A stretch of 40,491 nucleotides of DNA from Gemmatimonadota bacterium. Lineage in GTDB: Bacteria; Gemmatimonadota; Gemmatimonadetes; Longimicrobiales; Gaopeijiaceae. Below are positions 1-40,491 of this stretch, in pieces. Position 1 is the first letter of the stretch; the number at the start of each line of letters is the position of its first letter. Below the pieces are notes generated by a model. It searched no databases and was not told the DNA's origin. It saw only the letters and a list, made by a program, of their open reading frames with translations. The stretch spans positions 1 through 40,491 of the forward strand of contig PXFI01000254.1 in the NCBI GenBank assembly GCA_003564295.1. Reading direction: 5' to 3'. Position numbers and translations under genes: made by a program.

Positions 1-777
1 CTGCACCTCTTCATGGAACCGATGTGGGAAGTAGGTGTGAACTCCATCCCCCTCGTACTCCACGGTATCTCTTCGGGTGAGGGATCGGGCGGCCAGGGGC
101 ACGGTCTGCTCCCACACCGAGTCACCGAAGATGCGAGGCATCTCCTCTCGGTTGAATCGCTCGACCCAGGTGGGAAGGGTGTCTGTGTAGTAGGTGGAAG
201 TGGCGAAGCGCCCCGCGTTCTCCGTGATCCAGTAGACATGCCCGCGGTTCTTGCCGCCCAGAATGATGGAAGCCTTGTCCTTGCGGGAAGCCGAGAAGAC
301 GATGGACCCAGAATCGGCGCCAACCATCCAATCCGCCAACCCCTCCCTCAGGAGGTTCCTGGGCGAACGTCCAGGCAGGGCCGGAAGACCAAGGATGTGG
401 GTGAGGGTGTCCTCCACGGCATGGATGGACCGCCATCCGTCGGGCGCGCGCTCCAGCCAAGCGTCTCCTACCATGCCGCTTCGGGAGGGATACACTCCCG
501 TGGCAATGGCCGCATGACCAGGGGCCGTATAGGTGTTTCCATGGTCGTGGGTGGCGTTGGAAAACCGGAATCCCTCGTCCAGGAGACGCCGTATCCCTCC
601 GTTGAACACGGGGTCATATCGTTCCAGGAGATCCCCACGGAGCTGGTCCACCACCACCAGCACTACCAGGGCGGGGCCTTCGTCAAGGCTCCCTTCCCTG
701 CAGCCCAGCAGCGGCATCAGCGCCAGGACAAGTGCCGGAAGGAGCCCCGGCACAGAAACCTTTGCGGTGGCCGACAT
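1..777 (-). CDS. PafA-like alkaline phosphatase/phosphodiesterase lipoprotein (3' end cut by window edge)
   Basis: The reverse strand is open from the ATG at 777 to the window edge (259 codons, no stop). The first 26 residues are a lipoprotein signal ending in the lipobox LLGC (Cys26), so the protein is probably membrane-anchored on the outside of the cytoplasm. Metal-binding Asp44 lies in VVVDQLRGD. Thr84 in YTAPGHAAIATG fits the nucleophile of type I phosphodiesterase/nucleotide pyrophosphatase enzymes of the PafA group, and the later stretch with YW, TSTYY and WVERFN is also typical. A GGAGAAG ribosome site precedes the start. Two positions aligned by spacing to the PafA substrate contacts differ: Asp105 where Asn is usual, and Lys168 (KDK) where Arg is usual (KDR). 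Family membership is secure; monoesterase versus diesterase activity is open. The C-terminal metal ligands lie outside the window. Confidence 0.85.
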   Translation of the reverse strand, partial: MSATAKVSVPGLLPALVLALMPLLGCREGSLDEGPALVVLVVVDQLRGDLLERYDPVFNGGIRRLLDEGFRFSNATHDHGNTYTAPGHAAIATGVYPSRSGMVGDAWLERAPDGWRSIHAVEDTLTHILGLPALPGRSPRNLLREGLADWMVGADSGSIVFSASRKDKASIILGGKNRGHVYWITENAGRFATSTYYTDTLPTWVERFNREEMPRIFGDSVWEQTVPLAARSLTRRDTVEYEGDGVHTYFPHRFHEEVQ

Positions 778-884
778 GACAACCGTCTTCTCCGTTCCGG
801 AACCGCCTGGTATTCCGGGAAGGACCAGCCCCTCCCCACGGACCCCGGGCAAGAAGGACCCCCGGGCCACGGTTGAAGCTAAGA

Positions 885-965
885 GAGGAGGCCCCGCCTG
901 CACAGTCCCGGAGAGGAAGTCCCCGGAGTTGTCCTCCTCCAGGTAGGAGGAGGCCCCGCCTGCAC
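885..965. repeat. 19-base direct repeat pair, 62-base period
   Basis: The 19-mer GAGGAGGCCCCGCCTGCAC occurs at 885-903 and again at 947-965. The second copy shares its 5' end with one arm of an 8-bp perfect inverted repeat (CCTCCTCC at 933-940, GGAGGAGG at 946-953). The function is unknown. It may be a regulatory leader of the reverse-strand phosphatase gene or a copy of an interspersed genomic repeat. Confidence 0.7.
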
Positions 966-1108
966 TGAGCAGACTGTGGATGGCACCGGACGGCGGGGGT
1001 TGCCGAACCGGGTGGGACGCGGTTCGCAGAAGGCCGCGAACGGGGCAGCTTGCCGAACCCTCACCCCCAATCCCACAATAAATGGGGTAAGCCACACGTT
1101 GCGCCTGG

Positions 1109-1137
1109 TTGACACACTACCGCTCCCTGGGTACGTT
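1109..1137 (+). promoter_or_regulatory. Sigma-70-type promoter of the tRNA-Asn gene
   Basis: A perfect -35 TTGACA at 1109-1114 is followed by 17 bases and a -10 TACGTT at 1132-1137. Transcription would begin near 1144, about 18 bases before the mature tRNA end. This is the best-matching housekeeping promoter in the window. Confidence 0.7.
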
Positions 1138-1161
1138 TTGGCTTCTCTCCGGGGAATACTT

Positions 1162-1234
1162 TCCGGCGTAGCTCAGTTGGTAGAGCAGACGGCTGTTAAC
1201 CGTCGGGTCGCAGGTTCGAGTCCTGCCGCCGGAG
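1162..1234 (+). tRNA. tRNA-Asn (anticodon GTT)
   Basis: A full cloverleaf can be folded. The acceptor stem 1162-1168 pairs with 1227-1233, with discriminator G1234. The anticodon stem 1188-1192 pairs with 1200-1204 around anticodon G1195-T1196-T1197, which reads AAC/AAU (asparagine). The T stem 1210-1214 pairs with 1222-1226 around a TTCGAGT loop. The 3' CCA is not encoded, so it must be added after transcription. A promoter lies just upstream and a hairpin with a T-rich tail downstream, so this is a single-gene unit. Confidence 0.97.
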
Positions 1235-1275
1235 CTTTCGCTCTCAGGAATGGAGAGAGCCCGACGCCCATGGAG

Positions 1276-1315
1276 GACTCCCGGAATCGCCCCCGATTCG
1301 GGAGTCTGTTCGTTT
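1276..1315 (+). terminator. Rho-independent terminator after tRNA-Asn
   Basis: A 13-bp stem with one bulged G (left arm from GACTCCCG at 1276, right arm CGGGAGTC ending at 1306) closes a short C-rich loop and is followed by the T-rich tail TGTTCGTTT. A smaller hairpin (CTCTC 1241-1245 with GAGAG 1253-1257) precedes it. It separates the tRNA unit from the glucan genes. Confidence 0.7.
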
Positions 1316-1411
1316 CCGGACCTCCCTGGCTGGAAGGGACGTAACGCCGTAACCTTCGTGGGTCGCCCCTGGCCGGTACTCGGAGCCCAGGGCCCAACCA
1401 TACCCCGGTCC

Positions 1412-3577
1412 ATGCTTATGAACGCCGACTCGTCGAAGATCCCCTATCTGCCGGAGCCGATTCAGGGCCTGGCCGGCATCGCCCTGAACTTCTCTTGGCG
1501 CTGGAACCGTTATGCCCGGGAGCTGTTCTGGGAGATCGATCCCATCCTCTATCATCTTTCGGGAAGGAACCCCATCGAAGTCCTCCGCCGGGTAGAGCCG
1601 TCCCGCCTCGCCGCCTGTGCCCGAGACCCTGAGTTCCTGCATCGCTACCGTAGGGTTCTCGACACGGCCGCCCTGGAGGAGACAAGCGAGGGGACCTGGT
1701 TCGTTTCGAAGTACCCGGAGCTTCAGGGCAAGCTCATCGCTTATTTCTGCGCCGAGTTCGGGATCCACAAGTCCGTTCCCATCTATTCGGGAGGGTTGGG
1801 TGTGCTGGCGGGGGACCACTGCAAGGCCGCCTCCGACCTGGGAGTGCCTCTCGTGGGGGTCGGACTCCTCTATCTAAAGGGGTACTTCGACCAGTACCTG
1901 AACTCGGATGGGTGGCAGGTGGACAACGAGGGCCAGTTCGATCCCTTCATCACTCCCCTGGAGCCCATCCTCACCCCCGGCGACGAACGTTCTCTGGCCA
2001 AAGTGACGCTCTATGGCCGAACCATCCACGTCGGCGCGTGGAAGATGGTGGTGGGCCGAACCACCATCATCCTCCTGGACTCGAACCTCCCGGAGAACCA
2101 GCCGGAAGACCGGGACCTGACCCAGAAGCTCTACCAGGGAGGACACGAGAACCGGCTCTGCCAGGAGTGGATCCTGGGGGTAGGGGGCGTGAGGGTCCTC
2201 CGGGCCATGGACATCCACCCTGACATCTGGCACGCCAACGAGGGCCACGCCGGCTTCATGATGGTGGAGCGGGTCCGGGAGTACTTGGAGCAGGGGCTGG
2301 CCCTGGAGGAGGCCGTGGCCAGGGTCCGGGCAACCGGGGCCTTCACCACCCACACCCCGGTTCCAGCCGGTCACGACACCTTCAGCAGCGAGCAGGTGGA
2401 ACACACCCTGGGCCACTACTGGGAGATCTCCGGCATCGACCGGGAAACCTTCCTCGCCTTTGGAAGGCACCCCGAGATCGACCATGAGACCTTCCACATG
2501 ACGGCCTGCGGGATGCACCTGTCGCGATACGTGAACGGGGTGTCGGAGAAGCACGGGGTTGTAACCCGGGAGAACTGGTCCAAGCTGTGGCCGGGGAAGA
2601 AGGCGAAGGACGTTCCCATCTTCCATATAACGAACGGGGTCCATCTCTCGTCCTGGATGGCCTGGCGGGTGATGGACCTTCTGGACGACCATCTCGGTCC
2701 GGGCTGGGCCGAGCGGATGCACGAGAGGGCGTTCTGGGAGGGGGTCCTGAACATGGACGACCATGCCCTCTGGGATACGCACGAGCAGCTGAAGGGACAC
2801 CTGCAGAGCTTCATCCGGGAGAAGGCCAGAAAGCAGTGGAGGGAGAAGACGGAGGAAGCCATGGACCTGGTGGCTGCGGGAACGCTTCTCAACCAGCAGA
2901 CCCTCACCATCGGCTTTGCTCGACGCTTCGCCACCTACAAGCGGTCCGATCTCATATTCCGGGACGCGGAACGACTCCTCAAGCTCCTCACCAATCCCTG
3001 GCGCCCGGTCCAGATCATCTTCGCCGGCAAGGCCCACCCTGCCGACGAGGAGGGGAAGAGGATGCTCCAGCGGGTGTATTCCTACACCCGGGATCCCCGT
3101 TTCGAGGGACGTATCGCCTTCCTCCAGGATTACGACCTGAACTCTGCCGACCGGCTCCTGCAGGGAGTGGACCTCTGGTTGAACCTCCCCCGCATTCCCA
3201 TGGAAGCCTCGGGCACCAGCGGGATGAAGGCGGCCTTGAACGCCATTCCACAGGTGAGCACGCTGGACGGCTGGTGGGCCGAGGGCTACACGGGAATGAA
3301 CGGTTGGGCCCTTCCCGTGAGCACCGGCCATCCCGACCCCGACGCAGCCGACGCGGAGGCCCTCTACACCCTGCTGGAGCGTGAGGTGGTGCCCCTCTTC
3401 TACGAGAGGGACAGGGACGGTGTCCCCCGGGGTTGGCTGGTCAGCATGAAGCACGCCCTCCTGGAGGCCGGCCTCCGATTCACGGCCGCCAGGATGGTTA
3501 GAGAGTACACGGAGCGCGCCTACATCCCGTGTTTCGAGGGCGGGACGGATGGGGACGAGCCACCCTCCATCGGGTAA
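1412..3577 (+). CDS. glgP: Alpha-glucan (glycogen) phosphorylase, GT35, short form
   Basis: Removes glucose from alpha-1,4-glucan ends with phosphate, giving glucose 1-phosphate; cytoplasmic. The product is about 721 residues. EASGTSGMKAALN (598-610) is the pyridoxal-phosphate site with Lys606 as the Schiff-base lysine, followed by STLDGWW. The wording TSGMK rather than TGNMK and the length point to the short bacterial/archaeal GT35 branch rather than the roughly 800-residue E. coli/animal type. The frame stays open upstream to 1250, but homology begins at NADSSKIPYLPEPIQGLAGIA, so ATG 1412 (or 1418) is preferred. First gene of the glucan block; glgA follows after 49 bases. There is no sign of the N-terminal DUF3417 domain found in some relatives. 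Confidence 0.93.
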   Translation: MLMNADSSKIPYLPEPIQGLAGIALNFSWRWNRYARELFWEIDPILYHLSGRNPIEVLRRVEPSRLAACARDPEFLHRYRRVLDTAALEETSEGTWFVSKYPELQGKLIAYFCAEFGIHKSVPIYSGGLGVLAGDHCKAASDLGVPLVGVGLLYLKGYFDQYLNSDGWQVDNEGQFDPFITPLEPILTPGDERSLAKVTLYGRTIHVGAWKMVVGRTTIILLDSNLPENQPEDRDLTQKLYQGGHENRLCQEWILGVGGVRVLRAMDIHPDIWHANEGHAGFMMVERVREYLEQGLALEEAVARVRATGAFTTHTPVPAGHDTFSSEQVEHTLGHYWEISGIDRETFLAFGRHPEIDHETFHMTACGMHLSRYVNGVSEKHGVVTRENWSKLWPGKKAKDVPIFHITNGVHLSSWMAWRVMDLLDDHLGPGWAERMHERAFWEGVLNMDDHALWDTHEQLKGHLQSFIREKARKQWREKTEEAMDLVAAGTLLNQQTLTIGFARRFATYKRSDLIFRDAERLLKLLTNPWRPVQIIFAGKAHPADEEGKRMLQRVYSYTRDPRFEGRIAFLQDYDLNSADRLLQGVDLWLNLPRIPMEASGTSGMKAALNAIPQVSTLDGWWAEGYTGMNGWALPVSTGHPDPDAADAEALYTLLEREVVPLFYERDRDGVPRGWLVSMKHALLEAGLRFTAARMVREYTERAYIPCFEGGTDGDEPPSIG

Positions 3578-3626
3578 CCTGGGCACCTGCAAGTCCCCAC
3601 TACAGGAGACACAACGGAGAGGCGCC

Positions 3627-5159
3627 ATGGTTCAGGCGATGGGGGTCGATACGACGGGATCTCCGAACCCTCCTGCGCGGGAGCCCGGCTACTCGCGCTC
3701 GGCCAGAATTGTCCATGTCACCGCGGAGTATTGGCCCTACATCCGCACGGGGGGCCTGGGAGAGGCTGTCCGTGGCATGGCCACCTTCCAGAGCCACATG
3801 GGCTCCGAGAGCAGCGTCCTCCTTCCCCTCTACCCGCCAGTCCGGAAGGGGGATTTCGGCTTGAGGCCGGCAGGGGACACCTTCCAGGTGAAGATCGGCC
3901 CCAGGGTCGAGAGTGGCCGGCTGTGGGAAGCCGAAAAGGGAACCGATGGGCCCAGGGTCCTCCTGCTGGAGAACAGCCGCTACTTCGACCGACCGGGGGT
4001 TTACGGGGAAAAGGGCCAGGACTACCCGGACAATTACCTGCGGTTCTCCTTCCTGGCCGCCGCCGCTGTGGAGGGGTTGCCTCTGATCGCGCCGGGTCCG
4101 GCTCCGGTGGTGCTTCACGCCCATGACTGGCATACGGCCCTGGCCGTGGTCTACCTCCGGCATCTGCATGGCGGCGACCCGTGGGCCGACCAGGTCGCCA
4201 CGGTGCTCTCGGTCCACAACGGGGGGTTCCAGGGTCACTTCCCTCCGGACATCCTACCGGAGATCGGGCTACCCTGGGAGCTGTACCACATGGACGTCAT
4301 GGAGTGGTACGGGCGGGCGAACATCTTGAAGGCTGGACTGGTCTTCACGGACATGGCCACCACCGTGAGCCCCAGCCACGCCTTCGAGCTTCGCACGGCG
4401 GCGGGGGGGTTCGGCCTCCATGATACCTTTCTGAGCTTGCTGGACCGGCTGGTTGGCGTCCTGAACGGGATCGACACCGGCATCTGGGACCCGGAGACCG
4501 ATCCCCACCTACCGGCCAATTACTCCGCCGACGACCTTTCCGGGAAGAGCATCTGCAAGGCCGCCGTCCAGAAGGAGTATGGCCTTCCTGAGGAACCCGG
4601 GAAGCTCGTCATCGGGATGGTGGCCCGGTTGGTGTCCCAGAAGGGGCTGGACCTCGTCCTGGGAGGGCGGGCCCTCAGGGAGGCTGATGCCCAGTTCATC
4701 TTCCTGGGCAGCGGGGAGCGGCGTTACGAAGAAGCACTGTCGCGCCTGGCCGCTGTGCATCCGGAGCGCATCGCGGTGCAGTTGGACTTCAGGGAGGACC
4801 GGGAGCATCGCCTCATCGCCGGAGCCGATGCCCTCCTCATGCCCTCCCTCTACGAGCCCTGTGGGCTCACCCAGATGCGGGCCATGCGCTATGGAACCCC
4901 TCCTCTGGCCCGCCGGGTAGGAGGCCTGGACGACACCATCGAAGACGGCACCACCGGCCTCACCTTCGACGACTACAAGCCTGAACGCCTGGACTGGCTC
5001 GTGGAGAGGGCCGTCGCCCGTTTCCGGAAGCCCTATGGCTGGCGGGAAATGATGAAACAAGCCATGGCCGAGGATTTCTCCTGGGAGCGGGCGGTCAACC
5101 GGTACTTCAAGATCTACGACCAGGCCTTCGAGGCCCGGGCCGAGTCCCTGGCCACATAG
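3627..5159 (+). CDS. glgA: Glycogen/starch synthase-type glucosyltransferase (GT5)
   Basis: Transfers glucose from a nucleotide sugar (classically ADP-glucose) to the non-reducing end of an alpha-1,4-glucan. The 510-residue product has the GT-B layout: N-terminal VTAEYWPYIRTGGLGEAV (KTGGL-type motif at 40-44), and C-terminal EPCGLTQM (from Glu410) with RYGTPPLARRVGGLDDT. The canonical first lysine of KTGGL, which contacts ADP-glucose, is Arg40 here. ATG 3627 is preferred because GGAGAGG sits six bases before it; the frame extends to 3549, inside glgP. The next gene starts 18 bases downstream. No ADP-glucose pyrophosphorylase gene lies in the window, so the donor sugar is not shown by context. 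Confidence 0.9.
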   Translation: MVQAMGVDTTGSPNPPAREPGYSRSARIVHVTAEYWPYIRTGGLGEAVRGMATFQSHMGSESSVLLPLYPPVRKGDFGLRPAGDTFQVKIGPRVESGRLWEAEKGTDGPRVLLLENSRYFDRPGVYGEKGQDYPDNYLRFSFLAAAAVEGLPLIAPGPAPVVLHAHDWHTALAVVYLRHLHGGDPWADQVATVLSVHNGGFQGHFPPDILPEIGLPWELYHMDVMEWYGRANILKAGLVFTDMATTVSPSHAFELRTAAGGFGLHDTFLSLLDRLVGVLNGIDTGIWDPETDPHLPANYSADDLSGKSICKAAVQKEYGLPEEPGKLVIGMVARLVSQKGLDLVLGGRALREADAQFIFLGSGERRYEEALSRLAAVHPERIAVQLDFREDREHRLIAGADALLMPSLYEPCGLTQMRAMRYGTPPLARRVGGLDDTIEDGTTGLTFDDYKPERLDWLVERAVARFRKPYGWREMMKQAMAEDFSWERAVNRYFKIYDQAFEARAESLAT

Positions 5160-5177
5160 TTCCACCCGGGAGCGACC

Positions 5178-6866
5178 ATGCACTTCGTCCTGACTCTGCA
5201 CAGCCACCTTCCCTACGTGCTGAACCATGGCCGGTGGCCCCACGGCAGCGATTGGCTCTGCGAAGCCACCCTGGACACCTATTTACCCTTGCTGGAAACC
5301 CTCCTCGACCTGGAGGAGAGGGAGGTTTCGGCACCCGCGACCCTGGGCATCACGCCGGTGCTGGCGAACCAGCTGGCAAGCCCTGGCTTCCAGGAGGAGA
5401 TGGACGCCTTCTTCCGGCAGCGGCTCCAGGCCTGTGAAGAAGCCCCGGCCTCCCTGCAAGAGACCGGCGACGAGGAACTCCTTCCCCTGGTGGGGTTCTG
5501 GAGGGATCATTTTCAGGGCCTCAGGAGCTTCTGGGAGAGGTTGGACCGTGATCTGGTGGGAGCCTTCCGGAGGCTCGAGGAGAGGGGGCGCCTGGAGATC
5601 ATCAGCTCCGCCGCGACCCACGGCTTTCTGCCTCTCCTGGGAAGAGAAGAGAGCGTCCGCCTCCAGCTCACCGTGGGAGCCGCCGAGCACAGAAGGCTCT
5701 TCGGCAAGGACCCCCGGGGGTGCTGGGTTCCCGAGTGCGCATACCGGCCCGGTGGCGTCTGGGATCCCATGCCCGGCGTGTCCCGGGCGGAACACCGGCA
5801 GGGATTGGAGACCTTCCTCCACGATGCCGGCTTCCGGTACTTCTTCATCGACACCCACATGGCCGAAGCCGGGGAATCCCTGGGCTGGTACGGCGATGTC
5901 CCCCACGGTGTTGAGCGATTCGATGCCGCGTGGGAAGGGGAAACCCGCCAGGACCGTCCCGAGCCCATCCGGTCCGCCTACCAGGCCTACCTGGTGGGCG
6001 ACCAGGGCACGGGGGCGGGGGTTACGGCCTTCGTCCGGGAGCCCCTGGCCTCCATGCAGGTCTGGAGCCGCCATCATGGGTATCCGGGGGATGAGGCGTA
6101 CCTGGAGTTTCACAAGATTCGATGGCCAGGGGGCCTCAAGTTCTGGCGGGTGACAGGCCCTGACGTGGACCTGGGGGGGAAGGGCCATTACGACCCGGTG
6201 AGGGCCGGGGTCCGTGCCAGTGGCCACGCCACGCATTTCTCCGGGTTCCTCGGGCACATCCAACGAAGTCAGAACGTGGGTCCCTCCGGAGTCGCCATGG
6301 CTCCCTTCGATACGGAGCTCTTCGGGCATTGGTGGTTCGAGGGTGTGGCGTTCCTGGGCGAGCTCTTCCGAAGGCTCCCCTACCGGGATGGGGTCGTTCC
6401 CGTGACGGCATCGCAGCATCTTGACTCCTTCCCCCCCCAGCATCTCCTTCTTCCACTGGAGGGATCGTGGGGCGCCAACGGGGACTTCAGCATGTGGTTG
6501 AACGACGGGACCCGTTGGACCTGGGAACGCCTCTGGCGCCTGGAAGAAACCTTCTGGGAGACGGCCACCTCGGTCCCCGACTCGGGGGAGCACCGGAGAA
6601 TTCTGGCCCACGCCGGCCGGCAGCTTCTCCTGGCCCAGTCCTCCGACTGGCAGTTCATGATCTCCACCGGAGCCGTTCCCGATTACGGGGAGAAGCGCTT
6701 CAACCTCCACTGTGACGATGCCGAGGGACTGCTGGAAGCTTTGAAGCCTGGAGCCCCGGCCCAGGTGCTGGCGGCCGCCAGGGAGAAGATCCCGGAGCTT
6801 GAAGAGCGGGACGACCTCTTTCCCGACATTCTTTCCTGCATGGCTCAGGTCCTGGAAAGGGCCTGA
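5178..6866 (+). CDS. GH57 1,4-alpha-glucan branching enzyme (TTHA1902/TK1436-like)
   Basis: Probably makes alpha-1,6 branches in the glucan built by the preceding GT5 enzyme. The 562-residue protein opens with the GH57 first motif LHSHLPYV. Glu186 in GCWVPECAYRPG matches the nucleophile, and Asp378 in APFDTELFGHWWFEG the acid/base. The overall arrangement (barrel followed by a helical DUF1957-type C-terminal part) is that of the GH57 branching enzymes known from Thermus and Thermococcus. It starts 18 bases after glgA with GGGAG upstream. No GH13 branching enzyme (GlgB) is present here, so this is likely the branching activity of the locus. Exact activity within GH57 is inferred from motif wording and neighbours. 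Confidence 0.88.
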   Translation: MHFVLTLHSHLPYVLNHGRWPHGSDWLCEATLDTYLPLLETLLDLEEREVSAPATLGITPVLANQLASPGFQEEMDAFFRQRLQACEEAPASLQETGDEELLPLVGFWRDHFQGLRSFWERLDRDLVGAFRRLEERGRLEIISSAATHGFLPLLGREESVRLQLTVGAAEHRRLFGKDPRGCWVPECAYRPGGVWDPMPGVSRAEHRQGLETFLHDAGFRYFFIDTHMAEAGESLGWYGDVPHGVERFDAAWEGETRQDRPEPIRSAYQAYLVGDQGTGAGVTAFVREPLASMQVWSRHHGYPGDEAYLEFHKIRWPGGLKFWRVTGPDVDLGGKGHYDPVRAGVRASGHATHFSGFLGHIQRSQNVGPSGVAMAPFDTELFGHWWFEGVAFLGELFRRLPYRDGVVPVTASQHLDSFPPQHLLLPLEGSWGANGDFSMWLNDGTRWTWERLWRLEETFWETATSVPDSGEHRRILAHAGRQLLLAQSSDWQFMISTGAVPDYGEKRFNLHCDDAEGLLEALKPGAPAQVLAAAREKIPELEERDDLFPDILSCMAQVLERA

Positions 6867-6897
6867 GCCTTCGGGTCCACGACGGCCGGGATCATCT

Positions 6898-9036
6898 ATG
6901 CTTAAGGCGCCATTTCCCCTCTCGGTGGTGATTCACGGTCACTTCTACCAGCCCCCCAGGGAGGATCCCTGGCTGGAGACGCTGGAGCGTCAGCCGTCGG
7001 CCGCACCCTATCACGACTGGAACCAGCGGATCGTGGACGAGTGCTACCGGGCGGTCCTGGCGGCCCGCGTTCCCGGGCCAGGAGGTCGCATCGCCGAGAT
7101 CGTCAATACCCTTCAGTTCATCAGCTTCAATTTCGGACCCACCCTCCTGGAGTGGCTGGAGAGCAACGCCTCTGCCATCTATCGAGCCATCCTCGAGTCC
7201 GACCAGGTGAGCCGGCGCCTGGCGGGGGACCACGGCAACGCTCTGGCTCAGCCGTACCACCACACCATCCTCCCCTTGGCGTCCCGGCGAGAGAAGGTTT
7301 CGGAGGTCCGCTGGGGAATCCGGGACTTCCGGCGGCGGTTCGGCCGGGACCCGTCGGGGATGTGGCTTCCGGAGACCGCGGTGGACGGGGAGACCCTGGA
7401 CGTGTTGGCCCAGGAAGGGATCGCCTTCACCATCCTGGCTCCCCACCAGGTGAAGAAGCTCCCGGCCAGCGGATTGCCCGGAACGTTCCGCACCTCCGAA
7501 GGCAGAGCCATCGCCCTCTTTGTCTACGACGGCCCCCTCTCCCACGGTGTAGCCTTTGGAGCCTTCCTCAAGGACGCGGAGGCGTGGGTCAGGGCGATCC
7601 TGGATCCGCCCGCCAGTGTTGAACCGCTTGAAACCGGCACGACCTCGGATTCGAGCCCAGCCGGCGAGGAGCCCGGAGGCGGGCCCCATGCCGAGGTCGC
7701 CGGACACCTCCTCCCTCGGCGCCTCGTCTCCATGGCCACGGACGGAGAAACGTTCGGACATCACCATGGCTTCGGCGAGATGGCCCTCGCCGCAGTCATC
7801 CGGCGCCTCCAGGCCCTGGAGGGCGTTCGGCTGGAGAGCTTCGCCTCGTTCCTCGCTCGGACGCCCCCGGAGGAAGAGGTGGAGCTGATGGAGCCTTCGT
7901 CCTGGAGTTGCGTCCACGGCGTAGAGCGCTGGCGGTCGAACTGCGGGTGCAAGATGGACCACACCGGAACCACGCAGCAGGAGTGGCGGTGGTGGCTCAG
8001 GGAAGCCGTGGATCGGCTTGCCGACGAAATCCACGGGGTCTACGAGGAGGAAGCCCCTGCCCTGATGGGTGACCCATGGAACGCACGGGACCGGTACGGT
8101 GAGGTGGCCGGGCTGGGGCCGGAGGTGTTGCATGAGCTGGTTCGGGAACTGGCCACCCGGAACCTGCAGCCCATGGAGGAGGTCCGGGCCCGAGAGCTCC
8201 TGGACCTGGAGCACCAGGCCCTGCGACTCTTCACCTCCTGCGGCTGGTTCTTCGACGACCTGGCGGGCCTGGAGCCACTCCAGATCATGCGCTACGCCGC
8301 CCGGGCCCTGGAGCTGACAGGCCCTCGGCAGGCCGAATTGGAGGAGGGGTTCCTGAGCCAACTGGAGTGGGCATTGTCCAACGAGGAGCCGCCCCGGAAC
8401 GGGCGGGAGATCTTCCTGCAGGAGGCGAAGCCAGGCGTAGCCGCTCCCCTCAGGGTGGCGGCGGGAGCGGCGGCCTGGGAGTTGGTCGGTTCGGGCAGCG
8501 AAGGAGGAGAGGTGCCCGGCTTCCATGTTGCCCGGGACGATCAGGGACTGTTCCGCATCACCCATCGCCGCACCGGCCGGCAGTGGATGGTGGAGGCCCG
8601 GGCCCGGCGGCCGAGCCTGGCAAGCCTGGAGGTGCAGGTTCGTGCCGCGGAAACCGCTGGCAGCTTCGCCCCCCTGGCCTTGGAGGACATCCCGGAGGGC
8701 TACGGGGATCCCATCAGAGACACCCTTCTCGGCGACGTCCTGGAGCGATGGGTTTCGCCGGAACTTCGGGAGGGCCTCGCTCTCGGGACTCGTGGACTGG
8801 CTCGGACCCTGGGTGAGGCCCTCACAGCCGCCCTCCGGTCCCTCGGCAGAGAGAAGCTCACGCCAGTCGACATGGACTGCGTGAGGGACCTGGCAGACCT
8901 CCATGGCCTCCTGGAACTTCCCATACCCTTCGACGCCCAGACCGAGTTCTACCGACTCCTGGAGAAGGCTTCTCCACAGGATGCTCCTCGGCTGTCCGTC
9001 CTTCGTGAACCTCTAGGGTTTGTCATCGTCGAATGA
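6898..9036 (+). CDS. GH57 family protein with DUF3536
   Basis: The 712-residue protein has GH57 motif 1 (IHGHFYQPPREDPW), nucleophile Glu159 in GMWLPETAVD and probable acid/base Asp282 in MATDGETFGHHH. CxxxHGxxRW and NCGCK wording near residues 337-350 and a long helical C-terminal region fit the DUF3536-bearing GH57 branch, often labelled alpha-amylase/alpha-mannosidase but with little biochemistry. ATG 6898 is chosen because the upstream extension to 6799 lies inside the previous gene and lacks homology. The stop codon overlaps the next start (ATGA at 9033-9036), so the two are probably translationally coupled. Role: a glucan-active hydrolase or transferase; the substrate cannot be told from sequence. 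Confidence 0.85.
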   Translation: MLKAPFPLSVVIHGHFYQPPREDPWLETLERQPSAAPYHDWNQRIVDECYRAVLAARVPGPGGRIAEIVNTLQFISFNFGPTLLEWLESNASAIYRAILESDQVSRRLAGDHGNALAQPYHHTILPLASRREKVSEVRWGIRDFRRRFGRDPSGMWLPETAVDGETLDVLAQEGIAFTILAPHQVKKLPASGLPGTFRTSEGRAIALFVYDGPLSHGVAFGAFLKDAEAWVRAILDPPASVEPLETGTTSDSSPAGEEPGGGPHAEVAGHLLPRRLVSMATDGETFGHHHGFGEMALAAVIRRLQALEGVRLESFASFLARTPPEEEVELMEPSSWSCVHGVERWRSNCGCKMDHTGTTQQEWRWWLREAVDRLADEIHGVYEEEAPALMGDPWNARDRYGEVAGLGPEVLHELVRELATRNLQPMEEVRARELLDLEHQALRLFTSCGWFFDDLAGLEPLQIMRYAARALELTGPRQAELEEGFLSQLEWALSNEEPPRNGREIFLQEAKPGVAAPLRVAAGAAAWELVGSGSEGGEVPGFHVARDDQGLFRITHRRTGRQWMVEARARRPSLASLEVQVRAAETAGSFAPLALEDIPEGYGDPIRDTLLGDVLERWVSPELREGLALGTRGLARTLGEALTAALRSLGREKLTPVDMDCVRDLADLHGLLELPIPFDAQTEFYRLLEKASPQDAPRLSVLREPLGFVIVE

Positions 9037-11051
9037 GCGAGAACAAGCGGCCCCCTGTGTTGTTGACCTTCGGACTCCACGCACACCAACCGGTAGGCAA
9101 CTTCGACCACGTATTCCAGGAGCACCTCCGGGACGTCTACCGCCCCTTCCTGGAGCGGGCCGTGGAGGAAGGCTTCCTCCCACTGACCCTCCACCTTTCG
9201 GGCCCATTGCTGGATTGGATGAAGGGGAAGAGCCCCGAATACCTGGACCTGGTTGGTGGGCTGGTGGCAGATGGCAAGCTCGAGCTCCTCCTGGGAGGCT
9301 ACTACGAACCCATTCTCCCCTCTCTTTGCCGGGAAGACCGGGTGGAGCAGGTCCGATGGATGAGGGAGGCCCTCCGGGAGCTCTTCGGGGTGGAGGCCAA
9401 AGGGCTCTGGCTGGCCGAAAGGGTTTGGGAGCCGGATCTGGCTGCGGACCTGGTGGATGCGGGAGTGGAGTACGTCCTGGTGGACGACCGGCATTTCGTG
9501 GCCGCCGGCTTCCCCAGGGAAGCCCTGCACCAGCCCTTCCGCACAGAATCCTGCGGCAAGAGCCTGGGGGTCTTCGCGATCGACGAGAGGCTCCGCTACC
9601 TCATTCCCTTCCAACCCCCCCGGGACAGCGTGGCCTACCTCCGGGAGCTCCGGACCTCCGGCCGGTACCTGGCCGTGGCCGCCGACGACATCGAGAAGTT
9701 CGGCGGGTGGCCGGGTACCCTGGACTGGGTCTACCGCCGGGGATGGCTCCAGGAGTTCATGCGGGCCATGAAGGAGATGGAGAGGAACGGCGAGGTTCGG
9801 ATCTCCACCTTCTCCGAAGCCCTTTCCACCCTTCCCAGCGGGGGGGCCGCCTATCTCCCCTCCGCCTCTTACAGGGAGATGGAAGAGTGGGCCCTGCCCA
9901 CCGAGGCTTTCCTCCGCCTCGCCGAGCTCAAGGAGACCCTGGGCGAGGAGCACTTCGCCAGGGGTGAGAGCCCCCTGATCCGGGGGTCCCATTGGCGGAA
10001 CTTCCTGGTGAAGTATTCGGAAGCGAACCGCATGCACAAGAAGATGTTGGCCCTCTCCCTGCTTTGCAGGGACCGTGATAACCCCCAGGAAGCTCGGCGG
10101 GCCCTCGGTCGTGCCCAGTGCAACGACGCCTATTGGCATGGGGTGTTCGGGGGCCTCTATCTCAGGCACATTCGGGACACGGTGTGGCGGAACCTGGCGG
10201 AAGCGGAGGGACTCCTCCGGGCGGGAGAGGACCTTCGCTGGGAGCGACGAGACCTGGACCTGGACGGGCACGAGGAGCTCTGGGTGCATTCCGGAGACTT
10301 CTCCGCCCTGGTGAGCCCCGCCCGAGGGGGGGCGCTGGAGGAGCTCACCCTCTTCCGGCACGGCGTGAACCTGGCCAATACCCTTACCCGGCGCCGGGAG
10401 CCCTACCACGCCCTCCCGGAGCGGCCCGAGGGAGACAACGGAGGGCCGGAGGCCGCGGATGGAGTCGGCCAGGGGGATGAGGGGGACGCCGGCGGCACAC
10501 CCTCCATTCACGACCTGGAGGAGGGCCTCCGTTTCACCGAGCTACCTCCCGCGGACCTGGACGAGCGGGCGTTGTTCGTGGACCGTGTTCTCCCGGACGA
10601 CCTCCTGCTGGAGGATTACAGGAACGGTCGCTTTCAGCCAATCCATTCCTGGGCCGGGGTGGAGTTGAAGCTTCTGGGAGCCGAGGAGGGTGTTGACCCG
10701 GACGAGAGTGACGCTCTGGGGAACCCCTCCCACTGGATTGAGGTCTGCCTTGGCGACGATGGGCCCTGGGGCCTTGAGAAGCGGATCCGGTTCTCCGCCG
10801 ACGGGTCCCTTGAGGTTCGCTACCAGTGGAACCCGGAGGTCTTTCCCGCCCATGCCCTTTTCGCCACCGAGCTCTCCCTGGGAGAGGCGGCCGAGGTGCG
10901 GGCGATACCCGATACGGTGGCATGGAGGTTTCCGGTCTCCACGTTTTCCAAGTCGGAGCGAGGCTTCGACGAGACCGTGCAGGGGGAGTCGGTGACCATC
11001 AGATGGCCCTGGGCCCAGGGCTGGGGCCGGGTCCGCGTCCGACGACCTTGA
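9033..11051 (+). CDS. GH57 4-alpha-glucanotransferase/amylase-like protein
   Basis: The 672-residue protein starts with TFGLHAHQPVGNFD, the first GH57 motif in the wording used by the Thermococcus litoralis 4-alpha-glucanotransferase group. Glu129 in GLWLAERVWEPDL matches the nucleophile, and Asp218/Asp219 in VAADDIEKFGGWPGT the acid/base region. The C-terminal half (from about residue 330, with HRMHKKM-like and YWHGVFGGLYL segments, then a beta-rich part) matches the DUF1925/DUF1926 domains of that group. It is coupled to the previous gene by a 4-base overlap. It probably disproportionates maltodextrins released during glucan turnover; hydrolysis is the alternative. The acidic segment around residues 465-490 is a likely flexible insert. 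Confidence 0.87.
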   Translation: MSENKRPPVLLTFGLHAHQPVGNFDHVFQEHLRDVYRPFLERAVEEGFLPLTLHLSGPLLDWMKGKSPEYLDLVGGLVADGKLELLLGGYYEPILPSLCREDRVEQVRWMREALRELFGVEAKGLWLAERVWEPDLAADLVDAGVEYVLVDDRHFVAAGFPREALHQPFRTESCGKSLGVFAIDERLRYLIPFQPPRDSVAYLRELRTSGRYLAVAADDIEKFGGWPGTLDWVYRRGWLQEFMRAMKEMERNGEVRISTFSEALSTLPSGGAAYLPSASYREMEEWALPTEAFLRLAELKETLGEEHFARGESPLIRGSHWRNFLVKYSEANRMHKKMLALSLLCRDRDNPQEARRALGRAQCNDAYWHGVFGGLYLRHIRDTVWRNLAEAEGLLRAGEDLRWERRDLDLDGHEELWVHSGDFSALVSPARGGALEELTLFRHGVNLANTLTRRREPYHALPERPEGDNGGPEAADGVGQGDEGDAGGTPSIHDLEEGLRFTELPPADLDERALFVDRVLPDDLLLEDYRNGRFQPIHSWAGVELKLLGAEEGVDPDESDALGNPSHWIEVCLGDDGPWGLEKRIRFSADGSLEVRYQWNPEVFPAHALFATELSLGEAAEVRAIPDTVAWRFPVSTFSKSERGFDETVQGESVTIRWPWAQGWGRVRVRRP

Positions 11052-11119
11052 AGGCACGGGGGGCCGGCAACAGCCTGGCCCCCCGGATACAGCAGAACCA
11101 TGGATTCGAAAGGGAGCTG

Positions 11120-12079
11120 ATGAAGAGGATTCTCGTTACCGGAGCCCTGGGACAGGTAGGATCCGAGCTGGTCCCAGCCCTCCGCCAGCGCTATGGCCAA
11201 CAGAACGTCCTTGCCACGGACATCCGCGAAAACGATGGGGCTCCCTCCGACGAGGGGCCATTTCAACTTGTGGACTGTACCAAACCGGAGGCCTTGCATG
11301 ATGCCGTCACGGCCTTCGCCGCCGACACGATCTATCATCTTGCCGCCATCCTCTCGGCCGTGGGGGAGGCGGCGCCTTTGAAGGCGTACGAAGTGAACCT
11401 CGGTGGGCTGGCTCACACCCTGGAGGTGGCCCGCGTGCGGGGCTGCGCCGTCTTCATCCCCAGTTCCATCGCCGCCTTCGGACCCTCCACACCCCCCGAC
11501 CCCACGCCCCAGGACACCATCCAGCGTCCAACCACCATGTACGGCGTCACCAAGGTGGCCGGGGAGCTTCTGGCGGACTATTACTTCCTCCGATACGGAT
11601 TGGACACCCGGGGTGTGCGATATCCGGGCCTCATCTCCTACCTGGCTCCTCCGGGCGGGGGGACCACGGATTATGCCGTGGAGATCTTCTACGAGGCGAT
11701 TCGCGAAGAACGCTACACCTGCTTCCTGAAGCCGGATACCCGTCTCGACATGATGTACATGCCCGACGCCGTCCGGGCCTCAATGGAAGTCATGGAGGCC
11801 GATCCTTCGGATCTGAAACACCGGAATGCCTTCAACATCGCCGCCATGCAGTTCACCCCTGACGAGCTGGCGGCGGCCATCCGGCATCACATCCCCGGGT
11901 TCGTCATGGAGTACGACGTGGACCCCCTCCGACAGGGCATCGCCGAATCGTGGCCCAGGCGCCTGGATGACTCGGCGGCCCGGGAGGAATGGGGATGGGC
12001 CCCCGAATACGACCTGGAGGACATGGTGGCGGACATGCTTTCCAATCTGAGGCAGAAGCTCGCTGGAGCGGGCGTTTGA
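11120..12079 (+). CDS. L-threonine 3-dehydrogenase, short-chain (SDR) type
   Basis: Oxidises L-threonine to 2-amino-3-ketobutyrate with NAD+. The 319-residue protein has the Rossmann motif GALGQVG (8-14), catalytic Tyr141 and Lys145 (YGVTK), and segments particular to the SDR threonine dehydrogenases: RYPGLISY, GGTTDYAVEIFYEA, YTCFLKPDTRLDMMYMPDA, QGIAESWPRRLDDS and EWGWAPEYDLE. These separate it from UDP-sugar epimerases of the same superfamily. The start follows AGGGAG. The frame is open further upstream, but that part overlaps the GH57 gene in another frame. The partner ligase gene (kbl) is not in the window. The next gene begins 23 bases on. Confidence 0.9.
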   Translation: MKRILVTGALGQVGSELVPALRQRYGQQNVLATDIRENDGAPSDEGPFQLVDCTKPEALHDAVTAFAADTIYHLAAILSAVGEAAPLKAYEVNLGGLAHTLEVARVRGCAVFIPSSIAAFGPSTPPDPTPQDTIQRPTTMYGVTKVAGELLADYYFLRYGLDTRGVRYPGLISYLAPPGGGTTDYAVEIFYEAIREERYTCFLKPDTRLDMMYMPDAVRASMEVMEADPSDLKHRNAFNIAAMQFTPDELAAAIRHHIPGFVMEYDVDPLRQGIAESWPRRLDDSAAREEWGWAPEYDLEDMVADMLSNLRQKLAGAGV

Positions 12080-12102
12080 ACCACCCGGCGGGGAGAGGTC
12101 AC

Positions 12103-12864
12103 ATGCCTGAAGGGAACCATTTTTCCGGACGACGGGCCCTGATCACGGGAGGGGCCAAGCGCCTGGGCCGGGAGACGGCCCGGCTGCTTGCGGGCCGGGG
12201 CGTCCACCTGGCCATCCACTACAACACTTCCAGGGCACCCGCCGAAGAGCTCTGCCGGGAGCTGGGGGCCGCGGGCGTTCGTGCCGTGCCCCTTTCCGGA
12301 GACCTCGGCAAACCCCGGGAGGTGGAAACCCTCTTCCAGGAAGCATGGGCATCCATGGACGGCCTGGATTTCCTCGTGAACAACGCCTCCATCTTCCCAC
12401 CGGACCGTCTGGACGAGATGGAACTGACCCATCTCCTGGAAAACCTCCGGGTGAACGCCTGGGCCCCCTTCCTCCTCACCCGTGCCTTCTGGAGGCGGCT
12501 GCGGGGCACGCAAGAGCGAGGCGCCGTGGTGAACCTCCTGGACACCCGGCTCGTGGGAGGAGACCTGGCCCACGCCTCATACCATCTGAGCAAGGCCATG
12601 CTGAAGGAGCTCACCACGCTGACGGCCCTGGAGTTCGCCCCGGAGCTCCAGGTGAACGGGGTGGCTCCCGGGGCCGTCCTGCCTCCGGAGAACGAGGAGG
12701 ACGCCTACCTCGAGAAGCTGACGGCGGAGCTACCCCTCGAGCGCAGGGGGTATCCCGGCGACATCACCGAAGCCACCGTCTATCTTCTGGGCACCAGCTT
12801 CGTCACCGGTCAGATCATCTTCGTGGACGGGGGCCGGCACCTCCGTCTGGGAGGGAGCACATGA
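12103..12864 (+). CDS. Pteridine-reductase-like SDR (FolM/PTR1 type)
   Basis: The 253-residue short-chain dehydrogenase has TGGAKRLGR (15-23; basic residues after the glycine motif favour NADPH), VNNASIFPPD, VNAWAPFLLTRAF, and a catalytic set Asp147, Tyr160, Lys164. Asp in place of the usual Ser, exactly 13 residues before the Tyr, is the arrangement of trypanosomatid pteridine reductase PTR1 and bacterial FolM. The C-terminal VNGVAPGAVLPPE is also of that type. GGGAGAGG precedes the ATG. Its stop overlaps folB (ATGA), linking it to folate/pterin metabolism, where it could reduce dihydrofolate, dihydrobiopterin or dihydromonapterin. A generic 3-oxoacyl reductase is the less likely alternative. 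Confidence 0.8.
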   Translation: MPEGNHFSGRRALITGGAKRLGRETARLLAGRGVHLAIHYNTSRAPAEELCRELGAAGVRAVPLSGDLGKPREVETLFQEAWASMDGLDFLVNNASIFPPDRLDEMELTHLLENLRVNAWAPFLLTRAFWRRLRGTQERGAVVNLLDTRLVGGDLAHASYHLSKAMLKELTTLTALEFAPELQVNGVAPGAVLPPENEEDAYLEKLTAELPLERRGYPGDITEATVYLLGTSFVTGQIIFVDGGRHLRLGGST

Positions 12865-13217
12865 GGGACCGCATCCTCATCAAGGACCTCCACCTCCGGG
12901 GGATCATCGGGATCCAGGACTGGGAGCGGGAGAAGAGGCAAGACATCCTCGTCAACGTCGAGATGGAGGCCGACTGCCGACCCCCGGGAGCCACCGACGA
13001 CTTCCGTGAAGCCGTGGACTACAGAGCCGTCTCCAAGAAGATCATCGGCCTGGTGGAGGGCTCGGCCTTCTACCTGGTGGAGAAGCTGGCCGAGGAGATC
13101 GCCAGGATCTGCCTGGAGGATCCCCGGGTGAGCCTGGCCCGGGTCCGGGTGGAGAAGCCGGGGGCGGTTCGGTTCTCCCGGAGCGTGGGCGTGGAGATTG
13201 AGCGCCGGCGTGAATGA
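12861..13217 (+). CDS. folB: Dihydroneopterin aldolase
   Basis: Converts 7,8-dihydroneopterin to 6-hydroxymethyl-7,8-dihydropterin in folate synthesis. The 118-residue protein has the family order: LHLRGIIGIQDWERE near the N-terminus, a DYRAVSKKI helix, FYLVEKLAEEIA and a C-terminal VRVEKPGAVRFSRSVGVEIER that carries the catalytic lysine. The length is normal. Start ATG 12861 overlaps the preceding stop by four bases, and its end overlaps folK, so the three genes form a coupled set. Confidence 0.92.
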   Translation: MRDRILIKDLHLRGIIGIQDWEREKRQDILVNVEMEADCRPPGATDDFREAVDYRAVSKKIIGLVEGSAFYLVEKLAEEIARICLEDPRVSLARVRVEKPGAVRFSRSVGVEIERRRE

Positions 13218-13809
13218 CCCCCTTGCCCGTGCCTACCTGGCAGTGGGCTCGAGCATCCGGCCGGAGTCGAACGTCGTCGCCGCTGTGGAGCTCCTGGCCG
13301 GGACCCCGGGCATCACCGTCACCGGGATCTCCACCCTCTACCGAACCCCTGCCCTGGCCGGACCGGGAGACGCCCCCCTGGAGGCTGAGCCGGGCCATGA
13401 GCCGGGTGATCCCGACTTCCTGAACGGTGTGCTGGAGATCCAAACCGAGCTTTCCCCTGTCGAGCTCCTGGAAGTGCTCCGGAGAGTGGAGACAGATCTG
13501 GGCCGTGTGAGGGAGGGAGACCCATATGCCCCCAGGACCATGGACCTGGACCTCCTTCTCTATGCTTCAGGGGGGGGCGAGGCCAGCCAGCCCTACTGGT
13601 CCCCCGTGCGGCCCGACGGCTCGTGTGTTCACCCGGAGGTGTGGACCCGTTCCTTCGTGGCCATACCCCTCCTGGAGCTCGCCCCCCAACTGTCCCTGCC
13701 TCCCCACGGGAACCCCCTCAAGACCCTGGCGGAGCGTTTCCCCCATCCCTGGGGCACCCCGGAAGCCGGGCTCACCCGGACGCTGCGCTCCCGCTTTCTC
13801 CAGTCCTGA
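13210..13809 (+). CDS. folK: 6-hydroxymethyl-7,8-dihydropterin pyrophosphokinase
   Basis: Transfers pyrophosphate from ATP to 6-hydroxymethyl-dihydropterin, the step after FolB. The product of about 199 residues has AYLAVGSSIRPE at the N-terminus, STLYRTPA, FLNGVLEIQT, and the signature PRTMDLDLLLYA with its two magnesium-binding Asp residues, then a HPEVWTRSFVAIPLLELAP segment. It is longer than the E. coli enzyme (about 159 residues) because of inserts near residues 50-65 and 120-135. The start is uncertain: GTG 13210 overlaps folB by eight bases and has GGAG 13 bases upstream; TTG 13198 is in frame but has the GGAG too close. Confidence 0.9.
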   Translation: MNDPLARAYLAVGSSIRPESNVVAAVELLAGTPGITVTGISTLYRTPALAGPGDAPLEAEPGHEPGDPDFLNGVLEIQTELSPVELLEVLRRVETDLGRVREGDPYAPRTMDLDLLLYASGGGEASQPYWSPVRPDGSCVHPEVWTRSFVAIPLLELAPQLSLPPHGNPLKTLAERFPHPWGTPEAGLTRTLRSRFLQS

Positions 13810-13891
13810 CCGGTTGCGGGAACTCCGCTCTTCTTTACGGGATATTCCCTCGAGTTCCAGCAAACCATCCCGGCCCCAAATGGAACCGACT

Positions 13892-14224
13892 ATGACCGAG
13901 CTTCGACAGAAGAAGTGCAAACCCTGCGAAGGTGGCATTCCCCCAATGACCCTGGAGGAAGCCACCGGGCTCCAGAAGGAGGTGCCCCTGTGGGAGGTGA
14001 TCGACCAGGGCCATGGCATCCGCCGCATCCTGACGTTTGCCAACCACCATGAAGTAATAGCTTTCGTGAATGCCGTGGCCTGGATCTCCCACCGGGAGGA
14101 CCATCATCCGAACATCCTGGCGGGGTACAGTCGCTGCGAGCTGGTGTACACGACCCACGCTGTGGATGGGCTGACGGAGAACGATTTCATCTGCGCTGCG
14201 AAGGTGGACGCCCTCCTGGAGTGA
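13892..14224 (+). CDS. 4a-hydroxytetrahydrobiopterin (pterin-carbinolamine) dehydratase
   Basis: Dehydrates 4a-hydroxytetrahydropterin to the quinonoid dihydropterin during cofactor recycling by aromatic amino acid hydroxylases. The 110-residue protein has the family signature HREDHHPNI around residue 70, preceded by NAVAWIS and followed by VYTTHAVDGLTENDF. The length is normal for PCD/DCoH. ATG 13892 (MTEL) is preferred; ATG 13880 is in frame and adds four residues. Neither has a clear ribosome site. It lies 82 bases after folK. Together with the pteridine-reductase-like SDR it suggests pterin recycling beside de novo folate genes. No hydroxylase gene is in the window; some PCD homologues also act in molybdopterin or assembly roles. 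Confidence 0.88.
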   Translation: MTELRQKKCKPCEGGIPPMTLEEATGLQKEVPLWEVIDQGHGIRRILTFANHHEVIAFVNAVAWISHREDHHPNILAGYSRCELVYTTHAVDGLTENDFICAAKVDALLE

Positions 14225-14326
14225 TGCCCTCCAGAGGCGTGGCGACGCCCGATCTGGCCGGCGAGCACCCGACGAAGGCAACCTCGGGCGAGGCGGCCCA
14301 CGGCCCCCGGGCTCCATGGCCGAGCG

Positions 14327-15280
14327 TCACCCCGCCATGAGCCTTTCCCACACCACGCCCGCCAGGGCCGCGTCCTGGGCACCCACCCCCGTGAGGTCGC
14401 AAACGATGAGCTCCCTTCCCTCCCTCCCGGGCCGTGATCCCTGGAGGACCTCTCCCAGCTCCGCGTGAATCCCTTCGGGGGAGAGGACCCCGGCCCTCAC
14501 CGCATGGTGGGTCTCCCCCAGGCTCAGGCACTGAGGGAGGGAGTCCACTACCACCTTACCGGCCCGTCCCAGCACCTCCACGGCCAGCTCCTGCTTCTCC
14601 GGCCCATCCGAGCCTACGGCTACCACCGTGGCCCCTTCGGTGAGCCAGTCGGGTTCCACCATGGGGCTCCGGCTTGGAGTCGCCGTAACGAGCAGGTCCG
14701 CCCCTTCCACAGCCTCCCGGGCGGTCGCGGCGCCGAATACCGGTACTCCCAGCGCCGGCGCCATCTCCCTGCGGTACTGCTGCACTTCCTCCGGTAAGGG
14801 GCTCCAAACTCGTACCTGCTTCAGGCTTCGGACTCGGGCAATGGCCCGGAGCTGGTACCGGGCCTGGGATCCTGCCCCCAGGACCCCCACCGACAGAGGG
14901 CCATGGGGTGCCAGGAGCCGGACCGCCAGGGCACCGGCCCCCCCGGTCCTGAGCTCCGTGAGGTACCCGTTGTCCTGGAGGAGGGCCAGGGGGAAGCCGG
15001 TTTCCGCATCGAAGACCAGAACCAGCCCGGATCCGGTGGGGAGTGCCCGCTCCGGGTTCCGGTAGAACCCGGAGGCCACCTTCAGCGCGAATACCGGTTC
15101 TCCCTGAAGGTAAGCCCCCTTCACGTGCACCTCCCCCCTTTGTTCCTCCAGCTCGAGGCCCATGGGTGGGGGTTGGACCACACGGCCCTGGGCCAGGGCC
15201 AGGAAGGCGGTCTCCACAGCCTGAAGGGCCTCCTCCTCCCCCACCATCTCCCGCAGCCGATCCTCACCAAACACTTTCAT
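14327..15280 (-). CDS. Ornithine cyclodeaminase/mu-crystallin family protein
   Basis: The 317-residue NAD(P)-dependent protein carries the family order: a substrate-binding N-terminal domain (KGAYLQGEPVFALKVASGFY with its conserved lysines), DAETGFPLALLQDNGYLTELRTGGAGALA, then a Rossmann domain with VGVLGAGSQARYQLRA and a VAVGSDGPEKQEL segment. Relatives include ornithine cyclodeaminase, alanine dehydrogenase (archaeal type), ketimine reductases and 2,3-diaminopropionate-forming enzymes, so the substrate is open. It converges with the pterin genes and stands 124 bases downstream of the beta-barrel gene on the same strand, possibly as its own unit. Confidence 0.88.
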   Translation of the reverse strand: MKVFGEDRLREMVGEEEALQAVETAFLALAQGRVVQPPPMGLELEEQRGEVHVKGAYLQGEPVFALKVASGFYRNPERALPTGSGLVLVFDAETGFPLALLQDNGYLTELRTGGAGALAVRLLAPHGPLSVGVLGAGSQARYQLRAIARVRSLKQVRVWSPLPEEVQQYRREMAPALGVPVFGAATAREAVEGADLLVTATPSRSPMVEPDWLTEGATVVAVGSDGPEKQELAVEVLGRAGKVVVDSLPQCLSLGETHHAVRAGVLSPEGIHAELGEVLQGSRPGREGRELIVCDLTGVGAQDAALAGVVWERLMAG

Positions 15281-15404
15281 GTGCCCTCCCCCGGGCCCCT
15301 TTCCTTGCCCGTGCCACGTTCCCTCTCAAGCTTCTCTCACCGGAAGCGCTGGAGGCTCTTCTCTGGTGGATCCATGGCCAGTTCTGGGGAAGAGTGGCGC
15401 TTCG

Positions 15405-16535
15405 TCAATCCCAGGGTCGGAAGCGAACCAGGAACGTGGCCCCGAAGCGCTCGAAGTAGGAGTCGCCGATGTCCGTCTCGGCCCGGTTCCAGGCGAACCG
15501 AACCGCTCCATCCAGGTTCACGAACAGGGGCCGTACCACCTCCAAGTACACCACCGATGCGTTGTCGGCTTCCTCCCCGGGAACCAGACGTGCGAAGTCC
15601 GTCTTGGTCACGTATCGCTTGGTCGTCAGCACGGCGAAGAGGTTGACGCTGAGCTCCTGAGGGAGGGGAACGGACATGACCGCACGCAGGCTGATGGCGT
15701 CGTACTCGGGGCGGCTGGAGTTCGACCGGTTCAGGGTACCCTCCACGCCGGCCTGCGCGAAGAAGCTGGATCGGAGGGTCCAGGTGGCCCCCAGATTCAG
15801 GGTCTTGTCTCGCCGAAACGGATCCGCCGGGTCGAAGGTCCCCTGGTTCCGGTAACCCGTTGCCCTGAAGCCGGAATGCACCCGGATGGTCCAGGGGGAG
15901 CCCCAGGTCGCCCCCACCTCCACCCCCAGGACCTCCCGGTCCAGCAGGTCAAGCTGGGGGGTTGGTCTGGGGCTGCGGTAGTCGGCGAACTCGCCGAACA
16001 GCTGCCCATCCAGGTGGATTCCCCGCATGGGGTAGAGCTGGAGCCGCACTCTCCCGTCCGCCGTCAGATATCCGGGTTGGATGTAGAGAGGCATGGGTGG
16101 GCGGTCTTGCACCCGCCGGCCCCCACCCCCACCGAATACCCAGAGCTCCCCGAGAGAGCCCAGAGTCTCACGGTAACTCAAGTCCACCCGCCCCACCCAC
16201 TCCCTGGGGGCGTAGTCCCTGACCTGGAAGCCCCCTGCCACGAACTGCCGCAATCCCGCGTCGAATCGAAGAAAGGCCCCTCGCTCCCGGCGATTGAGAA
16301 GTGACACGCTTCCCCGCACACCCATCTCCCCAACGGCGGCAGACGCTGCGTCGGTGCTGTCCACGGCGGGTACGGTCACGGCGGCCAGATTCCCCCGGTA
16401 TCCTTCTGCGGAAATGCCACCGGTAAAGACCAGGTCCTGCCAGGTAACCTGAGCCCCGGCCCCCACGGGCAGGAGCAACCCTGCTACCAGGAGAGACGCC
16501 CGGAGGATAGCCCCCAGCCCGTGTCCGGTCCTCAT
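15405..16535 (-). CDS. Predicted outer-membrane beta-barrel protein, unknown function
   Basis: The 376-residue protein begins with a cleavable signal peptide (hydrophobic residues 9-27, likely cut after AGA before Gln29). The rest is rich in alternating polar and aromatic/hydrophobic residues with frequent Gly/Asn turns, and ends FLVRFRPWD, like the terminal strand of an outer-membrane barrel. No named family was recognised. Its start overlaps the stop of the coiled-coil gene by four bases, and it is the last member of the five-gene signalling operon, so it may be an output or a sensed partner of that system. The barrel prediction is from composition and pattern only. Confidence 0.75.
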   Translation of the reverse strand: MRTGHGLGAILRASLLVAGLLLPVGAGAQVTWQDLVFTGGISAEGYRGNLAAVTVPAVDSTDAASAAVGEMGVRGSVSLLNRRERGAFLRFDAGLRQFVAGGFQVRDYAPREWVGRVDLSYRETLGSLGELWVFGGGGGRRVQDRPPMPLYIQPGYLTADGRVRLQLYPMRGIHLDGQLFGEFADYRSPRPTPQLDLLDREVLGVEVGATWGSPWTIRVHSGFRATGYRNQGTFDPADPFRRDKTLNLGATWTLRSSFFAQAGVEGTLNRSNSSRPEYDAISLRAVMSVPLPQELSVNLFAVLTTKRYVTKTDFARLVPGEEADNASVVYLEVVRPLFVNLDGAVRFAWNRAETDIGDSYFERFGATFLVRFRPWD

Positions 16536-17521
16536 GCCGCTCCGCCCGCAAACAGACTACGGAGATCCGCCATCTCCAGCCTGATCTGCCGCCGGAAGCT
16601 CTCTGCCTTCACACGAATCCTCTCGATACGCTCCGACACCTCTTCCCTTGTGACCACAAGGAACTCGATGCGTTCCTCCAGGGTGAGAGGTCGCTCCTCG
16701 GCCCCCGGTGCATCAACCTCCCCGGGAGGCTGGGCCAGGGGCGGGATCGGGTCACTCCGGGATCCCGGCGGCCCAACCGGAAGCCGGAGGTCCCCGTATC
16801 GCTCCACCCCCGCCACGAAGTCGTCGGACTGGCGCATGAGGCGAAGGTCCCTCCGGAGCCCCTCCAAACGCCGATCGATCTCGCCAAGCAGTTCCTCGTA
16901 CTGATCCCCTCGTACATCGAGAATGCTGGCTTTGATTCTGATGTTCTCGTTGTCGTCCCGGGGTCCAATGACGATGTCCGGCTCCGGCTCCAGGATCACC
17001 TCCGGGTCCTCCTGGGCCCGCAGCTCGGCAATCTGGTTACGGGTGTCCTGTACCAGGATGGCCAGCTCCTGTCTCTCGTCCGGATCTCTGGCCAGATCCG
17101 CCTGCTGCAGCAGATCCTCCAGGTGCCTGGCCCGGGCATCCAGCAGGCGGCCCCGAGCCAGCCTCACTTCCCTCGCCTTCTCCTCCACCCTCAGCGTTTG
17201 CATCCTCATCTCGGGGCCGAGCCGGTAAGTGATGGCCAGGGCCTCCTCCTGGCCGGCCTTGTCCCCCACCTCCCCTGCACGACGAAAGGCCAGGGAAGCC
17301 CTGTTGAAGCGACTCTCCAACACTTCCAAGGCCTGAAATGCCGCCCTGTACTCATCGAGGCTGGAACGATACGCCAGATCCAGCTCGCTCAGAGTAAGAT
17401 CTTCCTGGGCGCCGGCGGGAAGAGCAAATGCCGCGGACACACACGCCACCACCAGGAGGGACACGCCCAGACGCGGTCCGAGGCGGCCCGTGGGGAACCG
17501 GCAGCGGCGGGAGGTAATCAC
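16532..17521 (-). CDS. Secreted coiled-coil protein, unknown function
   Basis: The 329-residue protein starts with a basic n-region, a hydrophobic stretch (residues 18-36) and an Ala-rich cut site before QEDLTLSELD, so it is probably periplasmic. Residues about 45-165 form long, charge-rich heptad-like helices (for example EEKAREVRLARGRLLDARAR), then a linker with EPEPDIVIG, a second helix about 205-235, a Pro/Gly/Ala-rich linker about 245-275, and a final helix about 278-320. No enzyme motif was seen. It is coupled by 4-base overlaps both to the response regulator upstream and to the beta-barrel gene downstream. It could bridge the envelope or act as a periplasmic adaptor; this is inference. 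Confidence 0.75.
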   Translation of the reverse strand: MITSRRCRFPTGRLGPRLGVSLLVVACVSAAFALPAGAQEDLTLSELDLAYRSSLDEYRAAFQALEVLESRFNRASLAFRRAGEVGDKAGQEEALAITYRLGPEMRMQTLRVEEKAREVRLARGRLLDARARHLEDLLQQADLARDPDERQELAILVQDTRNQIAELRAQEDPEVILEPEPDIVIGPRDDNENIRIKASILDVRGDQYEELLGEIDRRLEGLRRDLRLMRQSDDFVAGVERYGDLRLPVGPPGSRSDPIPPLAQPPGEVDAPGAEERPLTLEERIEFLVVTREEVSERIERIRVKAESFRRQIRLEMADLRSLFAGGAA

Positions 17522-18915
17522 GCTCGGATCCCGTACTTCTCGAGTTTGTAGTAGAGGGCGCTGGGCTTCAGGCCCAGGAGGCGTGCGGCTTCAGCCTTCA
17601 CGCCCCGGGCCTCCTCCAGAGCCTTTCGGACCAGGCGTTCCTCCAGGCCTTCCACCGCCTGGTTCAGGTCCAGGCCTCCGGCGGGGATGACTGCATCGAT
17701 GAGGGACGTGTCCAAGGCCGTCCCAGGCGGGAGGAAGGGAAGATCGTCTTCTTGAAGCACCGGACCCTCCGCCAATACCAGCGCCCGCTCCATCACGTTC
17801 TCCAGCTCCCTGACGTTGCCCGGCCAATCATACTCCCGCAACCGCTCCACGGCGCCAGTGCTCAGCCCATCCACCCGGTGATTGGTCCTGTCCTGGAGCT
17901 TGCGCAGGAAGTACTCCGCAAGCATGGGAATGTCCGTCTTCCGCTCCCGGAGGGGTGGGATGGTGATGGGAACCACGTGGAGCCTGTAGAAGAGGTCCTC
18001 CCGGAAGGAGTCTCCCTGCTGCAGGTCCTGCACGGGGGTATTGGTGGCCGCGATGATGCGAACATCTACCGTAAGGGTTTCCTCTCCCCCTACTCTCTCC
18101 AGCTCCCTCTCCTGGAGAACTCGCAGGAGTCGGATCTGGGTGGCCTGGTTGATGGTGGCGACCTCATCCAGGAAGAGTGTCCCCCCATTGGCCAGCTCGA
18201 ACCTCCCCCTGCGCTTGCGGTCCGCTCCGGTGAAGGCTCCCTTCTCATGCCCGAAGAGCTCCGAATCCAGGAGTCCCTCCGTAAGGGCGCCACAGTTCAC
18301 CCGAATGAACGGACCGTCCTTCCGTAGGGATCCCGCGTGGATGGCCCGGGCCACCAGTTCCTTCCCCGTTCCCGACTCCCCGTAGATCATCACCGTGGAC
18401 TCGCTGCGGGCCACACGCTCAACCCAGCGGAACACCTCCTGCATCTGGCTCGACTCGCCAACAATCTCTCCGTAACGCGCTTCAGCTTCCTCCCGGAGGT
18501 AGGTGTTCTCCACCCGCAGCGCCACGTTCTCCCGCCGGAGCCTGAGGCGCTCGGCCCGCTCTGCCAGGAGCCGGTCGATCTTCACGCCGAACTCCTCTGA
18601 AGAGAACGGCTTCGTGATGAAGTCGGCGGCCCCCAGCTTCATGGCCTCCACCGCCTTCTCGATGGTCCCGTAGGCGGTGATTACCAGTACTTCCGTGTCG
18701 GGAGAACGCTCCCGCACCGCACGGAGGACCTGAATCCCGTCCATCTTCGCCATCTTCAGGTCCGTTATGACCAGGTCGGCCCCCTTCTCGTCAAGAAGGC
18801 TCAACCCCCGTTCGCCCCCGTCGGCCGACACCGTCTTGTGCCCCCTCCGGCGCAAAAGGAGTTCCAGACCCTCCCTCATGGAGTCATGGTCGTCGATGAT
18901 GAGAACGTGCGCCAT
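17518..18915 (-). CDS. Sigma-54-dependent response regulator (NtrC family)
   Basis: The 465-residue activator has a receiver domain with acidic Asp8/Asp9, phospho-acceptor Asp52 and Lys102, then an AAA+ domain with Walker A GESGTGKE (179-186) and the sigma-54 contact GAFTGA (226-231), and a C-terminal Fis-type helix-turn-helix ending EKYGIRA. It would switch on sigma-54 promoters when phosphorylated by the kinase encoded next to it. Its start lies two bases after the kinase stop, and its end overlaps the coiled-coil gene. No sigma-54 (rpoN) gene is in the window and no convincing -24/-12 promoter was found upstream of the operon. Confidence 0.95.
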   Translation of the reverse strand: MAHVLIIDDHDSMREGLELLLRRRGHKTVSADGGERGLSLLDEKGADLVITDLKMAKMDGIQVLRAVRERSPDTEVLVITAYGTIEKAVEAMKLGAADFITKPFSSEEFGVKIDRLLAERAERLRLRRENVALRVENTYLREEAEARYGEIVGESSQMQEVFRWVERVARSESTVMIYGESGTGKELVARAIHAGSLRKDGPFIRVNCGALTEGLLDSELFGHEKGAFTGADRKRRGRFELANGGTLFLDEVATINQATQIRLLRVLQERELERVGGEETLTVDVRIIAATNTPVQDLQQGDSFREDLFYRLHVVPITIPPLRERKTDIPMLAEYFLRKLQDRTNHRVDGLSTGAVERLREYDWPGNVRELENVMERALVLAEGPVLQEDDLPFLPPGTALDTSLIDAVIPAGGLDLNQAVEGLEERLVRKALEEARGVKAEAARLLGLKPSALYYKLEKYGIRA

Positions 18916-18918
18916 GTC

Positions 18919-20346
18919 TTAATTCCTGGATTCTTCCGGAGAGAGATCCTCCCCACCACGGAAATATACCCTGAACTCGGCGCCCTCCCCAATCGAACCG
19001 TCCCCCAGGTTCGCCTCCACCCTTCCCAGGTTCGCCTCCACCACCCGTTTCACGATGGCCAGCCCCAATCCCGCACCCTGTGCTTTGTCCGTGACGAAGG
19101 GCTCGAAGATCCGGTCCTCCATCTCCCTGGGAACGCCGGGACCATTGTCCCTCACGATGATCAAAGCCTCGCCCCGGTCCGTCTCGCATCGCACCTGGAC
19201 CTTGTCTCCGGCATGGGCGGCGTTCCTCAACAGGTTCAGGGCGATCCGTTTCACGTGTTCCGGATCGGCCTTGGCCATGAGGTCCTCAGGAGGCAGGACC
19301 ACGGCAATCTCCCTGCCGGCCCCTTTCATCTCCATCTGGACCAGCTCCACGGCCTCCCTTACCGGCCCTCTGACATCATGGAGAATCATGTCCGGGCGCA
19401 GCGGCTTGGCGAAGGCGAGGAAGTCATCGATGATCCGGTTCAAGGCCGCCACCTCAGCCCGGACCTTGTTGATGAATTGACTCCTTTCGTGGGCGTCTTC
19501 CGTCTCAGCGGCCGCTGCCGCGAAGAGCTCCAATCCTCCAAGGGGGTTTCTGATCTCGTGGGCCACCTGGGCCAGCATGAGGCGGAGGTGCTCGTCCCGC
19601 TGCAGGATCCCTTCCCTCATGCGCTCCATGGCTCTGGAAAGTCGTCCCAACTCTCCTCCCCCTTCCTGCCCCACCGGCTCGTCCATCCTGCCCCTCTGGA
19701 TCCTCAGGGCCACACGCCCCAGGCGGTTGAGGGGCCTCGTCACCGTGGTGGCCAGGAGCCAGGCGATCAAGGCCGCCACCACCGCAGCCAGAATCGAGCC
19801 AACTATGACCGTCCTGCGAAATGCATAGAGAGGCGCCATGAAATCGGCCGGCATGAGGACTGCGAGAACCGCATCGGTCTGCTCCAGGCGCACGAAGCCA
19901 TACTTGAAGTAGCGCCCCTCCACTTCCTGATAGAACAGGGGAGATACGGTGTGGCCCAGAATGGCCGCCCTGTGGATCTCCTCGGAGTAGGGTGCCAGCT
20001 CCCAGAGCATGGCCCCAATGGGGATGGAGTCGGTGGGAAGGGTGGTGACCAGGGCCGTCAGGTCCGACCTGAGGATGTAGGCTTCATCCACGAAGCTCCT
20101 CAAGCGTTGGATCCGGCTCTGGATGCTGGTGAACTCCCGTCGCCCCTCATCGCCCGGCCTGAAAGCCAGGATCAGGTCGGCCGTGAGACCAACTTCCGCA
20201 GCGGCCCCGGCAACTTGCACCAGCTTGGCGTCCAACTCCTTTTCCAGGGCCCGGGAGGCAGTCCGGTAAGCGAGGATGCCTCCGAGGGCCGAAACCACGA
20301 CCGAGAAGGCCACGAAAACAAGGACGAATTGCTGGCGCAGGGACAC
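18919..20346 (-). CDS. Membrane sensor histidine kinase
   Basis: The 475-residue kinase has a first membrane helix (about 6-27), a periplasmic sensor segment of about 150 residues, a second helix (about 178-200), a HAMP linker (TRPLNRLG onward), the H-box VAHEIRNPLGG with phosphorylated His263, and an ATPase domain with NLLRNAAHA (N box), DNGPGVP (G1) and GAGLGLAIVKRVVEA (G2). The start codon is GTG at 20346, four bases after the lipoprotein stop. It pairs with the following NtrC-type regulator. The sensor segment resembles no domain that was recognised, so the signal is unknown; the upstream lipoprotein may contribute to sensing. Confidence 0.94.
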   Translation of the reverse strand: MSLRQQFVLVFVAFSVVVSALGGILAYRTASRALEKELDAKLVQVAGAAAEVGLTADLILAFRPGDEGRREFTSIQSRIQRLRSFVDEAYILRSDLTALVTTLPTDSIPIGAMLWELAPYSEEIHRAAILGHTVSPLFYQEVEGRYFKYGFVRLEQTDAVLAVLMPADFMAPLYAFRRTVIVGSILAAVVAALIAWLLATTVTRPLNRLGRVALRIQRGRMDEPVGQEGGGELGRLSRAMERMREGILQRDEHLRLMLAQVAHEIRNPLGGLELFAAAAAETEDAHERSQFINKVRAEVAALNRIIDDFLAFAKPLRPDMILHDVRGPVREAVELVQMEMKGAGREIAVVLPPEDLMAKADPEHVKRIALNLLRNAAHAGDKVQVRCETDRGEALIIVRDNGPGVPREMEDRIFEPFVTDKAQGAGLGLAIVKRVVEANLGRVEANLGDGSIGEGAEFRVYFRGGEDLSPEESRN

Positions 20347-20350
20347 GGTA

Positions 20351-21385
20351 TCAGGTCCCGCATGGCACCCGCTCGACGATGATCTCGCTGAAGCGGATCG
20401 GCTCGCGGGTCCGGGGCGCTACGACAACGTGCACAGGGTAGTGCGTGCGGGCTGCCGGGGAGCAGAAATCACCCGGTATCCGCTCGAAGATATGGACCTG
20501 TGTGCCTTCCCCAGTCTGGAGGACCCTCCTCACCTCCACGCTGTCACCCGCTTCGGCCCGGGAGCCCACAGCCGCCACCACGACCATCTCCCGGCTCCAG
20601 TCCACACCGGGGGGCACCGAAAGGAGGCTACCGGTGTGGGCTTGCCAGAAGGCCTCCCAGCCCGTGGGAGACTGGGGATTGCCTTCCGGTATGGACAGGA
20701 ACACCCTGGGCTCCGGCAGCCTTGCCCCAGAATCGTCGGCACGGTCCAGGGTCCCGAAAGGGACACTGCCCAGATACGTGGAGGTGAATTGATACCCCTG
20801 GGTGAAGTCCCTTACGAGGAGGGCTGCTTGGATGACACGCCCGGCCTGAAAATCCGGGCCGGCATGGGAGGTCTCCATGGTGGCCAGGGTTCCCTCGGCA
20901 CATCGTGTCCAGGTGGCTTCCTCTTCTCTGGCTTGATCCCAGATCGAGACGGTGACGTGGGTCCAGCCCGTTGGGCAGGGACCCGGAAGGCCTTGGGCCA
21001 GCTCAGGTATGAACAGTTGGAGACCCGCAGTCTCGTTGAGCTGGGTAATGAGGGAGGCGTAGGCCGCAGCATATGCCCGGGGATCGCCTTGATTGCGACG
21101 CACATTTTCGTCACCTGCCAGGCCGCGGTAGGAGATGACCTCCCTGAGTACCCAGGCTCCGGAAGATGCCCAGGTGAGAATCTGTTGGATCTCCCCCTTT
21201 CCTTCCCGAAAGACGAGAGGGGCTACAAGGGTTACTCGAATCTCGCCGAGCTGGCCGAATCTGAGAGATCCAACGGGTGGCGTGATCTGCTCATCCTGGC
21301 AGCCGGGTGTGCCTGTACCCACCATGGCCAGGAACAAGAATCCCATAACGATGCGTCGGCTACTGCATTTGTGGGAGAAATCCAT
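20351..21385 (-). CDS. Lipoprotein, possibly with a PrcB-like C-terminal domain
   Basis: The 344-residue protein starts with a lipoprotein signal (basic n-region, hydrophobic GFLFLAMVGTG, lipobox TPGC), so it is probably lipid-anchored. The central part contains several helices and Cys residues. The last 100 residues, with VDWSREMVVVAAVGSRAEAG, DSVEVRRVL and YPVHVVVAPR, resemble the PrcB C-terminal protease-complex fold, but the usual TGGY motif is not clear, so this is tentative. ATG 21385 is chosen because it gives a good lipoprotein signal; the frame extends to 21574, overlapping dnaN. It is the first gene of the five-gene operon and lies four bases before the kinase, so it may be its envelope sensor or regulator. 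Confidence 0.72.
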   Translation of the reverse strand: MDFSHKCSSRRIVMGFLFLAMVGTGTPGCQDEQITPPVGSLRFGQLGEIRVTLVAPLVFREGKGEIQQILTWASSGAWVLREVISYRGLAGDENVRRNQGDPRAYAAAYASLITQLNETAGLQLFIPELAQGLPGPCPTGWTHVTVSIWDQAREEEATWTRCAEGTLATMETSHAGPDFQAGRVIQAALLVRDFTQGYQFTSTYLGSVPFGTLDRADDSGARLPEPRVFLSIPEGNPQSPTGWEAFWQAHTGSLLSVPPGVDWSREMVVVAAVGSRAEAGDSVEVRRVLQTGEGTQVHIFERIPGDFCSPAARTHYPVHVVVAPRTREPIRFSEIIVERVPCGT

Positions 21386-21540
21386 AGACGGTTCCCGGCT
21401 CCAGTTCCTACTCGCCAAGTGTCCTTTCCTGGACCTGGCCCCTGGCACGCTGCATGGGTTCCTTGGGTCCCTGGTAGGAATCTCGCTCTCTGTCCGAAGA
21501 GCCCTTAGACTTCTACCCCGCGGAGGGTGCCGCCGTTCAT

Positions 21541-22653
21541 CTAGTCCAGGAGACGTAGAGGCATTACGAGACACAAGTAGTCCAGGTCTTCGTCACCTGT
21601 GGTCACCGGTTCGACGATTGTAGCTCGCTCCGGGGCCTTGAAGGTCAGCTTCACCTCATCGGTAGGTATGTACCGAAGCACCTCCAGAAGATAGTTGGCG
21701 TTGAAACCGATCTCGAGCTCGTCACCTTCATAGTGGAGCTCCAGCTCGTCCTCCCCCTCCCCCAGGTCGGGAGTAAGGACGCTGAGATGAACGGTGTTCT
21801 TCCCGAAGAGCAACCGAACACGATGAGTCTGATCACTGGCGACGATAGCCATCCGTCGCACCGCCGCCTCCAGCGACGCTTTCTGGACGATGGCCATCTT
21901 GTCGTTGTCCTTTGGGATCACCTGCTCGTAGTTCGGAAACGTCCCCTCGATGAGGCGGGTGAAAACTTCAGTGCCTGATGCTTTAAACCCCAGGTGGTTC
22001 CCATCCCTCGCCACATCCAAGGTGTCATCTGTCTTGAAGAGTCTTTGTACCTGCTGGAGAGCAGCTGGTGGTACAATGAAATCCGCACTGGTAGCCGTAG
22101 TGCCTCCGGCAGGAACGGCCATGCGAGCAAGGCGATGTCCATTTGTAGCCACCATTCGCATTCGCCCATCCCGGAGCTCCCACAGCACTCCATTGAGAAT
22201 GGGTCGACTTTCCTCTGTCGAAACCGCAAACGACGTATGGTGAATCAAACGCTGGAGGTGCTTGCCCGTGACTGTCCATCCCTCCTCGAAACGGATCTGC
22301 GGCAAGCTCGGGAAATCCTCACTAGGGAGACCGTTCAGCTTGAAGACACTCCGTCCACAGCGAAGCTCCAGCTGATCTCCCCGGGCCAGGATTTTCACGG
22401 GTTGATCAGGAAGCTCCCTGGCTATCTCCTGAAGCTTCTTTCCCGGTGCCGTGAGGGTTCCCGAAACAGTTACTTCCGCCGGAACCCGAATGCGCACTGC
22501 CACATCCAGATCCGTACCGGTCATCCACACCCCCCCTTCCTGAGCATCTATCAGGATGTTGGAGAGAACCGGTAGGGTGGTCTTGGTGGGAATGCTAGCC
22601 GAAACGGCAGCGAGACCCTGATGGAGATTCTGTCGGGTAATGGTGAGATCCAT
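21541..22653 (-). CDS. dnaN: DNA polymerase III sliding clamp (beta subunit)
   Basis: Forms the ring that tethers the replicative polymerase to DNA. The 370-residue protein shows three repeated clamp domains: the N-terminal LPVLSNILIDA, the central RPILNGVLWEL with ATNGHRLAR, and the C-terminal GFNANYLLEVLRYI, ending YLCLVMPLRLLD (usual form YVVMPMRL). The length is normal. GGAGG five bases before ATG 22653 supports the start. It follows dnaA on the same strand, with the probable origin between them. The next gene downstream starts 155 bases later, so the signalling operon probably has its own promoter. Confidence 0.97.
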   Translation of the reverse strand: MDLTITRQNLHQGLAAVSASIPTKTTLPVLSNILIDAQEGGVWMTGTDLDVAVRIRVPAEVTVSGTLTAPGKKLQEIARELPDQPVKILARGDQLELRCGRSVFKLNGLPSEDFPSLPQIRFEEGWTVTGKHLQRLIHHTSFAVSTEESRPILNGVLWELRDGRMRMVATNGHRLARMAVPAGGTTATSADFIVPPAALQQVQRLFKTDDTLDVARDGNHLGFKASGTEVFTRLIEGTFPNYEQVIPKDNDKMAIVQKASLEAAVRRMAIVASDQTHRVRLLFGKNTVHLSVLTPDLGEGEDELELHYEGDELEIGFNANYLLEVLRYIPTDEVKLTFKAPERATIVEPVTTGDEDLDYLCLVMPLRLLD

Positions 22654-22747
22654 GGATCCTCCGCTCTACCGGAAATCGGTCAGTGCTGTTTCCACAAGGA
22701 GCATGCGTCCGAGTGGTAGTTCTTCTAAGTGTAAGAAAGAAACCTCG

Positions 22748-22777
22748 TAGTAGTAGTACCTGTGGAAGTGTGGAAAA
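22748..22777 (+). promoter_or_regulatory. DnaA-trio array followed by two DnaA boxes (basal unwinding element)
   Basis: TAGTAGTAGTA (22748-22758) is followed by CC and then two abutting nonamers, TGTGGAAGT (22761-22769) and TGTGGAAAA (22769-22777). In Bacillus subtilis the strand loaded by DnaA during opening carries TAG-type triplets followed by a GC step and DnaA boxes in this same orientation. The adenine-rich sequence just before 22748 would be the unwinding site. Confidence 0.65.
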
Positions 22778-22896
22778 GGAAGACGTGGACGCCAGAAATC
22801 TCTTTACCGGGGTGGAAAGGGGCCTCTCGACTCCTTGTTGAGAGTATGGGGAGAAAATGAGTGCTCCTTGTGCATGATTGTCTCCGTCGGGTTCAT

Positions 22897-22922
22897 TGTG
22901 GAAGGCTTCCGGGCTTTCCACA
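22897..22922. promoter_or_regulatory. Inverted pair of DnaA-box-like sites
   Basis: TGTGGAA at 22897-22903 and TTCCACA at 22916-22922 form a perfect 7-bp inverted repeat around 12 bases that include the small dyad GGAAGGCTTCC. It sits 19 bases beyond the dnaA stop. It could be two head-to-head DnaA sites, a 3' hairpin of the dnaA message, or both. Confidence 0.5.
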
Positions 22923-22940
22923 GGTTCTCCCCAGTGTTCC

Positions 22941-24338
22941 TCACACTGGTCCGGATAAGCGATCCTTCAGGTTGGTGACAAGGTTACGGAAGGGCACGTC
23001 CGCGTCCATCATCCCCTCCACCTTCCGTATGGAGTGGATCACCGTGGAGTGATCTCTCCCTCCAAACAGCTTTCCGATTTCCACCAGGGGAAGCTCCAAC
23101 AGTTCCCTGATCAGGTACATGGCGACCTGACGAGGTACGGTCAAGTCCTTTGTGCGTCGTGGAGAGCAAAGAGCTTTGGTGGTGACCTTCCACTGGTCCG
23201 CCACCAGCTCCTGTATGCTCGATACATGGATGGTCCGCTGCTCCCCGTGAGCTGCGGTTCCAAGCACTCCCTGGAGAGCGTTGCGGGCCATGGCTACAGA
23301 GATCTCTACATGTTTCAGGGAGGAGTACGCGAGAAGCTTGATTACGGCACCTTCAAGCTCCCTGACGGAGGCTGTACATGACCGAGCGATGTAATCAATG
23401 ACGTCCGGATCCAGGGTCAAAGCATCGTCGCTGGCCTTCTTCCGGAGAATGGCTACACGGGTCTCGTAGTCGGGAGGCTTGATGTCGGCTACCAACCCCC
23501 ACTCGAACCGGGAAATGAGACGCTCTTCCAGACCCGGAATCTCCTTGGGTGGCCGGTCGCTGGTCAACACAATCTGCCTGTGGGCATCAAAGAGTGCATT
23601 GAAGGTGTGGAAGAACTCTTCCTGGGTCCTCTCCTTCCCCTCGAGACAGTGTACATCGTCCACGAGGAGCAGGTCCATCTGCCGGTACCGGCGCCGGAAT
23701 TCGGGCGTCGTCCCCTCCTGAATGGCTGTGACGAGCTCGTTCACGAAATGCTCGGTGGGAGCATAGATCACCCTTTTGCGGGGATCAGCCTCCAGGATTG
23801 CGTTCCCGATGGCGTGCATGAGATGGGTCTTTCCCAGCCCCACCCCACCGTAAAGGAAGAGGGGATTGTACATTCGGGCCGGCTTTTCCGAGACCGCCAC
23901 GGCGGCGGCAGCGGCCAACTGGTTGTCCCCGCCGACGACGAACCGCTTGAAGGTGTACCGCGGATTCAGCCGCGGGCCGGTACCGGAGCCACCCATGGTT
24001 GGCGACACCTCCGGAGGCGCATGATTCCCCTTGGGTGGAGCCACGGAATCGGTGACTTCCACTGACGGAATCCGGGGAGGGGCGGCCACGGAACTGACGG
24101 AGAAAGAAATTCTCAGGGGACGTCCGACAACCCGTGCGGCGGCATCTTCGAGAAGGGGTCCGTATCTGTCTTCAAGCCACTGGCCGTGGAACTGGTCAGG
24201 GGCCTCGACGAGAAGGGATTCCTGGGAAAGTCCCGCGGGCCGGATGTCGGCCAGCCAGGTGCGGAAGGCCTGCTCGGGGAGCCCTGCCCGGACCAGCTGA
24301 AGAATGCGAGACCAGAGTTCGGCGGCGGTGAGCTCCAT
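22941..24338 (-). CDS. dnaA: Chromosomal replication initiator DnaA
   Basis: Binds DnaA boxes and opens oriC using ATP. The 465-residue protein has domain I (about 1-80), a Pro-rich linker (about 85-125), an AAA+ domain starting at NPRYTFKRFVVGGDNQ with Walker A GGVGLGKT (164-171) and Walker B LLLVDDVHC, sensor region LTSDRPPKEI, and the C-terminal DNA-binding domain with QVAMYLIRELLELPLVEIG and the signature GGRDHSTVIHSI. The length is normal. It is transcribed away from rpmH, the divergent arrangement common in bacteria, with a promoter and nested inverted repeats upstream. Confidence 0.98.
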   Translation of the reverse strand: MELTAAELWSRILQLVRAGLPEQAFRTWLADIRPAGLSQESLLVEAPDQFHGQWLEDRYGPLLEDAAARVVGRPLRISFSVSSVAAPPRIPSVEVTDSVAPPKGNHAPPEVSPTMGGSGTGPRLNPRYTFKRFVVGGDNQLAAAAAVAVSEKPARMYNPLFLYGGVGLGKTHLMHAIGNAILEADPRKRVIYAPTEHFVNELVTAIQEGTTPEFRRRYRQMDLLLVDDVHCLEGKERTQEEFFHTFNALFDAHRQIVLTSDRPPKEIPGLEERLISRFEWGLVADIKPPDYETRVAILRKKASDDALTLDPDVIDYIARSCTASVRELEGAVIKLLAYSSLKHVEISVAMARNALQGVLGTAAHGEQRTIHVSSIQELVADQWKVTTKALCSPRRTKDLTVPRQVAMYLIRELLELPLVEIGKLFGGRDHSTVIHSIRKVEGMMDADVPFRNLVTNLKDRLSGPV

Positions 24339-24398
24339 GGACGTCCGCGTGGTTCGAAGGGCAACCCGGCAAAAATTGGCTTGGAGATGGGGGCAGGG

Positions 24399-24427
24399 AA
24401 GCTATTCAGGGGTCGAGGAGAAGTCAA
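24399..24427 (-). promoter_or_regulatory. Candidate dnaA promoter
   Basis: On the reverse strand TTGACT (24427-24422), a 17-base spacer and TAGCTT (24404-24399) form a sigma-70-type promoter about 60 bases before the dnaA start. The -10 is weak (three of six). A 6-3-6 perfect dyad touches the upstream edge of the -35. Confidence 0.45.
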
Positions 24428-24461
24428 TCAGGCATGGCCTGACAGGACATGAACCCCTGAA
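24405..24461. promoter_or_regulatory. Nested inverted repeats at the dnaA promoter (operator-like)
   Basis: TTCAGGGGT (24405-24413) pairs perfectly with ACCCCTGAA (24453-24461) over 39 bases. Inside lies the dyad TCAGGC-ATG-GCCTGA (24428-24442), directly abutting the candidate -35 of dnaA. The outer left arm falls in the promoter spacer. The arrangement suggests a binding site for a dimeric regulator or looping between half-sites. Neither matches the DnaA box. Confidence 0.5.
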
Positions 24462-24479
24462 GACACCGCCGGGACGGGG

Positions 24480-24509
24480 TTGACCCTCTCCTGCCATTCC
24501 AGGTACTTT
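24480..24509 (+). promoter_or_regulatory. Candidate promoter of rpmH operon
   Basis: TTGACC (24480-24485), an 18-base spacer and TACTTT (24504-24509) give a sigma-70-like promoter about 54 bases before rpmH, divergent from dnaA. Confidence 0.5.
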
Positions 24510-24562
24510 TCAAAGCTAATCTTTGGACGTGACTCATGAAGGGTGCGGGGTGATTTCCCATG

Positions 24563-24709
24563 ATGCCGACGTACAAGCCTCGGAACCGCAAGCGGAAGAA
24601 CAAGCACGGCTTCCGGGCCCGCATGCGAACAAGGGCTGGCCGCAAGAGCCTGAACCGGCGTCGGCGGCGAGGCCGGCGTCGGCTGGTGGTGACCATCGGA
24701 TCAAAGTAA
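24563..24709 (+). CDS. rpmH: Large ribosomal subunit protein bL34
   Basis: This 48-residue, extremely basic protein starts [21 protein letters not shown], split here as [10 protein letters not shown] then [11 protein letters not shown], and ends with a run of Arg and VVTIGSK, as in bL34. It is too short for long-frame gene lists but unmistakable. A second ATG at 24560 directly precedes it and would add one Met; GGGGTGA at 24547-24553 could serve either. It heads the rpmH-rnpA-yidD-yidC-mnmE-acyP-mnmG series and lies divergent from dnaA. rnpA follows within 50 bases. Confidence 0.96.
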
Positions 24710-24758
24710 GCTCGTGGGGGAGGAGCAGGCGGGCGCGGAGATGTGTGGTGGCCTCCGG

Positions 24759-25118
24759 ATGCCTCCCGCGAGCCGGATCACCAGGACCAGGGAGATCACG
24801 GCGCTCCTGCGGAGGGGAAGGAAGAGGAAGACGTCACACCTGGACGTCTTTTTTTTATCTTCCAGGGGGCCAGGGGCCCGGATAGGGCTGGTGGTGCCGA
24901 AGTATCAACGGAGCGCGGTGGCCCGGAACCTGATCAAGCGCCGGCTCAGGGAGCTGAGTCGGCGAGAGGTGCTGCCCCGCCTCCGGCAGTCGTCGCTATC
25001 GTTGGATCTCCTGATCAGGGTCCGGAGAGAGGCATATGATGCCACGTACCGTGAGCTCCGGATGGAATTGTTGAAGGTTACTGAGGAGCTATGTTCAGGG
25101 GAATTTTCCTGGGGCTGA
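24759..25118 (+). CDS. rnpA: Ribonuclease P protein component
   Basis: Protein partner of the RNase P ribozyme that matures tRNA 5' ends. From ATG 24759 the product has 119 residues, with the N-terminal [34 protein letters not shown] and the RNR-type signature [12 protein letters not shown]. Earlier in-frame starts exist (ATG 24741, GTG 24714), but the family normally begins only a few residues before the RTR segment, so 24759 is preferred with moderate confidence. The 3' end overlaps yidD by 28 bases, a frequent arrangement. Confidence 0.93.
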
Positions 25119-25303
25119 TCCGGTTCTACCGCAGAGCGGTATCACCGTTCACGGCGCCGTCGTGTCGGTTTACCCCCAGTTGTTCCGCCTACGCCCAAGA
25201 AGCTGTAAACAGATATGGAGCTGGCAGGGGAGGCTGGCTGACCCTGCGCCGCCTGCTGCGCTGCCATCCCTTCGGAGGTAAGGGATACGACCCGGTACCA
25301 TGA
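25091..25303 (+). CDS. yidD: Membrane protein insertion efficiency factor YidD
   Basis: This 70-residue membrane-associated protein assists YidC-dependent insertion. It has the family core: [22 protein letters not shown] with conserved Cys and Pro, [25 protein letters not shown] at the end. It starts inside rnpA (28-base overlap), and its stop overlaps the yidC start as ATGA, so translation of all three is probably coupled. The amphipathic N-terminal helix (residues 1-20) would bind the membrane. Confidence 0.95.
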
Positions 25304-27039
25304 GAACCGAGATCCGATTTCTTTTAGCGGTGGTCCTGATGATCGGCGTGCTGGTCATCACCAACATCGCCTTTCCCCCTCTTCCCCCGGAGGAACCTCC
25401 CACGCCGGAGCTCATTGAGCCCGAGTTGCCGGTCCACACCCCGGATCCGGAGAGGCTGGAGCCCCCGACGGACCCAATCCCCCCGCTGGACGTTGCCATT
25501 CCCGATGAGGTGGAAAGGGATCCACTGGCGGTTCTTTCAAGGGACACCGTGCCTGCCGTGGCCACGGAGCTTGAGCGGGTTCCCGAGACAGTCCTGGTGG
25601 AGGGTCCGCTCTACAGGTTCACATTCTCCCCAATGGGAGCCCGTCTCGTCTCCGCCAGGCTCCTCCGTTTCGAGTCGTTCACCTTGGAAGGCGCGGTGGA
25701 GCTGGTCTATCCCGATGGGCCCGGGGCCCTCGGATCCCGATTCCTGGTCGGACGGGACACCCTGGATCTGCGGGATCTCCGCTTCGAGGTGGAGCCGGAG
25801 GGGGGGCTCCGCCTCGTGGAAGGTGATGGAGAGCAATCCCTGACGTTCACCTACCAGCACCCTACTCATCCGTTCACATACGTGGTGGAGTACACCTTCA
25901 GTCCGGACGACTATGTGGTTGGAGTCTCGGGCAGGGTGAGGGGCATCGATGCGCAGCTTGCCTTTGTCGATCTGGGGACGGGCATTCCCTTCAACGAGCC
26001 CCAGGAGCGTGACGAGGCCAGGGCGGCAGCTTATGTGGTCAATCACCTTCGTCAGGGTATCCGGTCGCAACCCTTGAACAGGGTGGCAGAGGTCCGATTG
26101 GAGGAGGGACCGTTTCGGTGGGTCGCCTTCAAGAGCAAGTACTTCGTCAAGGTCATGTTGGCCGGCAAGGTGGAGGAGGACCAGGCCCATTTCGGAGGAG
26201 CCCTCGTCCGAGACCTGCCGCAGGAGCATCAGGCCCACTTGAGCGTGAGCCATGCCATCCCTTCCGATGGATCCTTCGGGTACCGTCTGTTCATGGGCCC
26301 ACAAGAGTTCGCCCGCCTGGCCAACGTGGGAGAGGATCTCCAGAACGTGAATCCCTACGGCTGGAGGTTCTTCAGGCCCATCGTCCGACCGTTCGTGGGG
26401 GTCATCATGACGCTCCTGGTGTTCCTGCACGAGAACCTGCGATTGGGGTATGGCTGGGTCTTGATGCTCTTCGGTGTGATGCTGAGGGTGGTTCTCTACC
26501 CGTTGAACCAGAAGGCCATGAGGGCCCAGATGCGCAACATGGCCGTGCAGCCGCTTCTGCAGGAGATCCAGACGAAGTACAAGGACAATCCCGAGAAGCT
26601 GCAGAAGGAGATGATGAAGCTCTACAAAGAGCACGGGTTCAACCCCGTGGCCGGTTGCCTTCCCATGCTCCTGCCCTGGCCGATTCTCATCGCCCTCTTC
26701 TTCGTCTTCCAGAACACCATCGTGCTCCGGGGGGTACCGTTCCTCTGGTTGCCGGACCTCTCGGCCCCGGATCCGTACTACATCCTTCCTGTGTTCCTGG
26801 GCGTGTCCATGTTCCTCCTCCAATGGGTGACCATGCGATCCATGCCCCAGAGCAACCCACAGATGAAGATGATGATGTACATCCTGCCCGTCATGATGGT
26901 GTTCATCTTCTTCAGCCTCGCCTCCGGGTTGAACCTCTATTACGCCACCGCCAACGTGGCCACGCTTCCCCAGCAGATGCTCATCGCCAGGGAGCGGAAG
27001 AGGGTCCAGGCCCAGGCTTCGTTGACCGCCAGCAAGTGA
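25300..27039 (+). CDS. yidC: Membrane protein insertase YidC
   Basis: Inserts and folds inner-membrane proteins with or without SecYEG. The 579-residue protein has an N-terminal membrane helix (about 7-26), an acidic Pro-rich linker (about 27-70), a large periplasmic beta domain (about 80-350) as in Gram-negative YidC, then the conserved core with [30 protein letters not shown]-like wording ([15 protein letters not shown]), [19 protein letters not shown] and C-terminal helices ending [13 protein letters not shown]. The large periplasmic domain shows a diderm host. It is coupled to yidD by ATGA and followed 47 bases later by mnmE. Confidence 0.97.
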
Positions 27040-27086
27040 GACGTCGGCTCCCGGCCTCCCCGGAATCGGTGGTGCCAGGATGAGAG

Positions 27087-28493
27087 ATGGCCAACGCTGA
27101 CACCATTGTTGCCCTCGGGACGCCGCCAGGTGTCGCAGCCCTCTCGGTGATCCGCCTTTCGGGTCCTTCTTGCGCGGAGATCGTCAGGCGCATCTGTCCC
27201 GGGATCCCGGCGGAGCCGGAACCGAGAAGAGCCATGCTTGCGAGAGCATTGGACCCGGATACGGGTGCGTCCCTGGACCAGGTCCTGGTGACGGTGTTCC
27301 CTGGTCCGGAGAGCTACACGGGGGAGGACATGGCCGAGGTGTCTTGCCACGGTGGTTGGCTGTCCCCGGCGTTGATCCTCGAGGCCTGCCTCTGTGCCGG
27401 GGCCCTGAGGGCCCAGGAGGGCGAGTTCACCCGGCGCGCTTTCCTCAACGGGAAGATGGACCTCCTCCAGGTGGAGGCCGTCCTGGACCTCATCGAGAGT
27501 CGCACCCCCGCTCTGCACGGCGCCGCGGTCCATCAGCTCGAGCGGGGCCTTTCCCGGAGAATAGGGGGGCTGAGGGAGGGGCTCGTGGACCTGGAGGCCA
27601 TGCTGATGCACCACCTGGACTTCCCGGAGGAGGACGATCCGCCTGTGCCCACCCCTCGGATCCTCGCCAGGGCCGGTGATCTGGTGGGGATGATGGAGGA
27701 GCTTCTTCGGACGGCTCCGGAAGGAGAGCTGCTTCGGGAGGGCGCCGTGACGGTGCTGGCGGGACTGCCGAATTCGGGAAAGTCCAGCCTCTTCAACGCA
27801 CTGCTCGGGGAGGAGAGGGCCATCGTCACCGAGGTTCCGGGTACCACCCGGGATGCGCTGGAGGCCGTGGTCTCCCTGGGGGGGTTTCCTTTCCGCCTGG
27901 TGGATACGGCAGGCCTTCGGGAGACCCGGGAGAAGGTGGAGCGGATGGGGGTGGAGGTGGCGCGACGGTATCTGAGGGGAGCCGATGTGATCTTGTTCTG
28001 TGTTGAAGCGGAACGAGCCCTCCAGGTTTCGGAAAGACGATTCCTGGACGAGGTGGCGGAGACCCCGGTGGTGCTCGTCAGGACGAAATCGGACCTGCAT
28101 GCGGGAGAGGAGCCCCGGGCTCCCCGGGGGCCGGAGCCGTTACCGGAGCCGGAGGGGGCGGGACACGGCATTGAGGGTGTGGTCAGCCTTTCGGCCAAGA
28201 CCGGCCGAGGTCTGGAACAGTTGCGGGACCTTCTCCCGGGCTTGGCGTTCCGGGGCCTGGTAAGCTCTGGTGCGGAGATCCCCGTCCTCACCCGGCGGCG
28301 TCACGCTGGAGCGATCGGGGTCGCCCTGGAGGAGCTCCGAGCCTTTGTGGAGGCACTGGCCGGCGGTCTTCCTGCGGAGGTGGCGGCCACACACCTTAGG
28401 CCTGCCGAGACAGCCCTGGAGGAGCTGCTGGGCGTGATCCCCCGTGAGGAGGTTCTGGACCGTCTGTTCCAGGATTTCTGCATCGGAAAGTAG
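27087..28493 (+). CDS. mnmE: tRNA modification GTPase MnmE (TrmE)
   Basis: With MnmG, makes the 5-carboxymethylaminomethyl group at wobble U34 of certain tRNAs. The 468-residue protein has the folate-binding N-terminal domain (ADTIVALGTPPGVAALSVIRLSG), PGPESYTGEDMAEVSCHGG and FTRRAFLNGKMDL, then an inserted G domain with GLPNSGKSS (226-234), a DTAGLRET switch and TKSDL, and the C-terminal FQDFCIGK with its essential Cys. The stop codon TAG overlaps the ribosome site of the acylphosphatase gene. The two modification genes are separated here only by that small gene. Confidence 0.97.
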   Translation: MANADTIVALGTPPGVAALSVIRLSGPSCAEIVRRICPGIPAEPEPRRAMLARALDPDTGASLDQVLVTVFPGPESYTGEDMAEVSCHGGWLSPALILEACLCAGALRAQEGEFTRRAFLNGKMDLLQVEAVLDLIESRTPALHGAAVHQLERGLSRRIGGLREGLVDLEAMLMHHLDFPEEDDPPVPTPRILARAGDLVGMMEELLRTAPEGELLREGAVTVLAGLPNSGKSSLFNALLGEERAIVTEVPGTTRDALEAVVSLGGFPFRLVDTAGLRETREKVERMGVEVARRYLRGADVILFCVEAERALQVSERRFLDEVAETPVVLVRTKSDLHAGEEPRAPRGPEPLPEPEGAGHGIEGVVSLSAKTGRGLEQLRDLLPGLAFRGLVSSGAEIPVLTRRRHAGAIGVALEELRAFVEALAGGLPAEVAATHLRPAETALEELLGVIPREEVLDRLFQDFCIGK

Positions 28494-28503
28494 GAGAAGC
28501 ACG

Positions 28504-28800
28504 GTGTCCAGAGAGGAATTGCTACAGCGAGGGTACCGGATCAGTGGTCGGGTTCAGGGAGTGTTCTTCAGGGTCTGGACCCGGGAGATGGCAGAGGAAC
28601 TGGGTCTGCGGGGGACGGTGAGGAACCGGCCGGACGGCTCGGTGGAAGCCCATGTCCTGGGGTTCCGAGAGGCGCTGGCGCGGTTCGAGGCTCGATTGTG
28701 GGACGGGCCCCCTGCGGCTAGGGTGGAGGGGGTGGTGGAACTGGAATCCCGGGAACCGATCCCTCCAGCCCCGTTTCGAATTCTTTCGTCGGCTCCATGA
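28504..28800 (+). CDS. acyP: Acylphosphatase
   Basis: Hydrolyses acyl phosphates. The 98-residue protein has the signature GRVQGVFFR with catalytic Arg23, and GTVRNRPDGSVE with catalytic Asn41. The start is GTG at 28504, supported by AGGAG at 28493-28497; a longer frame to 28444 runs inside mnmE and lacks homology. Its stop overlaps the mnmG start (ATGA at 28797-28800). Placement between mnmE and mnmG is unusual and may be simple operon packing; no link to tRNA modification is known to me. Confidence 0.93.
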   Translation: MSREELLQRGYRISGRVQGVFFRVWTREMAEELGLRGTVRNRPDGSVEAHVLGFREALARFEARLWDGPPAARVEGVVELESREPIPPAPFRILSSAP

Positions 28801-30734
28801 CTCCCCGTTACGACGTCATCGTCATCGGCGGAGGCCATGCAGGCGTGGAGGCTGCTGCCGCGTCCGCCCGGTTGGGATGCAGGACGCTGCTGCTGACGCC
28901 TGATCTGTCCCGCCTGGGTCAGTTGAGCTGCAATCCGGCCATTGGGGGCGTTGCCAAGGGGATCGTGGTTCGGGAGGTGGACGCCCTGGGGGGACTGCTG
29001 GGGCGGGCCGCGGACGCCGCCCGGATCCATTTCCGGATGTTGAATCGTTCGAAGGGGCCGGCGGTCTGGGGGCCCCGGGCCCAATGCGACAGGGGCCTCT
29101 ACCCCCGCATGGTGAGGCAGGCTCTCGAGGAATTGGAGGGATTGGAACTCTTCCAGGAGATGGTGACGAGGGTGGAGTTGGGGGGGGAGGAGGGGTTTGG
29201 GGTGGAGACCCTCGGGGGGCTTCGCTTTCAGGGGAAGGCGGTGGTGGTGACCACGGGGACGTTCCTGAGGGGAAGAATCCATGTGGGGACTGGCACCGGG
29301 ATCTCAGGGGGGCGGGCGGGCGAAGCCCCGTCCGTGGAGCTGGCGGAGGCGTTGGAGGGGCTCGGGCTGGAGATGGCCCGATTCAAGACGGGGACGCCTC
29401 CCCGCGTGGACGGCCGGACGGTGGATTTCGCCAGACTGAAGTTGCAGCCGGGGGACGGAGAGAGCTTTCGGTTCAGCCTCTACAGCCGGGAAGCGTCGCT
29501 GCCGGAGAAGCCCTGTTGGACCACTTGGACCGGAGAAGGGCTCAAGAAGGTGGTTCAGGAGAACCTCCAGCGAAGCGCTCTCTACGGTGGAGTGATCTCG
29601 GGAAGAGGGCCTCGGTATTGTCCTTCCATCGAGGACAAGGTCGTCCGGTTTCCGGAGGCGGCGGGGCATCAGGTCTTCTTGGAGCCGGAGGGGCTGGAAA
29701 CCAGCGAGCTCTATGTGAATGGGCTCTCTACCTCTCTGCCGGCCGACGTACAGGAGGTCCTCCTGCGGACGGTCCCGGGGCTGGAGGAAGTGCGTATGAC
29801 GAAGGTGGGATATGCCATCGAGTACGACTACTTCCCTCCTCACCAACTCCAGAGCACCCTGGAGGTGAAGGGGATGCCCGGACTGTTTCTGGCGGGACAG
29901 GTTAATGGGACGACGGGCTATGAAGAGGCTGCGGGGCAAGGGCTGGTGGCCGGGGCCAATGCGGCTCTGAAGGTGCAAGCCAGACGACCTTTCGTGCTGG
30001 AGCGGGACCAGGCCTACATCGGGGTCCTCATCGACGACCTGGTCACCAAGGGTGTGGACGAACCCTATCGCCTCTTCACCTCCCGGGCCGAGTTTCGTGT
30101 GCTTTTGAGACAGGACAACGCAGCAAGCCGCCTGGGGCCCCTGGCCCGGGACCTTGGGCTTCTGACCTTCCGCCAGGAGAGAGCCTTGAAGGAACGGCTG
30201 GCCCTGGAAGAGACCGTGCGAGTGTGGTTCCGAGATACGTCCCTCTCGCCTGAAGTGGCGAACCAGGTGTTGGGGGAAGGAGCCGGCGAGCATGTCTCCG
30301 AGGCGACCCGGGCCGTGGAGCTTCTGAAGCGTCCCGGGGTGGGAGCAGAACGATTGGCGGAGGCCGGGGGGGGGCTGGTTGAGGCGGAGGGCATGAGGGA
30401 TGCCATGGTCGCCGTGGAGGTGGAGGTGAAGTACCAGGGATATGTGGCAAGGGAGGTGGAGCGGGCCCGGAGACTCCGGGAACAAGCCGACTTCCAGCTC
30501 CACCAGGACCTCCCCTACCGCCAGTTTGTCACGCTGTCCATGGAAGCCCGGGAAAAGCTGGAGCGCATCCGCCCCGGAAGCCTGGCCCAGGCAGGAAGAA
30601 TCCCCGGCGTATCCCCCGCAGACCTCCAGAATCTCATGATGGAGGTGAGGAGGTGGAAGAAGGACGGGCAGCCACGGCCCACCCTCTCCTCATCACCCGC
30701 CTCACCCGGGCACTCGGAGCGGAATGGAGAATAG
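28797..30734 (+). CDS. mnmG: tRNA uridine 5-carboxymethylaminomethyl modification enzyme MnmG (GidA)
   Basis: FAD-dependent partner of MnmE in U34 modification. The 645-residue protein opens with the dinucleotide motif VIVIGGGHAGVEAA, then LSCNPAIGGVAKG, VDALGG, MLNRSKGPAVWGPRAQ, FKTGTPPR, a YCPSIEDK segment, the C-terminal NGTTGYEEAAGQGL and SRAEFRVLLRQDNA, and ends with a helical tail region YRQFVTLSMEAREKLERIRP and GVSPADLQNLM. About 20 extra residues follow the usual end. It is coupled to acyP. A strong hairpin lies 22 bases past the stop, probably closing the operon. Confidence 0.97.
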   Translation: MTPRYDVIVIGGGHAGVEAAAASARLGCRTLLLTPDLSRLGQLSCNPAIGGVAKGIVVREVDALGGLLGRAADAARIHFRMLNRSKGPAVWGPRAQCDRGLYPRMVRQALEELEGLELFQEMVTRVELGGEEGFGVETLGGLRFQGKAVVVTTGTFLRGRIHVGTGTGISGGRAGEAPSVELAEALEGLGLEMARFKTGTPPRVDGRTVDFARLKLQPGDGESFRFSLYSREASLPEKPCWTTWTGEGLKKVVQENLQRSALYGGVISGRGPRYCPSIEDKVVRFPEAAGHQVFLEPEGLETSELYVNGLSTSLPADVQEVLLRTVPGLEEVRMTKVGYAIEYDYFPPHQLQSTLEVKGMPGLFLAGQVNGTTGYEEAAGQGLVAGANAALKVQARRPFVLERDQAYIGVLIDDLVTKGVDEPYRLFTSRAEFRVLLRQDNAASRLGPLARDLGLLTFRQERALKERLALEETVRVWFRDTSLSPEVANQVLGEGAGEHVSEATRAVELLKRPGVGAERLAEAGGGLVEAEGMRDAMVAVEVEVKYQGYVAREVERARRLREQADFQLHQDLPYRQFVTLSMEAREKLERIRPGSLAQAGRIPGVSPADLQNLMMEVRRWKKDGQPRPTLSSSPASPGHSERNGE

Positions 30735-30755
30735 CTTCCCACACACCGCCCGGTT

Positions 30756-30789
30756 CCTCTCGGCTTCAGGTCCCTCACTGAAGGAGAGG
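30756..30789 (+). terminator. Long hairpin after mnmG (terminator or 3' stabiliser)
   Basis: CCTCTC (30756-30761) plus CTTCAG (30764-30769) pair perfectly with CTGAAG (30778-30783) plus GAGAGG (30784-30789), giving 12 pairs with a 2-base bulge and an 8-base loop. There is no T-run after it, so it may act with Rho or as a message-end structure. Confidence 0.55.
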
Positions 30790-30860
30790 GCCAGACGGCG
30801 GGACTCGGCGGCGTCCCCGGCAACCTGTATGCACTTGCCTAAAGATGCAACGCGGAAACC

Positions 30861-30905
30861 TCGACAGTCGGTTGACACGAGCCTGGTGGGGATGCGAAGT
30901 TGACA
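30861..30905. promoter_or_regulatory. TTGACA-type repeats before the CarH-like gene (candidate operator)
   Basis: TCGACA (30861-30866), TTGACA (30872-30877) and TTGACA (30900-30905) lie just before the start at 30908. The first two are spaced by 11 bases, the repeat period of operators described for CarH-type regulators, which usually cover a -35 element. No good -10 follows at 16-18 bases, so the promoter is unclear and the operator call is speculative. Confidence 0.35.
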
Positions 30906-30907
30906 AC

Positions 30908-31846
30908 ATGAATGACGAACGCTCCGATCTCGCCAGGCATCCCATCAGGGTGGTTTCCCGCAGAACCGGGTTGACCCCTGCCGTCCTCCGTGCGTGGGAG
31001 ATGCGTTATGGGGTCGTGGTGCCCCAACGGAGCGCCGGTGGTCAGCGTCTCTACTCGGACGAGGATGTCCGGAGGCTCGGTCTCCTGCGCCGGGCCGTGG
31101 AGGGAGGAAGGACCATCAGCCAGGTTGCGAACCTCTCGATGGAGGCGCTGGAGGGGTTGGTGCAGGAAGATGCGGCTGGGCGAGTGGGGCCGAGCTTTGT
31201 GGGTCCCCCCCAGAGTTCCCAAGCCCTCGAGACCCTGGCCCTGGCCGAGAAAGCCGTCAACGAGCTTGATGGCCCGAGGCTGGAGCGAATCCTGAGACGA
31301 AGCTCCATGGCTCTGCCCATCCACACCGTCCTGGAGGGAGTCGTGGTGCCTTTGCTGGAATCCATAGGTGTCTCGTGGTGCGAGGAGCGATTCGGACCGG
31401 GGCATGAACATCTGGCCACCGTACAGATACGGCGTTTCCTGGAATGGCTGCTCCACACAGTGGGCGACACGGAGGGCGCGCCGGTGATGGTCACTGCCAC
31501 GCCATCGGGGGAGCGCCACGAGCTAGGCGCCCTGCTCTCGGCGGTGAGCGGTGGGGACGAGGGGTGGCGAGCCGTGTTTCTTGGTCCCGATCTTCCTGCT
31601 GATGAGATCGCGCTGGCGGCCCAACGGTTGGATGCGCAGGTGGTGGGGATCTCGTCGGTGGACGAGGGGGCGGCGGGGTCGTTGATTCTTGAGGTCGAGG
31701 GGTTAAGAAGTCGGCTACCCGGGGAAGTGCACCTGATTCTGGGTGGTCCTCAGGCTGTCAAGAGGAAGCTGGTCCTGGAGGAGAAAGGGGTGGAGGTGCT
31801 GGACTCCCAGGAAGAGCTCCGGAAGCGGTTGAGGACGCTTCAGTAG
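30908..31846 (+). CDS. CarH-like MerR-type regulator with cobalamin-binding domain
   Basis: Probably a light- or B12-responsive repressor. The 312-residue protein has an N-terminal MerR helix-turn-helix (VVSRRTGLTPAVLRAWEMRYG, GGQRLYSDEDVRRL, residues 14-57), a helical bundle with the adenosylcobalamin cap motif W-x9-E-H (Trp157, Glu167, His168), and a C-terminal B12-binding Rossmann domain with E-x-H-x-x-G (lower-ligand His204), ISSVDEGA and LILGGPQA. Thermus CarH has His directly after the cap Trp (its light-state ligand); here it is Cys158. No ribosome site precedes ATG 30908; an in-frame ATG at 30845 exists. It lies between mnmG and the parS/parAB locus; no carotenoid or photolyase gene is in the window. 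Confidence 0.88.
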   Translation: MNDERSDLARHPIRVVSRRTGLTPAVLRAWEMRYGVVVPQRSAGGQRLYSDEDVRRLGLLRRAVEGGRTISQVANLSMEALEGLVQEDAAGRVGPSFVGPPQSSQALETLALAEKAVNELDGPRLERILRRSSMALPIHTVLEGVVVPLLESIGVSWCEERFGPGHEHLATVQIRRFLEWLLHTVGDTEGAPVMVTATPSGERHELGALLSAVSGGDEGWRAVFLGPDLPADEIALAAQRLDAQVVGISSVDEGAAGSLILEVEGLRSRLPGEVHLILGGPQAVKRKLVLEEKGVEVLDSQEELRKRLRTLQ

Positions 31847-31872
31847 GGGTGGGAGGCCTCCTCTCCCCAAGA

Positions 31873-31890
31873 GTGTTTCACGTGAAACAC
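31873..31890. promoter_or_regulatory. parS: parS centromere site
   Basis: GTGTTTCACGTGAAACAC is an 18-bp perfect palindrome containing the exact 16-bp bacterial parS consensus (31874-31889). It lies between two convergent genes, about 0.8 kb before parA and 1.6 kb before parB, whose product would load here as a CTP-dependent clamp. Only one exact copy was seen in the window. Confidence 0.95.
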
Positions 31891-31928
31891 CAGCGGTGCC
31901 GGCTCTCATGGCGTGGATTCCGGCCGCC

Positions 31929-32396
31929 TCACAGAGTGTGCCTGTACAGCTCGAAATAGACGGTGGCGGGCTGGGCGATTCCATCCCAGTTGAAATCGTA
32001 CTCCGTGTCGCCGGTGAGAACGAGGATCTCTCCCTCGAACCTCCACGTACCGGTGGTCGGGGGGGCGTCATGTGAGGTCGGGGTAAGGGTGAACTGGTTA
32101 CCCGATACCTCGATCCTTCCCACCTCCGGCAAAGTCTGCCCGAAGGCCTGCAGGGTGGCGGAGTACTGACCGCTTGCCAGGACCGACAGCGTGAAGACCA
32201 CCCCCTCCTTGACCAGGTCCACCGATTGGGAGGGGTTTGCCTTATTGGTCAACACCAGGGCCTGAGCCCTCCAGGTGCCCACCAGGGGAGCGAGCTCCTT
32301 GCCTGCGTCGGTCGTCGTGCCGGAGCACGACACCAGAGTGAGGCAGAGGAGAACCGAACCTGAAGCGCGAAACAGGGATGACTCTAGCCAAGACAT
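31929..32396 (-). CDS. Small lipoprotein, unknown function
   Basis: The 155-residue protein has a signal with hydrophobic residues 13-22 and a lipobox TLVSC (Cys24), so it is lipid-anchored. The mature part begins with a Ser/Thr-rich linker, then LVGTWRAQALVLTN and several amphipathic beta strands (FTLTPTSHDAPPTTGTWRFEGEILVLTG), a pattern resembling lipocalin-like or META-type small barrels; no family is assigned. It faces the CarH-like gene tail-to-tail across parS and diverges from parA. No partner is evident. Confidence 0.7.
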   Translation of the reverse strand: MSWLESSLFRASGSVLLCLTLVSCSGTTTDAGKELAPLVGTWRAQALVLTNKANPSQSVDLVKEGVVFTLSVLASGQYSATLQAFGQTLPEVGRIEVSGNQFTLTPTSHDAPPTTGTWRFEGEILVLTGDTEYDFNWDGIAQPATVYFELYRHTL

Positions 32397-32596
32397 GATG
32401 ACTCTCGGAGCCCTCCTGGGCGGTTTTCAAGGTGGGACAACGCACCATTTCCTGGACTCAATCTCTCCAGGGAGAGGGGAGAGCGTCAAGAGATGAGGTC
32501 TGGGGAAGCCTCCCCCCTGGGCGATGGACGGGGATACGGCCCGCTGGGGATAGGCTGGGCGGGAGACAGCGGCCTTGGGCCGGCAGATCCTCCGGG

Positions 32597-32625
32597 TTTC
32601 CACCCCTCCGGCACAGGGGTATATT
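32597..32625 (+). promoter_or_regulatory. Candidate parAB promoter
   Basis: TTTCCA (32597-32602), a 17-base spacer and TATATT (32620-32625) form a sigma-70-like promoter 46 bases before parA. A small hairpin (CCCCG 32633-32637 with CGGGG 32643-32647) lies in the leader. The rest of the 275-base gap from 32397 shows nothing else that was recognised. Confidence 0.45.
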
Positions 32626-32671
32626 GCAGTCTCCCCGGGTTTCGGGGCTCACAGTGAACCACCGGTGCGAC

Positions 32672-33496
32672 ATGTCCCGTGTAATTGCCATCGCAAACCA
32701 GAAAGGCGGGGTCGGAAAGACCACTACCGCCATCAATCTCGGCGCTTCCCTGGCAGTGGCGGAACGGCGTACGCTGGTCATCGACATCGACCCGCAAGCG
32801 AACGCTTCCAGCGGGCTGGGCATCAACCGCCGTGAGGATCACCCGAACATCTACGATGTCATGGTGGGGGCCCGGAGCCTGGAGGAGTCGATCTATCGGG
32901 AGATCCACTTTCCCTTCCTGGATCTGGTGCCGTCCACCCGGGACCTGGTGGGGGCCGAAATCGAACTGGTGACCATGGACTCTCGGGAGACGGTTCTCAG
33001 GAGAGCCCTGGAGGAGGTGCGGAACTCCTACGACTTCGTCCTTGTGGATTGCCCCCCTTCTCTCGGTTTGCTGACCCTGAATACCCTGACGGCGGCGGAC
33101 TCCGTACTCATCCCGATCCAATGCGAGTTCTACGCCCTGGAAGGCTTGAGCCAACTCCTGAACACCATTCGCGTGGTTCAACGAGCCCTGAACCCGGCTT
33201 TGAGCATCGAGGGCGTCCTTCTCACCATGTTCGACCGGCGGCTCAATCTCTCGAACCAGGTAGCCGCCGATGCTCGGGAGTTCTTCGGCCCGAAGGTGTT
33301 CCGAACCGCTATTCCTCGAAACGTTCGTCTGGCGGAGGCGCCGAGCTTCGGCGAGCCCATCGTGCTGTATGACGTACTTTCCAGTGGGGCTCAAAGCTAT
33401 TTGGCCCTGGCCCGAGAGGTCCTGGCGCGTGCCGGTGCGGAACCGGAGGAAACCAGACCGAAACGGGGGGAGGGTGAGGAGGGGGCAGTAGGGTGA
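32672..33496 (+). CDS. parA: Chromosome partitioning ATPase ParA (Soj)
   Basis: Walker-type ATPase that binds DNA non-specifically and moves ParB-parS complexes. The 274-residue protein starts MSRVIAIANQKGGVGKTTT with the deviant Walker A lysine Lys11 and Lys16, followed by NLGASLAVAERRTLVIDIDPQANASSGLG, FVLVDCPPSLGLLT (Walker B) and IPIQCEFYALEG. ATG 32672 is chosen because homology starts there; the upstream frame is non-coding in character. A GTG at 32654 is a possible longer start. The stop overlaps the parB start as GTGA. Confidence 0.96.
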   Translation: MSRVIAIANQKGGVGKTTTAINLGASLAVAERRTLVIDIDPQANASSGLGINRREDHPNIYDVMVGARSLEESIYREIHFPFLDLVPSTRDLVGAEIELVTMDSRETVLRRALEEVRNSYDFVLVDCPPSLGLLTLNTLTAADSVLIPIQCEFYALEGLSQLLNTIRVVQRALNPALSIEGVLLTMFDRRLNLSNQVAADAREFFGPKVFRTAIPRNVRLAEAPSFGEPIVLYDVLSSGAQSYLALAREVLARAGAEPEETRPKRGEGEEGAVG

Positions 33497-34395
33497 ACCG
33501 GGGGAAGAGGGAGCGTCTGGGACGGGGTCTGGAAGCCCTCCTGGGAGATTTCCTGGATGACCGCCGTGTCCCCGATCCGTCGGACGTCAGGACTCTTCCT
33601 CTTCAGAGAATCCATCCCAACCCTTTCCAGCCCCGGAAAGAGTTTCCCCAAGAAGAGCTGGAGGAGTTGGCTCGATCCATTCAAGACAACGGCTTGCTGC
33701 AGCCGATCTTGGTCCGGCGGAGGCCCGGAGAGGCGGGTGACTGGGAATTGGTGGCAGGCGAGCGTCGCTTGAGGGCGGTCTCGCTCCTGGGGTGGTCAGA
33801 GGTTCCCGTCTGGGTGCGGGAAGTCGACGACCAGACCCTTCTGGTCCTGGCGCTGGTGGAGAACCTCCAGAGGGAAGCCCTGGGGCCGCTGGAAGAGGCC
33901 GAGGGTTATAAAACTCTCGCCGATTCCTTCGGGCTCACCCAGGCGGAGATCGCCCAGGCGGTGGGCAAGGATCGCTCCACGGTCGCGAACACCCTCCGCC
34001 TTCTCCAACTGCCACCCTCCGTGCGCAGGCTCGTGGCGGGCGGTGGTCTCTCCGCTGGCCACGTACGTCCTCTTCTGGCTCTGGACGATCCGGTGCGAGC
34101 GGCTGATATCGCCCAGAAAGCGGCCAGAGAGGGGTGGTCGGTGCGGCGCGTTGAGGAGATGGTGCGGACTCGAAGGGAGGGGGGGCGCAACAAGACCCCT
34201 GCAAGGTCCCCCCGTATGGATCCGCTGCTGAAGACGCTGGAGGAGGAGCTTCGGAAGGTGTTGGGCACCAGAGTGATCCTTCGCAGGGGGAGGAAGGGAC
34301 AGGGGGTGATCGAGATCCCCTTTCTCGACGTTCAGGATTTCGAGCGCATTTTCGCTCTGGTCGCAGGCAGGGAGGCCTCGGAGGTTGTGGAGTGA
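33493..34395 (+). CDS. parB: Chromosome partitioning protein ParB (Spo0J)
   Basis: CTP-dependent DNA clamp that loads at parS. The 300-residue protein has an N-terminal ParA-stimulating segment (KRERLGRGLEALLG), the CTP-binding region with NPFQPRKEF, GLLQPILVR, the GERRLRA motif and ENLQREALGPLEEAEGY, a helix-turn-helix (GLTQAEIAQAVGKDRSTVANTLRLL, here about residues 154-178) and a C-terminal dimerisation domain with a Gly/Arg-rich linker at about 225-240. The start is GTG overlapping parA; the stop overlaps the next gene (GTGA), so the three are coupled. Confidence 0.96.
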   Translation: MNRGKRERLGRGLEALLGDFLDDRRVPDPSDVRTLPLQRIHPNPFQPRKEFPQEELEELARSIQDNGLLQPILVRRRPGEAGDWELVAGERRLRAVSLLGWSEVPVWVREVDDQTLLVLALVENLQREALGPLEEAEGYKTLADSFGLTQAEIAQAVGKDRSTVANTLRLLQLPPSVRRLVAGGGLSAGHVRPLLALDDPVRAADIAQKAAREGWSVRRVEEMVRTRREGGRNKTPARSPRMDPLLKTLEEELRKVLGTRVILRRGRKGQGVIEIPFLDVQDFERIFALVAGREASEVVE

Positions 34396-35174
34396 AGCGG
34401 GTCAAACGCCGAAGCGGGCTCACCGTGGTCCTCCTGCCGGACGGAGGGGGGGAGAGCAGGAGCATCCGGCTTTCAGCTCTGGCGCTCCAGATCGTCCTTG
34501 GGGTGTCCCTCCTGCTTGTCCTGTCAGGGCTGGCACTGGCTGCCAGCTGGTGGCATTTCGCGGCCCAAGCCGGAAGAAGCATGGAGCTGCAGGCCGCGGT
34601 GGACTCGCTGGAGCGGGAGCGTACCCAGATTTCCGTCCTGGCAGAGGAGCTTGCCCGAGTCGAGGTGGAATACGAGCGGCTTCGGGCCTTGTTCGGTCCG
34701 TCCCTCAGCCCCGTCTCTTCGGACATCTGGCTTCCACCATCGGGCGTTCCCTGGAGAGGGATGGCCGGCCGGCGGCCCGCGGCGGACGACTTTCTGCCCA
34801 CGAGCTGGCCCCTGACCGAGCCAGGGTTCGTCACACAGGCTCTGGTGGAAGGGGAGGCGGGGGACCACCCGGGGCTGGATATTGCGATTCCCACCTCCTC
34901 CTACGTTCGTGCGTCGGGGGCCGGCAGAGTTCTCCGGATCGGGGAGGATCCCCTCTACGGATTGTTCGTCGTGCTGGACCATGGAGAGGGATATCAGACC
35001 GTCTACGCCCACGCTTCTTCGATCTTGGTGGAGCGGGGTCAGACCGTCCGCCGGAACGAGGTCATTGCCCTTTCAGGGTCTTCCGGACGCTCAACGGCGC
35101 CCCATCTGCATTTCGAGATACTTCTGGACGGGATTCCGGTGGATCCTTTGTCCATGGTACGACAACCTGCATGA
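34392..35174 (+). CDS. M23-family peptidase (LytM domain) membrane protein
   Basis: The 260-residue protein has a basic N-terminus, one membrane helix (about 26-52), a coiled-coil segment (about 60-98), a linker, and a C-terminal LytM/M23 domain with zinc ligands His159 and Asp163 (HPGLD) and His240 in HLHFE, plus YAHASS. All ligands are present, so it may cut peptidoglycan cross-links, or serve as a regulator as some LytM proteins do. It is coupled to parB by GTGA and followed by a bactofilin, a pairing seen in bacteria where bactofilin and M23 peptidases act together in cell shape. Confidence 0.93.
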   Translation: MKRVKRRSGLTVVLLPDGGGESRSIRLSALALQIVLGVSLLLVLSGLALAASWWHFAAQAGRSMELQAAVDSLERERTQISVLAEELARVEVEYERLRALFGPSLSPVSSDIWLPPSGVPWRGMAGRRPAADDFLPTSWPLTEPGFVTQALVEGEAGDHPGLDIAIPTSSYVRASGAGRVLRIGEDPLYGLFVVLDHGEGYQTVYAHASSILVERGQTVRRNEVIALSGSSGRSTAPHLHFEILLDGIPVDPLSMVRQPA

Positions 35175-35245
35175 GTTGAGCCCATGGGGCTCGGGTGCAA
35201 CCTGTGATCCGTAAATTTCGTGCATTCTTGGAGAGGGGTCAGCCA

Positions 35246-35644
35246 ATGTCGAAGGACCGGGGTGCCAAGGTCAGCCCGCAGGAAGACGTCATATCCATCA
35301 TCGGTCCTGGAATGAAGGTGTTGGGCGATTGCGAGGTGGAGGGCACCATAAGGATCGAAGGTTCGGTCCAGGGCAATGTCCGGGCAGGAAAAGCGGTGGT
35401 GGTGGGAAAGGACGGCCTGGTGGAGGGCGACATCTCCACCCAGGATGCTGTGATTGCCGGGCGCACGAAAGGAACCCTCCGGGCCGAGTCCCGGCTGGAG
35501 GTCCAGGCCACCAGCCGGATTGAAGGTGAGGTGATAGCCACCCGGATCCAGCTGGATGAGGGAGCTCTCTTGAACGGCACGGTCCAGATGGGAAAGGCGG
35601 CCGAACGGTCATCCGATCGTTCGGCCAAGACCGGCCCGGACTGA
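35246..35644 (+). CDS. Bactofilin
   Basis: Cytoskeletal polymer-forming protein. The 132-residue product has an N-terminal disordered tail, then a beta-helix built from repeats of the kind G-x-V-x-G-x-I/V (VLGDCEVEGTIRIEGSVQGNV, split across positions 30-50, then GLVEGDIST, GTLRAES, SRIEGEVIA, ALLNGTVQMG) and a short polar tail. ATG 35246 has GGAGAGGGG upstream; a GTG start at 35195 would add 17 residues. It is the last gene of the parA-parB-M23-bactofilin unit, 71 bases after the M23 gene. Confidence 0.94.
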   Translation: MSKDRGAKVSPQEDVISIIGPGMKVLGDCEVEGTIRIEGSVQGNVRAGKAVVVGKDGLVEGDISTQDAVIAGRTKGTLRAESRLEVQATSRIEGEVIATRIQLDEGALLNGTVQMGKAAERSSDRSAKTGPD

Positions 35645-35891
35645 TCAACTCACGAGGACGGGCGGGGGGGGGCTGAGACGCGCGTCCGAGCTTGCGGGAG
35701 GAAAGGTTTTCCACAGTTGGCGAATGTGCCCTGGTTTCCGAGAGCCCGCTGTTTTCCTTGTCCTTTCAGGAGCAGTGGAGAGTTTTCCCCTCCGTTTCGC
35801 CCTTGTCCACAGTCTGCCCCTTTCGGACATCTGCCCCATCCTCCGATTCCGAGACGATGGCCTCCGCCCATCCGGAGACACACGACGCATC
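35645..35891. other. Spacer with two isolated DnaA-box-like sites
   Basis: This 247-base gap holds TTTTCCACA (35707-35715) and TTGTCCACA (35803-35811), both on the plus strand and each one base from the classical DnaA box, and the 10-base palindrome GACGCGCGTC (35677-35686). No gene or clear promoter was recognised. Confidence 0.5.
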
Positions 35892-36647
35892 ATGCATGAT
35901 TTAGAACCCATCCTCTGTTTTTTGGATCGGACGCTCCAGGTCTCAACGTTTCCGGACTACCCCCATGCCTTGAACGGCCTTCAGGTGGCGGGAGGAAACA
36001 CCGTGACCCGTGTGGGGGCGGCGGTGGACGCAAGCGAAGAGACCATCTCCGAGGCGGTACGGAGGAAGGTGGATCTGCTCGTCGTCCATCACGGGCTCTT
36101 CTGGGAAGGCCTCGGCTCCCTCACCGGACCCAGATACCGAAAAGTGGCGGCTCTCGTTCGAGGTGGTGTGGCCCTCTACAGTGTGCATCTCCCGCTGGAC
36201 GCGCATCCGGAGCTGGGGAATGCCGCTCTCCTGGCGAGGAGGCTCGAACTGGTACCGGAAGGTCCCTTTGGAGCGTTCCAGGAAGTGCATATCGGGTGTT
36301 GGGCCTGGGCCCGCTTCTCCCGGTCCGAGCTTCGGAATCGCCTGAGCGCTGCGGTGGAAGGGGAGGCGCGCCTGATCCCGGGCGGTCCTGAAGAGGTGTC
36401 TCGGATAGGAGTTCTCACAGGGGGAGGGGCCTCGGCACTTCCCGAGGCCGCTGAGTCAGGGATCGATACGCTGGTGACCGGCGAGGCGCCACACCCCGCA
36501 TACCACCAGGCCATGGAGCTCGGGATCAACCTTCTCCTGGGGGGCCACTATGCAACGGAAACCTTCGGGGTGAGGGCCGTTGTGGAGCTGCTGGCCCGGG
36601 AGTTTTCTCTCCCCTTCGAGTTCCTGCACTTCCCTACGGGCCTGTAG
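35892..36647 (+). CDS. NIF3-like dinuclear metal-centre protein
   Basis: The 251-residue protein has the family motifs: YPHALNGLQVAGG near the start, GAAVDASEETI, DLLVVHHGLFWEG (metal-binding His pair), YSVHLPLDAHPELGNAALLA, the C-terminal VTGEAPHPAYHQAMELGINLLLGGHYATE with further His/Glu ligands. Homologues are annotated as GTP cyclohydrolase I type 2 or YbgI, but the physiological reaction is unsettled. ATG 35892 is chosen because homology begins there; the frame is open further upstream. It is followed two bases later by an in-frame TTG and then the ATG of the peptidase gene. Confidence 0.92.
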   Translation: MHDLEPILCFLDRTLQVSTFPDYPHALNGLQVAGGNTVTRVGAAVDASEETISEAVRRKVDLLVVHHGLFWEGLGSLTGPRYRKVAALVRGGVALYSVHLPLDAHPELGNAALLARRLELVPEGPFGAFQEVHIGCWAWARFSRSELRNRLSAAVEGEARLIPGGPEEVSRIGVLTGGGASALPEAAESGIDTLVTGEAPHPAYHQAMELGINLLLGGHYATETFGVRAVVELLAREFSLPFEFLHFPTGL

Positions 36648-36668
36648 GCATTGAACAAGGAGTCCTTC

Positions 36669-38972
36669 ATGTTGCGCCGGCTGTCCGCGGCCCTGATCCT
36701 CTCGGCCCTCGCTTCGGGAAGTGCCGTTGCCCAGACCGTGCCGACGCCGAGGTCCCACTTCGGCTTCGATGTGGGCGAGCACCGCAAGTTGGCCGACTGG
36801 GATCAGCTCACCTCCTACTTCGAAAAGGTGGCCCGCGCCAGCTCCCGGGTGAAGCTGGACACCCTTGGCTCCTCTACCAGGGGGCGTCCCTTCGTGATGC
36901 TGACCATCACCAGTCCGGAAAACCAGGGCCGCCTGGAAGAGCTGAGAGCCATACAGAAGAAGCTGGCGGACCCCAGGACCATCGACGGCCAGGCGGAGTT
37001 GACCCGATTGTTGGAGCAGGGCAAGACCGTAGTCCTCATGACCCACGGCATCCACGCCACGGAGGTGGGCGGATCCCAGATGGCGGCCCGGCTGGTCCAC
37101 CGCCTGGCCTCATCCAACGAACCCGATGTGCTGGAGATTCTTGCCAACGTCATCCTCCTGGACGTTCCCAGCCTGAATCCGGACGGCCTCCAGTGGGTGG
37201 TGGATTGGTACAACAGGTGGGTCGGTACCCGGTACGAGGGGGCGCCCCTCCCCTGGCTGTATCACTATTACACCGGTCACGACAACAACCGTGACTGGTA
37301 CGCATTCACGCAGGTGGAGACCCAACTCACCGTTCGTAAGGCCCACAATGCCTGGCACCCCCAGATCGTGCACGACATCCACCAGATGGGTGCCCATGGG
37401 GCCCGGATCTTCTTTCCTCCCTTCATAGATCCGTACGAGCAGAACGTCGATCCGGCCCTGATCTCCGGGATCAATCAGTTGGGAGCCTACATGGCGGCGG
37501 AGCTGACGGCCCAGGGAATGAAGGGAGTGGTGATCCACGACCGCTACGACGCATTCACACCCGCCAGGGCCTACCAGCATTACCACGGCGGAGTCAGGAT
37601 ACTGAGCGAGACTGCATCCGCCAGGATAGCCACACCTGTGACGGTGTCCTGGGACGACCTGCGGGCAGGCCCCGGATTGGACGCCACCGTGCCGGCCTGG
37701 AACTTCCCCTGGCCCTGGGGTGGGGGCGAGTGGGGGCTCCCGGACATCGTGGACTACATGGAAGCGGGCGCCTTCGCCCTCCTGAAGAACGCTGCGAAGA
37801 ACCGGCGGTACTGGCTGGAGAACTTCTACCAGGTGAACCAGCGGGCCGTGGAGGGCTGGGACCGCTGGCCCCGAGCGTGGGTCATCCCCGCAGGACAGGC
37901 GAACAGGACAGGACTGGCCTATGTCCTGAGGATCCTCACCACAGGTGCCGTGGAGGTGCATCGCGCTGAGCAACCCTTCCGGGCAGGCGGCCGAAGCTTT
38001 CCGGCCGGAAGCTACGTCATCCCCATGCGCCAGCCCTTCGCCTCCTTCGCCCAGACCATGCTGGAGGTCCAGCGCTACCCCGACCTCCGGGAGTATCCGG
38101 GCGGCCCCCCCATTCGGCCCTACGACGTGACGGCCCACACCCTGGGACTCCTCATGGACGTGGAGTACTTCCCGGTGCCGGATCCCATTACGGTGCCCCT
38201 ATCGGCTCCCGTGGAGATCCCCAGCTGGGAGTTTCGGCTCCCGGAGGCTCTGAGGGGGGCGGAGGCGCCCAGAATCGGCATCTACAGGTCCTGGCAGGAG
38301 CCCATGGCGGCCGGCTGGACGCGGTGGATGTTCGACCAGCACGGTCTGGCCTACGACACCGTCCGTGACGCCCGCCTGCGGCAGGGGGATCTTCAAGAGG
38401 CCTACGACGTCATCCTCTTCCAGTCTCAGAGCCCCACGTCCATTCGGGGTGGTTTCCGGGAAGGAACCGTGCCCCCCGAGTACGCAGGCGGGATCGGCGA
38501 TGCCGGGATCCGTGCGCTGCGGGCGTTCGTGCGGAACGGCGGCCGCATCGTGGCGGTAGAGGAGGCTTCGGACTTCATAATCGAGACGTTCGACCTGGGG
38601 ATTTCCAACGCCGTGGAGAGGCTCCCGTCCGAGAGCTTCTTCATCCCAGGGTCCATCGTAAGGGTGGAGCTCCGGGAGGATCATCCTGTCAACCGGGGAA
38701 AGGGGGGGCATACTCCAGCCTGGTTCTGGCAAAGCAGCCGAGCGTTCGATGTGCATGATCCACAGATCGAGGTGGTGGCTCGGTTTTCGGGCGGAAACCC
38801 CCTGCTCTCAGGCTGGCTATTGGGACCGGAGCACCTGGCGGGCAGGCCGGCGGTGGTGGAGGCTCGTGTCGGCGAAGGTTCGGTGATGCTCTTCGGCTTC
38901 CAGCCGGATTACCGCGGCCAGAGCGTCACGACCTGGCCCCTCCTCTTGAACGCCCTGGCCGGAGCGGGGTAG
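36669..38972 (+). CDS. Secreted M14-family zinc carboxypeptidase
   Basis: The 767-residue protein has a signal peptide (MLRRLSAALILSALASG, cut near AVAQ). The M14 domain (about 30-330) has the zinc motif H129-A-T-E132 in HGIHATEVGG, NPDGLQ, substrate Arg208 in NNRDWY and the third zinc His in HDIHQ (His235 or His238), with SETAS as a likely catalytic-Glu region. The C-terminal half (about 500-767) has a flavodoxin/glutamine-amidotransferase-like pattern (VILFQSQSP, LRAFVRNGGRIVAVEEAS, MLFGFQPDYRGQS). AAGGAG seven bases before ATG 36669 supports this start rather than TTG 36651. It probably trims peptides outside the cytoplasm. Confidence 0.92.
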   Translation: MLRRLSAALILSALASGSAVAQTVPTPRSHFGFDVGEHRKLADWDQLTSYFEKVARASSRVKLDTLGSSTRGRPFVMLTITSPENQGRLEELRAIQKKLADPRTIDGQAELTRLLEQGKTVVLMTHGIHATEVGGSQMAARLVHRLASSNEPDVLEILANVILLDVPSLNPDGLQWVVDWYNRWVGTRYEGAPLPWLYHYYTGHDNNRDWYAFTQVETQLTVRKAHNAWHPQIVHDIHQMGAHGARIFFPPFIDPYEQNVDPALISGINQLGAYMAAELTAQGMKGVVIHDRYDAFTPARAYQHYHGGVRILSETASARIATPVTVSWDDLRAGPGLDATVPAWNFPWPWGGGEWGLPDIVDYMEAGAFALLKNAAKNRRYWLENFYQVNQRAVEGWDRWPRAWVIPAGQANRTGLAYVLRILTTGAVEVHRAEQPFRAGGRSFPAGSYVIPMRQPFASFAQTMLEVQRYPDLREYPGGPPIRPYDVTAHTLGLLMDVEYFPVPDPITVPLSAPVEIPSWEFRLPEALRGAEAPRIGIYRSWQEPMAAGWTRWMFDQHGLAYDTVRDARLRQGDLQEAYDVILFQSQSPTSIRGGFREGTVPPEYAGGIGDAGIRALRAFVRNGGRIVAVEEASDFIIETFDLGISNAVERLPSESFFIPGSIVRVELREDHPVNRGKGGHTPAWFWQSSRAFDVHDPQIEVVARFSGGNPLLSGWLLGPEHLAGRPAVVEARVGEGSVMLFGFQPDYRGQSVTTWPLLLNALAGAG

Positions 38973-39035
38973 ATCCGGCGCGAGGGGGCGCCCTTTCGTG
39001 CCGGCAGGCTCCAAGCCCAAGGAGGGATCGTTGGG

Positions 39036-39827
39036 ATGAAGTGTCCATCCTGTGGTGCCCAGGCTTCCGGGAAGTTCTGTTCTTCCTGCGGGAAACCCCT
39101 CTTGACAGAAGAATGCCTGGCCTGCGGGGCGTTCACCCCTCCGGGCAGCAGGTTCTGCACGAGTTGCGGCCAGGCCATGTCCGGAACCGGGGCTGCCGAC
39201 GCCGCCCGGCGGGAGCCAAAGTCTCCCCCGGGAAGCAATGCGGTGTGGTGGGGAGCTGGTGTACTCCTGGTCCTGGCGATTCTGGCCGTGGGATTCCCCG
39301 TTCTGAGCAGGAGCGCCCCAGGTCCCGGTCCGGATAGCGGTGTGGGGGCGCCGGGGACGGGCGGCCCGGAGATGGGTGGCGGCCTGGCCGACCTCACCTC
39401 CATGCCCCTGGAAGAGCAAGCCCTGGTTCTGTTCAACCGCGTCATGATTTCCAACAGCGCCGGCAACGTAACCGACGTGGCTTTCTTCCTCCCCAAGGCC
39501 CTGGCCATTCACGAGCAGCTGAGTCCGACGGATCAGGACGGTCTCTATCATCACGCCCTCTTGCTCATGGTTGCCGAGGATCCCCAGGGTGCCCTGGACA
39601 AGGCCCTGAAGGGGCTGGAAGAGGTACCAGACTACCTCCTCCTGCTGGCTGTAGCGGGGGAGGCGTCGGCGATCCTCGGTGACAGGGCAGCCGCTCGGGA
39701 GTTCTACGCACATTTCCTGGAAGTCTATGATGCGGAGATGGAGCTCATGAGATCCGGCTACGACCATCACAAGCCGATCCTGCCCCTCTATCGGGATGAG
39801 GCCATCGGTTTTCTCCGTGGCGGGTGA
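39036..39827 (+). CDS. Double zinc-ribbon membrane protein, unknown function
   Basis: The 263-residue protein starts with two zinc ribbons of four Cys pairs (CPSC, CSSC, CLAC, CTSC; residues 3-45), then a linker, one membrane helix (about 72-92), a Gly/Pro-rich linker and a C-terminal helical domain (about 125-260) that looks TPR-like (ALDKALKGLEEVPDYLLLLAVAGEASAILGD in parts, AAREFYAHFLEVYDAE). AAGGAGGGA eight to ten bases before the ATG is a strong ribosome site. A weak hairpin (38977-38981 with 38988-38992) precedes it. The ribbon would face the cytoplasm. Function unknown. Confidence 0.8.
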   Translation: MKCPSCGAQASGKFCSSCGKPLLTEECLACGAFTPPGSRFCTSCGQAMSGTGAADAARREPKSPPGSNAVWWGAGVLLVLAILAVGFPVLSRSAPGPGPDSGVGAPGTGGPEMGGGLADLTSMPLEEQALVLFNRVMISNSAGNVTDVAFFLPKALAIHEQLSPTDQDGLYHHALLLMVAEDPQGALDKALKGLEEVPDYLLLLAVAGEASAILGDRAAAREFYAHFLEVYDAEMELMRSGYDHHKPILPLYRDEAIGFLRGG

Positions 39828-39946
39828 CGTGCCCATGCCCTGGAATCTCACAGGGCCCCGCCAGAAACCACAAGACAGGCCCGAGTACGGTCGGGTGAGG
39901 CTTCTCCCCTGGCCGGACCGTGGCCGCCACACAAGGAACAAGGCTC

Positions 39947-40491
39947 ATGCCCAGACACGCGAAGGAAAGAGTAGGGGAAGCAGGAGGACCGGCGAACCGG
40001 CCCACTGAGGACGAGCTCTTTCTCAAGGCAGCGGTTGAGCAACCCAGGGAGCTTCCATTGGTGGTGGCCAGGGGAGAGTCCTGGAGGGTCTTCCGGATCA
40101 TGGGCGAGTTCGTGGAGGGCTTCGAGGAGCTTGCACCGCTGGGGCCCGCCGTGTCCATCTTCGGATCGGCACGGACACCCCCGGAGCACCCCTTCTACCA
40201 GAAGTGCGTGGAGACGGCGAAGCTGCTTGCGGAAGCGGGCTTCTCCATCATCACGGGGGGCGGGCCTGGCCTCATGGAGGCTGCGAACAAGGGGGCACGT
40301 GAGGCAGGGGGGTGCTCCGTGGGGCTGAACATCGAGCTTCCCTTTGAGCAGCACGAAAACCCCTACGCCGATCTCAAGATCCACTTTCGGTACTTTTTTG
40401 TCCGAAAGACCATGTTCGTCAAGTATGCCCAGGCCTTCGTGATCTTTCCCGGGGGGTTCGGGACGCTGGATGAGCTCTTCGAGGCCCTTAC
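39947..40491 (+). CDS. LOG-family (TIGR00730) Rossmann protein, cut by window end
   Basis: The frame runs 181 codons plus two bases to the window edge without a stop. It contains the two LOG signatures: GGGPGLMEA (Gly104-Glu111) and PGGFGTLDE (from Pro168), plus SIFGSART near residue 68 and VRKTMFVKYA before the second motif. LOG proteins hydrolyse nucleoside 5'-monophosphates to base and ribose 5-phosphate, originally as cytokinin-activating enzymes. The start ATG 39947 has an AAGG-type site upstream. An N-terminal extension of about 60 residues before the core is typical of the longer bacterial LOG type. The end of the gene lies outside the window. Confidence 0.9.
   Translation, partial: MPRHAKERVGEAGGPANRPTEDELFLKAAVEQPRELPLVVARGESWRVFRIMGEFVEGFEELAPLGPAVSIFGSARTPPEHPFYQKCVETAKLLAEAGFSIITGGGPGLMEAANKGAREAGGCSVGLNIELPFEQHENPYADLKIHFRYFFVRKTMFVKYAQAFVIFPGGFGTLDELFEAL

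Follow-up and report, generated by a model that had tools for sequence, protein, structure and literature searches.

A CarH-like regulator from a Gemmatimonadota bacterium with cysteine at the variable position of the Thermus CarH light-state histidine

The window, meaning the whole 40,491-nucleotide stretch of DNA that was analyzed, carries at 30908..31846 (+ strand) the gene of a CarH-like regulator of 312 amino acids plus a stop codon, delimited by ORF translation and here called P0001. The gene sits between mnmG, which ends at 30734, 174 bp upstream, and parA, an arrangement shared by many relatives. An exact palindrome, TGTTTCACGTGAAACA, which matches the known ParB-binding parS consensus, lies at 31874-31889, just 3′ of the regulator gene and upstream of parA-parB. 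A small lipoprotein-like ORF (31929-32396, - strand), convergent with the regulator gene, is 57% conserved in the nearest relative, L082.

A MerR-type DNA-binding domain was detected at residues 13-76 (30944..31135, + strand; PF13411, 1.3e-14). The helical cap region of the cobalamin-binding domain was placed at residues 104-185 (31217..31462, + strand) from the helices of an AlphaFold2 model (mean pLDDT 90.2), aligned to the CarH four-helix bundle; these helices span residues 104-118, 122-135, 138-158 and 164-185, the long helix stopping at residue 158. A B12-binding Rossmann-like domain was assigned to residues 193-296 (31484..31795, + strand) from a PF02310 match over 194-296 (2e-8) and from the model, where it runs from the strand at 193-197 onward. 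The closest solved relative in a phmmer search of the PDB was Thermus thermophilus CarH (E 3e-30), entries of which also ranked first with Foldseek (5c8f/5c8d; E 1e-17). For the cobalamin domain, the target TM-score against Thermus CarH was 0.82-0.87 with an rmsd of ~2.4 Å in most entries, while full-length P0001 gave TM-scores of 0.5-0.65 and a high rmsd against CarH entries, the relative placement of the domains being different. The NCBIfam CarH equivalog model NF052513 scored P0001 at 137 bits, under its cut-off of 400 bits.

For Thermus CarH, residues 131/132, 141/142 and 175-180 were taken directly from pTT27. The homologue alignment comprised 85 non-redundant sequences, some collected within the order and family to which the window belongs and some from GTDB representative genomes. 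The phmmer alignment of P0001 with Thermus CarH is gap-free from the cap Trp through the Glu-His pair, and the Wx9EH adenosyl-capping motif is intact (W157...E167-H168). Trp157 (31376..31378, + strand) corresponds to Thermus Trp131 and is Trp in 84/85 homologues, and Glu167-His168 (31406..31411, + strand) corresponds to Glu141-His142, with Glu in 85/85 and His in 83/85. The lower axial ligand motif, E202-R-H204-E-L-G207 (31511..31528, + strand), keeps His204 in 83/84 homologues that are not gapped at this column and begins a complete B12 motif (E202-H204-G207, x41, S249-S-V251, x27, G279-G280), the published CarH form of which is ExHx2Gx41SxV/Tx22-27GG (PMC8156234). Both the cap and the lower-ligand motif are thus kept, as the original prediction stated, and binding of adenosylcobalamin (AdoCbl), which it expected, would follow naturally from the motifs of P0001. 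The homologue L162 (Gemmatirosa kalamazoonensis plasmid 2, 4935-5936) retains neither Trp nor Glu in the cap and has no lower His (VHDGSLRAPHRH; GQFEELGA), so it is probably a B12-independent, CarA-like regulator. In the close relative L124 (G085:C219), Trp is replaced by Gly and the lower His by Asp; it could be B12-independent or reflect an assembly error (genome 67% complete).

The upper-face His that stands beside the cap Trp and gives the bis-His feature is absent from P0001. Its place is taken by Cys158 (codon TGC; 31379..31381, + strand), the sole Cys among the 85 homologues, and the gap-free alignment bears out the earlier assignment of this residue to the His132 position. With no His at site 158, the bis-His light state cannot form. 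Two residues from Cys158, a conserved Gly, present in 77/85 homologues, is replaced by Glu160 (31385..31387, + strand; homologue alignment).

Site 158 was occupied by Glu (18), Ala (17), Gln (13), His (10), Arg (7), Ser (6) and Lys (5) in the 85 homologues, the remaining residues being V, I, M, D, G and P (one to few each) and Cys, which occurs once, in the query. His is therefore missing in 75/85, and the entropy of the site, 3.15 bits, is at the 75th percentile of alignment columns. A tree of 83 rows, for which the site-158 column was left out, requires at least 40 changes at the site and at least 7 switches between His and non-His. The view that His is expected here and that Cys158 is an exception did not hold, the site being hypervariable. 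An alignment of homologues had been named as the check on the assignment of Cys158, and in it no other His aligned to the His132 site and Cys was not common elsewhere. His166, present in 25/85 homologues, was considered as a substitute ligand and rejected, nothing further being found in its favor. The same occurrence is the single point for the reading that misalignment accounts for the variation at site 158, with the functional His elsewhere, to which we give a next to negligible probability, as the spacing from Trp157 to Glu167 is constant in the query and its relatives and a published structure-based alignment gives the same variation (PMC11796333).

The query falls in a starred clade of four rows with Glu, Glu, Glu and Cys at site 158, and the starred 28-row clade enclosing it contains zero His at this site. 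Selection of Cys within the clade was ruled out by the tree, on which the nearest relatives have Glu. Because the position varies freely in relatives, Cys alone is no sign of new chemistry, and Cys158, at the end of a helix where the residue varies freely, is most likely a private, lineage-specific and neutral substitution. Thiolatocobalamins are known from small-molecule chemistry, and Cys158 occupies the position at which His132 ligates in Thermus CarH; a Cys158 thiolate might accordingly become a cobalt ligand once the cofactor has been photolysed, so that the light state would be a thiolatocobalamin and its reversibility would differ. We consider this very improbable, given that Cys is unique to the query, that its nearest relatives have Glu at an unconstrained site, that the side chain of Cys, far shorter than that of His, would probably come within reach of cobalt only after a larger helix movement, and that no accompanying change was seen except G160E. 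It is likewise highly doubtful that P0001 is a CarH protein that no longer has its usual regulon and whose sulfur-ligated light state shows redox gating or dark recovery of its own.

The light chemistry of natural proteins without the upper His has been published. At the His132-equivalent site, CtMerR has Arg, SasPcob has Gln and AbDPcob has Tyr (SignatureFinder study, PMC11796333), and green light converts all three to hydroxocobalamin or water-ligated cobalamin (PMC11796333). CtMerR passes from a dark tetramer to a light monomer with OHCbl and no bis-His state, and the structure of its light state under anaerobic conditions shows the cap Glu in contact with cobalt via water (PMC11796333). 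In the H132A variant of Thermus CarH, light yields a hydroxylated Co(III) species and most of the protein remains a tetramer (PMC10442372), so loss of His132 can weaken the response, although reports on H132A conflict, the 2023 paper having seen no disassembly and citing an earlier study that did (PMC10442372). Because the native Arg, Gln and Tyr proteins are photoactive and CtMerR disassembles, a non-bis-His light state is expected for P0001; the CtMerR and H132A data make a missing upper His something already known and compatible with CarH-like behavior. The different photoproduct foreseen in the original prediction survives to this extent, but it would be common to most relatives and not caused by Cys. 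Nothing was found that points to the other two suggestions, a reversible response or sensing of B12 in place of light. The presence of the upper His is not a reliable criterion for the CarH family, since it is missing from 75/85 homologues and from CtMerR.

The operator unit of Thermus CarH is the 11-bp direct repeat nAnnTnnACAn, present as three units (PMC8156234), and TGTnnA lies within the reverse complement of this unit. Upstream of the genes of relatives, 101 TGTnnA pairs at 11-bp spacing were observed, against 1.1 in shuffles, and the operator scorer returned a perfect three-unit site for the upstream region of Thermus carH. Each of 11 relative genomes contained at least one three-unit operator (≤1 mismatch), with sites at the CarH-like promoter in G009, G015, G017, G021, G083 and G084 and before carotenoid-cluster genes in G009, G016, G017 and G021; in G083-G085, a reversed control pattern matched about as often as the real pattern, so the site counts there are not all real. 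At site 158, the proteins of operator-bearing genomes carry Ala, Glu, Arg or Lys, and among genomes with Ala, Glu or Arg there, sites occur at fasciclin (FAS1)/CarH-like promoters and before carotenoid genes. CarH-type operators thus stand beside relatives of many residue classes. Further, 21 non-His loci adjoin crtI, photolyase, cyclopropane synthase or other known light-regulon genes, and from these operators and neighbors the non-His proteins appear to act as CarH-type regulators. In L155, L156, L157 and L138, the TGTnnA arrays at 11-bp spacing precede carotenoid-cluster genes, at the SDR or HTH_17-B12/cruF/GGPPS-crtB cluster.

Divergent FAS1 genes, identified by Pfam, were counted at the 78 homologous loci whose upstream flank was 600 bp or longer and were present at 36/78, comprising 34/68 loci with a non-His protein and 2/10 with a His protein. 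In the 28-row clade of the query, FAS1 is divergent at 20/24 other loci with enough flank. CarH-FAS1 divergent loci include L106, L107, L038, L041, L047, L049-L051, L054-L056, L078, L079 and L166. The pair is spread through Gemmatimonadota and extends to Acidobacteriota, Armatimonadota and one betaproteobacterium, the cultured Eleftheria terrae (MerR/fasciclin locus, L166). No literature linking fasciclin to CarH, LitR or B12 photoreceptors was found in a limited library, which is not proof of novelty. FAS1 genes are among the photo-oxidative or light-induced genes of Rhodobacter sphaeroides and Mycobacterium kansasii, and the algal FAS1 protein AstaP binds carotenoids (PMC10147662), though a cyanobacterial homologue did not. 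From the recurrence of the pair, we hypothesize that the fasciclin is light-controlled and possibly carotenoid-linked.

At the query locus, a FAS1 gene beside P0001 is absent, and a PF02469 (FAS1) profile search of the query genome gave zero matches. No three-unit operator (≤1 mismatch) was found in the 3.34 Mb of the incomplete query assembly (89% complete, 369 contigs), and the region upstream of P0001 gave background-level scores for arrays of three or four units. A two-unit TGTnnA repeat with 11-bp spacing at 30856..30877 (- strand) matches at 8/8 positions and has no third unit; it is a weak candidate for a truncated CarH-type operator (local shuffle p ~0.003, one of many tests). With FAS1 missing, no three-unit operator found and the promoter at background, no target of P0001 was identified.

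These findings bear on the main rival explanation, that P0001 is orphaned or repurposed, having lost FAS1 and canonical operators and now either using two-unit or diverged sites, sensing mainly AdoCbl availability, or drifting. The missing FAS1 partner, the lack of three-unit sites by comparison with all 11 relatives, and R32M and G160E, which fall on conserved columns, all argue for it. On the other hand, these are the sole deviations in 52 conserved columns, a number well within the 0-9 seen across the family, every cofactor residue is kept, and the end branch of the query (0.48) is similar to that of L011 (0.45). The operator comparison is itself weakened, both by the partly unreal counts in G083-G085 and by the state of the assembly, which breaks in a carotenoid cluster, so operators there may be unassembled. 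On balance, we judge an orphan or repurposed role to be unlikely, though well worth weighing.

Profile searches of the query genome with PF00494 and PF04240 gave zero matches. The reading that the genome has no carotenoid genes was dropped, since contig C342 breaks inside the apparent carotenoid cluster, ending ~150 bp past the stop codon of a second B12-HTH regulator and inside an apparent cruF start (by-eye comparison); a crt cluster is probably present and unassembled. This second B12-binding regulator (HTH_17 + B12-binding, with its own Wx9EH; L100:150-1169 in G000:C342, L101 and L102) lies directly upstream of the carotenoid cluster. A photolyase match of 21.8 bits was rejected as below the cut-off, and the longest frame of that locus reads as a PAS/histidine kinase. 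The query genome encodes methylmalonyl-CoA mutases and a fragment of a CobA/CobO-type adenosyltransferase, which make AdoCbl use plausible.

The explanation we favor, and regard as probable, is that P0001 is an AdoCbl-dependent CarH-type repressor with an aquo/hydroxocobalamin light state, in which Cys158 is neutral. In the dark, AdoCbl would be bound base-off through His204 and capped by Trp157, Glu167 and His168, and the AdoCbl-loaded protein would form a tetramer on tandem 11-bp repeats and block the promoter. Green or blue light would cleave the Co-C bond, leaving the cap without its adenosyl partner, and the cobalamin would end as aquo/hydroxocobalamin and not in a bis-His state, possibly with a water-mediated Glu167 contact as in CtMerR. 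The tetramer would then weaken and release the operator. Counting against this explanation are the largely tetrameric H132A variant, the missing FAS1 gene and three-unit operator in the query assembly together with the background score of the promoter, the NF052513 score below the cut-off, and Glu160 in place of a conserved Gly close to Cys158.

The comparison revises what a single structure had led one to expect: the bis-His histidine is a minority feature, and what the family conserves is the cap and the lower ligand. Natural non-His CarH proteins (Ala, Glu, Gln, Arg, Lys, Ser or Cys) with matching operators provide an alignment-guided test set that bears on whether an upper ligand is needed for tetramer disassembly, where the H132A reports disagree. 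Independently of this, the repeated divergent pairing of CarH with FAS1 suggests that the fasciclin is under light control; one protein of this type, the algal AstaP, binds carotenoids (PMC10147662).

Among known systems, Thermus CarH (PDB 5C8D/5C8E/5C8F and 8C31-8C37) shares with P0001 the MerR plus AdoCbl-binding architecture, Wx9EH, the full B12 motif and the fold, and its 11-bp operator repeats are kept by relatives of P0001. Unlike Thermus CarH, P0001 has Cys158 for His132 and Glu160 for the conserved cap Gly, its gene is not beside crtB or photolyase, and a three-unit upstream operator was not found. CtMerR (PDB 8JBS/8JBT; PMC11796333) resembles P0001 in its cobalamin domain, cap signature and non-His residue at the 132 position, but that residue is Arg and not Cys, and the sequence match is only ~34 bits. 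TtCarH H132A (PDB 8C35-8C37; PMC10442372) likewise has no upper His and gives hydroxocobalamin after light; it is an engineered protein that largely fails to dissociate, whereas CtMerR is naturally non-His. The Gemmatimonadota CarH-like regulators (L106, L107, L082, L055, L056 and others) are 37-58% identical to P0001; they have Glu, Ala, Arg, Lys or Gln at site 158 where P0001 has Cys, and mostly possess a divergent FAS1 gene and TGTnnA 11-bp operators, where P0001 has no FAS1 neighbor and only the two-unit repeat upstream.
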